The position numbers and the translations under genes were made by a program. A model generated the notes under the pieces. The model ran no database searches. It saw only the letters and a program-made list of their open reading frames with translations, and had not been told where the DNA came from. Positions 1-51,226 of a stretch of DNA of 51,226 nt are shown piece after piece. Numbering within the stretch: position 1 is the stretch's first letter; every line of letters starts with the position of its first letter. The DNA lies in assembly GCF_003148885.1 (NCBI RefSeq), contig NZ_QGHD01000017.1, positions 1-51,226 of the forward strand, given 5' to 3'. The DNA comes from Hallerella porci. GTDB taxonomy: Bacteria > Fibrobacterota > Fibrobacteria > Fibrobacterales > Fibrobacteraceae.

Positions 1-274
1 GGAACTGCTCCACGACGGACTCGTCCGATACGTTGCGGATGTGCTTCAGGATGATGAGCCCGGTCATGAGACGGATCGGCTTGTTCGGCGCACCCTTCTT
101 TTCGTTGAACAATTTGGAAAACTCGGTCTCGAACTTGTTCCAGTTAATTTTGTTCGCGAGAACGTAGAGGGAATGCTTGTGGTTCAACTGTTCCTCAAGG
201 GAACAGAAAAGGCTTGTCTGGGCGGAGGATTTCGGAGGTCTATACATGGGAAAAATTGCAAGGTTTTCAGTCAT
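1..274 (-). CDS. IS5-like transposase, N-terminal part, cut by window edge
   Basis: The leftward frame reads MTENLAIFPMYRPPKSSAQT and goes on to a stretch rich in PNKPIRLMTGLIILKHIRN and SDESVVEQF. That is the N-terminal DUF772-type domain of IS5-group transposases common in Bacteroidetes and Fibrobacter. DDE transposases of this type cut and paste their own element. The catalytic part lies beyond base 1, so I cannot say whether the gene is intact. ATG at 274 gives the longest frame; a second in-frame ATG at 247 is possible. The 13-14 bp inverted repeat at 255-294 surrounds the first ATG. I found no clear terminal inverted repeat in 275-416, where the right end of the element should lie. The family assignment rests on recognised sequence, not a search. 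Confidence 0.75.
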   Translation of the reverse strand, partial: MTENLAIFPMYRPPKSSAQTSLFCSLEEQLNHKHSLYVLANKINWNKFETEFSKLFNEKKGAPNKPIRLMTGLIILKHIRNVSDESVVEQF

Positions 275-294
275 ATTTTAGAAAACCTTGCAAT
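255..294. repeat. 14-bp inverted repeat around the transposase start
   Basis: ATTGCAAGGTTTTC at 255-268 pairs perfectly with GAAAACCTTGCAAT at 281-294 across a 12-base loop. The loop holds the upstream ATG (272-274) of the transposase. In mRNA this would fold over the initiation region. Confidence 0.7.
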
Positions 295-416
295 AATTTC
301 ACAGGGTAGAAATCAGTTTTTCCCAATAGTTATGCGGGCTGGGCGGGATTTTAAGGGACGACTATTTAGATGATTTGACTTGGCAAAGAGTTGCAAATTT
401 TCACGCAAAAAATTTT

Positions 417-444
417 ACAAAAAAAGTCCCGCAGAACGGGACTT
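417..444 (-). terminator. Rho-independent terminator after glgE
   Basis: Read leftward, AAGTCCCG and CGGGACTT (437-444 and 424-431) form an 8-bp stem with a 5-base loop. A run of seven T follows at once on that strand. It lies just past the glgE stop codon and closes the leftward operon. Confidence 0.9.
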
Positions 445-450
445 GAAAAA

Positions 451-2184
451 TTAAAGTTTTTTGATGACGAACAAGTGCCCAGGCGCTTTATTCGGATCAA
501 GTCGCACAAAGTTTTTGGAACCGTGCCACACATACGATTCGTCGGTCACCAAATCTTTGACAAAGAAGAATGCATCGTCGGGAAGGCCGAGCTTCGCCAT
601 ATCCAAAGCAATCATACCTTCTTGCTGATTATGCATATCCATATTGGCGACGCAGAGAATGACATCGTTATCTTTCTTTTTGGAATAGACCATCAAATTG
701 GAATTTTCTGCGTAGTGGAATTCCAAATTATCATATTCCTGCAAAGCGGGATGATGCAATTTGGCTTCGTTAATGCGGCGCACGAAATCTTTAATGTTGA
801 CGGAAGAATTCCAATCGTGAACTTTGTATTGATATTTTTCGCTATCCCAAAGTTCTTCTTTGACGGGCGATGCAATATTTTCGCAGAGTTCGTAACCGTT
901 ATACATTCCGGTTAAGCTCGAAAGTGTTCCGGCGAGGAAGTAACGCTGCTTAAATTGTGCGGGCCCTTGATTCGCCAAATATTTCGGGAAAATATCCGGA
1001 GTCGTCGGGAACAAAATGCCGCGCATGTATTCTTTCGCATTCGTTTGGGTGAGCTCTTTAAAGTATTGCTCAAATTCCCATTTTTGTTCGCGCCAAGCAA
1101 AATAAGTGTAGCTCATATCAAAGCCTTCTTTTGCTAAGCGGTGCATCATCTTCGGGCGAGTAAATGCTTCTGCCAAGAAGACAAGTTCTGGGCGTTTTTC
1201 TTTGACTTCGCGGACGAGCCATTCCCAGAAGGGGAACGGTTTTGTATGCGGATTGTCAATGCGGAAAATTTCAATTCCTTTGTCAGCCCAGAAGAGAATG
1301 ATGTCGCGGATTTCTTTCCAGAGCGCTTTGTAATTTTTGTTGTAATAGTCGAACGGATAAATGTCTTCGTATTTCTTCGGCGGATTTTCTGCAAATTTAA
1401 TGGAACCATCGGGTTCGTGATAGAACCATTCTGGATGCTTTTTCGCATAAGGATGATCCGGGCTGCAGTTGAGCGCAATGTCCAAAGCGAGACGTAAGCC
1501 TTTGCTGCGAGCGGCTTTGGCAAAATGTTCAAAGTCTTTCATCGTGCCGAGTTCTGGATCGACATCAAAGTGCCCGCCGAATTTATTGCCGACAGCATAC
1601 GGACAACCGGGTTCAATCGGATTTCCATTTTTATCGGTTTTTGCGTGGAGAGCGTTGTTTGCGCCTTTGCGGTTTGTGACTCCAATCGGATGAATGGGAA
1701 CCAAGTAAACGGTGTCAAATCCGAGATCGCGGATGTAATCCAAACGAGCTTCGCATTCTTTGAAAGTAGCGCTTCTCGTGGCGTCGGTGCCTTGACTCTT
1801 CGGCCACATTTCGTACCAAGTTCCTGTGCGCGCGTAAACCGGATCGACGCGGAGTTCCATGACCGCGCTTTCGGTTGGAACATCTTTCGGTTCAATTGTC
1901 CATGCGACGATTTTATAATCGTAGTAGCCGATGCTGTTGACGGTAAATTCTCCTGCCCACATATCGTTATCAACGAAATGCATCGGAGCTTTACGCCATC
2001 TGCGATCTTTCCGCATTTTGTAGAAAATTGCCGCGTCATATTTCTCGTGGCTGTGACGGAAAATGTCTGCGGTGATTTTGACAACATCGCCGGGCTCGCG
2101 CTTAATAGCGAAACGGCCTGCGTCCAAAGAAGGCTGAATGTTTTCAATGACTAAGTTGTCTTTCTTTTCTGGAATTTCTGCCAT
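451..2184 (-). CDS. glgE: GlgE: alpha-1,4-glucan:maltose-1-phosphate maltosyltransferase
   Basis: GlgE is a GH13_3 enzyme that moves maltosyl units from maltose 1-phosphate onto alpha-1,4-glucans (glycogen) in the cytoplasm. The product is 577 aa, shorter than the roughly 660-700 aa of actinobacterial GlgE. It has the N-terminal beta domain (about 10-115) and a GH13 barrel with the GlgE signatures NNALHAK, GGHFDVDPELGT, CSPDHP, FAENPPKKYEDIYP and RIDNPHTKPFPFWEW. The likely nucleophile is Asp310 (in RIDNP) and the acid/base Glu339 (in LAEAF). ATG at 2184 is chosen over the in-frame TTG at 2190 because GAGGA sits 7 bases upstream. It starts 15 bases after the leuS stop, so the two are probably cotranscribed. 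No glgA, glgB or maltokinase gene is nearby. Fibrobacter stores glycogen, so the role fits. Confidence 0.93.
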   Translation of the reverse strand: MAEIPEKKDNLVIENIQPSLDAGRFAIKREPGDVVKITADIFRHSHEKYDAAIFYKMRKDRRWRKAPMHFVDNDMWAGEFTVNSIGYYDYKIVAWTIEPKDVPTESAVMELRVDPVYARTGTWYEMWPKSQGTDATRSATFKECEARLDYIRDLGFDTVYLVPIHPIGVTNRKGANNALHAKTDKNGNPIEPGCPYAVGNKFGGHFDVDPELGTMKDFEHFAKAARSKGLRLALDIALNCSPDHPYAKKHPEWFYHEPDGSIKFAENPPKKYEDIYPFDYYNKNYKALWKEIRDIILFWADKGIEIFRIDNPHTKPFPFWEWLVREVKEKRPELVFLAEAFTRPKMMHRLAKEGFDMSYTYFAWREQKWEFEQYFKELTQTNAKEYMRGILFPTTPDIFPKYLANQGPAQFKQRYFLAGTLSSLTGMYNGYELCENIASPVKEELWDSEKYQYKVHDWNSSVNIKDFVRRINEAKLHHPALQEYDNLEFHYAENSNLMVYSKKKDNDVILCVANMDMHNQQEGMIALDMAKLGLPDDAFFFVKDLVTDESYVWHGSKNFVRLDPNKAPGHLFVIKKL

Positions 2185-2199
2185 TTTCAAATCCTCGTT

Positions 2200-4893
2200 T
2201 TATTTGCCCGGTTTGACGACGAAGTTGACGAGTTTACCCGGAACCGCAATCGTTTTAATAATCGTTGCGTCTTTGAGATAAGCTTGAACGCGTTCATTTT
2301 TCTGCGCGACTTCGATGAGGGCGTCTTTGCTCAAATCTTTTGCAACGGATTCTTTTGCGCGGAGTTTTCCGTTGACTTGGAAGACAACTTCGACGGTCGA
2401 TTCGACAACTTTCGATTCGTCAGCAGAAGGCCAAGCGACATAAGCAATCGATTCTTTGTGCCCGAGCTTTTCCCACATTTCTTCGGCGAGATGCGGAGCA
2501 AACGGTTGCAAAAGTTGCGCGAATACTTCGGAAGCTTCGCGGTATCTTTCGGCGGATTTGGTGAGCTCATTGTTGAAAATCATGAGCTGACTAATCGCTG
2601 TGTTGAAGCTCAATTTTTCAATCGCATCGGTTACCTTGAGAATGCTTTGATGCATTACCTTTGCCAAATCAGCGGGAACAGGACCTTCTTTGTATTCGAC
2701 GGAATCTTCTTCGCCGATGACCGCGCGATAAGCGCGAGCGAGGAAACGATACATGCCTTCGATGCCTTGAGTATTCCACGGCTTCACCGCATCGAGAGGT
2801 CCCATAAACATTTCGTAAAGGCGAAGTGAATCGGCGCCGTATTTTTGCACGACATCGTCTGGGTTCACGACATTCTTGAGCGATTTACTCATCTTCGCGA
2901 CGATTTGATGCAATTCTTTGCCGGTTCCTTTTTCAAAGAATTTTCCGTTCTTTTCTTCGACTTGGTCAACGGGAACTTTTGAACCAGCAGCGTCTTCATA
3001 AGCGTAAGCGAGAATCATTCCTTGGTTAAAGAGTTTTTGGAATGGTTCATCGGTAGCAACGAGTCCGAGATCGAACAGCACTTTGTGCCAGAAACGGCTG
3101 TAAAGCAAATGCAGAACAGCGTGTTCTGCGCCGCCGATGTAAAGGTCAACGGGCATCCAATATTTTTCAAGTTCTTTGCCGACGAACGCTTTATCGTTTA
3201 ACGCATCGATGTAGCGCAGATAATACCAGCAGCTTCCTGCCCACTGCGGCATTGTATTGGTTTCGCGAGTGCCTTTGCGTCCGTTCGCATCGACGACGTT
3301 CACCCAATCGGTTGCGTTTGCAAGCGGAGATTGTCCACCGTCGCCCGGCTTAAAGTTTTGCACTTCGGGAAGGCGCACCGGAAGATCTTTGTCTTCGAGG
3401 GTTGTGATTTCGCCATCTTCCCAGTGGATGACAGGGAACGGTTCGCCCCAGTAACGTTGACGGCTAAACAGCCAATCGCGGATTTTATAATTGACGGTTG
3501 CCTTTCCGATTTGATTGCTTTCGAGCCAAGAAATCATTTTTGCGATGCCTTCTTTTTTCGAAAGTCCGTTCAGCGAAAGAGTTTCGTTTGCGCTGTTGAT
3601 GTATTTGCCGTCTGCGGGCCAGCAAGCTTTGCCTTGGAGAACGAGAGGCTTCTTGTCTTCGGGGCAGCTCGCATCCGGTTCCATAATGCAAATAATTGGA
3701 AGACCAAATTTTTTCGCAAAGTCAAAGTCGCGGGTATCGTGAGCGGGGACTGCCATAATGGCGCCTGTGCCGTAGCCGGTGAGAACGTAATCAGCAATCC
3801 AAATTGGAATTTTCGTTCCGGTCAGCGGATTCACTGCGTAAGAGCCCGAGAAAACGCCGGTCTTTTCTTTTGCCAGTTCGGTGCGGTCCATATCGCTTTT
3901 GAGTGCAGCAGCGTGAACGTAAGCGGCGACGGCTTCTTTATTTTCGGGAGTCGTCAATTCGTTCACCATCGCGTGTTCTGGAGCGATGACCATATAAGTG
4001 GCTCCGAAAAGCGTGTCGCAGCGAGTCGTGTAAACGCGGAGTTTCTTTGCGGTCGGTTTTCCGTCTTTGTCAGCGATTGCGAAATCAACTTCGGCGCCTC
4101 GGCTTTTTCCAATCCAGTTTCTCTGCATGTCTTTTACGCCCTGCGGCCAATCGAGTTTATCAAGGCCTTGGAGCAAGCGTTCAGCATACAGCGGAATGCG
4201 CATTAACCATTGCTTGAGATTGCGACGTTCCACTTCTTTCGTTCCGCATTTTTCGTGAGAACCGTCTGCTAAAACTTCTTCGTTTGCGCAGACAATTTTG
4301 CAATGCTTGCACCACCAAACTTGAGCGTCGGCGTAATAAGCGAGACGTTTAGAATCGCGGTATTTTGTGACGGCGGATTTTCCTTGCGCTTCGATTTCTG
4401 CAGGAATCGGAAGCTCTGCAATCGGGCGACCTTTTTGCAATTTTTCATCAAACCAAGTATTGTAAAGACGCGTAAAAATCCATTGCGTCCACTTGTAATA
4501 CTTCGGATCGGTTGTATTGATTTCTTTGTCCCAATCGTAAGAAAGTCCGAGACGTTTAATTTGGCGACGGAAATTATCGCAATTCTTTTTCGTCGTAATC
4601 GCCGGATGCGTTCCGGTTTGAATCGCGTACTGTTCTGCAGGAAGTCCGAATGCATCCCAACCCATCGGGTGCAAAACATTAAAACCTTTCGCGCGTTTGT
4701 AACGGCAGATGATATCGGTTGCGGTATAACCTTCGGGGTGACCGACGTGCAGTCCTGCGCCCGACGGATACGGGAACATGTCCAAGCAATAATACTTAGG
4801 CTTCGACATATCGGTGCCCGTTTTAAATGTTTTTTGGGCTTCCCAAGTTGCTTGCCATTTGGTCTCGATTTCTTGCGGATTATACTTTGCCAT
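2200..4893 (-). CDS. leuS: Leucyl-tRNA synthetase
   Basis: LeuS is a class I aminoacyl-tRNA synthetase that charges tRNA-Leu in the cytoplasm. The 897-aa length is normal for bacteria. The HIGH-type motif is HVGH at residues 49-52 (in [14 protein letters not shown]) and KMSKS lies at 667-671 ([14 protein letters not shown]). Between them are a Cys-rich insert ([10 protein letters not shown]) and the CP1 editing domain, with [19 protein letters not shown]. The C-terminal anticodon-binding domain ends in VNFVVKPGK. The longer frame up to 4947 is rejected: ATG at 4891-4893 has CGGAG 7 bases upstream and begins [13 protein letters not shown], the usual LeuS start. An M48-like protease gene lies 101 bases upstream and glgE follows at once. 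Confidence 0.98.
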
Positions 4894-4994
4894 TTGTAAC
4901 TCCGATTCTAAAATTTGAAACGCGTTTTGGGGCGCGCTTTGTTTCACCGCTCAATTTAAAAAATGCAGCGGCCTTTCGGAGTTTTGAAAAAAAG

Positions 4995-5573
4995 TTAATG
5001 GGTTTTGGAACGGTTTAATGCCGCATCGCGCATTCTCGCTGTCGGATGCGTGCGGTAAACGTAAGCGAATAAACGAGTCCGCGGAAATTCACTCGCCATT
5101 AAATTTGCAATCGCTCGTTTCGAAACGCCTTTTTGTAAACGCTTCGCCGCAACGGAATCCGCTTCGTATTCTTGCGCAAAGCAAATAAAATGAAAAAGAA
5201 TTTTGGCGAAATTAAAAATCAAATGAAATAAAAAAAGTAATCCAAGTAAATTGAGATGAAAAGGAATTCCGATGGCTCCGAGAAGAAGTGCAATGCAAAC
5301 GAGTGAACTTGCCCAGAAAAATTTTCGCATCATCTCGTGATGCAATTCGGCGTGGGCTTTTTCGTGTGCTTTTACAAAAGCGCCATCGTTTTCGTTCCAT
5401 TTCGAAAAATTGGATTCGGGCGGAAAAATATCATTGACAATCGGAAGAATTCGGGCGAGCGCAAACGAATCCGGCTTTCGTTGAAATGCACGCGCATCGT
5501 GAATTTCTAAAGCGCAGCGCAATAAAAATTCGAAAAGCAAAAGCCCGAGAAGAATCCATTCGAAGGAAGACAT
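4995..5573 (-). CDS. Small membrane-bound M48-like metalloprotease
   Basis: This 192-aa integral membrane protein has the zinc-protease motif HExxH as HEKAH (70-74), a third-ligand motif EYEAD (135-139) and a late THPTARMRDA stretch. This is the arrangement in M48 (HtpX/Ste24-like) peptidases, which degrade or trim membrane proteins. Hydrophobic segments lie near 5-20, 87-105 and 105-132, so the active site would face the membrane surface. It is much shorter than HtpX (about 290 aa), so it is a minimal or divergent member. ATG at 5573 is chosen over TTG at 5585 because GGAAA lies just upstream. The DUF4954 gene stops 24 bases before it, which suggests one transcript. The substrate is unknown. 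Confidence 0.75.
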   Translation of the reverse strand: MSSFEWILLGLLLFEFLLRCALEIHDARAFQRKPDSFALARILPIVNDIFPPESNFSKWNENDGAFVKAHEKAHAELHHEMMRKFFWASSLVCIALLLGAIGIPFHLNLLGLLFLFHLIFNFAKILFHFICFAQEYEADSVAAKRLQKGVSKRAIANLMASEFPRTRLFAYVYRTHPTARMRDAALNRSKTH

Positions 5574-5597
5574 TTTAATTTCCAAAATATTTACAAA

Positions 5598-7496
5598 TTA
5601 ACTTTGGATTTCTTGCTTTTGCGAATCGCCTTTTAATTCTTTGAGAAGAACGGTAGAACGTCGCAACACTTCTTCGAATCGCGATTTTTCCCATTCGATA
5701 AAGGCAACGTCAACGGGATGTGAATCATCGTAATCATCGAAAATTTTTCGCCCGCGCACAAAATCTTTATCGGTTCCGTGCAGCACCGATTCGGTCCATT
5801 GTTTTTCAATTCCGCGGTAAAGTTTTAGCAAATCTTCAAACGAATTGGGAAGCGCAATTTCTTTCAAAATTTCTTTGAACAGTTCGCCCGGGAAATTTTT
5901 TCGCGAGTCAATTGGCGCTAGCAGAAAAAGGCTTCGGTCTTGTTCTGCGGCGGCGATGATTTTAGAAACGACAAAGCGTTCTAAAAAACTGCGGTAAATG
6001 GTCTCGGCATTTTGTCTTGCGGATTCTTTTAAATAATTGCTGCCGAGTCCTGGAATATCTTCTTCGGTGTAAATTTCTTTGACCGCAGAAATGCGTAAGC
6101 GGCGCAGCGCATCCAAAACGAGAGTTGCATTTTTATCGTTCAAAATTTGCGATTCTTCGGGAGCGACGCAGCCCTTTCCGCGAAGCGCATACTTGTAAGC
6201 GTTACGCGCAATCGAGTAGGCATTTTTCCCGTAACACCAACCGGGACGTAATTCGTTTAAGTGCGAACGGACAGTGTGAATTTGTGGATTGCCCGGGAGA
6301 ATTAAACTAAAAGGAAATTTCAAACGCTGCGGCGCAGTGGTAACGCCTGTTGCGATAACGGAACACGGAGATTCCGAAAAATTAGCGGGAAATTTAATGT
6401 TGACGCCGAGTCCAAAAAACATCCCGAATGCGGGCATGACTTCTTGATCGGGCATACGACTTGTGTGATTCGATCCGACGTTTGCGCCGTATCCTAAATT
6501 GCCGTGACCTTCGGGCCAGAGCGCTGCAATCAAAAGAGAATGATGATGCATTTGCGTTAACGGTCCCACAAAACTGTGAGTCACTTCGGCTTCATCGATG
6601 TGAACGCAAGGGCAAATAATTGAAGAATTGACAATCGCTTTGTTTCCGATTTTTGTGCGCTTCATCAAAACGGAATCTTTGATGAGAGCTGTAGAATGAA
6701 GCTTTGCGCCTTCTTGCACGCAGCTATTTTCGAGAATGACTCCGTCGTAAATGTACGTGGGATTTTCCAAACTGCCGAGGACGACAGAATTGCGAATTTT
6801 TGAAGCACCGTCTATGCGGACGTGTTCACCGATCCAAGAATTGCGAACGATATTTGTGTTTGCAATAATTGCACTTTTCCCCACAATTCCGTAGGGCAGA
6901 AGAACTTCATTTCGCCAAGATTCCATCTGTTGCACAAAAGCGCGATTCGTTTCGGCATCGACTTTTGAAAATAATTGCAACTTGACAAGTTCGGGAGTAA
7001 TGTCTGGGAAAATGCGCACAGGGCGTCCGCCGGTTTCGTTTCCGACAGCGATTTCTGCTGCGATTTGATAATGGGATTTTCCATTGGCAACGAGAGATCC
7101 GACATTTTGTACAACAGCACCTTGCAAAACCCAAATATTTGACATCAAACTCACATGATGAATCAGCGAATTTTCGATGACGCTATCGTGGATTGTGCTC
7201 GAATAAATTCCCGTGGGCGCAGCGACATCGCCGGGCATTAAAAGAGTTCCATAAAACGCGGGCAAAAAAACTTTTCCCGCAAAAGAAGAGCCTGAAATGC
7301 GATTTGGTGTAAAAGCGGGATCGACCGAAATCTGCGACCAATCTTCGCAGCGGTTTCCGTTTTTCTCTAAAATTTCAATTTCTTGAGAGGTCAGCGGGCG
7401 GCTTTTGAGTGCGGTGTGTCCTGTGCGAAAAAATTCCACGTAGGAATTCATCGGACTTGCTTTTAGAACTTTCTTTAGCTTGAATAATCGTTGCAT
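5598..7496 (-). CDS. DUF4954 family protein, predicted left-handed beta-helix
   Basis: This 632-aa cytoplasmic protein matches DUF4954, a family found mainly in Fibrobacter, Bacteroidetes and spirochaetes. The centre (about 95-345) is a run of hexapeptide-like turns, such as SSTIHDSVIENSLIHHV and IVRNSWIGEHVRIDG, typical of left-handed beta-helix acyl- or nucleotidyl-transferases. Family signatures follow: GYGANVGSNHTSRMPDQE and FGMFFGLGVNIKFP. The C-terminal quarter is helical. A sugar-nucleotide or acyltransferase role is inference from the fold alone. The ATG has no good SD; instead TATTTTAT lies 8 bases upstream (7505-7512), so it may start close to the transcript end. It is transcribed away from the gene at 7557 and heads the leftward run to glgE. 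Confidence 0.8.
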   Translation of the reverse strand: MQRLFKLKKVLKASPMNSYVEFFRTGHTALKSRPLTSQEIEILEKNGNRCEDWSQISVDPAFTPNRISGSSFAGKVFLPAFYGTLLMPGDVAAPTGIYSSTIHDSVIENSLIHHVSLMSNIWVLQGAVVQNVGSLVANGKSHYQIAAEIAVGNETGGRPVRIFPDITPELVKLQLFSKVDAETNRAFVQQMESWRNEVLLPYGIVGKSAIIANTNIVRNSWIGEHVRIDGASKIRNSVVLGSLENPTYIYDGVILENSCVQEGAKLHSTALIKDSVLMKRTKIGNKAIVNSSIICPCVHIDEAEVTHSFVGPLTQMHHHSLLIAALWPEGHGNLGYGANVGSNHTSRMPDQEVMPAFGMFFGLGVNIKFPANFSESPCSVIATGVTTAPQRLKFPFSLILPGNPQIHTVRSHLNELRPGWCYGKNAYSIARNAYKYALRGKGCVAPEESQILNDKNATLVLDALRRLRISAVKEIYTEEDIPGLGSNYLKESARQNAETIYRSFLERFVVSKIIAAAEQDRSLFLLAPIDSRKNFPGELFKEILKEIALPNSFEDLLKLYRGIEKQWTESVLHGTDKDFVRGRKIFDDYDDSHPVDVAFIEWEKSRFEEVLRRSTVLLKELKGDSQKQEIQS

Positions 7497-7556
7497 AGAT
7501 ACCGATAAAATACTATTTTCAACGCCGGAACAATTCTTTTATCTTAAATTCATTCT

Positions 7557-8015
7557 ATGATTTCAGAGCAACTCAAAAATTTTATCAAGAAGCAGAAGAG
7601 TCGAATCGTCGTCTATCCGAACGATCTTTTTGAACAACGTGTTCAAGAAGAAATGATTCGCGCCGATGAATACAAAAGTTTTTTTGTTTATGTCGAATTG
7701 GATTTTGCGGCGATTCGCAAAAATCTTTTTAAAGATCAAGAAGAAAAATTTTGGGACGCTTTTTTCAAAAGCTTAGCGTCGAAAGGACGCGGCTCCGATG
7801 TGCTCGGATTATTGGAAAAAAATTCGGGCTTCGGTCTCATCATGCTCGATTCGAAAATGGAAGGTTGGACGCGTTTACTCGGGCGCATTCGCGAATTCGG
7901 AAAAAACAGTGTAAACGAAATGGACAAACCGTTGAGCACGATTAAAGCGTTCGTTTATCCCGCTTATATTGAACAAGAAGCGGGCGCATTTCCTCTTGAG
8001 AAATCTGCAAAATGA
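7557..8015 (+). CDS. Small protein resembling a degenerate GGDEF domain
   Basis: The product is 152 aa, with no signal peptide or membrane segment. The middle (about 45-135) reads like the core of a diguanylate cyclase: RGSDVLGLLEKNSGFGLIML is placed like the R-x-S-D-x-[V/A]-x-R-x-G-G-[D/E]-E-F strand, and EGWTRLLGRIREF like the following helix. The GGDEF site itself is replaced by KNSGF, so catalysis is not expected. A regulatory or partner role is inference. The start codon lacks an SD; TAAATTCA lies 4 bases upstream (7545-7552). The stop codon overlaps the GT4 start by 4 bases (ATGA), so the two proteins are translationally coupled and may act together in polysaccharide synthesis. Confidence 0.6.
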   Translation: MISEQLKNFIKKQKSRIVVYPNDLFEQRVQEEMIRADEYKSFFVYVELDFAAIRKNLFKDQEEKFWDAFFKSLASKGRGSDVLGLLEKNSGFGLIMLDSKMEGWTRLLGRIREFGKNSVNEMDKPLSTIKAFVYPAYIEQEAGAFPLEKSAK

Positions 8016-9193
8016 AAGTCCTCGTCATCGGTTCCGTTTATCCGCGATTTGAAAAAGATAACGAAGTGCCGTGGCTTCGAAAGTCCGTGGCGACGTTACG
8101 CGAATTGGGCGTAGAAGTAGAAGTTTTAGCGCCGTCTTATAAAGGCTTAGCGTCGCATACAATCGATGGTGTTACCGTACACCGTTTTCGTTATGCGCCG
8201 AAGAATTTGGAAATTCTCACTCACGATGAAGGTGCTCCGACAAAAATGGCGAAGCATCCGTCGATGCAACTTCTTGCGATTCCCTATTGCATTAGCGGAT
8301 TTTTCAAATGCATTTGGCTTGCGCACAAGAAAAAATTTGACATCATTCATGCGCATTGGCCGTTCCCGCATGCGCTCATTGCGCTCGGAGCTTGCAAACT
8401 TTTTCACATTCCTCTTGTGCTGAATTTTCATGGCGCAGAACTTTTGCTTATCCGCAAAAAAAAGTGGATTCGCCCGATTATGAAATTTATCATTGGGCAA
8501 GCGCAAGCGATTTTTGCAAACAGTCATTTCACCGCGCAAAAAATTTCTGCCTTGCGCAAAAGAGAAATTCTCTGGAGCCCTTACGGTTCGCCGCTCGCTT
8601 CGGGAAAAGTTCCGCCGCCACATCTGCGAAATGGAAAGTATCACATTCTTTTTGTCGGCAGACATATTGAGCGCAAAGGCATCGAATATTTAATTCGCGC
8701 AGCCGCTCTTCTCGATTTGAAAAAATTTGAAGTGCGCATTGTCGGCAAAGGCGATTTGACGGATTCCTTAAAAGAATTGGCAAAAAAAATTGCACCGGAA
8801 AATGTGCTCTTTACCGGATCGATTTCTCCCGAAGAATTGAATCAAGAATATCTTTCGGCAAATTGTTTTGTGCTTCCCGCGATCGTCGATTCGAAAGGCG
8901 ATACCGAAGGCTTAGGCGTTGTCCTTATCGAAGCGATGCAAAGTGGACTTCCTGTTGTCGCATCGGATGTCGGCGGCATTTCCGATGTCGTGGTAAATGG
9001 GGAAACGGGAATTCTTGTGCCCGAAAAAAATCCCGAAGCATTGGCAGAAGCTTTTCAAAAATTAGAAAGCAATCCCGCTTACGAAGCAGAACTTTTACGC
9101 GGAGCTGAAAAGCGCATCGCCGAATATTTTGAGTGGAAAAAAATCGCCGAAAATCAAATAAGAAAATACGAAGAAATTAGAAATAAGAAATAG
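8012..9193 (+). CDS. GT4 family glycosyltransferase
   Basis: This 393-aa retaining GT-B glycosyltransferase moves a sugar from an activated donor to an acceptor glycan or lipid at the inner membrane face. The N-terminal half has the acceptor-side Rossmann domain (MKVLVIGSVYPRFEKD, then FDIIHAHWPFP near 109-118). The C-terminal half has FVGRHIERKGIEYLIRA (214-230) and the family EX7E motif as Glu299 and Glu307 (EGLGVVLIEA), followed by GLPVVASDVGGISDVV. The donor sugar cannot be read from sequence. It overlaps the upstream GGDEF-like gene by 4 bases and ends at a terminator (9222-9252). Exopolysaccharide or LPS assembly is the likely setting; no other glycan genes are adjacent. Confidence 0.9.
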   Translation: MKVLVIGSVYPRFEKDNEVPWLRKSVATLRELGVEVEVLAPSYKGLASHTIDGVTVHRFRYAPKNLEILTHDEGAPTKMAKHPSMQLLAIPYCISGFFKCIWLAHKKKFDIIHAHWPFPHALIALGACKLFHIPLVLNFHGAELLLIRKKKWIRPIMKFIIGQAQAIFANSHFTAQKISALRKREILWSPYGSPLASGKVPPPHLRNGKYHILFVGRHIERKGIEYLIRAAALLDLKKFEVRIVGKGDLTDSLKELAKKIAPENVLFTGSISPEELNQEYLSANCFVLPAIVDSKGDTEGLGVVLIEAMQSGLPVVASDVGGISDVVVNGETGILVPEKNPEALAEAFQKLESNPAYEAELLRGAEKRIAEYFEWKKIAENQIRKYEEIRNKK

Positions 9194-9221
9194 AAATACT
9201 TCGAAACATTTTTAATGATGC

Positions 9222-9252
9222 AAAAAAAATCTCGCTTTAGCGAGATTTTTTT
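9222..9252 (+). terminator. Rho-independent terminator after the GT4 gene
   Basis: AAATCTCGC and GCGAGATTT pair around a TTTA loop, followed by a run of T. The stem is flanked by A and T runs, so it may work on both strands. Confidence 0.9.
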
Positions 9253-9297
9253 CTATATTCATCGCGTTAGAATTTTGCAATGGTGCAAAATTTTTCC

Positions 9298-9331
9298 GGA
9301 AGTCATTGTCTAACCTTCCTTAAAAAACAAC
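9298..9331 (+). promoter_or_regulatory. PreQ1-I riboswitch
   Basis: P1 is GGAAG (9298-9302) with CTTCC (9315-9319). The 12-base loop is TCATTGTCTAAC and the tail is TTAAAAAACAAC (9320-9331), running straight into ATG at 9332. The B. subtilis preQ1-I aptamer has the same layout: 5-bp P1, 12-base loop, A-rich tail. Loop position 6 is G in both (9308). TTGT (9306-9309) can pair with ACAA (9327-9330) as the P2 pseudoknot, and the last loop base is the C (9314) that pairs with preQ1. Because P2 sits beside the start codon, control is probably translational. A likely promoter box TATATTC lies at 9254-9260. Just upstream, a weak AT-rich hairpin occupies 9271-9292. Confidence 0.9.
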
Positions 9332-10102
9332 ATGAAAAAGAATACTTTTCTTGCTGCATTCATTCGTCGCGAATTGAAAGATTACACTCTTCTTTTGCGA
9401 AATATTCCCTCATTAGTCGTAAACCTTTTTATTCTTTCTGTCGTGTGCATGAATTTGCTCGCAAACAAAGAATTGGTTTCGTGCAAATACTTGGCGCTCG
9501 ATTGCGGTTTTACGCTGAGTTGGATTTCGTTTTTATGCATGGACATGATTTGCAAACGCTTCGGTCCCAAAGCGGCGATTAAAATTTCTCTGCTCGCTTT
9601 GCTAGTTAATTTATGCACATTTGTGCTTTTCAATTTGCTTTCGCATACGCCGGGAATGTGGGGCGAATTTTACAGCTATATCGATTCCGATGTGAACGCG
9701 GCAACCGTTGCAAATAATGCTTTGAACGCCACATTTGGCGGCACTTGGTATGTCGTTTTTGGCTCTGCGCTTGCGATGTTTGTTTCGACTCTTGCCAATT
9801 CAAGTCTCAATCATTTCATTGCGAAAATTACGCACGCGTCGGGATTTAAAAATTTTGCGATTCGTTCTTATTTTTCAACGATGATTGCGCAATTCATCGA
9901 CAATTTTATTTTTGCGCTCGTCGTAAGTCATGTGTTTTTTGGATGGACGATGACGCAGGTTTTTGTGTGCTCGTTAACGGGTGCAGTGATGGAACTTTTG
10001 TGCGAAATTATTTTTAGTCCGATGGGATATAAAATGTGTCAAGCGTGGGAAAAAGAAGGCGTTGGACTCGAATATTTAAAATTTAAGGCAGAACAAAAAT
10101 GA
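9332..10102 (+). CDS. Queuosine precursor transporter (VUT/YhhQ family)
   Basis: This 256-aa inner-membrane protein of the VUT family (COG1738) has about six membrane helices. Members import preQ0 or preQ1, precursors of the queuosine base of tRNA. Family features include LFILSVVCMNLLANKELV in the first helix, WISFLCMDMICKRFGPKAA, IAQFIDNFIFALV and a C-terminal MELLCEIIFSPMGY. The preQ1-I aptamer that ends at its start codon supports this substrate strongly and predicts that high preQ1 shuts the gene off. There is no separate SD sequence. The stop overlaps the start of the SDR gene by 4 bases (ATGA). A large loop near residues 105-145 separates helices 3 and 4. Confidence 0.93.
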   Translation: MKKNTFLAAFIRRELKDYTLLLRNIPSLVVNLFILSVVCMNLLANKELVSCKYLALDCGFTLSWISFLCMDMICKRFGPKAAIKISLLALLVNLCTFVLFNLLSHTPGMWGEFYSYIDSDVNAATVANNALNATFGGTWYVVFGSALAMFVSTLANSSLNHFIAKITHASGFKNFAIRSYFSTMIAQFIDNFIFALVVSHVFFGWTMTQVFVCSLTGAVMELLCEIIFSPMGYKMCQAWEKEGVGLEYLKFKAEQK

Positions 10103-10785
10103 ATGCAAATCAAAAAAAATTAAATGTTTTTATCAGCGGCACGAGCGCAGGAATTGGCAAAGCAACTGCAGAACTTTTTTTAGAAAAAGGATTTTCCGTT
10201 TTTGGATTTGACATTCAAAATGCAACGATTGTGCATTCGAATTATACGCATTATAATACGGATATTTCAGATAAATTAACTTATCCCCAATTCAATTTTC
10301 AACCTGAAATTTTAATCAATAATGCAGGCGTTCAAAATTCCGGAAAAGATATTGAAATCAATTTAAAAGGCTCAATTTATTTTACCGAAAATTATGCGTT
10401 TCATCAAGGAATTCAAGCGGTGTTATTTGTCGCTTCAGCCAGCGCGCATTCGGGCGCAGAATTTCCCGAGTATTCGGCGTCAAAAGGCGGACTGATTTCG
10501 TATATGAAAAATGCAGCGATTCGCTTAGCAAAATTCGGCGCTGTTTGCAACAGCATTTCGCCCGGTGGCGTTACAACAGAATTGAATCGTCCCGTTTTAG
10601 AAAATGAAAATTTGTGGAATCAAATTATGCAAGTGACGCCGTTAAAACGTTGGGCGACGCCTAAACAAATCGCCGAATGGATTTACTTTTTAACTGTCGT
10701 CAATAAAAATTGCACGGGTCAAGATATTTTAATCGATAACGGCGAAAAAGATTTAAACGCTACATTTGTGTGGCCAGAAAATTAA
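10099..10785 (+). CDS. Short-chain dehydrogenase/reductase (SDR)
   Basis: This 228-aa classical SDR is a cytoplasmic NAD(P)-dependent oxidoreductase. The nucleotide-binding motif TGxxxGIG appears as SGTSAGIG (13-20), NNAG is at 74-77, the catalytic Ser is in the VASASAHSG strand (113 or 115) and YxxxK is Tyr125/Lys129. SPGGVTTEL follows the active site as usual. FGFDIQ gives an Asp after strand 2, which favours NAD over NADP. The substrate is not evident. It overlaps the transporter by 4 bases, so it belongs to the preQ1-controlled transcript; SDRs are not standard queuosine genes. Base composition is more AT-rich than neighbouring genes, and its 3' end meets the FISUMP gene head-on. Confidence 0.88.
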   Translation: MNANQKKLNVFISGTSAGIGKATAELFLEKGFSVFGFDIQNATIVHSNYTHYNTDISDKLTYPQFNFQPEILINNAGVQNSGKDIEINLKGSIYFTENYAFHQGIQAVLFVASASAHSGAEFPEYSASKGGLISYMKNAAIRLAKFGAVCNSISPGGVTTELNRPVLENENLWNQIMQVTPLKRWATPKQIAEWIYFLTVVNKNCTGQDILIDNGEKDLNATFVWPEN

Positions 10786-10789
10786 CGAA

Positions 10790-11407
10790 TTATTTTTTCG
10801 AAGAAATTTCGCGGACGCATCTTACAGAGAATCCGAATGATTCCGGTTTTTCCGTATAATTAAACCCCATCGATTTGGAACTCGTATACCACACGTGAGA
10901 TTCTTGGCTCCAGAAAAAAGTCGCTTTGCTTAAATTGCCGTAAGTTCCGTCATCGAAACGGTTTCCCGCAGGCATCGCAGAAAATTTTAGAGTGTCGTTG
11001 CCGTTTGTTTCGCCCGACCAACCGTACGCAGATTTTAAAAGATATGCCGCATTAAAATCGGCGCCCGCTTTCGTCCAAAGCGATTCAAAATTTTGATCGG
11101 TGGGCAAATGAAATTCGGCGGGGCACGCTTTTTCGGCAGCTGCTTTTGTATACAAGCGTCCGTAAGCCATACAATTATCTTCGTCATCTTGATAACAAAA
11201 ACTGCTATCGGTTTTATAATTCAAATTATCTGCCGTCCAAATGAGATTGCCCACTGTAATCGTGCGATATTTTTGTCCATCGCGTACATCGAGAATTTCA
11301 TCTTTGCGGACTTTTTTTAACGACGATTTTTTGGCAGATTTCTGCGCAGAAAAGGAAAAAGAAAAAACGAGAGAAAGGCAAAGGAAAAAGATAAAATGAA
11401 AATGCAT
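10790..11407 (-). CDS. FISUMP-domain exported protein
   Basis: This 205-aa secreted protein has a signal peptide at about 1-20 (MHFHFIFFLCLSLVFSFSFS) and a Fibrobacter succinogenes major paralogous (FISUMP, TIGR02145) domain. Diagnostic pieces are TVGNLIWTADNLNY, YGRLYTKAAAEKACP, FHLPTDQNFESLW, FSAMPAGNRFDDG, FFWSQES and the ending FGFSVRCVR. FISUMP proteins are numerous, exported and of unknown function in this phylum. The five cysteines in the mature part could form disulfides. The ATG has no SD; TAAATTTT lies 4 bases upstream (11412-11419). Divergent from the membrane spermidine-synthase-like gene across 39 bases and convergent with the SDR gene. Confidence 0.9.
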   Translation of the reverse strand: MHFHFIFFLCLSLVFSFSFSAQKSAKKSSLKKVRKDEILDVRDGQKYRTITVGNLIWTADNLNYKTDSSFCYQDDEDNCMAYGRLYTKAAAEKACPAEFHLPTDQNFESLWTKAGADFNAAYLLKSAYGWSGETNGNDTLKFSAMPAGNRFDDGTYGNLSKATFFWSQESHVWYTSSKSMGFNYTEKPESFGFSVRCVREISSKK

Positions 11408-11446
11408 AGCAAAAATTTAATTTAATTTGTATGCAAGAAGGATGAC

Positions 11447-14374
11447 ATGATGAACATTGCCGTTTATTTTCTTTTTGCACTTTCTGGTTTTGCTGGCCTT
11501 ATTTACGAAGGCTCGTGGGCGCGCTATCTCAAACTTTTTCTCGGACATTCGAGTTATGGGCAAGTGCTCACACTTTGCATTTATATGGGCGGGCTCGCCA
11601 TCGGAAGTTTTATTGCGGGCAAATGGGTGACGAAAACAAAACGTCCGCTTTTGGGTTATGGCATTGTAGAATTATTCATCGGAATTGGCGGAATTGCTTA
11701 TCATCCTTTGTATAATTTTTTAACCGGAATTTTTTATGATTCTCAATTTACCGCATCGCTCAGCTCTCGCAGCGCAGAAATTGTAAAAATCATTTTAGCG
11801 ACAGGAAGCACTCTCCCGATTGCGATTGCGGTCGGGATGACTTTTCCTTTTATCGCCGCGGGACTTATGCGAAAAAGCGGCGCAGAACTTTCTTTGCCGA
11901 TGCTTTATTTTTCAAATAGCTTAGGCTCTGCTGTGGGAATTTTAGCGACGAGTTATTTGCTAATTCCTGAAATCGGAAATCATTTAACTCTTTGCGTTGC
12001 CGCATCAATCAATTTTTTATTAGCCGCGATTTTTAGCGTCATCGGACTTTCAACTTCTCCGATTGCAAAAGAAAATGTTTCTGAAAATTTGAATTGCGAT
12101 TATGTGAAAACGCATCACTTGGCAATGCCTCCAAAAAATTTATGGGTTTGGATTGCGGCGCTCACAGGGCTCACTTCTTTTGTTTACGAAATCGTTTGGA
12201 TTCGCTTGTTAAGTTTGCTCATGGGAAGTTCGAGTCACAGTTTTGATCAAATGCTTTCGGCTTTTATTTTAGGCCTTGCGCTCGGCAGTGCTGTGAGTGG
12301 AAAATGGATTCGAAAAGATTCGCTCGTCATTCTTTCTTTGGCGCAAATTTTTATGGCATTTTTTGCTCTTTGCACATTGTATTTTCACAAGCCATTTTGG
12401 ATGATGATGAATGAGGCAAATCAAATTTTTAATCCGACTTCTGACGGATATATTTGCTGGAGCCTTTTTAAATATGCGCTTTCTGTTTTGTGGATGGTGC
12501 CGACGAGTTTCTTTGCGGGCATGACTCTTCCGCTGATTACTCTCATTTTAACGCGAGCTTATCAAAGCGAAGCGCCGATTGGAAAAGTTTACGGTTGGAA
12601 TACTCTCGGATCTATTTTAGGTTCTGCAGGCGGCGGGCTTTTACTCCTTCCGATTTTACAACTGAAAGGCGCATTGGTTTTTGCGGCGATTTTAGATTTT
12701 TCCATTGGATTTATTTTGCTCGCAGTTTACCGCAAACGTTTTCGTCATCATGTGCTGTTTTACGTCGCAGCAATCGCAATGATTTTGCCCGCATTCTTTG
12801 TTCAATTCGATCCGCATTTAATTACTTCGGGCGCATTTCGCACTTATAAAAATTTGCATCCCGATGAAAAAATCCGCGTCATCGATGGAAAAACGGCGAC
12901 GATTAGTTTTCACGAATCGCCAGTGCATTATTACATCAAAACAAACGGCAAAGCCGATGCGAGTTTAGAAAAAGACAGAAACGCTCCGATTTCTAGCGAT
13001 GAATTGACGCAGGCGGCGACAGCATTTATGCCGATGGCTGTAAAAACCGAACCTTACGATGCAGCGATGGTGGGCTTTGGCAGCGGAATGGGCGCGCATT
13101 ATCTTCTCGCTGATCCGCTTCTTCAAAAATTAGATTGCGTAGAAATTGAAGAAGCGATGATGGAACTTGCCCGCGGATTTTATCCGTGGAATCGTCGCGG
13201 TTATGATGATCCGCGCATTCATATTTTCATCGATGATGCGACGACATTTTTCCATACAAATCATAGCCGTTACGATATGATTATCAGCGTTCCATCAAAT
13301 CCGTGGGTGAGCGGAGTTGCAGGACTTTTTGCAAATGAATTTTATGCGAAGATGCGCCGCTATTTAAAACCGGGCGGACTTTGGGTGCAATGGATTCAAA
13401 CATACGAATTTAACGATTTGATGTTCTTCAATATTTTAAAAGCATTAGACGAAAATTTCCCTTATGTGAGCCTTTATAAATCAACGGATGAACCGGACAT
13501 CATCATGATTGCAAGCGATGAACCGGTTTATCAAAAAGGAATTTCGCGATTCTTCTCGGATTCCACTCTTGCGCAAGAATTTAAAAGTTTGCATCGTGAT
13601 CCGGAATTTTTCGGGGAACGCAATTTCTTATTTACCAATCAAATGGTGAAAAATTTAATGGAAGGTGTTTCGCCCAACAGCGTTTTTATTCCGCTGGTCG
13701 ATAGCCGCGCCGAAGAAGCGCGCTTTGTACATTCCGAAGCGCATATCGTCGAAGTTTTTGATTCGTGCGAAGTTTGTTGGCAAGAATTTTTAGATTCTGC
13801 AGATTATGCGAAGCGTCGCCCAGCCCGCGTAAAATCAATGCTCGCAGCAGTTCCAAATCATTTTACAGAAATTTCTCTCTTAGCATTTTCCGATGATTTA
13901 TTACAAAAAGCAAAGAATTCAAAACAAGAAAATGCCGCAGATTCTTTGCGCTTAGATTCGCTAGAATCGTCTGCGGAATATGCAGAATTTCGAGAAATGT
14001 ATTTCGAATATATTTTTGCAATTCCTCTCGAAGCCCGCGATAGTAATGCCGTTTATCAAAAAGTCCGCGACGCTGTTTTCGCCAACGCTTTCCCAAAATC
14101 ATTCGCCGATGAATTTTCCATTTTGGAATTTGCTCGTCAAAAAAATTATGCGGATGCGGCAATTCGCATTGCTGATTTTTATGATCAATATGAATTGTCC
14201 GATATGGGAAAAATTTTCCTGCGGGATTGCGTCATTTTATCGCTCCTTGCAGGAGAAGCAAATTTAGCAGATATCATTTATAAAGATGCAATTCAGAAAA
14301 ATGAAAAATTTGCGTTGGTGGAAAAACGCTTAATCGAAAGAGAAATCAAAAAGATGCGTCTTCGCGGTTTGTAA
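11447..14374 (+). CDS. Membrane-fused spermidine synthase-like protein
   Basis: This 975-aa protein has three parts. Residues 1-460 are about a dozen membrane helices in two similar halves: SGFAGLIYEGSWARYLKLFL near the start and TSFVYEIVWIRLLSLLMGSS near 245. Residues about 470-700 are an SAM-binding aminopropyltransferase-like domain with VGFGSG (542-547), CVEIEEAMMELAR and SVPSNPWVSGVAG. The last 250 or so residues are helical and unassigned. The Asp that binds polyamine in true spermidine synthases is replaced in the SVPSNPW strand, as in other membrane-fused members, so polyamine synthesis is doubtful. Start at the first of two ATGs, with AAGGA 5 bases before. rsmA follows 30 bases later but seems to have its own start signal. 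Confidence 0.85.
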   Translation: MMNIAVYFLFALSGFAGLIYEGSWARYLKLFLGHSSYGQVLTLCIYMGGLAIGSFIAGKWVTKTKRPLLGYGIVELFIGIGGIAYHPLYNFLTGIFYDSQFTASLSSRSAEIVKIILATGSTLPIAIAVGMTFPFIAAGLMRKSGAELSLPMLYFSNSLGSAVGILATSYLLIPEIGNHLTLCVAASINFLLAAIFSVIGLSTSPIAKENVSENLNCDYVKTHHLAMPPKNLWVWIAALTGLTSFVYEIVWIRLLSLLMGSSSHSFDQMLSAFILGLALGSAVSGKWIRKDSLVILSLAQIFMAFFALCTLYFHKPFWMMMNEANQIFNPTSDGYICWSLFKYALSVLWMVPTSFFAGMTLPLITLILTRAYQSEAPIGKVYGWNTLGSILGSAGGGLLLLPILQLKGALVFAAILDFSIGFILLAVYRKRFRHHVLFYVAAIAMILPAFFVQFDPHLITSGAFRTYKNLHPDEKIRVIDGKTATISFHESPVHYYIKTNGKADASLEKDRNAPISSDELTQAATAFMPMAVKTEPYDAAMVGFGSGMGAHYLLADPLLQKLDCVEIEEAMMELARGFYPWNRRGYDDPRIHIFIDDATTFFHTNHSRYDMIISVPSNPWVSGVAGLFANEFYAKMRRYLKPGGLWVQWIQTYEFNDLMFFNILKALDENFPYVSLYKSTDEPDIIMIASDEPVYQKGISRFFSDSTLAQEFKSLHRDPEFFGERNFLFTNQMVKNLMEGVSPNSVFIPLVDSRAEEARFVHSEAHIVEVFDSCEVCWQEFLDSADYAKRRPARVKSMLAAVPNHFTEISLLAFSDDLLQKAKNSKQENAADSLRLDSLESSAEYAEFREMYFEYIFAIPLEARDSNAVYQKVRDAVFANAFPKSFADEFSILEFARQKNYADAAIRIADFYDQYELSDMGKIFLRDCVILSLLAGEANLADIIYKDAIQKNEKFALVEKRLIEREIKKMRLRGL

Positions 14375-14404
14375 TGATGACGAATAAATTCTACTTTTGA
14401 AATT

Positions 14405-15187
14405 ATGGATAGAGATCGTCGTCGCCGTTTTGGACAAAATTTTTTAGATGCAGAAACTGCGAGTTTACTCGCTTCGGATATTCCGCTCTCTGCTTCGGAT
14501 TCCATTCTAGAAATTGGACCGGGTCATGGTGCGCTGACCGAGCCGTTGCTTTCTCGGGGCGTTCCAGTTACCGCCATTGAAATTGACGAAGAATGTGTCG
14601 CGGTTTTGCAAAAAAAGTTTGCGGGCAATTCCAAATTTCATGTGGTCAATCAAGACTTTATGCGATTTCCCATCGACGATTGGCTCAAAGAAAATCCGAA
14701 ACCGTGGCTTGCGGGAAATTTACCGTATAATGTGTCTACGGGAATTGTCGCCAAAGTAATGCCGCTTTTAAAAAAGACGCATGGCTTTATGTGTATGGTG
14801 CAGTATGAAGTCGCTGAACGTTTTTGTGCCGCACCGCATTCTAGAAATTACGGCAGCCTTTCTGTGTGGATTCGCGCTCACGCAAAATGTAAAATGCTTC
14901 GAAAAATTGGACCGGAACATTTTACGCCGCGTCCCAATGTCGATAGCGCAACGGTTTTATTTACACCGCGTCCCGATCCATTAGAAGCTCCCGCAGAATT
15001 TTTTGATTTTGTTCAAGCAGCATTTTCGCAAAAGCGCAAAGTGATTACAAATTCACTTTCGCAGAAATATGAAAAAGAAAAAATTAGCAGTGCTCTTGAA
15101 AAATGCGGATTTTCTTCGAACACGCGCGCCGAAGAACTTTCTCCCGAAGCACTGCTTACTTTGTATCAAACGTTATCGGCAAACTGA
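14405..15187 (+). CDS. rsmA: 16S rRNA dimethyladenosine transferase RsmA (KsgA)
   Basis: RsmA dimethylates two adjacent adenines in helix 45 of 16S rRNA during 30S assembly, using SAM. The protein has 260 aa, as expected. FGQNFL is at 9-14, the SAM loop EIGPGHGALT at 36-45, the acidic AIEID at 57-61, the catalytic NLPY at 105-108 and PRPNVDSATV in the C-terminal part. The start ATG has no SD. Instead TACTTTTG lies at 14392-14399, 5 bases before it, an exact match to the Bacteroidetes -7 consensus TAnnTTTG, so the mRNA may be leaderless. Convergent with the SIMPL gene, only 4 bases apart. Confidence 0.97.
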   Translation: MDRDRRRRFGQNFLDAETASLLASDIPLSASDSILEIGPGHGALTEPLLSRGVPVTAIEIDEECVAVLQKKFAGNSKFHVVNQDFMRFPIDDWLKENPKPWLAGNLPYNVSTGIVAKVMPLLKKTHGFMCMVQYEVAERFCAAPHSRNYGSLSVWIRAHAKCKMLRKIGPEHFTPRPNVDSATVLFTPRPDPLEAPAEFFDFVQAAFSQKRKVITNSLSQKYEKEKISSALEKCGFSSNTRAEELSPEALLTLYQTLSAN

Positions 15188-15191
15188 AAAA

Positions 15192-15923
15192 TTATTTCAG
15201 CTCAAATTGCATAAGCACGCTTGCGCTGATTTGAATTTTTTGTTCGGACATTACGCTGTTTTTTCGCATCATCGCACTGGCGCCTAATGCTGTCGTTTCG
15301 ATCATATCAAAATTGTCTGTGCTCGCAGAGCCATCGCTAACAAAAAGAACTTTGCCAAGTTTCTTTCCCGAAGCTTTTGCTAGAGATTTTGCCTTTTGAG
15401 TTGCTTCTTCAACAGCCGTTTTATACACATCATTTTTCTTTTCGTTTTCGTTTGCAAGAACTGGCGAAACGTTGCGAATTTCCATATCGGGAATTGTCGC
15501 GATGCCTTCGATGAAACGAGAAATTTTTTGCGGATCCGAAATGCGCACGGAGATGTGCTGCGAAATTTCAAAGCCGTCGGATTTCCGTTTGTTATTTTCC
15601 CAAGTCCACGCTTTTTCCAAAGAGAATTGTTGCGCAGTAATGCTATCTTGCGGAATATTTAATGTCGAAGCAAATTCGACGAGTTCTGCGATGCGTTTTT
15701 TGCTCGCTTCCACCAAAATATTTTTCTCCGAATTTCTCGAATTAAAATACAGCGATACGACAACGCTCGAAGGACTGTAAACTTCGGAATGCGATGCCGA
15801 AACAGAAATGCTTCCAACTTTGGATTTGGCTTCAGTCGTTTCGCTTGTCGGCGTGGAATGTAAAATGTAAACGACTGCGATGACGGTCAAGCAGAATGTA
15901 ATAAATGCAATTAAAAATTTCAT
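15192..15923 (-). CDS. SIMPL domain (DUF541) exported protein
   Basis: This 243-aa protein has an N-terminal signal or anchor segment (MKFLIAFITFCLTVIAVVYI) and then a SIMPL/DUF541 domain. The family is periplasmic, with a BP26-like fold. Typical pieces are SISVSASHSEVYSPSSVVV near the start of the domain, DSITAQQFSL, a central ISVRISDP strand and the C-terminal half with VEEATQKAKSLAKASGKKLG. The function of the family is poorly defined; it often counters envelope stress. ATG at 15923 is chosen over the upstream start of the open frame at 15950 because AAGGAG lies 6 bases before it. A TATAAT sequence lies about 18 bases further upstream. Confidence 0.88.
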   Translation of the reverse strand: MKFLIAFITFCLTVIAVVYILHSTPTSETTEAKSKVGSISVSASHSEVYSPSSVVVSLYFNSRNSEKNILVEASKKRIAELVEFASTLNIPQDSITAQQFSLEKAWTWENNKRKSDGFEISQHISVRISDPQKISRFIEGIATIPDMEIRNVSPVLANENEKKNDVYKTAVEEATQKAKSLAKASGKKLGKVLFVSDGSASTDNFDMIETTALGASAMMRKNSVMSEQKIQISASVLMQFELK

Positions 15924-16066
15924 AAAAGCTCCTTTTCTAAGATTATACAAATTTTGTTAACAATCACCCAGAAAATTTTTAAAATCATTGCAAAAGACGG
16001 AATAAATTTTCAGACGTACCAATGGAAAAGCTGAAATTTGTGTATTTTATGAAAAAAGGAAATTCT

Positions 16067-16558
16067 ATGAAAAAAATGCTTTTGACTCTCTTTTCTGCCG
16101 CTGCAGTTTGCTTTTTGGCTGCTTGTGGACCTTCTGCGCTCGAAATCAAAGAAATGTCTTCGGAATGCGAATTGAATGTGGAAATTCGTTATGTGCAAAA
16201 TGATTCGATTGCACTTTTTGTCGGCAACACGATTTATGTTTCTACCGCACAACTTGTTTCCGGAAATCTTTATCCGTTCTCGGTGAGTACGCGTGATCCG
16301 ATGAATATCGATGGGCGTGCGCCGACGGATGTCGTGAATTCGGACGCAGAACTCGCGGCTTATATCGGCAAACGTGTTCCGGGCGCAACGCATTTTGGAA
16401 TTGTGATGGGCGATAATGTTCAAAACGAAATTGGTTTTGAACCGGCAGAAGCGACGAATCTTTTCCGCGGATTTTTTGAAAAAAATTATCCGGGCTCTTC
16501 GACGGTTTTCTTTAACGAAAAAAACGGCGAACTCATCAGCGCAAAAAAACTTTACTAA
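16067..16558 (+). CDS. Putative lipoprotein of unknown function
   Basis: This 163-aa protein has a lipoprotein signal: MKKMLLTLFSAAAVCFLAAC with the lipobox LAAC, so Cys20 would be lipidated. The mature part (about 143 aa) has no motif I recognise. It alternates strands and short helices and includes STRDPMNIDGRAPTDVV and GATHFGIVMGDNVQNE. ATG at 16067 has AAAGGA upstream and is preferred to the ATG at 16022. It is followed after 12 bases by another unknown gene and then PAP2 and histidine-phosphatase genes, so the four probably form one unit. Confidence 0.75.
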   Translation: MKKMLLTLFSAAAVCFLAACGPSALEIKEMSSECELNVEIRYVQNDSIALFVGNTIYVSTAQLVSGNLYPFSVSTRDPMNIDGRAPTDVVNSDAELAAYIGKRVPGATHFGIVMGDNVQNEIGFEPAEATNLFRGFFEKNYPGSSTVFFNEKNGELISAKKLY

Positions 16559-16570
16559 TTGCAGGTGTGC

Positions 16571-17488
16571 ATGTTAGGCATTCAACAGAAAAAAGGCGAT
16601 CCCGATAAACTCTGCGGCAGTCTTGTTGTTTACGCAAAAATTCTTCCGTCAGCGGTGAAGGATAACGATCACGCAGGCATTCCGTTTGATTCGATGGTGC
16701 GCAACGGCATTCTCGCGGTCCGCGGAGAATTTGAAAAGAATAATACGATCAAGCGTTTCTTGCAAAATGAAATGGGCGCTTCAATGGATAAAGGTATTTC
16801 CAATTTAATTGAGCGCATCAAAGAATCGGGCGAAGAATTACCCGAAGGATTAGATCCCGATTCTATCCGCGAACATTTGGAAGAAATTTCTAGCATGGAA
16901 ATTATTCCGGTGCCCGCAAAAGTCATGTTCTACAACAATGAAGAAGAAATTTTAGAAGAGAACGCGGACATTTATTACATCGGTGAATTTACCGGAATGA
17001 GTCAAGCGCATCTTTGCATTACGAGCCTTCCGATTCTTTATCAAGCAAAATATCGGGAACAGCAAAATTCCGAAGAACAAGGTTACATCAACGAACTTCT
17101 TTCGCAAATTGAATCCAACGATTTGATTTCGAGTAAAACGGGAACGGGAGAATTTCTCCCTGGCGAAGGAAATCTGCTCACATTCGTCGGCAACTTACAA
17201 GAACTTTTTGAACGTCAAGTGGTGCCGTATTTGTTGTATCAAGCCGCAGACGAAGAACAATTTAATTCGAGCCTTTTACGCTTTGAACGGTTTATGGAAC
17301 CGTATAAAGAGAAAAAAGATATCGAACAAATTTGCGAATCCATTCGCCGTTTGCGCGCCGATGAAAATAATACCAAAGAACGTTCTCGGATAGAACTTCT
17401 CTGCAAAAAAGTGAGCGCAATGTATCACGAAAAATTTGAACTTCTTCCCGAAATTTTGGAAAAGCTTTCTGCTTTAGAAAACGAATGA
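16571..17488 (+). CDS. Conserved-looking cytoplasmic protein of unknown function
   Basis: This 305-aa protein has no signal peptide or membrane segment and belongs to no family I recognise. The first 60 residues look like a beta-rich domain (GSLVVYAKILPSAV, then SMVRNGILAVRGEF). Residues about 60-115 are helical and acidic, a second beta segment contains VPAKVMFYNNEEEI and YYIGEFTGMSQAHLC, and the last 130 residues are charged helices. ATG at 16571 follows GCAGGTG; the frame could also open at TTG 16559 directly after the lipoprotein stop. The stop overlaps the PAP2 gene start by 4 bases, so expression is coupled. The context suggests an envelope-lipid function, but this is inference. Confidence 0.7.
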   Translation: MLGIQQKKGDPDKLCGSLVVYAKILPSAVKDNDHAGIPFDSMVRNGILAVRGEFEKNNTIKRFLQNEMGASMDKGISNLIERIKESGEELPEGLDPDSIREHLEEISSMEIIPVPAKVMFYNNEEEILEENADIYYIGEFTGMSQAHLCITSLPILYQAKYREQQNSEEQGYINELLSQIESNDLISSKTGTGEFLPGEGNLLTFVGNLQELFERQVVPYLLYQAADEEQFNSSLLRFERFMEPYKEKKDIEQICESIRRLRADENNTKERSRIELLCKKVSAMYHEKFELLPEILEKLSALENE

Positions 17489-18048
17489 TGCAAAAAATAT
17501 CGCAATGGGATGAACGCGTTTCGCGTTATTTATACACGCATCGACTTTCTGAAAAAGCGGATAAGTGGTTGCGCCGTTACACGCGTCTTGGCGACGGTTA
17601 TGTGTGGGCGTTGATAATTCTCTTAATTTTATGGCAAGAAGGCTGGAAGCCTTTGCTGCTTGTTCTTACACAAGTTCTTCCTTCTCTCGTCGCATCTCTT
17701 GCGCTTTATTGGTTGGTGAAACTTTCTACAAAAAGACATCGTCCGTTCGAAGCGATTCCCGAATTTCAAGCGCTAGTTCCGCCGTTAGATAAATACAGTT
17801 TTCCGTCGGGACATACGATGAATAATTTGGCGATTGCGACGACGGTTTTAATTTCAGTTCCCGCTGCGGGTGCGGTTATGATGGCACTTCCGTTGACGTG
17901 GGGATTTTTGCGCGTTTATTTTGGCGTTCATTGGCTTTCAGATGTAATCGGCGGATTTTTCCTTGGTATTTTGAGCTTTATTCTCGGGCATTTGCTTTGG
18001 ACTTTTGCAATGGCTCCGTGGGCTCTTCCTTTGATTTTGGAGCTGTAA
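17485..18048 (+). CDS. PAP2-family membrane phosphatase
   Basis: This 187-aa membrane protein of the PAP2 superfamily removes phosphate from lipid phosphates such as undecaprenyl pyrophosphate or phosphatidate at the membrane surface. All three motifs are present: KX6RP as Lys79, Arg86 and Pro87; PSGH at 107-110; and the third motif with Arg143, His149 and Asp153 (LRVYFGVHWLSDV). About five membrane helices fit the length. The exact lipid substrate is not shown. It overlaps the upstream unknown gene by 4 bases, and the SD of the next gene (GGAG) lies inside its last codons. Confidence 0.9.
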   Translation: MMQKISQWDERVSRYLYTHRLSEKADKWLRRYTRLGDGYVWALIILLILWQEGWKPLLLVLTQVLPSLVASLALYWLVKLSTKRHRPFEAIPEFQALVPPLDKYSFPSGHTMNNLAIATTVLISVPAAGAVMMALPLTWGFLRVYFGVHWLSDVIGGFFLGILSFILGHLLWTFAMAPWALPLILEL

Positions 18049-18049
18049 A

Positions 18050-18739
18050 TTGCGATTTTTTTCTATCTCCGAAATTTTACGCGAAAAGCATTCCGATGAA
18101 AAAGTCACCTTGCTTTTGCGTCACGCAGAAAGGCGACATATTCTTCCAACCGATAAAAATTACGGTGCAAAAGTACCGCTTACAGAAGTGGGAAAAAATC
18201 AAGCGCTTGGTGCGGGCAAAGAAATTTTTCAATATTCTTTCGGCGCATCATTCTTTTTTGGAGCAAGTCCTGTTTTGCGCTGTCGGCAAACAGCTGCGCT
18301 CATCGCAGAAGGTTGCGGTGCAATCAATTTCAATGCAGTTGAAAAAATTAAAGTTTTTGATCGCCTCGCCGAATTTTATGTGAACGAAAATGTGGATTAC
18401 GAAAAGCATTTGAAAGAAGGATTTTATCCGGCGATTTGTCGATTTATTCAAGACGAAAAACTTTCGGGATTTCTTCCGCTAGAAACAGGCTCCAAAGAAT
18501 TTTTAAAATTGTTATTGGAAAATTCGTTCGCCGATTTTAACGTGTTTATTTCGCACGATGCGTGGATTGTTCCGTTCTTAGCATTTTATACGCATCTTCA
18601 ATTTTCACCGCAAAATTGGATGAATTTTCTCAGCGGCGCGGCCATTTTATTTTCTGCGGACAGAAAAAGTTTACGCATTTATCCGGTCAAATTTTTAGGC
18701 GACGGCTATTTGCATTTTGGCGAAGAAATTCCGCGATAA
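18050..18739 (+). CDS. Histidine phosphatase superfamily protein (branch 1-like)
   Basis: This 229-aa cytoplasmic protein has a phosphoglycerate-mutase-like fold. The catalytic RHG-type motif is RHAER, with His25 as the likely phospho-acceptor. Further phosphate-pocket residues are Arg77/Arg79 (SPVLRCRQTA) and His169 (FISHDAW). The substrate is unknown. There is no ATG near the N terminus. TTG at 18050 is supported by GGAG 7 bases upstream, inside the end of the PAP2 gene, and lies one base after that stop. It closes the run lipoprotein - unknown - PAP2 - histidine phosphatase. The pairing of two phosphatases suggests related substrates, which is inference. Confidence 0.85.
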   Translation: MRFFSISEILREKHSDEKVTLLLRHAERRHILPTDKNYGAKVPLTEVGKNQALGAGKEIFQYSFGASFFFGASPVLRCRQTAALIAEGCGAINFNAVEKIKVFDRLAEFYVNENVDYEKHLKEGFYPAICRFIQDEKLSGFLPLETGSKEFLKLLLENSFADFNVFISHDAWIVPFLAFYTHLQFSPQNWMNFLSGAAILFSADRKSLRIYPVKFLGDGYLHFGEEIPR

Positions 18740-18809
18740 AAAATTTTTCAAAAATTACACTGTGCGATACATTTTTTCGTAAATTAAAGGCAAAGGAGAA
18801 ATTCCATTT

Positions 18810-19526
18810 ATGATGTTTGATCCTCTTTATATGGGTATTTTACTGATTACTCTCATTATCTCGGGAGTAGTGTCTGCTGTTGTCAATTCGCGATTTAAAG
18901 CGGGGCAGAAAGTACAAATTCAAAGCGGGCTTTCGGGTGCCGAAGTCGCTTCGGCAATTCTTGCGGATGCTGGAATTTTCGATGTTCGCATTCAAGAAAC
19001 CGGCGGATTTCTTTCGGATTATTATAATCCGATGGATAAAACTTTAAATCTTTCGCACGATGTTTATCATGGACGTAGCGCAAGTTCTGCAGGCGTTGCT
19101 GCTCACGAAGTTGGCCACGCTATTCAGCATGCGCAAAATTATTTTCCGATGTGGTTACGTTCTTTCATTGTGCCCGCGGCAAATATCGGTTCTAATTTTG
19201 GACCGTGGCTTGTGATTATCGGCATCATTTTAATGTCGGCAGGGAAAGCGGCAATCGGACAAAATGTCGCCATCGTCGGCGTCGTACTTTTTGGCATGGC
19301 GACTCTCTTTACTTTGGTGACGGTGCCTGTTGAATTTGACGCTTCTTCGCGGGCAAAGAAATGTCTCGCCCGTCTAAATATTCTTGCTCCGGGGCGTGAA
19401 CGCGATGTTGTCGCCGGCGTCCTTTTTGCGGCTGGGCTTACTTATGTAGCGGCCGCCATTTCGTCCATTATGCAACTCTTGTATTGGGCTTTGCGGGCAG
19501 GTCTTCTCGGCAGGAGAGATGACTAA
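18810..19526 (+). CDS. YugP-type neutral zinc metallopeptidase (DUF2253)
   Basis: This 238-aa membrane protein has an N-terminal membrane helix, the HExxH motif HEVGH (99-103, in AAHEVGHAIQHAQ), two or three more helices and the third-ligand region VPVEFDASSRA near 177. These features are standard for the YugP family of membrane zinc proteases. NLSHDVYHGRSASSAGV just before the active site is also typical. The start ATG (first of two in MMFDP) has AAAGGAG upstream. The next gene's ATG overlaps its stop codon by one base. Cellular substrates are unknown. Confidence 0.92.
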   Translation: MMFDPLYMGILLITLIISGVVSAVVNSRFKAGQKVQIQSGLSGAEVASAILADAGIFDVRIQETGGFLSDYYNPMDKTLNLSHDVYHGRSASSAGVAAHEVGHAIQHAQNYFPMWLRSFIVPAANIGSNFGPWLVIIGIILMSAGKAAIGQNVAIVGVVLFGMATLFTLVTVPVEFDASSRAKKCLARLNILAPGRERDVVAGVLFAAGLTYVAAAISSIMQLLYWALRAGLLGRRDD

Positions 19527-19807
19527 TGAATACGCAACTTGAAATTGAATGCCCGATGTGTCTCGGGACAATTATCGTCGATCGTGAAACGGGAAAAGTT
19601 CTCGAACATAAAGAATATAAACAAGAAAAACAATCGTTAGAAGATTTCTTGGCGAAAGAAAAAACGCGCACTGCAGATCTCGACAAAAAATTTGCCGAAG
19701 CAAAAGAACGCGAAAAAAATCGTCTTTCTGAAATCGAGAAAAAATTTCAAGCTGCGAAAAATAATTCAGATTTAAAAGATCCTCCGCCGACGATTATGTG
19801 GGATTAA
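19526..19807 (+). CDS. Small coiled-coil protein with an N-terminal CxxC
   Basis: This 93-aa hydrophilic protein begins with a short beta hairpin carrying IECPMCLGTIIVD; the single CxxC could hold half a zinc site or pair in a dimer. Residues about 30-80 are strongly charged and helical (EKQSLEDFLAKEKTR and EREKNRLSEIEKKF), which suggests a coiled coil. I do not recognise a named family. The ATG overlaps the stop of the YugP protease by one base (TAATG), so it is translated from the same mRNA and may be a partner of that protease. Confidence 0.7.
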   Translation: MNTQLEIECPMCLGTIIVDRETGKVLEHKEYKQEKQSLEDFLAKEKTRTADLDKKFAEAKEREKNRLSEIEKKFQAAKNNSDLKDPPPTIMWD

Positions 19808-19814
19808 AAATTTT

Positions 19815-20450
19815 ATGCAAATTCAAGTCTTTCCATGTAATCCGTTTCAAGAAAATACTTACATCGTTTACGATGAAATTTCAAAAGATGCGGTTGTCAT
19901 CGACGCAGGATTTTATAATGCCGAAGAATTTCACCGCGCTGATGAATTTGTGCAGAAAAATTCGTTGCATATTTTACGAGTGCTTTCTACGCATTTGCAT
20001 TTAGATCATTGCATTGGAAACGGCTTTGCGTTGCGAGGTTGGAACGCTTCCGATTTTGCTTCCAAGAAAGATTTGTTTTTAATCGAACAAGCGAGTTCAC
20101 AAGCGAAAATGTTTGGCTTAGAACTTTCCGAAACTCTTCCGTCGCCGCAAGGATTTTTAAGCGAAGGCGATGAAATTGTTGTGGGAAATTTTACGCTAAA
20201 AGTAATTGAAGTTCCTGGACATTCTGCGGGCGGACTTGCTTTTTATGCAGAAAAAGAAAATGTTCTTTTTGCGGGCGATACGCTCTTTCGCAATTCTTAT
20301 GGACGAACCGATTTGCCCGGCGGAAATTTTGACACATTGATGCAATCGTTAAAAAAACTGTTTACTCTTCCCGCCGAAACTTTCGTTCTTTGCGGACATG
20401 GCTCTGCGACAAAAATCGGAATTGAGAAAGAAAATTTCGGAAAATTTTAA
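19815..20450 (+). CDS. MBL-fold metallo-hydrolase (glyoxalase II-like)
   Basis: This 211-aa cytoplasmic hydrolase has a metallo-beta-lactamase fold. The metal motif HxHxDH is THLHLDH (60-65), followed by VPGHSAGGLAFY, the bridging-Asp strand FAGDTLF, SYGRTDLPGG and LCGHGSATKIG near the end. This is the pattern of the YcbL/GloB-like subgroup, which hydrolyses thioesters such as S-lactoylglutathione; the true substrate is not evident. It follows the small coiled-coil gene by 7 bases and is the last gene of the YugP run. No SD is visible. Confidence 0.9.
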   Translation: MQIQVFPCNPFQENTYIVYDEISKDAVVIDAGFYNAEEFHRADEFVQKNSLHILRVLSTHLHLDHCIGNGFALRGWNASDFASKKDLFLIEQASSQAKMFGLELSETLPSPQGFLSEGDEIVVGNFTLKVIEVPGHSAGGLAFYAEKENVLFAGDTLFRNSYGRTDLPGGNFDTLMQSLKKLFTLPAETFVLCGHGSATKIGIEKENFGKF

Positions 20451-20485
20451 TCGGACTTTTCGCAGAATTTCATTTTTATATGCAG

Positions 20486-20521
20486 AAAAAAATGCCTCAC
20501 GCTCGTTACCGAGCGTGAGGC
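20486..20521 (-). terminator. Terminator after the esterase gene
   Basis: A perfect 12-bp stem, GCCTCACGCTCG (20494-20505) with CGAGCGTGAGGC (20510-20521), has loop TTAC. On the leftward strand it is followed by A and seven T. It may also stop the rightward MBL transcript. Confidence 0.92.
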
Positions 20522-20544
20522 TGTTCACTTAAACAAGGAGCTTT

Positions 20545-22224
20545 TTATTTGGTGACGCGAATTGCAGTTTCGCGTCCGAGACGCAGCAGATAATTGCCGC
20601 GACGTAAATTCGAATTGACAGTATTCCAAATTTCGCTTACGCTTGCTGCTTTTGTTTTCAGCGATTTGATGAGATGTCCGTTCAAATCAAAAATTTGGCA
20701 ATGCACAAAACCATTCGAAATTTTCCATTTTATATTCTGAGAAATTTTATCGGTCCCGCAATTTTCGCAGGCGAGTTGAATCCAATCGACATTGACATAA
20801 CTATCGTCAATTGTCAATCGTAAAATTTGAGTTCCTGCGCTGAGTTTTAATTTGCCCGCTTCAACATCGGAGTAAGTATTCCAATCGCCGAGAGTGGGAA
20901 TGCTCGCTTGAACGGATTTCGTTCCCGCAGAAAGGCTGACGCTTGCTGCGGTTTCATTTCCTGTTGCGCCGCGAACGGTAACCGTATATGTTCCGGCATT
21001 TTTCACATCGACAGTGTATTCAAAATAATCGCCGGCGTTTGTGTAACCGAGAGCGTATCCTGCGCCCGCTTTTACGATGCCTGCATCATCTGTGCGAAAA
21101 CCGAGAGTATCATTTCTTCCATCGGAATCGCTGAACGCATTGACATCGTAATTCTCGGCTTCAATTTTCCCGGGAATGGAAATGGCGCCATGAAATGGCG
21201 TGTTCGCAATCGAGGAACTTGAAATTTCACTAGAAGAAGAACTCGAAGGAATCACGCTTCCATTTTCATTTGTTAAAACGATGTCGCCACCGTTCGGCAC
21301 CGCGTCCACATAAATGTAACCGTCTTGAATTTTTGCTTCGAGCGATTTTCCTTTTTGCGATGCGCTTACCGTTGCCCAGTTGTTCGTATTTTTAATGCGA
21401 AGTGAAAGCGGATAATCGAAATAGGAAAGAGTTGTGTTCAGTGAATGCGTCAACGAATAAGTTTCGCTTTTCGCGTCCCCGCTTACTTTTGTGAGTTTTG
21501 ATGCGTCGCGTTCTTTCGAATACATAATCGCATTGCGGAAAGTGGTCACCCAGATTTTTTCATCGTTTTGCTTCGCCCAACTGAGTGCACCGTCAATGGC
21601 TTTGGAATCAGTCGGCGAGTAACCGCTGCCATTATCAACTTCGTGGATGAGAAATGTCACCCAACCATTTTTGTTAATCGCTTCTTGCATTTTTTGTTGA
21701 AACGCTTGCGCTGTGTTTACGTTTCCGGTATTTCCGCAGATGATCGAACTAATGCGGTTGTAATTCTGCGGAGTTTTATTATCGATTTGTCCGCTGCAAA
21801 TGCGCCCGCCGATATAATTTTGCGAAAGAAGAGTTTCGCTCGGTTCGTTGCAGTTTGGGTAAGTAATCGTATTGCATTGCTGATTGGGAATTTTACTTTC
21901 AATCGTTTTCTTGGAGCTTGCGATTTCACTGTCGGGCATTGTATTTGCGTGGGAATCCGAATGGCTGCCGACTTCATAACCTTGCGTCACCAATTCTTTG
22001 TATTTGTTGTAATTCGGCGCCCAATTATTCACAATATAAAAGCTCGCTTTGTAGCCGTATTTATCAAAAATGGGCACAGCAATCGAAAGTTGATTTGCCA
22101 AATTATCGTCGAAAGTAAATGTGGCGACGGCGCTGCGGAAGCCCGCCCAAGTTGCAATTTCTTGCGCTTGCAAAGAAGAAATGCCGAGCGCAACCGCTGC
22201 AGTCCAAGCAAAAAGTTTTTTCAT
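20545..22224 (-). CDS. Secreted NodB-type polysaccharide deacetylase with a CBM6/35-like domain
   Basis: The 559-aa modular protein is exported. Residues 1-20 are a signal peptide (MKKLFAWTAAVALGISSLQA). The CE4/NodB domain (about 28-240) has the metal-binding TFDD (37-40) and SHSDSH (His88, His92) motifs. A serine-rich linker (SSSSSSEISSSS, 327-338) leads to a CBM6/35-like module (about 348-486: PGKIEAENYD, GYALGYTNAGDYFEY). A C-terminal sorting-like segment follows (FDLNGHLIKSL to the end). CE4 enzymes remove acetyl groups from xylan, chitin or peptidoglycan; with a CBM in a fibrolytic bacterium, acetylxylan is most likely, by inference. ATG at 22224 has GAGGA upstream. A terminator closes it. 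Confidence 0.88.
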   Translation of the reverse strand: MKKLFAWTAAVALGISSLQAQEIATWAGFRSAVATFTFDDNLANQLSIAVPIFDKYGYKASFYIVNNWAPNYNKYKELVTQGYEVGSHSDSHANTMPDSEIASSKKTIESKIPNQQCNTITYPNCNEPSETLLSQNYIGGRICSGQIDNKTPQNYNRISSIICGNTGNVNTAQAFQQKMQEAINKNGWVTFLIHEVDNGSGYSPTDSKAIDGALSWAKQNDEKIWVTTFRNAIMYSKERDASKLTKVSGDAKSETYSLTHSLNTTLSYFDYPLSLRIKNTNNWATVSASQKGKSLEAKIQDGYIYVDAVPNGGDIVLTNENGSVIPSSSSSSEISSSSIANTPFHGAISIPGKIEAENYDVNAFSDSDGRNDTLGFRTDDAGIVKAGAGYALGYTNAGDYFEYTVDVKNAGTYTVTVRGATGNETAASVSLSAGTKSVQASIPTLGDWNTYSDVEAGKLKLSAGTQILRLTIDDSYVNVDWIQLACENCGTDKISQNIKWKISNGFVHCQIFDLNGHLIKSLKTKAASVSEIWNTVNSNLRRGNYLLRLGRETAIRVTK

Positions 22225-22361
22225 AAGAGTCCTCGAAAATTTTCGCTTAGATGAAATAGATAAATTCTGCAGATGGGGATAAATTCAAAGAGAAGTTCTC
22301 GTTGTAGAAAAATACAACAACAGCGACTTTCAAACTGAAAAATGGGATTTGAAAAGACTTT

Positions 22362-22396
22362 AAAAAATAAAACAGAGTTCGTTTGAACTCTGTTTT
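22362..22396 (-). terminator. Terminator after tRNA-Glu
   Basis: AAAACAGAGTTC (22369-22380) and GAACTCTGTTTT (22385-22396) form a perfect 12-bp stem with loop GTTT. Leftward it continues into ATTTTTTA. Confidence 0.92.
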
Positions 22397-22399
22397 AAG

Positions 22400-22472
22400 T
22401 ACCCCCAACGGGATTCGAACCCATGTTCTGGGAATGAAAATCCCATGTCCTAGGCCTCTAGACGATAGGGGC
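22400..22472 (-). tRNA. tRNA-Glu (TTC)
   Basis: Read leftward, the 73-base gene starts GCCCCTATCGTCTAG. It has the anticodon arm TGGGA-TTTTCAT-TCCCA with anticodon TTC, a T arm with GGTTCGAATCC and a 3' arm ending TGGGGGTA. The seven acceptor pairs include G-U at 1-72 and 6-67. CCA is not encoded. It has its own promoter and terminator. Confidence 0.97.
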
Positions 22473-22489
22473 ATCGCTTAGATGTGCCA

Positions 22490-22518
22490 AGTATAGAAAT
22501 TGATTTTACTCTTGTCAA
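22490..22518 (-). promoter_or_regulatory. Promoter of tRNA-Glu
   Basis: Leftward TTGACA (22518-22513), a 17-base spacer, then TATACT (22495-22490). Transcription should start about 10 bases before the tRNA. This is a near-consensus sigma-70 promoter. Confidence 0.88.
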
Positions 22519-22550
22519 GGGGGAAAGAAGAAAATTTCTATTTTTTTTTC

Positions 22551-24101
22551 ATGAATCTTTCCCGATGGCTCAAAAATAGGGCGAAATGGGCTCTTTTTCG
22601 ACTTTTTCCGCTCGTTCTTTTGGCGAGTCTTGCGGATGCTGCATTGCTTTTTGCTTTGCGCCTGCTGATGCAAATTCTCGGGAAAACGATTTCGGTTTCC
22701 ATCGCCGAATGGTTGATTCTTACTTTAGCATTGGTCTGTTTGCGCTTAGTGTTTACGCTGTGGCGCGGCATTGCAGTTGAAAAATCGGGGCGCTATTTAG
22801 AAGCTTCGCTTTCGCTTTGGTTTTTGCATCGGTTGCAAAATTTATCGCCGCGATATTTTCATACGCAAAAAAGCGATGAGCGGTTAATGGTCGCCTACGA
22901 TTCCATTCATATCATCGGATCGAGCGTGGAACTTTCGATGCAAACTTTGCAAGCGATTTTACAACTGCTCATTTTTTTGCCGGTTTTATTTTTCATTTCT
23001 CCGTGGCTTACATTGGTCGTTCTTCTCATCGTTTTGCCTGTCATTTCGTTTGTGCAAAAAAAAATGCATGCGATGGCGCCATCGGTCGAAGAAGAAATGG
23101 CGCGCCGCGGTGGACTTCGCGCAGACTTTGAAAATGCAAAACGATTTTTTCGTCTGTGGAGTTCTTCGGAAGATTTGAAAAAAATGAGGCGGCAACTTTC
23201 CGAAAAAGTGCGCGCGGTAAAATTTTCGGGAATTTCGGTCGGGCGCAAAAAAGTGGCGCTTTCCGGAGGAATGGAAACGATTTCTGTGGCGACTGTTGTT
23301 TGCATTCTCGCCTTTTGCGGTTGGATGATTTTAAATGGAAATCTCGCTGCCGAAGGATTGATTCTTTATTGCTCGGCGCTTTTCCTTTGCTATAAACCGG
23401 TCAAAGAATGTGCTCGGCTTCTTCCGCAAATGCGACTTGCGAAAAGTGCGCAAAAAACTCTCATCGAATTTGAAAAATTTCCGAAAAAGCCCGCGATGAA
23501 AATGCACGAAGAAAATTTTTTGCAGATGAATCAAGTTGATTTTTCGTATGCAGAAAATGCGCGGGTTTATGAAAATTTGAATTTAAAAATTTTGACAGAA
23601 AAACCGATTCTTTTGCGCGGAGAAAATGGTTCTGGAAAATCGACGTTATTCAAATTGATTGCGGGATTAGAAATTCCGAATGCAGGCGAAGTGATTCTTC
23701 CAAAAAATTTTGCCGAAAATGGAATTTTTTCTGTTTCGCAAAATTTGATTTTACCTTCGCGGAAATTTATCGGCGAACAAATTTTAAAACGAAAATCCGA
23801 TGAAAAATTTTTAGCCTTTTATGAAAAAATTCAAGCTGAAAAATTGCTAAAAAAAGAAGGCCTTTCGGGCGGCGAATGCGCAAAGGTTGCACTTCTGTGG
23901 GCGCTCGCTTCGCCGGCAAAAATTTTACTTTTAGATGAACCGTTTGCGTTCATCGCTTTGCGGGAACGCGATGCGCTTTTAAATGCATTTTTGCAAGCGG
24001 CAAAAAGTGCGGACAAGTGGACGTTTTTAGCGACTCACGAAATAGTCGCCGATGAAATTTCTTCGCAATTTGAAATTTTAGATTTAGGAAAATTGAAATG
24101 A
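22551..24101 (+). CDS. ABC transporter, fused permease and ATPase (exporter type)
   Basis: This 516-aa half-transporter works as a homodimer in the inner membrane. Residues about 15-290 hold six helices of an ABC exporter domain. The ATPase has Walker A GENGSGKST, signature LSGGE, Walker B ILLLDEP and the switch His in ATHE. The nucleotide domain is short and the D-loop is unusual (FAFIALRERDAL), so it is a divergent member. The substrate is unknown, but the next genes (ICMT-like methyltransferase, waaA, ispH) suggest an envelope lipid or LPS precursor, by inference. ATG at 22551 is preferred over TTG 22500. There is no nearby SD, and TATTTTTT lies 4 bases upstream. It runs divergently from tRNA-Glu. 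Confidence 0.85.
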   Translation: MNLSRWLKNRAKWALFRLFPLVLLASLADAALLFALRLLMQILGKTISVSIAEWLILTLALVCLRLVFTLWRGIAVEKSGRYLEASLSLWFLHRLQNLSPRYFHTQKSDERLMVAYDSIHIIGSSVELSMQTLQAILQLLIFLPVLFFISPWLTLVVLLIVLPVISFVQKKMHAMAPSVEEEMARRGGLRADFENAKRFFRLWSSSEDLKKMRRQLSEKVRAVKFSGISVGRKKVALSGGMETISVATVVCILAFCGWMILNGNLAAEGLILYCSALFLCYKPVKECARLLPQMRLAKSAQKTLIEFEKFPKKPAMKMHEENFLQMNQVDFSYAENARVYENLNLKILTEKPILLRGENGSGKSTLFKLIAGLEIPNAGEVILPKNFAENGIFSVSQNLILPSRKFIGEQILKRKSDEKFLAFYEKIQAEKLLKKEGLSGGECAKVALLWALASPAKILLLDEPFAFIALRERDALLNAFLQAAKSADKWTFLATHEIVADEISSQFEILDLGKLK

Positions 24102-24691
24102 AAAATTCCGCGCAATTTTTATATCGTTTTCGCGGATGGATTTTAGGAATTTTTGCAATTCTTCTTTGGCTGTTTCCGCATTCCGAAAAATGGATTCCGG
24201 CGTCGTCAATTCTCTTAGCGCTTGTTGGAATTTTTATTCGCATAGAAGCGCGCCGCGTCATCGGAAATCATTCTCGTGGAAAAGAAATCGCTGCGCCAAA
24301 ACTCATCACTTGGGGGATTTATTCGCGGGTGCGTCATCCGCTTTATCTTTCAAACATTTGCATTTGTTACGCCTTTACTTTGTTTCATCTCGGTTGGCAA
24401 ATCGCAACATTTATTTTTGCAGGAATGGTTACTTTGTTTGTAAATTTTTTGGCGGATTCCGAAGAAAAATTTTTGCAAAATCAATTCGGAAATGATTATC
24501 TCGCGTGGGCAGAAAAAACGCCGAAGTTCATCCCGAAGAGAAAAAGAAATGCGGAAGAAAATGAAACGAAATCGCCTGCGATTCGGAGTATTTTTTCTGC
24601 GATTTGTTCGGATGTTTGGACGTGGATTTGGCTTTTGTTTTATACATTGTTATTGCTCGTTCGAAGAAATTTAGAACTGCCGATTTTTTAA
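24098..24691 (+). CDS. ICMT/PEMT-like membrane methyltransferase
   Basis: This 197-aa membrane protein is related to isoprenylcysteine carboxyl methyltransferases and phospholipid methyltransferases. The family core is GIYSRVRHPLYLSN (73-86), then a helix pair and SEEKFLQNQFGNDYLAW with KFIPK. These enzymes transfer a methyl group from SAM to lipid or isoprenoid substrates in the membrane. Hydrophobic segments lie near 13-27, 34-49, 85-115 and 175-190. The last helix after an Arg/Lys-rich linker is extra. It overlaps the ABC gene by 4 bases, with AGGA as SD, and waaA follows 12 bases later. The substrate is not known. Confidence 0.82.
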   Translation: MKNSAQFLYRFRGWILGIFAILLWLFPHSEKWIPASSILLALVGIFIRIEARRVIGNHSRGKEIAAPKLITWGIYSRVRHPLYLSNICICYAFTLFHLGWQIATFIFAGMVTLFVNFLADSEEKFLQNQFGNDYLAWAEKTPKFIPKRKRNAEENETKSPAIRSIFSAICSDVWTWIWLLFYTLLLLVRRNLELPIF

Positions 24692-24703
24692 AAAGGATTT
24701 TTC

Positions 24704-25915
24704 ATGTTCGGATTAAATGCTATGCGGAAAACTTTAGGAGCTGTCGCGCTTGCGGCAAGTAAAGTTCCCGCTGTCGAAGAAAAATTCAAAATTCGCGATC
24801 GCATTTGCGGGCCGTTTCCGCAAGGTCCTTTGTTTTGGATGCACGGGGCGAGTCTCGGTGAATGCAAAATGCTTTTAGCGCTTGCAAAAATTTTGCAAAA
24901 AGACATTCCAGAAATTCCGCAGATTCTCATCACGACGCAAAAAGTGGAAGTCCTCGATTTTTTAAAACCGATTGCAGAAAAATCTTCGATTCAAATGGCG
25001 CTTGCGCCGCTCGATACGCAGTCCGCGATGAAAAATTTTATGTCGGCGGTAAAGCCCGTTATGCTTATTCTCGCCGAAAATGAATTGTGGCCAGGCTATT
25101 TGATGGCGATGCGAAATGCATTTTCGGAACCGCGAATCGCACTCGTTTCGGGACGATTTTATCGCTGCGTGGATACGGCGGAATTTCCTGCCATCGGATT
25201 TGTGAGTATGCAATCGGGTGCCGATTTGACGCGTTTTGTTGCTGCGGGCGATTATGCGGTTTCGGCGAAAACTCTTGTCGGCGGCGATTGGAAACTTTTG
25301 CCGTGGGCAAAGTCTGCGACAGAAATTAAAAAAATTGAAAATGCGCCGGTGGATACCACTTTCCTTTCATTTCATCGCGAAGAATTAAGCGCGTTAATCA
25401 CCATGCTAAAAATGGCGATGCAAAAAAATGAAACGGTTGTTCTTGCTCCGCGATTTGAAGAAGAAGTTTCTGAATTAAACGAAGTTCTTTTGCGCGAAAA
25501 AATTCCGACGGTGAAATTTCCTGAATTAAAAAAAGGCGCAGTTTCTGTGGTGACGGAATACGGCAGACTCACCGAAGTTTTAAATCTTTCAAAGTCGTCG
25601 ATTATCGGTGGCTCTTTTTCGCGGACTCTCGGCGTTCACGATTTTTGGGAATCGTTAAAACTCGGCGTTGCCACTTGCATCGGCCCGCATTATCGCGGAC
25701 AACAAGCCGCAGTCGAAGCTCTTCTTCGCGAAGGCGCGATTGCGCAAATTCAAAAGCCCGCGGATTATGCAACTCGGATTTTTCCGGAAACAAAAAATGT
25801 TTATCAATTCTTAGCGCATGAACGCGAAAAAGTCGTTTCGTCGTATAATGCTTTTGTGGAATTTGTCCGCACAACGATTTCGGCGGATTCAAAAAATGAA
25901 AAGGAAAGTGTATGA
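24704..25915 (+). CDS. waaA: 3-deoxy-D-manno-octulosonic acid (Kdo) transferase WaaA
   Basis: WaaA (KdtA) adds Kdo from CMP-Kdo to lipid A precursor at the inner face of the cytoplasmic membrane, a basic step in LPS core synthesis. The 403-aa product has the GT30 motifs: MHGASLGE (46-53), ITTQK, and LILAENELWPGY with Glu125 and Glu127, then LVSGRFY. The C-terminal half has LAPRFEEEVSELNEVL, SKSSIIGGSFSRTLGVHD and CIGPHYRGQQAAVEALL. The N-terminal membrane anchor is short. ATG at 24704 has AAGGA 6 bases before it. The stop overlaps ispH by 4 bases. Whether it adds one or two Kdo residues cannot be told. Confidence 0.93.
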   Translation: MFGLNAMRKTLGAVALAASKVPAVEEKFKIRDRICGPFPQGPLFWMHGASLGECKMLLALAKILQKDIPEIPQILITTQKVEVLDFLKPIAEKSSIQMALAPLDTQSAMKNFMSAVKPVMLILAENELWPGYLMAMRNAFSEPRIALVSGRFYRCVDTAEFPAIGFVSMQSGADLTRFVAAGDYAVSAKTLVGGDWKLLPWAKSATEIKKIENAPVDTTFLSFHREELSALITMLKMAMQKNETVVLAPRFEEEVSELNEVLLREKIPTVKFPELKKGAVSVVTEYGRLTEVLNLSKSSIIGGSFSRTLGVHDFWESLKLGVATCIGPHYRGQQAAVEALLREGAIAQIQKPADYATRIFPETKNVYQFLAHEREKVVSSYNAFVEFVRTTISADSKNEKESV

Positions 25916-26844
25916 AAAAAATCGTCTTAGCGAGTCCGCGTGGATTTTGTGCGGGAGTAGATCGCGCTCTGCACATCGTTGAAAAAGCGTTGGAAAAATT
26001 TGGTTCGCCCATTTATGTGCGCCATGAAATTGTGCACAATCAATTTGTGGTAAAACGTTTCCGTGAAGCGGGCGCGATATTTGTGGAAAATCTTTCGGAA
26101 GTTCCCGAAAATTCAACGGTGATTTTTTCGGCGCACGGCGTTCCGGATTGCGTTTACAAAGAAGCGCAAAAACGCAATCTTCGCATCTTGGATGCGACGT
26201 GTCCGCTTGTTCAGCGCGTTCACATGAGCGCAAAGCGGCATCACGAAGCAGGTCGCCATGTTATTTTGATTGGTCACGCGGGTCATACCGAAGTCGAAGG
26301 ACATTTGGGACAACTTCCCGAAGGCTCGATGACGTTAATTCGCAATGTAGAAGACGTCGCCAAATTATCGTTTCCCGAAAATGTGAAACTCGCCTATATT
26401 ACGCAGACGACTCTTTCTGTCGCAGAATCGCAAGGTATTGTCGACGCGCTTCGACAAAAATTTCCAGAAATCGTCGGTCCAGCACACGGGGACATTTGTT
26501 ATGCGACGGGAAATCGGCAGGGGGCGGTTCGTTCTCTTTGCAATCAAGTGCAAATGCTTTTGGTCGTCGGCTCCAAAAATTCTTCGAATGCAAATCGTTT
26601 AGCAGAACTTGGAACGGAACACGGAATTCCGTCGCGGCTGATCGATTGCGTGGATAATATCGATGCGAAATGGTTCCAAGGCATTGACGTTGTTGGACTT
26701 GCGAGCGGAGCGAGCACTCCCGAAGATTTAGTTCAAGAGGTTGTTCATTGGGTTTCGAGTCAATGGACCGAAATTCAAGTCGAAAATTTGGTGACAATGC
26801 AGGAAAAACTCAAGTTTCCGCTTCCTGCTGAATTAGCATCTTGA
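25912..26844 (+). CDS. ispH: 4-hydroxy-3-methylbut-2-enyl diphosphate reductase IspH
   Basis: IspH (LytB) is the last enzyme of the MEP isoprenoid pathway; it reduces HMBPP to IPP and DMAPP with a [4Fe-4S] cluster. The protein has 310 aa. The three cluster cysteines are Cys13 (RGFCAGVDRA), Cys97 (DATCPLVQRVH) and Cys196 (GDICYATGNRQ). HEIVHN (38-43), SAHGVP (73-78), the catalytic Glu in HTEVEGHLGQ, TQTTLS and GLASGASTPEDLV are all present. ATG with AAGGA 6 bases upstream overlaps the waaA stop (ATGA). It ends the four-gene run; the -35 element of the rpmB promoter overlaps its stop codon. Confidence 0.98.
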   Translation: MKKIVLASPRGFCAGVDRALHIVEKALEKFGSPIYVRHEIVHNQFVVKRFREAGAIFVENLSEVPENSTVIFSAHGVPDCVYKEAQKRNLRILDATCPLVQRVHMSAKRHHEAGRHVILIGHAGHTEVEGHLGQLPEGSMTLIRNVEDVAKLSFPENVKLAYITQTTLSVAESQGIVDALRQKFPEIVGPAHGDICYATGNRQGAVRSLCNQVQMLLVVGSKNSSNANRLAELGTEHGIPSRLIDCVDNIDAKWFQGIDVVGLASGASTPEDLVQEVVHWVSSQWTEIQVENLVTMQEKLKFPLPAELAS

Positions 26845-26869
26845 CGAAATGCATTTAATTAACTAAAAT
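26841..26869 (+). promoter_or_regulatory. Promoter of rpmB
   Basis: TTGACG (26841-26846), 17-base spacer, TAAAAT (26864-26869). The -35 box covers the ispH stop codon. The leader to the rpmB ATG would be about 23 bases and includes CGGAG. Confidence 0.8.
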
Positions 26870-26898
26870 TGTGCCCACTAAAAACACGGAGTTATACA

Positions 26899-27120
26899 AT
26901 GAGCCGTATTTGCGAAGTTTCTGGAAAAGGCGCCCTCGTTGGCAACATGGTTTCTCACTCGAACCGTAAGAAGTTGATTCGTCAACTTCCGAACCTCTTC
27001 AACAAGCGTTTCTACGTTCCTGAAGAAGATCGTTGGGTTTCTCTTCGCGTGAGTGCCGCTGGTCTGCGCACGATCGAAAAGCGCGGCATTTATGCCGTCG
27101 TGAAAGAACTCGGTCTTTAA
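26899..27120 (+). CDS. rpmB: 50S ribosomal protein L28
   Basis: L28 is a small basic protein of the large ribosomal subunit. The 73 residues match the family: [20 protein letters not shown] at the start, then [29 protein letters not shown]. The family's first CxxC-like zinc site is reduced to a single Cys5. ATG at 26899 has CGGAG 8 bases upstream. Codons are those of a highly expressed gene (CGT, AAC, CTC). rpmG, often the next gene, is absent; two hairpin terminators follow. Confidence 0.97.
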
Positions 27121-27145
27121 TCCTTTTCTAGATCAGAATTCGGAA

Positions 27146-27171
27146 GCCGCCTTACTTGTAAGGCGGCATTT
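27146..27171 (+). terminator. Terminator after rpmB
   Basis: GCCGCCTTA and TAAGGCGGC form a 9-bp stem with loop CTTG. The T tail is short (ATTTCG), so termination may be partial. Confidence 0.7.
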
Positions 27172-27247
27172 CGAGTTTATTGAGAATTGAATTTTCTGTA
27201 AAAAAGTCGCGTTTTGAAGTTGACTTTTTCGTTTTTAAAAGGCGTTG

Positions 27248-27278
27248 ACGCTTTGCTACGGCAGAGCGTTTTATTTTA
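27248..27278 (+). terminator. Second hairpin with U-rich tail downstream of rpmB
   Basis: ACGCTTTGC (27248-27256) pairs with GCAGAGCGT (27261-27269), with one G-U pair and loop TACG. TTTATTTTA follows. It could act as a back-up terminator. Confidence 0.6.
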
Positions 27279-27355
27279 GGGGAAAATTGGAATGATTTTA
27301 TGCTTGTAACAGATAAGTTACAAAAGCTGCAGAAATTTTTGAAAATGCATTAGGG

Positions 27356-27473
27356 ATCCGAGCCCGGATGGGTTCGGATTTTGGCGCGCGAAGCGCGCCA
27401 AAAGCTGAACGGACATTTTGGGCGGCGAAGACGCCCAAAATGATAACGCCGGAGCCCGACCGCACGTGTGCGG
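27356..27473. repeat. Array of four adjacent hairpins in a GC-rich intergenic patch
   Basis: Four inverted repeats lie close together. 27356-27379 is ATCCGAGCCC with GGGTTCGGAT, loop GGAT, one wobble pair. 27379-27403 is TTTTGGCGCGC with GCGCGCCAAAA, loop GAA. 27414-27442 is CATTTTGGGCG with CGCCCAAAATG, loop GCGAAGA. 27460-27473 is CCGCAC with GTGCGG, loop GT. The patch is far richer in G+C than its surroundings. None is followed by a T run, so these are not simple terminators. A dispersed repeat or a structured RNA are the options. Confidence 0.75.
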
Positions 27474-27676
27474 GAATGCCCGAAAAGGGATAAATTGAGG
27501 AAAATGTCGACGACGAAAAAAAATAATGTTAATTTTTATAAACATTTCAGAGGGCGTATTCCCGATAAAGTTTGAAAAAAAATTTACATTCGATGATTTT
27601 TTGCAAAAGTATTTTAAATTATGCGCGTCAAGTTTAAACTGGACGTTCTTGTGCAGAAACATCAAGAGGATTATAG
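27474..27676 (+). other. Gene-free leader region before the importer operon
   Basis: The stretch is AT-rich. CGGGAATGCCC (27471-27481) can pair at long range with GGGCGTATTCCCG (27552-27564), and AATGTT (27525-27530) with AACATT (27541-27546) inside it. A rightward promoter is likely near TATTTTAAATTATG (27611-27624) but no clear -35 is visible. AGAGGA precedes the ATG at 27677. I see no gene here. Confidence 0.5.
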
Positions 27677-29500
27677 ATGAATTGTATGAAAACGATCGCC
27701 CGAGGCACGCTCGCCCTGTCGGCGTGTTTTGGCATTTTGGTCGGTTGCAGTGGCGCATCTTCGGATGGCGAAATGGCTAACGGCGCGTTACTCCGTCAGG
27801 AAACGCTTTACTTGTCTGGTCAGCAGAATTCAGCACCGGGTTCTTTCAACCCGTTGGCAGAAAGCTGGGCTGCATCCTGGCCGGTAGGCGGTCGCTTCAA
27901 CCTGATGTACGAACCGTTGATTACGTACAACTCTTTGAATGGTCAGATCGAAGATCTTTTGGGCCATTTGGTTGAAGAACTTTCCAACAACGATAGTATC
28001 GTTGTGGATTTGAACCCGGCGGCAAAGTGGAGCGATGGTAAACCGGTTACCTCTAACGATGTGACTTTCATGTTCCTCCGCGGCTCGATTAACACCACAG
28101 AACAGATTTCTGCTATTCACGTTGATACTTTGAAAAATGACGCAGGTCCTGTGGAACGTCTTTCTTTTATGGTGAACAAGCAGGCTCGAAATAATCCGCT
28201 TACCGTGCGTGACTTGTTGCAGGCGACTCGTATCGCTCCGGCCCATGTCTTTGAACCGATGATTAAGGAAAAGGGCCTGGACGAAGTCAAGAAGATGCTC
28301 ATGGATCAAAATCCGGTTGTTTCCGGTCCTTATGGCCTTCAGTCCTACAATGAATCCAAAATTATCTTGAAGCGTCGTGATGATTATTGGGGAAACGCGG
28401 CTCTCCATAACGGCCAGCTGCCGGCTCCTAAGTATATTGTTCACCCGATTTACAAGAACAACGAACATAACACGATCGCCATGCGCGAGGGCAACTTGGA
28501 CGCTTCCCAGAGCTTCATTCCGCGTATCGAACGTAAGGCTGGCGCAGGCGTTCACACTTGGTGGAACGAACCTCCTTATTTTCGCCCGGGTGCGATGCCG
28601 AAGCTCGTCATCAACACGACGAAGGAACCGCTTAACGACAAGCGTTTCCGTCGTGCACTGGCTACTGCAATCGACTATACCGCACTCCGTCAGTTTGCAG
28701 TTTCGAATTACACTTCCTCTTTGAAACCTGGACTCATTATGCCGACCGATTTGGAAGGCAAGTATATTGTTGACGAAGACCTTTCTACGTACGGTGCAAA
28801 TCTTTCGATTACCGATGATGCAGAACGTTTGAACGTGGTGAAGCAGATGCTTTCCGAAGCGGGCATCAAATCCGTCTTCAATGAAGATGGCTCTCTCAAT
28901 CACATGGAAAATGCTAAGGGTGAACGTTTGCCGACGCTTTCGATTACGTCTCCTGCTGGATGGACCGACTGGGAAGCCATGGTGACGATCGCTGTTGACG
29001 GTATGCGTAAGGCTGGTATCGATATCCGTGAAGGCTTTGTGGATGGTGGTCAGTATTGGCCGGCTATGGGTCTTGGAAACTTTGACTTGGTGATGCACAA
29101 GCCGGTCGCAGATGTAACACCGTCTCTTCCGTGGAGCCGCTTCAACGAAATCATGTCTTCTCGTGATTGGCAGCCGCTTGGTGGTTGGGCTGGTGTGAAC
29201 ATCGGACGTTACAACAAGCCGGGTTCTCCGGAATACCGCCCGGAAGTGGATCAGCTTTTGTCTGCAATTCCGCTGATGACCGATTCTTCCGAAATTGCAA
29301 AGGCTTATCGTGAATTGAACAAGATCTTCATGGAAGATCAACCGTCTATTCCGCTGGTTTATCTGCCGGAACAGTTCTATGAATTCAGCGATCGCGTGTG
29401 GACGAATTGGCCTACCGCTGAGAATCCTTATGCTCCGGCTCAGCTTCCTTGGGTTGCTTCCGGCACCAAGATCCTCTGGAACTTGAAGCTTGCAAAATAA
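27677..29500 (+). CDS. ABC importer substrate-binding lipoprotein (SBP_bac_5, Opp/Dpp family)
   Basis: This 607-aa protein has a lipoprotein signal ending LVGC, Cys24 being the lipidated residue. The mature part is a family 5 solute-binding protein: FNLMYEPLITYNS, VDLNPAAKWSDGKPVTSNDV, VSGPYGLQSYNES, NTTKEPLNDKRFRRALATAI and FDLVMHKPVAD. It captures a peptide or oligosaccharide in the periplasm and delivers it to the permease encoded next. Family 5 proteins bind peptides in many bacteria and cello-oligosaccharides in Thermotogae and archaea, so substrate is open; Fibrobacter lifestyle makes cellodextrin plausible, as inference. SD AGAGGA 7 bases upstream. Codon use is that of very highly expressed genes, so this is probably a major uptake system. 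Confidence 0.92.
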   Translation: MNCMKTIARGTLALSACFGILVGCSGASSDGEMANGALLRQETLYLSGQQNSAPGSFNPLAESWAASWPVGGRFNLMYEPLITYNSLNGQIEDLLGHLVEELSNNDSIVVDLNPAAKWSDGKPVTSNDVTFMFLRGSINTTEQISAIHVDTLKNDAGPVERLSFMVNKQARNNPLTVRDLLQATRIAPAHVFEPMIKEKGLDEVKKMLMDQNPVVSGPYGLQSYNESKIILKRRDDYWGNAALHNGQLPAPKYIVHPIYKNNEHNTIAMREGNLDASQSFIPRIERKAGAGVHTWWNEPPYFRPGAMPKLVINTTKEPLNDKRFRRALATAIDYTALRQFAVSNYTSSLKPGLIMPTDLEGKYIVDEDLSTYGANLSITDDAERLNVVKQMLSEAGIKSVFNEDGSLNHMENAKGERLPTLSITSPAGWTDWEAMVTIAVDGMRKAGIDIREGFVDGGQYWPAMGLGNFDLVMHKPVADVTPSLPWSRFNEIMSSRDWQPLGGWAGVNIGRYNKPGSPEYRPEVDQLLSAIPLMTDSSEIAKAYRELNKIFMEDQPSIPLVYLPEQFYEFSDRVWTNWPTAENPYAPAQLPWVASGTKILWNLKLAK

Positions 29501-29518
29501 AGGTTAAAAGGAATACAA

Positions 29519-30901
29519 ATGCTTAAACAATATCCTATGCTTCGCTATGTCCTGCAGAAGGGGTTCTGGTATCTCCTGACCTTCTTCTTTGCGGTGGCTT
29601 TGAACTTCGCATTGCCTCGTGTGGGCGGTAGCGATCCGGTTGACATCATTATGGGTCAGGCCGGTAAGGGTCTTTCTCCGACTGAAGCTCAGAAGAAGAA
29701 AGCCGAACTCCTGGTTTCTTTCGGCATGGCCGAATTGGACGATCAGGGCAATCCTATTTACGAACCTGAATTGGATAGTGCTGGCAACGCCGTTACCCGT
29801 AAGGTTGCAAAACTTGACGAAAATGGTGCTCCGGTTGTAACGACTGTGAAGGTTGTGAACGAAGACGGAACTCCGAAGATGGTGGAACGTCAAAAGCTTG
29901 ATGCAGAAGGTAAGCCTGTTTTTGAAGAAAAAACGGTCCTTGATGCGAAGGGCAAGCCGGTGATGGAAAAAGACCCGAAGACTAAAAAGAAGGTCGCCAA
30001 GGTTGAAAAAGTCGCCGTTATGGAACAGGTCCAGGCAGAACGTCAGGACACCGTCATGGTGGACGAAGTCGTTCTCAAGACCGAACCGAAGCGTGCTTCT
30101 GCAATCTCTCAGTTCTTCTCTTACATTGGTAATGTGTGCAAGGGTGACCTTGGCAAGTCTTATACGAACAATACCGAAGTGACGACCATTATTAAGAACG
30201 CCCTTCCGTGGACGCTTTTGATTCAGGCTCCGACCATTCTTTTGGGCTGGATCATCGGTAACCTTCTTGGCGCTTTTGCTGCTTACAAGCGTGGCATCTT
30301 TGATAAGGTGTTTTTCCCGGTTGCGATGTTCTTGAATGGTGTTCCGTACTTTGTGTTCGGTATGCTTCTCGTGGCTCTCTTCTCGATCACTCTTGGCTGG
30401 TTCCCGGCTGTGGGTAACATGAGCCCGGATATTTCTGAATTTACGTTCTCCTGGGCTTGTTTGAAGAGCGTCGGTTGGTACTATATCCTTCCGTTCTTCT
30501 CCTGCTTCCCGATTCTTCTTTCCGGTCAGGCAACAGGTATGCGTTCCATGTCCATTTATGAGCTCGGTACGGATTACATGAAGTATGCGAAGTGGCTTGG
30601 ACTTCGTGAAGGACGCATTATCAGCTATGTGTTCCGCAATGCGATGCTCCCGCAGCTCACCGGTCTTGCTCAGTCTCTTGGTGCAATGGTTGGCGGCGCT
30701 CTCATTACTGAAATGATCTTCTCTTACCCGGGCCTCGGCATGGCTATGCTCGACGCCATTAATAAGCAGGATTACGCTACCATTCAGGGTTGCACCTTGA
30801 TGATTTCTACCTGCGTTCTTGTTGCAAACTTCGCCGTTGACGTCTTGATCGCGATTTTCGATCCGCGCGTTAAGGCCGGTCTTCAGATGGGAGGTAAGTA
30901 A
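29519..30901 (+). CDS. ABC importer permease (DppB/OppB family) with repeat-bearing loop
   Basis: This 460-aa permease is over 100 aa longer than usual DppB proteins (about 310-340). Helix 1 (16-32) and the end of the protein are standard: six helices in all, with the EAA loop around YELGTDYMKYAKWLGLREGR and GGALITEMIFSYPGLG. The extra length is the first periplasmic loop. Between residues 73 and 154 it holds six tandem units of 12-14 residues of the form LDxxGxPVxxxxxx, followed by a Lys/Glu-rich stretch to about 190. SD AAGGA. It pairs with the next permease. The loop may contact the binding protein or the cell wall (inference). Confidence 0.92.
   Translation: MLKQYPMLRYVLQKGFWYLLTFFFAVALNFALPRVGGSDPVDIIMGQAGKGLSPTEAQKKKAELLVSFGMAELDDQGNPIYEPELDSAGNAVTRKVAKLDENGAPVVTTVKVVNEDGTPKMVERQKLDAEGKPVFEEKTVLDAKGKPVMEKDPKTKKKVAKVEKVAVMEQVQAERQDTVMVDEVVLKTEPKRASAISQFFSYIGNVCKGDLGKSYTNNTEVTTIIKNALPWTLLIQAPTILLGWIIGNLLGAFAAYKRGIFDKVFFPVAMFLNGVPYFVFGMLLVALFSITLGWFPAVGNMSPDISEFTFSWACLKSVGWYYILPFFSCFPILLSGQATGMRSMSIYELGTDYMKYAKWLGLREGRIISYVFRNAMLPQLTGLAQSLGAMVGGALITEMIFSYPGLGMAMLDAINKQDYATIQGCTLMISTCVLVANFAVDVLIAIFDPRVKAGLQMGGK
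29735..29980 (+). repeat. Six tandem coding repeats of about 42 bp in the permease gene
   Basis: Units begin at residues 73, 85, 99, 113, 127 and 141. The fifth residue is Gly in all six (77, 89, 103, 117, 131, 145). Examples are LDENGAPVVTTVKV, LDAEGKPVFEEKTV and LDAKGKPVMEKDPK. The DNA copies have diverged, so the expansion is not recent. Confidence 0.85.
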
Positions 30902-30903
30902 TC

Positions 30904-31749
30904 ATGGGAAAGCTTCTTAAAAACCTTCTCAAATCTCCAATGTTTGTCATCGGCATCTCGATCTTTGTTCTTACACTGTTGATCGCTGTCTTTGGACCGC
31001 TGTTCTACAATGTTGACACCCACGCTCGTGATATCATGGCTGGCCCTTATGCGGGTTCTAGCGCAGCTCACTTGCTCGGTACTGACCATCTTGGCCGCGA
31101 CTATGTTTCGCTTTTGATCGAAGGCCTTGGCAACTCCCTTTATGTGGGTTTCCTTGCCGGTATCATTGCAACGACTCTCGGTGTTTTGATCGGTCTGTTT
31201 GGCGGTTTCCGCGGTGGATGGATTGACGAAATCTTGAACATGGGAACGAACCTCTTCATCGTTATCCCGCAGTTCGTGATTCTCGTGCTCATTAGCTCCG
31301 CCTTTAAGGAAGGCCGTTCATTGACTTTGATCGGCGTGGTGATCGGTCTTACCGCTTGGAGCTGGTCTGCTCGTGCCGTTCGTGCTCAGGCTTCGTCTCT
31401 CCGTAGCCGCGACCACATTGCGCTCGCTCGTATCAATGGCGCTAGCACTTTGACGATTGTGATTAAGCACGTGCTTCCGTATTTGCTTTCTTATGTGTTC
31501 ATGGTGTTCATCATGCAGGTAGGTTCCGGAATTCTTTCCGAAGCTTCCATTTCGATGATTGGCCTTGGCCCTGTGGATACCACTTCGTTGGGTATCATTT
31601 TGAACCAGGCTAAGGATAACGGCGCTCTCGCTGACTCCATTTGGATTGCGTTCTTGCCGGCAACACTCGTCGTCACTTTGACCGTGTTCGCTCTGTATTT
31701 GATCAATACGTCGATGGAAGGCGTCTTCAACCCGCGTCTCCGCAAGTAA
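30904..31749 (+). CDS. ABC importer permease (DppC/OppC family)
   Basis: This 281-aa inner-membrane permease is the second transmembrane subunit of the importer. The DppC family is recognisable from the N-terminal helix, HLLGTDHLGRDYVSLLIEG, the EAA motif region (SLRSRDHIALARINGASTL) and LSEASISMIGLGPVDTTSLG near the end. About six helices. SD GGAGG lies 8 bases upstream, inside the end of the previous gene; the intergenic gap is 2 bases. Codon use is biased like the binding protein. Confidence 0.95.
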   Translation: MGKLLKNLLKSPMFVIGISIFVLTLLIAVFGPLFYNVDTHARDIMAGPYAGSSAAHLLGTDHLGRDYVSLLIEGLGNSLYVGFLAGIIATTLGVLIGLFGGFRGGWIDEILNMGTNLFIVIPQFVILVLISSAFKEGRSLTLIGVVIGLTAWSWSARAVRAQASSLRSRDHIALARINGASTLTIVIKHVLPYLLSYVFMVFIMQVGSGILSEASISMIGLGPVDTTSLGIILNQAKDNGALADSIWIAFLPATLVVTLTVFALYLINTSMEGVFNPRLRK

Positions 31750-31760
31750 GAGGTTTCACT

Positions 31761-32762
31761 ATGTCAGACAATGTTTTTGAAGTAGAACATCTCGGTCTCT
31801 ATTACCTCGGACGCTTTGGCGACAAGACGCATGCGGTTACCGATGTTTCGTTCTCGATGAAGCAAGGCGAAATCCTTGGCATCGCTGGCGAATCGGGCTG
31901 CGGTAAGTCCACTCTCGTGAGCGGTCTTATGGGTATGTGCATTCCGCCGCTTTATCCGGAAAAAGGCGACGTTCGCGTTCGCAATGAAAACGGAGAAATG
32001 GAATCTTTAATGCATCGTTCGATTGAAGATATTCGTTCGAATGTTCTTGCGCAGAAAGTTTCGATGATTCCGCAGGGTGCGTTTAACGCATTGAACCCGG
32101 TTCGCAAAATCAAGGATATTGCAGCCGATGTGATTGCGGCTCACCAAAAACCGGGCAAAAGCTTGGATAAGAAAGAAATCTACGATCGTCTTTGCGAACG
32201 TTTTGATCTCTTCGGCATGGATACAACTCGCGTTTTGAATTCGTATCCGATTCAGCTTACAGCTGGGGAACGCCAACGTTCTGTGATCGGTATTTCGACT
32301 CTTCTCAACCCGCAGATGGTGATTGCAGACGAACCGACTTCGGCTTTGGATGTTTCAACGCAGAAAGACGTGATCAAGATGATTTTCGATCTTTTGGACA
32401 AAGGAATTTTCCAGACGATGATTTTCATTACCCATGAACTTCCGCTGCTTTATCATGTGGCCGATAACATCGCCATTATGTATGCGGGCGAAATCGTGGA
32501 AAAGGGAACGTCGGAACAAGTTGTGAAAGATCCGCGTCATCCTTATACGCAGGCTTTGATGGGCGCAATGCTCAGTACTGAAGCGAGTCAGCGTAATCGT
32601 CATCCGGTGGCGATTGAAGGTGCGCCTCCTAGCCTCAAGAATAAAATCGTCGGCTGCCGCTTTGCTCCGCGTTGCAAAATGGCGTGTGAAGATTGCAAGA
32701 AGAATACCCAGAATCTCCGTATTGTCGGCGATCGTGATGTGAGGTGCGATTATGCAAACTAA
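31761..32762 (+). CDS. ABC importer ATPase (DppD/OppD family)
   Basis: This 333-aa cytoplasmic ATPase drives the importer. Walker A is GESGCGKST and Walker B VIADEPTSALD; the signature Q-loop and switch His (ITHE) are present. The canonical LSGGQ is replaced by LTAGERQRS, which is an odd change. The C-terminal oligopeptide-transporter domain begins at HPYTQALMGAML and ends with a cysteine cluster, Cys299, 305, 309, 312 and 329 (CRFAPRCKMACEDC), that in DppD proteins can bind a [4Fe-4S] cluster. ATG at 31761 has AGAGG upstream; the longer frame from 31641 lies inside the permease gene and is rejected. It overlaps the next ATPase by 11 bases. Confidence 0.93.
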   Translation: MSDNVFEVEHLGLYYLGRFGDKTHAVTDVSFSMKQGEILGIAGESGCGKSTLVSGLMGMCIPPLYPEKGDVRVRNENGEMESLMHRSIEDIRSNVLAQKVSMIPQGAFNALNPVRKIKDIAADVIAAHQKPGKSLDKKEIYDRLCERFDLFGMDTTRVLNSYPIQLTAGERQRSVIGISTLLNPQMVIADEPTSALDVSTQKDVIKMIFDLLDKGIFQTMIFITHELPLLYHVADNIAIMYAGEIVEKGTSEQVVKDPRHPYTQALMGAMLSTEASQRNRHPVAIEGAPPSLKNKIVGCRFAPRCKMACEDCKKNTQNLRIVGDRDVRCDYAN

Positions 32763-33561
32763 GCCTGTTGTTTTTTCGGCAAAGAATGTCAGCAAAACTT
32801 TTGGTGCAGGCAAAAACCTGAAAGTCGCTGTCGATAATGTCACCTTTGACATCTACGACGAAGAATTTATTTCGATCGTGGGCGGCTCGGGTTGCGGTAA
32901 GTCGGTCTTGGCAAAAATTATGCTCGGACTTTACAAGCCGACGTCGGGCGAATTTACTTATCGCGGACACGAAATTAAGAACCAAAAAGATCACTGGAAC
33001 GAAGTGCAATTCGTTTTCCAAGATCCGTTTGGATGCTTTAACCAATTCTTCACCATTCGCAGTCAGTTGGAAGATGCTCTCAACATCCTCAAAGACAAGC
33101 CGAGTAAAGAAGAAATTCGGTGTCGTGTCGATGAAGGTTTAATGGCGGTGAACGTCACTCCGGCAGATATCGAAGGCAAGTATCCGTTCGAACTTTCGGG
33201 CGGTCAGATGCAGCGTATGCTTCTTGCTCGTATCTTTGCTCTTCGTCCGAAGGTGCTTATCGCAGACGAAGCGACTTCGATGGTGGACGCTTGCGTGCGC
33301 GCAAACATTCTTGATTATCTTCGCAAGTTGAAAGATCAGCTGAAGATGACCGTCGTTTTCGTGACTCACGATATCGGTCTTGCAAACTATGTGAGTGATC
33401 GCATTTTCATTATGCATGACGGAAAAATTGTGAACCAAGGAACTCCGGCAGAAGTGTTGGATAACACGACGGAACCGAACACGCTCAAACTTTTGGATGA
33501 TATTCCCGAAGTCCACAAGACGGAATGGATTCCAAACAGTCATCGTGCGAAGAAAGGTTAA
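32752..33561 (+). CDS. ABC importer ATPase (DppF/OppF family)
   Basis: This 269-aa second ATPase of the importer is expected to form a heterodimer with the DppD-like partner. Walker A is GGSGCGKS (44-51), LSGGQ lies at 148-152, and Walker B is IADEATSMVD with Asp172/Glu173; the switch is VTHD. Unlike the partner it keeps the canonical signature, so the two ATP sites are probably unequal. The C-terminal oligopeptide domain is shortened and lacks the cysteine cluster. GAGGTG precedes the ATG. It is the last gene of the operon and ends at a strong terminator. Confidence 0.93.
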   Translation: MQTKPVVFSAKNVSKTFGAGKNLKVAVDNVTFDIYDEEFISIVGGSGCGKSVLAKIMLGLYKPTSGEFTYRGHEIKNQKDHWNEVQFVFQDPFGCFNQFFTIRSQLEDALNILKDKPSKEEIRCRVDEGLMAVNVTPADIEGKYPFELSGGQMQRMLLARIFALRPKVLIADEATSMVDACVRANILDYLRKLKDQLKMTVVFVTHDIGLANYVSDRIFIMHDGKIVNQGTPAEVLDNTTEPNTLKLLDDIPEVHKTEWIPNSHRAKKG

Positions 33562-33579
33562 TCTAAAATTAACGCAAAG

Positions 33580-33608
33580 AGTCTCGCTTCGGCGGGACTT
33601 TTTGTTTT
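33580..33608 (+). terminator. Terminator of the importer operon
   Basis: AGTCTCGC and GCGGGACT form an 8-bp stem (one G-U pair) with loop TTCG, followed by TTTTTGTTTT. Confidence 0.93.
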
Positions 33609-33697
33609 AAAATCATCTTCTGCGTAAATTGATATTTTACAAACAAATTCATTCGATTAAATTATCTTTACAGGTGAGTGTTTGAAAAGGAGTGATT

Positions 33698-36600
33698 ATG
33701 GGCTGGGATTGGCTTCATAAGGTTTTTTGCGTTTGTTGCTTGTGCTTTTTTGCGAGCGCACAGGCTGCGCTTACGATTCATATTCAGTCACCGTGGCGAA
33801 ATGATGCGACGAAATCTTCATATAAGTTGCATATTTTAGGGAGCACCACTTCGTATAATCCGATTTACGAAGCGGGTTCCAATACGAAGATGAAATCCGA
33901 AGGAAATGGTTGGTTTTCTTATACGTGGGATAAAAATGTTTCGGATTTTCAAGATTGGCAAAATTTTGATGTAAAGCTTTGTCCCGATTCATCGGATAAT
34001 AATTACAACAATAATCATTGCGAGGCGTGGACGGATTCTGCGGGAAAGGCTTTAGCTTTTAAGCCGGTTTCGCTTTTTGGTTCGGACAATGAACTTTGGC
34101 TCTATACAAATGCCGACGGTTCTTTTTCTAAGTCGTATATGGCGCCAGGTTCTAAAATTGTTTGGTTTAAAAGTCCGTGGGGAAACAAAGCACTTCCGCG
34201 GATGATTTTTGGCGCGGATTCGGTGATGATGCGCTTCGCGGTGGATGATTCTTCAAAATGCGGTTGGTTTTATGGCGCATTAACTCCGGCAATGCTAAAA
34301 TCAAATGCGGTCAAGAGCGCTTACTTTGATAGGCTTTATGCGAATTATCTTGCGGTTCCGATGGAAGGAACTGTTGACCTTTCAAAGGCGCTCGCTTCGA
34401 ACGATACGATTTATGTCGATGGAACGGTGGCGATTCCGACGGCTTCGGCTAAAATAGGAACTCTTGGCGTTTGCTTTGATTCGACGAAAACTTTGCATGT
34501 TTATCATCCGTGGCGTTCTAATACCAGTTACCGCGATAGCGCTTTATACATTTCAGTCGGGAATAATATTGTCAATAATCCGAAGGCGATGGATTCAACG
34601 GGCGAAGATAGATATTGGTGGCATTATGATTTCGAAACGACGATAACGAGCAAACAAGAATGGAATTCGGCGGGCGCAACGGTAGACTTTTATCGTCGCC
34701 AAAATGAATGGCCGCAAGTTTCTTATTTCTTGCATTCGACAAAGCCGACGATTTCTTCGTTCTTCCCCACAGGAGTTTACGAAACTTGGGTTTTCGCATC
34801 GACATCGATTGATGGACGCATTGATATGACCTTTGCTCCGCTTGAAAAGAAAACGGTGCGTTTAATGAGTCCGTGGGATGATATGACGCCATCGATGCTC
34901 GTCAATGGCGATACCGTGAAAATGGGTCCGTTCTCCAAAGATACTTGTGGCTGGTATCAAGCCGCTTACTATAAACATGTCGCCGAATGGAATGTGACAT
35001 TTAAACAGACTTTTGGATTTGCAATTTATACGGCCTCGGGCACAAAAGATGGCGAAAGCATTTCGCTCGATTCGATATTTGCGCTTTCGGACACGGCTTG
35101 GGTAATGCCTTATCCGACTTCGAGCAGTAAACCGCAGTTACATACGACATTCCCAGGACGTTTGGGAATTTGTCCGACGATGCAAATTTCTGCGATGCTT
35201 GTGGACTGGGCGGGCGAATCACATCCCGATAGCATTGACGTGGACTTTGGTGGCATTTACGATGGCAACGCTTATACCGAAGTCACATTCTTAGATTCTG
35301 CTGGGAAGTTAACGACAAATCGCAAATGCGGTGGTCATGTGATGGGAATGGTAAAACCAATTCTTGGACCTTCGGGTCTTCCGGAACGCGTTGATTCGCA
35401 GGATTATCCATGGGGCAAATGTTCTGCGGCGCATGAAATTGAAAAATGGTTTGTGCCGGAAACATTAGCGGTCGATGCTGCGGGACGCAAATACACCAAT
35501 GCGGCTTGCCGCGACATCGATTTGACTTTGGATGAAGAAGGATTCTGGCTTGCGGATATTACGGAAGCGGGAAATTGTAATGATCCGGTGAATCCGGGAT
35601 TTTATCCGTTGGATGATTTTGAATATCTCGATTCGGCGAAGACGATTAAAAATCCGAAATTCGATTGGGCGGTTTCGGGCTGCATGCACAATTACAGTTT
35701 CTCAATGAAAATCTCGGCGCAGTTCCAATATGTGAAAGGGCAATACTTTGAATTCCGCGGCGACGATGATGTTTGGGTGTTTATTGATAATCGATTGGTC
35801 GTTGATATCGGCGGATGCCATAGCCCTGTGGAAGGCGCAGTGAATTTGGATACTCTCGGACTCATCGAAGGTGAAACTTATCCATTCCGCATTTTCTTCT
35901 CGGAACGAAATGCCACCGGTTCGAATTTTAAAATGCGAACATCCATCAATTTGGAAACGGAGAAGACTTATTATCCGGTTGAAATTCCGACGAAAGATGG
36001 GACGATTTCGTATGAAATTTGGCAAATGCTCGTCGATAAATCGCTGAGCTGTGATATTTCGAGCGTGGCAAAAGTCGATACAATTCCGGCGGCGTCACTT
36101 TTCATTTTGATGGGGCCAGGACTTTCTGAAGAAGGCGATACCCTTGGACCGGGAGTCAATTTCGGAGGCATTACCATTTCCGAAACGATGTCGGGCTTTA
36201 TCATTGATACCGCAGCCGTTGTGCGCTCGCGGACTCTTGCACCGGGCTCTTACACTCTCTATTTCTATTTGGAATCGGACCTTTCGCAGTCTTCGAAAAT
36301 CTATTTCACGGTTCCAGAATATCCGCTGCCGACGATCGTTTTCGCAGACACTCTGTGGAATGAAATGAATCCGGATACAGTGCGACTCGGACAATATGCG
36401 TTTATTCCGTATGCGGTAAACGTGATGGCGGTTTATATGGGAACGCCTTGCGATAGCGGCTGTGACGGCGTTCTCAAATTTTCATCAAAAGATTCGCTCG
36501 CTCTCGCCGATGCGTCGGGCGGACTTTTAGATTCTATCGAAGTGAAAAATGGACGGGCAACATTCTATGTGATGGGAACTGCTGCGGTTGAAAATGGCGC

Positions 36601-37849
36601 ATTCTCGCTTTCGAGTCCCGCATACGATAACATTTTAACTTGGTCAAAAATCAATTTGGAAAAGCCGCCAGTTCCCATTCCGAATGGCGGTTGGATGCGA
36701 GACCGCGACGGTGATGGCGTCGCAGACAGTTTGGTGCTTTCTTATGGTGAAGCAATCGTGGACGATAACGCGCCGGATTCGGTGCAGTGGCAATTCGGCG
36801 ATTCAACTTGGCACAAAGAAAATCGCAAAAGCGTAGAATCGCATCGCTATTTAGATTCGCTTCTCGTCTTTGAAAAAGATTCGCTGCTGAATTTCCTCTT
36901 TACGGGAAACACTTCGAATTCTATTTATGCGGGCAGTTACACGAGCATTTTCCACAAAACGGTGACCGATACATTAACCGGTGCAACGGATACATTGGAA
37001 TTTAAAGTGTCGGGAAAAATTCACGATAAAATTGGTCCTGTGATTACGAATGCGATTGTAACTCCGCGCAGCGAAAGCGTGTATCAATTAGCGATTGTAT
37101 TCAGCGAAGCAATTGATACGAATCAAGTTGCATTTGATTCGGTCTTCGAATTCAAAGCGTGGCGAAATGGTTCGGAATCATCGCATCAAATTTATCCGGT
37201 TTCTGGAAATCGCAAAACATCGCGTTATGAAGTTTTCTATTCCAATAAAAACGGTGTTCTCCCAACGGTCGGCGATAGCATTCGCATCGCTCCGGGAATT
37301 TTAAAAGACTTGTCACAGAATGCAGCGGCCGAAAATAATCGCTGGGTGCGCATTGTCGGCGAACAATATATTACGGTGGAATCGGCGACGGTCTTTAATG
37401 CGGACAATGAAAAGTTGATGGAATTTGAAGATTCTTCAACGGTCATTCCGTATAAAGTGGCGCTCGGACTTCCGTATGAAACAGCCGAAAAGAATATCGG
37501 ACTTCCGGGATTTTTAATTCGCTTTGACTTGGGCGAACTCGCTGCAGCACAAGGCGCAAGCGCAGAAAGTTTATACGTCAAATACGAAGCGAATTTCTAC
37601 ACGAATCTCGGCGTGTACATGAATTCTTCAAGCGGAAAACTCAGTTGCACCGATGCGATTTTCAGCGGCGATTGCATTCAAAATTCGGGAAATATTTATC
37701 TCGCTTGGAATGTTCGTAGCAACAAAGGACGCATCGCGGGCACAGGCGCTTACATCGCAAAATTGAAAATTAAAATCGGCGTTCTCGGCGGCGATAGTCA
37801 AAAGAAAGAAGTCACCCGAAGCTGGGGAATTCGAAGAATTAAAAAGTAA
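33698..37849 (+). CDS. Large exported protein with fibro-slime domain
   Basis: This 1383-aa secreted protein has a signal peptide at about 1-23. Residues 25-500 hold four related units, each opening with a hydrophobic-PW motif at about 31, 159, 270 and 391 (SPW/HPW). Units 1 and 3 resemble each other, as do 2 and 4 (both with CGW). Residues about 510-785 are a fibro-slime domain (TIGR02148) with a PA14-like core, GDDDVWVFIDNRLVVDIGG at 688 onward. Later Ig-like regions and a calcium-type motif DRDGDGVADS (about 1002-1011) follow. Fibro-slime proteins are cell-surface proteins linked to fibre adhesion. ATG at 33698 with AAGGAG is chosen over GTG 33692. The function of the PW units is unknown. 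Confidence 0.9.
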   Translation: MGWDWLHKVFCVCCLCFFASAQAALTIHIQSPWRNDATKSSYKLHILGSTTSYNPIYEAGSNTKMKSEGNGWFSYTWDKNVSDFQDWQNFDVKLCPDSSDNNYNNNHCEAWTDSAGKALAFKPVSLFGSDNELWLYTNADGSFSKSYMAPGSKIVWFKSPWGNKALPRMIFGADSVMMRFAVDDSSKCGWFYGALTPAMLKSNAVKSAYFDRLYANYLAVPMEGTVDLSKALASNDTIYVDGTVAIPTASAKIGTLGVCFDSTKTLHVYHPWRSNTSYRDSALYISVGNNIVNNPKAMDSTGEDRYWWHYDFETTITSKQEWNSAGATVDFYRRQNEWPQVSYFLHSTKPTISSFFPTGVYETWVFASTSIDGRIDMTFAPLEKKTVRLMSPWDDMTPSMLVNGDTVKMGPFSKDTCGWYQAAYYKHVAEWNVTFKQTFGFAIYTASGTKDGESISLDSIFALSDTAWVMPYPTSSSKPQLHTTFPGRLGICPTMQISAMLVDWAGESHPDSIDVDFGGIYDGNAYTEVTFLDSAGKLTTNRKCGGHVMGMVKPILGPSGLPERVDSQDYPWGKCSAAHEIEKWFVPETLAVDAAGRKYTNAACRDIDLTLDEEGFWLADITEAGNCNDPVNPGFYPLDDFEYLDSAKTIKNPKFDWAVSGCMHNYSFSMKISAQFQYVKGQYFEFRGDDDVWVFIDNRLVVDIGGCHSPVEGAVNLDTLGLIEGETYPFRIFFSERNATGSNFKMRTSINLETEKTYYPVEIPTKDGTISYEIWQMLVDKSLSCDISSVAKVDTIPAASLFILMGPGLSEEGDTLGPGVNFGGITISETMSGFIIDTAAVVRSRTLAPGSYTLYFYLESDLSQSSKIYFTVPEYPLPTIVFADTLWNEMNPDTVRLGQYAFIPYAVNVMAVYMGTPCDSGCDGVLKFSSKDSLALADASGGLLDSIEVKNGRATFYVMGTAAVENGAFSLSSPAYDNILTWSKINLEKPPVPIPNGGWMRDRDGDGVADSLVLSYGEAIVDDNAPDSVQWQFGDSTWHKENRKSVESHRYLDSLLVFEKDSLLNFLFTGNTSNSIYAGSYTSIFHKTVTDTLTGATDTLEFKVSGKIHDKIGPVITNAIVTPRSESVYQLAIVFSEAIDTNQVAFDSVFEFKAWRNGSESSHQIYPVSGNRKTSRYEVFYSNKNGVLPTVGDSIRIAPGILKDLSQNAAAENNRWVRIVGEQYITVESATVFNADNEKLMEFEDSSTVIPYKVALGLPYETAEKNIGLPGFLIRFDLGELAAAQGASAESLYVKYEANFYTNLGVYMNSSSGKLSCTDAIFSGDCIQNSGNIYLAWNVRSNKGRIAGTGAYIAKLKIKIGVLGGDSQKKEVTRSWGIRRIKK

Positions 37850-37853
37850 CAGA

Positions 37854-37879
37854 AAAAGCTCCGCGAATGCGGAGCTTTT
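37854..37879. terminator. Bidirectional terminator between convergent genes
   Basis: AAAAGCTCCGC and GCGGAGCTTTT form a perfect 11-bp stem with loop GAAT. T runs occur on both strands, so it can serve the fibro-slime gene and the ABC-F gene. Confidence 0.93.
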
Positions 37880-37899
37880 TTGATGAAAATTTTTTGAAA

Positions 37900-39762
37900 T
37901 TAAAGCGGATATTTTTTTTGCGCTTCTTCGAGTTCTGCAGAAGCAGATTCCCAAGCTTCAAAAGTTTCGTCGGTTTTCTTTTTGGCTTCTCCCAAATTTT
38001 TCGCAATTTGAGCGATGAGAGCTCCGTCATTTTTTTCGCTAGCAGCGACTAATTCTTCCTCCCACTTTTTGGCTTCGGTTTCAAATTTTTGAATTTCTTC
38101 TTCTAATTTTTTGATGCGCTTTTCAAGCGGGCGAATGACTTTGGCGCGCTCTTCCACATAAGCGGCGCGGGCGCGGCGGCTGTCTTTATCTTTTCCAATG
38201 GGAGCTGCGATTTCTGCTTTCTCGGATTTTTCATTTTTTTCAATCGCCACTTTGGAAACGGATTCGCTGCGTTCTTCAACCCAACCGACTTTGCTTAAAA
38301 ATTCGGCGTAAGTTCCTTCGAACATAAAGCATTCTCCGCCATCGAAGACGATTAATTTGTTTGCAAAAACATGCAGCAATTCTTCATCGTGCGAAACGAC
38401 AATCGCAGTTCCTTGATAATCTTCGAGAGCATCGATTAAACTTTCAATGCTTTCCATATCCAAGTGGTTTGTCGGTTCATCGAGAAGGAGTAAATTACAC
38501 GGCGTCGCTAAAATTTTTCCGAGAAGAACACGGCTGCGTTCACCGCCCGAAAGCACTTTGATTTTTTTCATGGCGGCGTCACCGCTGAACATCATTAAGC
38601 CGGCGAGACTGCGCGCCTTTCCGCGTTCTGCGCTCGTAATCGACGATTGCAATTCTTCTTCGACGGTTTTATTCAAATCCAAACGGTTAATGTTTGTTTG
38701 CCCGAAATAATTGAGAAGCACATTTGGATTTAATGAAATAGAACCGCTAATCGGTTTGAGCTCATTTGCAATTAAATTTAAAAGCGTCGTTTTTCCGCGT
38801 CCGTTTGGACCGATAATCGCAACGCGATCGCCTTTAAAAATTTCTGCGGATAAATTTTGAATTAGGGTCGGACCGTTTTCAAAATGAAAACTCAAATCTT
38901 TGACTTGCATCATCCGCTTGCCCGGAAAATCCGCTTCGTTAAACGAAAATTCCAAGTTGCGTTCGTGCTCAAGACGCGTCACTTCGCCGAGGCGTTCAAC
39001 CGCTTTAATTTTCGATTGCACCATCGCCGCTTTGCTTGCCTTAAAACGGAAACGATCGATAACGCGTTCCAACTGTTCGCGTTTATGCGCTTCATTTTCT
39101 TGCGTGCGCTGCGCCACTTCTTCTTCAATCGCAATCGTTTCTTTGAGCTTTGAAACGGGACCTTGAATTTTGCGCATTTTTTTATGGTAAATGCCCAATG
39201 TGTGCGTGCACACGCTGTCCATAAATTTACGGTCGTGAGTAATCAGTAAAACTTCGCCTTTCCAACCGCGCAAAAAACGGGCGAGCCAACGCGTCGAAAC
39301 AATGTCCAAATAGTTCGTCGGTTCATCGAGCAAAAGCATATTCGGTTCGCTCGCCAAAACTTTCGCCAAGTTTAAACGAATCTGAAAACCGCCCGAAAGA
39401 AGCATCGGATCTTTTTGCATCGATTCGGCATCAAATCCTAAACCGAAAAGAATGGATTCAACTTGGTGCGTGTCCAGCCAACCGTCTTCGTTAATTTGTA
39501 AAACTGAGCAAGCTTCTTCGTGAACAGTTTTGTGCGTAAAATTGATGTGCTGCTTCAAATAGCCGAGAGTATAATTTTTCGGAATGTCAATTTTTCCGCC
39601 GTCGATATATTCTTCGCCGAGAATCATCTTAAACAGCGTCGATTTTCCGCAGCCATTTCTGCCGACAATGCCAATGCGTTCGCGCGGACCGACCAAAAAA
39701 CTCGCGTCTTTAAAAAGGTCTTGCGTGCCAAAAGATTTCGTAATATTTTGAACTTGAATCAC
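37900..39762 (-). CDS. ABC-F family ATPase (ribosome-associated type)
   Basis: This 620-aa soluble protein has two ABC ATPase domains and no membrane part, as in ABC-F translation factors that act at the ribosomal E site. Domain 1: Walker A GRNGCGKS (34-41), signature LSGGF (122-126), LLLDEPTNYLD (143-153). The linker (about 195-275) is charged and helical. Domain 2: GPNGRGKT (318-325), LSGGE (404-408), DEPTNHLD (428-435). A C-terminal coiled coil (about 540-618) follows, as in Uup/YdiF types. The only usable start is GTG at 39762. No SD is seen; TAATTTTA lies 4 bases upstream. Whether it is a housekeeping or antibiotic-protection factor cannot be told. Confidence 0.92.
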   Translation of the reverse strand: MIQVQNITKSFGTQDLFKDASFLVGPRERIGIVGRNGCGKSTLFKMILGEEYIDGGKIDIPKNYTLGYLKQHINFTHKTVHEEACSVLQINEDGWLDTHQVESILFGLGFDAESMQKDPMLLSGGFQIRLNLAKVLASEPNMLLLDEPTNYLDIVSTRWLARFLRGWKGEVLLITHDRKFMDSVCTHTLGIYHKKMRKIQGPVSKLKETIAIEEEVAQRTQENEAHKREQLERVIDRFRFKASKAAMVQSKIKAVERLGEVTRLEHERNLEFSFNEADFPGKRMMQVKDLSFHFENGPTLIQNLSAEIFKGDRVAIIGPNGRGKTTLLNLIANELKPISGSISLNPNVLLNYFGQTNINRLDLNKTVEEELQSSITSAERGKARSLAGLMMFSGDAAMKKIKVLSGGERSRVLLGKILATPCNLLLLDEPTNHLDMESIESLIDALEDYQGTAIVVSHDEELLHVFANKLIVFDGGECFMFEGTYAEFLSKVGWVEERSESVSKVAIEKNEKSEKAEIAAPIGKDKDSRRARAAYVEERAKVIRPLEKRIKKLEEEIQKFETEAKKWEEELVAASEKNDGALIAQIAKNLGEAKKKTDETFEAWESASAELEEAQKKYPL

Positions 39763-39989
39763 GCGGTAAAATTAGAAATAAAAAAGCTTTTTTAGCTATG
39801 CTTAGGGCGCTTTGCTAATAGAAGTATTTAAAAGTTCATTTTGCAAAATAGAGAATATTCATTTTTTGAAATTGTTGAAATTTGCGTGAGATTGAGCGGA
39901 TTAAAAACAAGCAACGTAAAATCAATCATATAACATTTGACAAAAGTAACTTTTTTTTTACATAATAATAAAAATAAAGGAGCTACAAG

Positions 39990-40382
39990 ATGAATACAAA
40001 TGAAAATCCGTTTGATGAAGATTTAGAAGATGATGATCATGATTCGAAAAAAATATTTCTAGTGATTTTCTTGGTAATCATTGGTATAATCATTGTATAT
40101 TTTTCAAATATCTCAGATTCAAATGCTACTTCAAAATCGGAAACTGCTTCAGCAGAAACACGGTGCAAAGATGAAGTAGGAAGACCTAAAGCCTCAGCAT
40201 GTCGCAAAGCGTTGAGATCAAAAGGCTTTAATGTTGATAAGTATGTCAAATGGAGCGGAGCGGATAATGGTACAAATGCTGCGGTTTGCACGGCTACAGA
40301 TGCTGATGGAGTACTGTATGCATTTAATGTCGTCTTTGATGAAAAATGTAACGGCGTTTCCGTAGAACTTGCAAATTATTGA
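39990..40382 (+). CDS. Small membrane-anchored protein with four cysteines
   Basis: This 130-aa protein has an acidic cytoplasmic N-terminus (NENPFDEDLEDDDHD), one membrane helix (about 21-38) and an exported C-terminal domain of about 85 residues. The domain has Cys59, Cys71, Cys100 and Cys120, likely two disulfides, and reads RCKDEVGRPKASACRKALRS, then a VLYAFNVVF strand. I do not recognise a family. SD AAAGGAG lies 9 bases upstream. TTGACA at 39947-39952 is a likely -35; the -10 is unclear in the AT-rich run. Codons such as AGA and ATA are more frequent than in neighbours, so the gene may be a recent arrival (inference). Confidence 0.72.
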   Translation: MNTNENPFDEDLEDDDHDSKKIFLVIFLVIIGIIIVYFSNISDSNATSKSETASAETRCKDEVGRPKASACRKALRSKGFNVDKYVKWSGADNGTNAAVCTATDADGVLYAFNVVFDEKCNGVSVELANY

Positions 40383-40396
40383 TAGATTAAAAATAA

Positions 40397-40425
40397 AAAT
40401 GAGTCTGGTGTAAACAGACTCATTT
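40397..40425. terminator. Hairpin between convergent small genes
   Basis: AAATGAGTCTG and CAGACTCATTT form an 11-bp stem with loop GTGTAAA. The leftward tail is TTATTTTTA and the rightward tail only TTT, so it may be shared. Confidence 0.75.
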
Positions 40426-40458
40426 AAAAAATGAACCCCGGTGAAAATCACCAGGGTT
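40426..40458 (-). terminator. Terminator of the 44-codon gene
   Basis: AACCC-GGTGA and TCACC-GGGTT (40434-40458) form a stem with one C/A mismatch and an AAA loop. Leftward it is followed by CATTTTTT. Confidence 0.75.
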
Positions 40459-40484
40459 GCGGTTAGTGTGAATTGGGAGTGCGA

Positions 40485-40619
40485 TTATTTTTCGTCCATC
40501 CACCAAGAGCCGGCGTCTTCGTCTTCTCGGGTAAAAGTTGTCGAGAAATCTCGATCCCATGTGTATTCTTCTGTATCGAGCGCACGCTCTGCCCAGAAGT
40601 TTGTTCTTTTATCGTTCAT
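40485..40619 (-). CDS. 44-aa tryptophan-rich small protein
   Basis: This short leftward gene encodes MNDKRTNFWAERALDTEEYT followed by WDRDFSTTFTREDEDAGSWW and MDEK. It has its own near-consensus promoter, an ideal SD (AAGGAG, 6 bases before the ATG) and a terminator, which together make translation very likely. The product is acidic, hydrophilic and rich in Trp (4 of 44), with no signal or membrane segment. I know of no family for it. It could be a regulatory or stress peptide, or a small accessory subunit, but nothing in the sequence shows which. It is divergent from the GroES-like gene. Confidence 0.75.
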   Translation of the reverse strand: MNDKRTNFWAERALDTEEYTWDRDFSTTFTREDEDAGSWWMDEK

Positions 40620-40683
40620 TGTTATCTCCTTGCTGAGGTTGTCTTCCCAGCGATTTTGTCTATTATCTGAAGTAGACGCCTAT

Positions 40684-40711
40684 ATTATACATAAAATTTT
40701 CGAAAAAGCAA
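40684..40711 (-). promoter_or_regulatory. Promoter of the 44-codon gene
   Basis: Leftward TTGCTT (40711-40706), a 16-base spacer and a perfect TATAAT (40689-40684). The leader would be about 57 bases. Confidence 0.82.
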
Positions 40712-40727
40712 AGTGGCTTGTGTAAAA

Positions 40728-40762
40728 TTGACGTGAAATCGGCATAAACAATTCTAATTTTA
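40728..40762 (+). promoter_or_regulatory. Promoter of the GroES-like gene
   Basis: TTGACG (40728-40733) is followed after about 18-21 bases by TAATTTTA (40755-40762). The start codon at 40769 is 6 bases beyond, so the mRNA would have almost no leader. Confidence 0.6.
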
Positions 40763-40768
40763 CAGTAT

Positions 40769-41140
40769 ATGGATAAGAATGCAGAAAAAATTGTGATGAT
40801 CGGCGATAGAATTTTGCTCAAACCGTTAGAAGCTGCGTCCAAAACGGGCAGCGGTTTGTATTTGCCGCCAGGCGTCCGCGAAAAAGATGCGGTGCACACG
40901 GGAATCGTGGTAAAGGTCGGTCCCGGTTATCCGATTCCATCGACAGAACCCGATGCGTTTTTGAAAGAAGCCGAAAGCCCGATAAATTATGTTCCTCTGC
41001 AAGTGGAAGAAGGCGACCAAGCGCTCTATTTGCACGGCAATGCTTTTGAAATTGAAATCAACGGAGAACGTTACGAAGTCGTCGGACAAAATGCGATTCT
41101 TTTGGTCATCCGCGATGATCTTTCGGAACTCGGAGTTTAA
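40769..41140 (+). CDS. GroES-like (Cpn10) protein
   Basis: This 123-aa protein has a Cpn10 fold: IGDRILLKPLEAASKTGSGL, then YLPPGVREKDAVHTGIVVKV, VEEGDQALY, and EIEINGERYEVVGQNAILLV at the end. Residues about 54-77 (YPIPSTEPDAFLKEAESPIN) form an insert not found in standard GroES (about 95 aa). The mobile loop that docks on GroEL (GGIVL-like) reads SGLYL. No groEL is adjacent, so it is probably a second Cpn10 paralogue rather than the housekeeping GroES. There is no SD; the promoter lies almost on the start codon. The next gene begins at the base after its stop. Confidence 0.85.
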   Translation: MDKNAEKIVMIGDRILLKPLEAASKTGSGLYLPPGVREKDAVHTGIVVKVGPGYPIPSTEPDAFLKEAESPINYVPLQVEEGDQALYLHGNAFEIEINGERYEVVGQNAILLVIRDDLSELGV

Positions 41141-41914
41141 ATGACGCATTCGGTAAAGCTCCCGATTTTTCTTGCGGTCATCGCCGCATTGGTGATGCCT
41201 CTAGGAACATTTGCTTACCTCGGATTTTATGCGGTGCATTCTCTTGGAATGTTGTCGATTTTTTCGTCGTCGTTTACGCTGCTATCGCTTTGGCTTCCCT
41301 TTTTACTTTTGATTTCTCTTTGGGGAAACGCCGCCATTTTCCGTTGGCTTTGGAAATCTTTTCCCGAGGAATCTTCGGAAAAATTAACGCTGCAGCGCAT
41401 TTGGATGATTTTTATTTTCGCAACAGGAATTCTTTCTTTGCTAACGCCGCTCTATTCTATTTTCTCCGACAGTGCTGCGTTGCATGTCGCTTGGTCGGTG
41501 ATTTTCTGTTTCGAAACAGTTGCTGCGATTTACTTCGGACTTTGCCTTTTGCGCATTGCTCATGGAATCCGCCATCGATTTTTATTTGCTCTTGGCATTT
41601 TAATTTCGCTTTCTTTTGTTTCGGATTATTCGGGTTTAAAAATGTTGCAGCCGATTGTGAATGAAAATTTATCGGCGTTTGAATCCGCGGATTCGACAGA
41701 TATCATTTCATCGCTTTCGGGATTATCGCCTTCGGAATTTGAAACTTTGGACGATGAATCCATTGCAGATGTGCAAGAAATTTTCTTCTCGGTTTTTGCA
41801 ATCGCTGCGGCGCTTGTCGCTAGTTTAATCGCATTTCACGCTGCGATTTCTTTTTCATTTTTTATTCTGTTTGCGGTTTATGTTAAACATCACTCGCCCA
41901 TTAAAATTTCGTAG
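41141..41914 (+). CDS. Multi-pass membrane protein of unknown function
   Basis: This 257-aa protein has about six hydrophobic segments (near 5-28, 35-62, 84-107, 112-135, 142-156 and 220-250). Between about 165 and 215 lies an acidic, Ser-rich hydrophilic stretch (FESADSTDIISSLSGLSPSE). I do not recognise a family. CGGAG in the end of the GroES-like gene serves as SD, and the ATG directly follows its stop codon, so the two are coupled. The DUF486 gene follows after 3 bases. Confidence 0.7.
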   Translation: MTHSVKLPIFLAVIAALVMPLGTFAYLGFYAVHSLGMLSIFSSSFTLLSLWLPFLLLISLWGNAAIFRWLWKSFPEESSEKLTLQRIWMIFIFATGILSLLTPLYSIFSDSAALHVAWSVIFCFETVAAIYFGLCLLRIAHGIRHRFLFALGILISLSFVSDYSGLKMLQPIVNENLSAFESADSTDIISSLSGLSPSEFETLDDESIADVQEIFFSVFAIAAALVASLIAFHAAISFSFFILFAVYVKHHSPIKIS

Positions 41915-41917
41915 CTT

Positions 41918-42259
41918 ATGTTAAAAGTCGCAATTATTACCGCGTTAATGCTCGTCTGTTCAAATCTCTTTATGACTTTTGCGTGGTATGGGCATTTGAA
42001 ATTTTTGGGCGCGCGCCCATGGATTGTGGCGGCGGTTGCGAGTTGGGGAATTGCGCTTTTTGAATATCTCATTCAAGTGCCCGCAAATCGTTACGGTTAC
42101 ACAGCGCTCAATGTGGTGCAATTAAAAGTGATTCAAGAAGTCGTCGCTTTAACGGTCTTTGCGCCATTTGCAGTTTTTATGATGCATCAACCGCTGAAGC
42201 TCGATTATTTGTGGTCTGCGCTTTGCTTAATCGGCGCAGTTTATTTCGCTTTCCGTTAA
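41918..42259 (+). CDS. DMT-like membrane protein (DUF486)
   Basis: This 113-aa protein has four predicted membrane helices and matches DUF486 (DMT_6): TALMLVCSNLFMTFAWYGHL, WGIALFEYLIQVPANRYGY, and LDYLWSALCLIGAVYFAFR near the end. The family is related to small drug/metabolite transporters, works perhaps as dimers, and has no established substrate. It is the third gene of a short run and converges on the RavA-like gene 3 bases away, with no terminator visible between them. Confidence 0.88.
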   Translation: MLKVAIITALMLVCSNLFMTFAWYGHLKFLGARPWIVAAVASWGIALFEYLIQVPANRYGYTALNVVQLKVIQEVVALTVFAPFAVFMMHQPLKLDYLWSALCLIGAVYFAFR

Positions 42260-42262
42260 CGA

Positions 42263-43738
42263 TTACGCCATTCCCGAACTAGCTTGTAAAATTGCCGCTT
42301 CGTATTGTTGCAATTCCTTGCTAAATTCGCCGAGAGCTTTGTAACGCTTGAGAATTAAATTCATAAAATCTTTGTAGGCGTTCATCGAAATAAACGGGTC
42401 ATTTTGAAATTCGGAATATTTCTGATAAAGTGCTTTGAGATTTTTAATGCATTGCAAAGTCTGCGTGATGGTTTTAAAAAGTTCATCGTGCGCTTGCTTT
42501 AATCCCGCTTGATTTTGCGCGATAATTTCGGGATCATTTGTCTGCAAAATTTCGGTCGGGAGTTTCGCATAATCTTCGTAAACTGTATTCGCATTGACCG
42601 TTTGATTATTTGCCATTAAACTCGATGCGCGCATGCCGTTGCGCTTTGCCTTGGAGTCGATGGAAATTTTACAAATATCGCCGCCCATATAATTGCACTT
42701 CGCACGCGGTTCTTCTTTGTGCATCGCATTCAACGGATAAAAATCTTCGTGTGTGCCGATGCGTGAAACGGGAGCGAAAAGTGTAATCGGTTCATTGAAA
42801 ACGGTGATGGTATAACTGATAAATTCTTCGCCGTCAAAGGAAACGGTTTTGTAGCGGTTCCCGTTGGAGTTTCGGAAATGTTCCGCTTGATTTAACAAAT
42901 ATTGCGTGGACTTTTTGAGCTCTTCGGGATCGGGCGAATAATCGTTCAAGAACGCATGCATGCCATCGCTAAAACCTTTGCGAATCGCTTCGTTCGAAAT
43001 GCGCTTTCCCCAAAGGTCTTCGGCGAGGAAGAGAAAATCGGTAATGCTCGTTTCTTTGCGTTCGGCGAAAAAGGCTTGCATCCGAGCCATCTTTGCAAGT
43101 CCGCGCCACCGTTCTGCAGAAATATAAACGTTGCTTTTTTCGCATTCGGCAGCAATCGCTTTCAAAAGGGTTAAACTATCGTGCGAGATGATAATTTTTT
43201 CAATCGCTTTTTCCCAAACTTGCATTTCGTTTTGTGAAATTTTCAGATGATCCGAAACGGTAAATTGTTGCGGGTCACCAGCATCCGAAAGAAGTTTTTC
43301 GAGCGCATTCGGCGAAACGGAATCGGGAAGAGTCAAAACCAAATGAATGCTATCCGCCAATTTTGCTTCGGAGAGAGAAGCATCGGGGCGTCCGCGTCCC
43401 AAAAGAATTAAACGGCTGGCGAGATGCTCGCTTAAAATTGCTGTAATCGCACTTGTCATCGGCGGAAAGCCGCTATCAAAGCTGGAAAAAACGGCGACAT
43501 CGATAGGATCTTTCGGCAGCGTAAAATTGCGCACGCCAAAAGTTTGCACTTGCAAACCAGAAAATCCTGCGAGAAGGTGATGCAGCACAGCTTGCTTTCC
43601 CGAGCCCGCGCGACCATATAAATAAGTCGGCAGCCCAGTTAAAAAAGCGAGAAACGCTAAGCGTAAAATACTTTCACGTTCAATCAAACCGCGGTCAAGT
43701 TCCGCGAGTAATTTTTGCATTCTTTCGGCGAGAGTCAT
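42263..43738 (-). CDS. RavA/MoxR-like AAA+ protein with altered Walker B
   Basis: The 491-aa protein aligns with RavA-type AAA+ ATPases: ESILRLAFLAFLTGLPTYLY, then Walker A GRAGSGKQ (42-49). The segment that should hold Walker B reads VAVFSSFDSG (81-90) ahead of TSAITAILSE, where MoxR/RavA proteins have a FLDE stretch. Asp-Glu is replaced by Ser-Ser, so ATP hydrolysis is doubtful. The C-terminal half has a beta-rich domain (YKTVSFDGEEFISYTITVF) and a helical tail. RavA partners with a VWA protein (ViaA) that is not in this window. ATG at 43738 with AAGGA is chosen over TTG 43762. The role is unknown; chaperone-like remodelling is the family theme. Confidence 0.72.
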   Translation of the reverse strand: MTLAERMQKLLAELDRGLIERESILRLAFLAFLTGLPTYLYGRAGSGKQAVLHHLLAGFSGLQVQTFGVRNFTLPKDPIDVAVFSSFDSGFPPMTSAITAILSEHLASRLILLGRGRPDASLSEAKLADSIHLVLTLPDSVSPNALEKLLSDAGDPQQFTVSDHLKISQNEMQVWEKAIEKIIISHDSLTLLKAIAAECEKSNVYISAERWRGLAKMARMQAFFAERKETSITDFLFLAEDLWGKRISNEAIRKGFSDGMHAFLNDYSPDPEELKKSTQYLLNQAEHFRNSNGNRYKTVSFDGEEFISYTITVFNEPITLFAPVSRIGTHEDFYPLNAMHKEEPRAKCNYMGGDICKISIDSKAKRNGMRASSLMANNQTVNANTVYEDYAKLPTEILQTNDPEIIAQNQAGLKQAHDELFKTITQTLQCIKNLKALYQKYSEFQNDPFISMNAYKDFMNLILKRYKALGEFSKELQQYEAAILQASSGMA

Positions 43739-43801
43739 CGGGAATCCTTTTTTTTCGTCCAAGCCCTACTCAAAATATAACCGATTTTCTAAAATGATTG
43801 C

Positions 43802-44785
43802 ATGATGGATGCAATTCTTTTTGTGCAATTAGGCTCTCCCGCCGACGAAACTCCTGCAAGTGTGGAAAAATATTTGCTCGAATTTTTAGGCGATCCGCAC
43901 ACATTAGGAAATCCACCGTTTTTTTGGAATTGGCTATTGCGTCATATCATCGCTCCGAAACGCGCTCCGAAAAGCGCGCTCAAGTATGCAGAAATGGTCA
44001 AATGCGCGGGCTTAGGGAAAATGCCTCTCGTCTATTACACAGAAAAATTTTCTGCAGAAGTCGGGAAAATTTTAGCGGAAAAATATCCGCAAATTATGGT
44101 GCGTCACGCTTTTGAATTTGGCACAACGCCGACGATTTCCGATGCCTTAAAAGAATTTGCCATTGCCAAGAAAACGCAGATTTACGTCGTTCCGCTTTTT
44201 CCGCAGAGATCGCTCGTGACGACGGTTGCTGTCCGCGATTTAGTTTCGCAAGCTGCAAAAAATTTCCCGCAACTTTCCCTGCAATTTATCGAAGGATTTT
44301 CGCAAAATTTAATTTGGCAAAATGCAATTTTGCAAAGTGTTTTTGCCAATTGGAATCAAAAATCTGCCATCGTATTTTCGTTTCACGGAACGCCGAGCGC
44401 ATGGGCGAAAAATGGCGATCCTTACAGTCGCGATTGCGCCGACGCCTTTGAATATTTTCAAAAAAAAATTATCGAAAAATTTCCGCACGCAGAAATTTTC
44501 TGTTCGTATCAAAGTCGATTCGGACACGGGAAATGGCTCGGGCCATTTACGTCTTCGGTTCTCCAAGAATTAGCGCAAAAACGCAAATCGGTTCTGCTCG
44601 TTTGTCCGTCTTTTACCGCGGACAATTTGGAAACTCTTTACGAAGTTGATGTTGAATTGCGAAATGAATTTATTCGTGCGGGCGGAAGTGAATTTTTCCG
44701 CGTTCCGTGCTTGAACGATAACGCAGACTGGGCTTCGCATTTTGCAAACGAAATCATTCGCATTGGCGAGGAAAATTTGCCATGA
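43802..44785 (+). CDS. hemH: Ferrochelatase
   Basis: HemH inserts iron into protoporphyrin IX (or coproporphyrin III) to make haem. The 327-aa length is typical. Family motifs: FVQLGSPADETPASVEKYL, LGKMPLVYYTEKF, VVPLFPQRS, the metal-binding His195 in FSFHGTP and Glu277 in SFTADNLETLYEVD. YSRDC and YQSRFGHGKWLGP are also typical. There is no SD; TAAAATGA lies 4 bases before the ATG (43790-43797). The stop overlaps the Omp85-like gene by 4 bases. No other haem genes are near. Confidence 0.96.
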   Translation: MMDAILFVQLGSPADETPASVEKYLLEFLGDPHTLGNPPFFWNWLLRHIIAPKRAPKSALKYAEMVKCAGLGKMPLVYYTEKFSAEVGKILAEKYPQIMVRHAFEFGTTPTISDALKEFAIAKKTQIYVVPLFPQRSLVTTVAVRDLVSQAAKNFPQLSLQFIEGFSQNLIWQNAILQSVFANWNQKSAIVFSFHGTPSAWAKNGDPYSRDCADAFEYFQKKIIEKFPHAEIFCSYQSRFGHGKWLGPFTSSVLQELAQKRKSVLLVCPSFTADNLETLYEVDVELRNEFIRAGGSEFFRVPCLNDNADWASHFANEIIRIGEENLP

Positions 44786-45891
44786 AAATTTCCCTCGGAA
44801 TTTTTGCGTTTTCATTTTCCATTTCCTTTGCCACAGAAATCGCAGAATTGAAAACTTCGGAAAATTTGCCGACTGAGCCCGCGGACTCTGTACATTTTCA
44901 GCGATTTGCAGCGCTTCCCGTTTTAGGCTACGCCGAAGAAACAAAACTGAAATACGGCGCAATGCTTCTCTTTTTTACCAAGCCGAATGCGCCCGGAGAA
45001 AATGCGACATCGTTTGATTTCGCGGTGATGGGAACGACGAAAGGACAACTCGAAGTTGATGTTTCGCCGGATTTGTATTTGCTAAATGGTTTAATTCATT
45101 CCGACATTTCCTTTGTGTATTGGAATTGGCGTGCGAAATATTACGGCGTAGGCAATTCTCCCGACGATGATATTTACATGCGTTACGATATGGATTTGTT
45201 TAAGCTCAGCGTTCCTGTGGATGTTTCCATTTTCCCGACGCGGCTTGCGAATGCACTCCGAATGGGTCCGTATTTTTATTTTGAAAAAAATACCGCGTCC
45301 TTTTCTCACGGCGACGTTTCTTCTCCCGAAAGAACGGGTGGCATTCGCTCGGGAATCGGTTATCAGTTAACTCTAGATTTACGCGATAATGTCAACTGGC
45401 CTATCAACGGAATTTTTGGACAAATTCGCCAAGTCTTTTATTCCAAAGCATTCGGCGGCGATTATAATTTTTTCATGCAGTCATTTGATTTGCGGACTTA
45501 TTCGTATCTCTTCTGGGGAACGTCTGTTGCACTCGGCGCAATTTACGAAGTTGAAAAAGGCGACGCTCCTTTTGATATGCTCCCGACTTTAGATGGCATT
45601 AAACGTTTCCGTGGCGTAGAACGCGGAAAATTTCTCGACAAACAATCGATTTCTACACAAGTTGAATTTCGCAAACATCTTTTTTGGCGGCTTGCAGGCA
45701 CTATCTTTTTCGAAGCGGGAAAAGTCGGTCCTTACTTTTCAGAACTTGCCCGCAATCGCTGGCATTACGCGCCGGGCTTTGGCGGAAGACTTCTTCTCAA
45801 TAAAGCGGAGAAGACTTATGTCCGCGGCGATCTTTCTCTCGTCGACGGAAAAAATTTGGGCATGACCATTTATATCCGCGAAGCATTTTAG
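44782..45891 (+). CDS. Omp85-family-like outer-membrane beta-barrel
   Basis: This 369-aa protein has a signal peptide (about 1-17) and about sixteen amphipathic strands ending in the aromatic C-terminus IREAF, as recognised by the BAM machinery. The later part matches the surface antigen/BamA barrel: LTLDLRDNVNWPINGIFGQI, then FRGVERGKFLDKQSISTQVE, the lid-loop-like FRG motif. It lacks POTRA domains, so it is a barrel-only Omp85 relative (patatin-barrel or TamA-like type), of unknown cargo. SD GAGG 10 bases before the ATG. It overlaps hemH by 4 bases; a haem- or iron-linked role is only a suggestion from that. Confidence 0.82.
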   Translation: MKISLGIFAFSFSISFATEIAELKTSENLPTEPADSVHFQRFAALPVLGYAEETKLKYGAMLLFFTKPNAPGENATSFDFAVMGTTKGQLEVDVSPDLYLLNGLIHSDISFVYWNWRAKYYGVGNSPDDDIYMRYDMDLFKLSVPVDVSIFPTRLANALRMGPYFYFEKNTASFSHGDVSSPERTGGIRSGIGYQLTLDLRDNVNWPINGIFGQIRQVFYSKAFGGDYNFFMQSFDLRTYSYLFWGTSVALGAIYEVEKGDAPFDMLPTLDGIKRFRGVERGKFLDKQSISTQVEFRKHLFWRLAGTIFFEAGKVGPYFSELARNRWHYAPGFGGRLLLNKAEKTYVRGDLSLVDGKNLGMTIYIREAF

Positions 45892-45901
45892 AACGATTTA
45901 A

Positions 45902-45930
45902 AATAAAAAGAGCCTCGAAAAATTGAGGCT
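45902..45930 (-). terminator. Terminator after nuoA
   Basis: AGCCTC and GAGGCT (45911-45930) form a 6-bp stem. Leftward it is followed by CTTTTTATTT. It sits between convergent genes. Confidence 0.78.
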
Positions 45931-45950
45931 TCAAAAATCTTCGGAAAAAT

Positions 45951-46343
45951 TTAATCCGACAATTTATTCCAATCCAAGATGCCTTTCTTGTAAAGGTAAA
46001 GGTAACCGCTTTCCAAAATCACGAGGAAGCCGAGCAGCACAAAGAGAAGGCTCCACGGACTCGAAAGGAAGACGACTGCTAACGGGTAAAGGAATGCGAC
46101 TTCAATGTCAAAGACGAGGAAGAGCATCGCAACCATGTAATATTTAATCGGATAACGCTCGTTCGCAGTTCCCGCTACATGAGCCAAACCGCATTCGTAA
46201 GCCGTGCTTTTAATCAGCACTTTTTTGATTTTTCCCGGATGTAAAAACCAGTTTGCCAAAAGCAAAGCCAAAGGAACGACAACCGCCAGAATGAGGAGAA
46301 TTGTCATCGCAAAAGTCGTATCAAAAATTTGAACGTTACTCAT
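45951..46343 (-). CDS. nuoA: NADH-quinone oxidoreductase subunit A
   Basis: NuoA is a three-helix membrane subunit of respiratory complex I, next to the quinone pocket. The 130-aa product has the family motifs YECG (in STAYECGL), IKYYMVAMLFLVFDIEV and YLYLYKKGILDW at the C-terminus. The loop with Glu-Cys is the A-loop that moves in catalysis. It is isolated here: upstream lies the rhomboid-like gene and downstream the convergent Omp85-like gene, with no nuoB-N in the window. AGAG near the ATG is a weak SD. It may be cotranscribed with the upstream gene, which ends 17 bases away. Confidence 0.95.
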   Translation of the reverse strand: MSNVQIFDTTFAMTILLILAVVVPLALLLANWFLHPGKIKKVLIKSTAYECGLAHVAGTANERYPIKYYMVAMLFLVFDIEVAFLYPLAVVFLSSPWSLLFVLLGFLVILESGYLYLYKKGILDWNKLSD

Positions 46344-46360
46344 AGTGCTCTCTAAAATAG

Positions 46361-47770
46361 TTATTTCCCGAGAAGTTTGTGCACTTCATTTGCCAAAATA
46401 TCGGTGGAATCGAGTTGCAAAACTTCTTCCAATTCGGATTTGGCTTTTTCTTCGTCCAAGTGCATCCGGAGTCGCAGATCGCCCGCATAAAAAAGCCCGC
46501 GTCGCCGAATTTTCGGATCTTTTTCGACAGAAACGCCTTTTTCAAATAAATTGACCGCGATTTGCGAAAGTCCTTTTTTCTCGGCTTCGCTTCCCCAAGC
46601 CATCCATTGAATTCCCGGAATCGTAAAGAAGAAATGCGGATAAAGCATCGCGTCGGCGACTTTTTCAATCGTCTCGGCATCGAGAGGATTTTCGCGGAAA
46701 AGTTGACCGAATTTTTGCGCAAAAATTTGACTAGCGTGATCGTATTCCGCTTTGTTCGCCAAATCGATTGCGTCTTTTAATTCATTGCGGAGCACTTTCC
46801 GCGGATCTACTTTGACAACGGATTCTTCAGCCTTCGAATTTTTCTTGTTCGATTTTTTATGCAAGTCGATAATCTTTGGCACTTTCTTTCCGAGAAGCGC
46901 GCCGAGCGCAAAGAAAGGAATTTCTAAAATCGAAACCCAGCCGTAAAGATCGGGATTCGCATTCCAGTTGACGAAAACGTCTAAGGCGAGAATGAAAATG
47001 GCGATAAACGAAGCCGCTTTTGGCACTTCGCGTTTCGGACCGAACGCAGCCATTCCAAGCAAAAGCGCAATCGAAAGGCTCATGCCGGTGAACGGCGTTT
47101 CTGCATAACGCACAAAGTAAGTGAGCGAAAGAGTTCCCGCAAAAATAAATCCCGAAAAGAAAATTCCTACGACGAAAAAGAGAAGAGTTTGAGCATAGCC
47201 CCAACGCTTTTCGAGCATTTTCATCGCAAATAAAAATGCCAAAGCAAAAAGAAGAAACGAGGCAACGCCTGGGAATAAAAACCAACTTGTAAAAAGCGCA
47301 GCAACGCTTGATGTCTCGGGAATATAAACCAACTGATAAAAGGCGATGTCTTTGGTGTAGCCGTGAATGTAACGCTTCAATTCTTTTTGGTAGAGATTTT
47401 CGTCCGGAGCAATTTCATTTGCTGCGTAGGATTTTTTGCCCGCGCGTTCCCACCATTCGCGAAATTCTTCTTTCATTTGCGCAATGCGTTTTTCTGGAAT
47501 TAACGTCGGATTATTCGCCTCAAATTTTTTCATATAATCGGCGAGCTCTTCTTGGTAAATTTTCTCGGTCGGTTCTACGCCGACTTTGCGGAAATTTTCT
47601 GCGCCTTCGGTTTCCCAAAATTGGTTAAACGCTTTTTCGGCTTTTTCATGACGGCTGTTTTCTGCCATCACCGGACCATATTGAATTTTCAAATTCAATG
47701 CGCCAAGCGCGAGCACCAAAAGAATGCAAAGCGCAAAGGGCGATTTGCAAAAAGCAAAAATGCGATTCAT
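46361..47770 (-). CDS. Rhomboid-like membrane protein with helical repeats, probably inactive
   Basis: This 469-aa protein has an N-terminal helix, a hydrophilic loop (about 35-150) with two similar segments (FWETEGAENFRKVGVEP and WWERAGKKSYAANEIAP), six membrane helices (about 155-300) and a cytoplasmic tail with TPR-like helices (about 330-469). The membrane part resembles rhomboids: FTSWFLFPGVASFLLFA, LEKRWG, then TGMSLS at 228-233 in place of the GxSG site. The matching His of the dyad is missing, so protease activity is unlikely. ATG at 47770 with GAGG is chosen over the longer frame. A role in membrane-protein handling is inference. The kinase gene ends 20 bases upstream. Confidence 0.72.
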   Translation of the reverse strand: MNRIFAFCKSPFALCILLVLALGALNLKIQYGPVMAENSRHEKAEKAFNQFWETEGAENFRKVGVEPTEKIYQEELADYMKKFEANNPTLIPEKRIAQMKEEFREWWERAGKKSYAANEIAPDENLYQKELKRYIHGYTKDIAFYQLVYIPETSSVAALFTSWFLFPGVASFLLFALAFLFAMKMLEKRWGYAQTLLFFVVGIFFSGFIFAGTLSLTYFVRYAETPFTGMSLSIALLLGMAAFGPKREVPKAASFIAIFILALDVFVNWNANPDLYGWVSILEIPFFALGALLGKKVPKIIDLHKKSNKKNSKAEESVVKVDPRKVLRNELKDAIDLANKAEYDHASQIFAQKFGQLFRENPLDAETIEKVADAMLYPHFFFTIPGIQWMAWGSEAEKKGLSQIAVNLFEKGVSVEKDPKIRRRGLFYAGDLRLRMHLDEEKAKSELEEVLQLDSTDILANEVHKLLGK

Positions 47771-47790
47771 GAAAACCTCGAAGGTGAAAA

Positions 47791-48900
47791 TTATTGTCTT
47801 TTTTCGCCGCGATATTCCCGCAGCTGATTCCATAAAAAGTCTGTATTCACATCGCGGTAGCCGAGTGCGTTTACTCGTTCGCGAAGTTTATGCGCAATGT
47901 TGAACAAATTTTCGCTTTTTTGCATTCGTTCAATGCTATCAAAAGTCGTCAGTTGATCGATCCAATCGTGGATTTCGGGAAAGCGTTTATCTTCAAAAAC
48001 ATTTTCGCGTCCCGTCCGCACATATTCTAAGTAGCGTTCTGTAATGCGGAAATTATCTTCGGCAAAAATTTCGCCCGCTTTGGGGAGAAGACTTTTGCCG
48101 GTCAAATATTCGTGCATAATCACGCCAAAGCTAAAATAGTCCACCGAGTACGAAAGATTTTCTCCCATTACCGCTTGTTCGGGAGCGCTATAAACCGGAG
48201 TCATTTGTCCGCCGTATTCCGTAATGCTTTCGCGGAGTTTTGCTTGGGCATAACCAAAATCGCAAATCAAAATTTTGTGATTATTGATGTGCGTCGGATC
48301 TTGGCAAAGCAAAAGATTTTTCGGTTTTAAATCTTTGTGGACGATTTGATAATAATGTAACTGGCTAATGGTGTTTGCCAAATAAGCGATTTGTGCGATG
48401 CGACTAATGCGTTCGCCCGTTGTCAAATCCGTGTGAAACATTTTATCGAGCGAGCAGCCTTTAATCAGTTCCATCTTTAAATAGGGAAGTCTGCCGGCAA
48501 CGCCTCCGCCTAAACTTTGCACCACACCTTCGATATTTGTAGCCCGAATCAAATTGTTAATGCGAATTTCATCTTCGAAAGAACTGATAATCATGTTCAA
48601 ACGATGCAATCGATTCGGACCTGGAGAAACAAAGTATTTGCAGAATTTGACAACGATATGCCGTTCTCCATGACGACTTGAATCGCCGGGACGTTCAATC
48701 CAATAATTCGCGCGGAAAAGGTCATTGGTTCCGTCTTGAGTCAAACGGTCTTGCAGTTGAATGCGTTCTACCGCTCCGCTGTGTAAATATACCGGATTAT
48801 GATCCAGCCACCATTGATAATCGTCCATCGTGTAATGCGCTCGAACGGCGAGATTCCGCGACAGACGATCAAATAATTCTGCAAAACGATTCTTAATCAC
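47791..48900 (-). CDS. Hanks-type serine/threonine protein kinase
   Basis: This 369-aa soluble kinase is without a membrane helix or sensor domain. The ATP-binding lysine is Lys85 (HIVVKFCK), the catalytic loop HKDLKPKN gives Asp190, the metal-binding DFG is at 214-216 (ICDFGYAQ) and the P+1 region reads YSAPEQ. The Gly-rich loop is weak. Lys replaces Arg in HRD, so it is a non-RD kinase that may not need activation-loop phosphorylation. GTG at 48900 is the assumed start; no SD is visible and TAAATTAC lies 5 bases upstream. ATG at residue 25 is the alternative. It sits between the LOG gene and the rhomboid-like gene. Targets are unknown. Confidence 0.87.
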   Translation of the reverse strand: MIKNRFAELFDRLSRNLAVRAHYTMDDYQWWLDHNPVYLHSGAVERIQLQDRLTQDGTNDLFRANYWIERPGDSSRHGERHIVVKFCKYFVSPGPNRLHRLNMIISSFEDEIRINNLIRATNIEGVVQSLGGGVAGRLPYLKMELIKGCSLDKMFHTDLTTGERISRIAQIAYLANTISQLHYYQIVHKDLKPKNLLLCQDPTHINNHKILICDFGYAQAKLRESITEYGGQMTPVYSAPEQAVMGENLSYSVDYFSFGVIMHEYLTGKSLLPKAGEIFAEDNFRITERYLEYVRTGRENVFEDKRFPEIHDWIDQLTTFDSIERMQKSENLFNIAHKLRERVNALGYRDVNTDFLWNQLREYRGEKRQ

Positions 48901-48914
48901 AAAAAGTAATTTAG

Positions 48915-49742
48915 CTATTTCAGCATTCCGAAACTGTGAACTCCCGTTGCCGACGGTGTTTTGGAATACTTTTCCAAAGTCTGAGTGACATAAGCGTAAG
49001 CGTCGCCGATGTCGCTTGTCATGTGGAAAATTTTCAAATCGTCAGCGTTGATCATTCCGGTTTCCACCAGATAATCCCAGTTCACCAAATTCTTCCAATA
49101 TTCTTCGCCAAAAAGAACAATGGGAATTTGCTCGTGCAATTTGTGCGTTTGAATCAAAGTTAACGCTTCAAATAATTCATCGAGAGTTCCAAATCCGCCG
49201 GGGAACGCAATCAATGCGCGCGCCTTAAAGAGGAACCAGAACTTGCGAATAAAGAAGTAACGGAACTGCAAATTCAAATTTGAATCGATATAAGGATTCG
49301 GGTGCTGTTCAAAAGGCAATTTAATATTAAAGCCAATCGATTGCATCTTAGCTTCGTGAGCGCCGCGGTTTCCGGCTTCCATAATGCCAGGACCTCCGCC
49401 GGTGCAAAGCGCATAATGCCAATCTTTATGCTTTTTGCTCCAATTTCCAAAAAGCTTTGCCAAATCTCTAGCCGCATCGTAGGATTCTGCGACTTTCGCT
49501 AAATGATTTAACCGCTTAATTTCTTTCGGATCTTTTGCCTCTTTGAGTTTTTTCTTCACATCGCGAGTGCCAAGAGTTCGCGCAGAACCGAACATCACGA
49601 TGGTATTTTTAATGCCCGCTTCATCGAGTACAACACCGGGGGCACGAAATTCCGAGAGAATTCTTACTTGACGCCCAGCATCGCTTTCGAGAAACTGCTG
49701 ATTTTGGTAAGCTAAAACGGGTTCTTGTTTTTTGGAAGCCAT
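48915..49742 (-). CDS. LOG-family nucleotide phosphoribohydrolase
   Basis: This 275-aa protein of the LOG (lysine-decarboxylase-like, TIGR00730) family cleaves nucleoside 5'-monophosphates to base and ribose 5-phosphate; in plants and some bacteria this activates cytokinins. The motifs are GGGPGIMEAGNRGA (115-128) and PGGFGTLDE (181-189), with the catalytic Glu-Arg pair in the helix before them. In bacteria the substrate is often AMP or another nucleotide. ATG at 49742 has AAGGAG 6 bases upstream; the longer frame from 49814 is rejected. It stops 14 bases before the kinase start. Confidence 0.9.
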   Translation of the reverse strand: MASKKQEPVLAYQNQQFLESDAGRQVRILSEFRAPGVVLDEAGIKNTIVMFGSARTLGTRDVKKKLKEAKDPKEIKRLNHLAKVAESYDAARDLAKLFGNWSKKHKDWHYALCTGGGPGIMEAGNRGAHEAKMQSIGFNIKLPFEQHPNPYIDSNLNLQFRYFFIRKFWFLFKARALIAFPGGFGTLDELFEALTLIQTHKLHEQIPIVLFGEEYWKNLVNWDYLVETGMINADDLKIFHMTSDIGDAYAYVTQTLEKYSKTPSATGVHSFGMLK

Positions 49743-49862
49743 AAGAAACTCCTTGTTAGTATTCAAAATCAAAATACACCAAAAAACGCCCCGCGGCGCA
49801 GAAATTTCATCCAATTCGGAATTTTATCCCATTTATTTTGTGCGAAAGTTTATATTTAAGCT

Positions 49863-50075
49863 ATGCTAGTAAAAATTTGGACTGATTCATTTATCATTAC
49901 GGGCGAAATCGATACAATGCGCGACGAACGCTTAACCGATTATGTCCGCGAAAATAAAGAGTTTATCGCAGTCACGCAAGTGAATGTCACCGACCGCGCG
50001 GGCAAAGATCTTTTCCGCACGCATTTTTTAAATGTGAGCACAAGTCACATCGAAATTATTTTACCCGCAGAATAA
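49863..50075 (+). CDS. Small conserved-looking protein, 70 aa
   Basis: This 70-aa soluble protein is almost all beta strand: MLVKIWTDSFIITGEIDTM, LTDYVRENKEFIAVTQVNVT, FLNVSTSHIEIILPAE. The shape is that of a small Sm-like or barrel domain with a charged loop in the middle, but I cannot name a family with certainty. There is no SD. TATATTTA (49851-49858) lies 4 bases upstream of the ATG, which suggests a leaderless transcript. Single gene, between the divergent LOG gene and the convergent thioesterase gene. Confidence 0.75.
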   Translation: MLVKIWTDSFIITGEIDTMRDERLTDYVRENKEFIAVTQVNVTDRAGKDLFRTHFLNVSTSHIEIILPAE

Positions 50076-50111
50076 TTTTTTTATTCGGCTTATCGCCACC
50101 GCAGCGGAAAG

Positions 50112-50528
50112 CTATTCGGGGAAGAATGTCTTTAAAACCGGTTCGGGAGCGCTCCGGCAAGGGCGATTATTCATCGTAAAAATGTGCATCGTTTTTCCGG
50201 TTGTGCGCAATTCGCCGCCGACAGTAACTTTATAAGTAAAACAAAAACGCAGCCGATCCACTTGGCTTAATTGCAAATGCACATCGACAATTTCGCCATA
50301 GCGGCAAGGCTTAATAAATTGCGTTTCGATGGAGAGCAGCGGACTATGATAACCTTCCGCTTCAAATTGCGAAAACGGAATGCCGTTTGCTCGGAAAATT
50401 TCGGTGCGCGCTTGCTCAAACCAAATCGCATAAACAGAATGATGCACGATTCCCATCGCATCGGTTTCGGCGTAACGCACTTCGATATGGGCTGTATATT
50501 CTACGGGGCTAATTTTGATCGGTTCCAT
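50112..50528 (-). CDS. 4HBT-family acyl-CoA thioesterase (YbgC/FadM type)
   Basis: This 138-aa hotdog-fold thioesterase hydrolyses acyl-CoA or acyl-ACP in the cytoplasm. The active-site segment is YAETDAMGIVHHSVYAIWFE, with Asp23 as the catalytic residue, and the helix ends at EQARTEIF. The second half has the IKPCRYGEIVDVHLQL strand and FCFTYKV as usual. The precise acyl chain cannot be read. There is no SD; TATTTTAT (50533-50540) lies 4 bases before the ATG. Its end faces the small gene at 49863. Confidence 0.9.
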   Translation of the reverse strand: MEPIKISPVEYTAHIEVRYAETDAMGIVHHSVYAIWFEQARTEIFRANGIPFSQFEAEGYHSPLLSIETQFIKPCRYGEIVDVHLQLSQVDRLRFCFTYKVTVGGELRTTGKTMHIFTMNNRPCRSAPEPVLKTFFPE

Positions 50529-50786
50529 AGTGATAAAATAAAAAGTTTAACGAAAAAGAAAAAGGTCAATTCGAAACGAAGAATTCATCAAAATGAATTT
50601 GCATAGAAAGAAATGATTCAAAGGAAATGAATAGAAAGAGTGGGGGCGAATGCTGAAAATTTCTTGCGTAAAATGAAATTTCCTATTGTTCTCCATTTAT
50701 TTACAAGTTATTCACATTTTTTATGGAAAAATTTTCAGTGAAAGCGAAAAAAAATCATTTTTTCTCAAAATTTCAGAGCATTGTCC
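50529..50786. other. Intergenic region before the tRNA-tuf operon
   Basis: About 300 bases separate the thioesterase ATG from the first tRNA. I see no gene. A short inverted repeat AATTCA-TCAAAA-TGAATT lies at 50582-50599 and loose copies of AAATGA and AGAAAG follow. Runs of A and T at 50730-50770 could act as UP elements for the strong promoter downstream. Confidence 0.6.
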
Positions 50787-50815
50787 TTGACAATTCCGAA
50801 AAATTCATCTAGATT
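50787..50815 (+). promoter_or_regulatory. Strong promoter of the tRNA-tuf operon
   Basis: TTGACA (50787-50792), 17-base spacer, TAGATT (50810-50815); the latter extends to TAGATTTG, an exact TAnnTTTG. The first tRNA begins 13 bases later, so the leader is very short. Confidence 0.9.
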
Positions 50816-50827
50816 TGGCGTACTCGT

Positions 50828-50900
50828 GCCAAAGTAGCTCAGCTGGTAGAGCAGCTGATTTGTAATCAGCCGGTCGTAGGTTCGATTCCTATCTTTGGCT
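50828..50900 (+). tRNA. tRNA-Thr (TGT)
   Basis: A 73-base cloverleaf starts GCCAAAGTAGCTCAGC and ends CTTTGGCT. The anticodon arm CTGAT-TTGTAAT-style loop shows TGT, and the T arm is GGTTCGATTCC. CCA is not encoded. Confidence 0.96.
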
Positions 50901-50908
50901 TGATAAAT

Positions 50909-50991
50909 GGGTCGTTGCCCGAGTGGTTAAAGGGGACGGACTGTAAATCCGTTGACTTACGTCTACCGTGGTTCGAAACCACGACGGCCCA
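50909..50991 (+). tRNA. tRNA-Tyr (GTA)
   Basis: An 83-base type II tRNA with a long variable arm. Acceptor GGGTCGT pairs with ACGGCCC, and the loop CTGTAAA gives anticodon GTA. Tyrosine tRNAs are type II in bacteria. It follows the first tRNA by 8 bases. Confidence 0.97.
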
Positions 50992-51001
50992 CGTTTCTAA
51001 T

Positions 51002-51029
51002 CTCCCCCGTCGCGGATGCGGCGGGGGAG
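51002..51029 (+). repeat. Stable hairpin between tRNA-Tyr and tRNA-Thr
   Basis: CTCCCCCGTCGC and GCGGCGGGGGAG form a 12-bp stem (one G-U pair) with loop GGAT. There is no T run after it, so it is probably a processing signal rather than a terminator. It lies where many bacteria have tRNA-Gly. Confidence 0.8.
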
Positions 51030-51033
51030 TAAT

Positions 51034-51105
<72 letters not shown>

Positions 51106-51110
51106 CTTAA

Positions 51111-51226
<116 letters not shown>

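Follow-up and report, generated by a model that had tools for sequence, protein, structure and literature searches.

A predicted preQ1-I type II riboswitch lacking a Shine-Dalgarno sequence upstream of a queuosine-precursor transporter operon in Hallerella porci

Introduction

In the classification of preQ1-I riboswitches, the types are separated by the bases that precede the 3' strand of the P1 stem, which are UC in type I and AC in type II, and a C7-G11-C30 triple has been described for the type II aptamer of Thermoanaerobacter tengcongensis (Tte) (PMC11625349). The type II aptamers of Tte and Bacillus subtilis (Bsu) have been solved and their sequences published (PMC10639078), and the type III riboswitch of E. 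coli yhhQ has been crystallized and tested (PMC10622847). In C. difficile, a bacterium unable to make preQ1, a preQ1-I riboswitch precedes the salvage transporter and enzymes of the queK-qrtT-queL operon, the enzymes of which release preQ1 from queuosine and queuine (PMC11477304). A 2024 review of preQ1 switches regarded riboswitches in mRNAs without a Shine-Dalgarno (SD) sequence as a challenge for the field; their existence was predicted and indirect occlusion was proposed, and Fibrobacterota and Spirochaetota are both missing from the phyla given there for preQ1-I types I and II (PMC11625349).

Here, a stretch of 51,226 nucleotides of the Hallerella porci genome (contig NZ_QGHD01000017.1; hereafter the window) was analyzed. 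Directly upstream of a transporter gene, it contains what is well supported, on the basis of sequence comparison, as a genuine preQ1-I type II riboswitch whose expression platform has no SD. The element is in all likelihood a translational OFF switch, for which we infer the ligand, the block to the ribosome, the substrate of the transporter and the role of the short-chain dehydrogenase/reductase (SDR) encoded by the second gene of the operon. A preQ1-I switch with no SD to hide is very probably new for the Fibrobacterota.

Aptamer Sequence and Type

The element reads GGAAG UCAUUGUCUAAC CUUCC UUAAAAAACAAC and is followed by AUG. Its parts are as follows.

Positions 9298-9331, forward strand: predicted preQ1-I aptamer, type II, directly 5' of the ATG of the COG1738/Vut_1 transporter gene
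Positions 9298-9319, forward strand: P1 stem-loop, GGAAG (9298-9302) with CUUCC (9315-9319), 5 bp with a G-C pair on top
Positions 9303-9314, forward strand: P1 loop UCAUUGUCUAAC, 12 bases, of which the sixth is G (9308) and the twelfth C (9314)
Positions 9306-9308, forward strand: 5' strand of the predicted P2 pseudoknot, UUG, invariant in Fibrobacter
Positions 9320-9331, forward strand: A-rich L3 and 3' tail UUAAAAAACAAC with an A6 tail, adjoining the ATG at 9332-9334
Positions 9328-9330, forward strand: 3' strand of the predicted P2 pseudoknot, CAA, ending one base 5' of the ATG

A fourth P2 pair, U9309-A9327, is possible. The loop carries UC after the 5' strand of P1 and AC before the 3' strand (UCUAAC followed by CUUCC), and the remaining marks of type II, namely the top G-C pair of P1, the C at the specificity position and an A-rich tail followed by C, are also present. 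The second and sixth loop bases, C and G, and the tail C correspond to the C7-G11-C30 triple of Tte; this match and the AC dinucleotide therefore assign the aptamer to type II. The marks of type I, UU after the 5' strand of P1 and UC ahead of its 3' strand, are absent, and so are those of type III, a short pyrimidine-rich loop and an AAGG SD inside P2, since the loop here has 12 bases and there is no SD.

Among the solved type II aptamers, Tte is the closest, and it shares with the element the 5-bp P1 with its top G-C pair, the UC and AC flanks, the predicted pairing of G with the tail C and the UUAA...AAAACAA tail (PMC10639078), as well as translational control, which we infer for this locus. 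In contrast, the loop and L2 are two bases longer and the tail is one base shorter than in Tte, and whereas the Tte tail runs into the SD (CAAGG), CAA here runs into the ATG. Bsu resembles the element in that its loop has 12 bases, its tail is A6, C occupies the specificity position and L2 is equally long; Bsu, however, controls transcription via a terminator, and a terminator-like site was not seen by a scan of positions 9150-9420. The E. coli yhhQ switch differs from the element in its shorter pyrimidine-rich loop, its longer variable tail and the AAGG SD inside the pseudoknot.

A strict descriptor of preQ1-I type II found the site at 9298 as its sole match on both strands of 251,226 bases of the Hallerella porci genome. 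Furthermore, a covariance model, R2, was built from an alignment (A8) of Tte and Bsu sequences only; the mixed alignments A5-A7, in which P1 was displaced by one base, were left out. The best R2 match in the window was 9298-9333 (19.7 bits, E 0.027; runner-up 12.7 bits), and over 290 kb the four top matches were the window site and the leaders of loci L004, L020 and L110. The folding energy of the plain P1 stem is unexceptional (z -1.2), which is in line with the small size of the pseudoknot.

Conservation in Fibrobacterota

Close orthologues of the transporter (about 70% identity or more) occur in 20 of 168 Fibrobacterota genomes, all within two genera, and the aptamer precedes every one of them. 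A model built on Fibrobacter leaders, R1, found one site per transporter genome, always in the transporter leader, with the exception of G068, in which a second copy lies 5' of a transporter fragment. Weak R1 matches in three further genomes (G027, G083 and G121; 24.6-26.6 bits) were rejected, their likeness being confined to the A-rich tail. Fibrobacteraceae also have distant COG1738 genes (25-30% identity); those examined are without such a leader.

Between orthologues, 31-33 of the 33 aptamer bases are identical, as against 20-38% at the four-fold degenerate sites of the gene. Across all aligned Fibrobacter leaders, neither C9314 nor the A tract varies. At two loci (L020 and L021), AGAAG/CUUCU replaces GGAAG/CUUCC, a compensatory P1 change that amounts to one G-C to A-U event within the genera g1 and g6. 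Every Fibrobacter leader has complementary UUG and CAA, yet neither strand varies, and covariation of P2 is therefore absent. On re-reading of the sequence, the position of the element, the A6 tail and the lack of an SD were all as described in the initial annotation, and its assignment of the RNA to the class I preQ1 fold is borne out by the descriptor, the Tte and Bsu model and the conservation, with the type now assigned as type II.

Leader and Promoter

Upstream of the aptamer, three elements were recognized.

Positions 9222-9252, forward strand: hairpin TCTCGC-TTTA-GCGAGA followed by a T tract, not kept in orthologues
Positions 9254-9259, forward strand: probable -10 element, TATATT, from comparison of orthologues
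Positions 9269-9294, forward strand: 5' leader hairpin of 11 pairs with a 4-base loop, from the alignment of leaders

The hairpin at 9222-9252 probably terminates transcription of the glycosyltransferase gene upstream and would set that gene apart from the transporter operon. Several orthologues have TTGAAA or TTGATA 17 nt before TATATT and GTTAGA 6-7 nt after it (TTGAWA-N17-TATATT-N6/7-GTTAGA), and because of this common pattern the transcript probably starts near 9266; the -35 element of the window itself is poor.

The leader hairpin at 9269-9294 is kept in all 11 aligned Fibrobacter leaders, two pairs being changed on both sides, and is missing from the clade of L020 and L021; it perhaps serves RNA stability. 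Its loop contains an AUG in all 11 aligned leaders. A leader open reading frame from this AUG (9280-9582) was dismissed as a chance occurrence, because its frame is not kept and its base changes are non-synonymous. The invariant GUUAGA (9266-9271) has its complement in the aptamer loop, UCUAAC (9309-9314). An anti-aptamer pairing of these two strands was considered a weak idea, since the plain fold is more stable by 2-5 kcal/mol and L020 and L021 do not have the pairing.

Start Codon and Mode of Control

An SD is found before the transporter ATG in none of the Fibrobacter orthologues, and the distance from CAA to ATG is 0-5 nt in every aligned orthologue. A genome-wide lack of SD sequences was ruled out as the reason, since an SD-like 4-mer is in place in 43% of 182 sampled Hallerella porci genes, compared with 2% in a control stretch. 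A start codon farther upstream was also rejected in the window, where the loop of the aptamer contains an in-frame TAA and no start codon follows it. In nested folding with P1 alone, the tail and the AUG are mostly unpaired (mean 0.74-0.98).

Based on these features, a likely mechanism can be proposed for translational control. When preQ1 is absent, P1 alone would form and the A-rich tail and the AUG would be single-stranded, so that the 30S subunit could start at the AUG without an SD. When preQ1 is plentiful, the ligand may pair with C9314, while UUG (9306-9308) may pair with CAA (9328-9330) and the A tract may dock into the groove of P1. The closed pseudoknot would then end one base 5' of the AUG, within the footprint of the ribosome, and initiation would fail through steric occlusion, not through masking of an SD.

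A real preQ1 aptamer could instead act mainly on transcription, by pseudoknot-stabilized pausing as described for Bsu (PMC11625349), or on mRNA stability, and both the lack of an SD to hide and the conserved U-tract hairpin just 5' of the aptamer would be compatible with this. Such a mode is nevertheless unlikely, because the scan of 9150-9420 gave no terminator-like site and because the aptamer lies 0-5 nt from the ATG in all aligned orthologues, the place expected for translational control.

Transporter Operon and Queuosine Pathway

The two genes that would be under the control of the translational OFF switch are as follows.

Positions 9332-10102, forward strand: transporter gene, 256 aa, COG1738/Vut_1 (QPTR), predicted queuosine-precursor transporter by family
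Positions 10099-10785, forward strand: SDR gene, 228 aa, PF13561/PF00106, second gene of the operon

The transporter matches Vut_1 (PF02592) with 87.5 bits (cut-off 27.2; E 1.5e-24), which confirms the VUT/YhhQ family named in the initial annotation. Its score against TIGR00697, "queuosine precursor transporter", is 36.1 bits, below the cut-off of 50.95, and by sequence it is classified as a divergent branch of QPTR/COG1738. Like the window aptamer, the E. coli yhhQ switch controls a COG1738 queuosine-precursor transporter; BLASTP gave no significant pairwise similarity between E. coli YhhQ and the window transporter.

The ATG of the SDR gene overlaps the TGA of the transporter gene (ATGA), an overlap seen in Fibrobacter, and translation of the SDR is therefore probably coupled to that of the transporter. 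The SDR gene lies directly 3' of the transporter gene at loci of Fibrobacter, Clostridia, Coriobacteriia and Treponema; a conserved downstream SDR in a shared operon across four phyla is a new observation. Within Fibrobacteraceae, the SDR is restricted to transporter genomes (18 of the 20, with the remaining two on short contigs) and to G087 and G096; in the latter pair it stands beside a different QPTR gene (about 27% identity), and both genomes are without queC and queF.

Regarding the queuosine pathway, tgt is present in 164 of 168 Fibrobacterota genomes and queA and queH in 28 of 28 tested genomes, and queG was found in none of the Fibrobacterota genomes tested. Two tgt-family matches per genome were seen in G000 and in most g1 and g6 genomes, with or without the transporter. 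On the other hand, queC is missing in 18 of the 20 transporter genomes and present in 50 of the 66 others of the two genera (Fisher P 1.7e-7), and queF is missing in 17 of the 20 and present in 53 of the 66 (Fisher P 1.9e-7), P values that are too optimistic because the genomes are not phylogenetically independent. Neither gene is found in 17 of the 20 transporter genomes. The same division runs through the genus of the window itself, in which two genomes (G000 and G140) have the switch without queC and queF and four (G141-G144) show the reverse. As exceptions, the genomes of L020 and L021 (G097 and G100) keep queC and queF alongside the switch-transporter-SDR operon, and G125 keeps queF. Among operon genomes from other phyla, queC exceeded the cut-off in 0 of 12. 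Because queC and queF are missing while tgt, queA and queH are kept, the pathway gap in most transporter genomes is, by gene content, exactly at preQ1, which would be usable but not made. The link between this transporter and queuosine precursors suggested in the initial annotation thus stands, as genomes without queC and queF keep the three downstream genes. Since this gene content is found in most of the genomes, salvage of preQ1 is the most likely function of the operon, which the switch would shut once preQ1 suffices.

The pseudoknot could, in principle, be preQ1-I-like and yet have another 7-deazaguanine as its true ligand, such as preQ0, queuine or a derivative, matched to what the transporter imports. 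The preference of Tte for preQ1 over preQ0 is only 17-fold, and the substrate preferred by E. coli YhhQ is preQ0 (PMC10622847); substrates of QPTR proteins vary and include queuine in intracellular pathogens (PMC11570991); and the SDR of the operon suggests chemical conversion of the imported compound. This reading is nonetheless improbable, given that the specificity base and the pocket bases agree with those of known preQ1 aptamers and that preQ0 would be useless to genomes in which queF is missing, whereas preQ1 is needed where queA and queH are kept.

The closest parallel is the C. difficile operon, in which preQ1-I likewise stands over a salvage transporter and enzymes; in contrast to the present operon, its transporter is an ECF component (QrtT) and its enzymes are a hydrolase and a lyase in place of an SDR. 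No report of an SDR of this kind in queuosine salvage was found in the literature searched. The operon points to the SDR as a candidate new queuosine-salvage enzyme in fibre-degrading gut bacteria, and our hypothesis is that it acts comparably to the C. difficile enzymes in the release of preQ1. A broader and tentative proposal is that the operon serves salvage in gut bacteria of four phyla, in which the divergent QPTR might import a queuosine-derived compound (e.g., queuine), the coupled SDR might oxidize or reduce it toward preQ1, and preQ1 might shut the operon via preQ1-I, the Fibrobacter version being SD-less with the pseudoknot against the AUG.

Orthologous Leaders in Other Phyla

A scan of genome contigs identified transporter orthologues (50-67% identity) in Clostridia, Coriobacteriia and Treponema, most of whose leaders are of a like plan. 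By type marks alone, the Clostridia leader, AAGCAG UUCGGGUCCGAUAUC CUGCUU ... AAAACCAAAGGAG, carries those of type I, and the Olsenella leader, AAGCAG UCCCAGGUAAAAC CUGCUU ... AAAACCGGGAG, those of type II. The Treponema leader reads GCGCAG UUUAUG...CUC CUGCGC ... CCUUAAGGAGG. The leader of L110, GGAUG UUCCUUGCAAAAC CAUCC GAAAAAAACAAGGAGG, is near the Fibrobacter switch in form but has an SD, and its predicted P2 takes a 5-bp form, CCUUG/CAAGG. The leaders of these other phyla share with the Fibrobacter leaders the orthologous transporter and SDR, the invariant top G-C pair of P1, the C before the 3' strand and the A-rich tail, whereas they differ in that most bear the marks of type I (UU...UC), their loops are longer and the tail contains a strong SD. 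One and the same transporter, with SD-bearing leaders in Clostridia, Coriobacteriia and Treponema versus SD-less leaders in Fibrobacter, therefore offers a natural comparison for asking whether a block at the start region is enough.

When the eight distinct P1 contexts are compared across phyla, 100% of the P1 cells are paired and three of the five pairs are changed on both sides, a level of covariation reached in 0 of 500 shuffles. In a tree of 80 transporters, the kinds of leader track the clades of the genes, those of Fibrobacter making up a single clade.

The Rfam model RF00522 (gathering cut-off 39 bits), a search with which had been suggested as a check of the window aptamer, gave no match at the gathering cut-off or at E 10, and none of the tested orthologue leaders of any phylum matched it. 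The leader of E. coli K-12 yhhQ (L142, 9178-9219) likewise had no match in the same permissive scan, even at E 10. Because a proven type III switch was missed as well, the negative result says little, and RF00522, which seems to under-detect non-canonical preQ1-I types, was dropped as a decisive test. That the element is a conserved protein-binding or other leader element with an accidental likeness to a preQ1 aptamer, as the lack of P2 covariation in Fibrobacter and the RF00522 result might suggest, is very hard to believe for the only descriptor match in 251 kb and the top match of an independent model, followed by a QPTR gene in genomes without preQ1 synthesis and accompanied by preQ1-I-like leaders in three other phyla.

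In Treponema, the loops are 21-22 nt long, and pairing of the loop with the entire SD is possible as well. Leaders in the range L046-L106 (L049, 2937-2986; L104, 521-568; L080, 2922-2977) are preQ1-I-like and follow three other designs.
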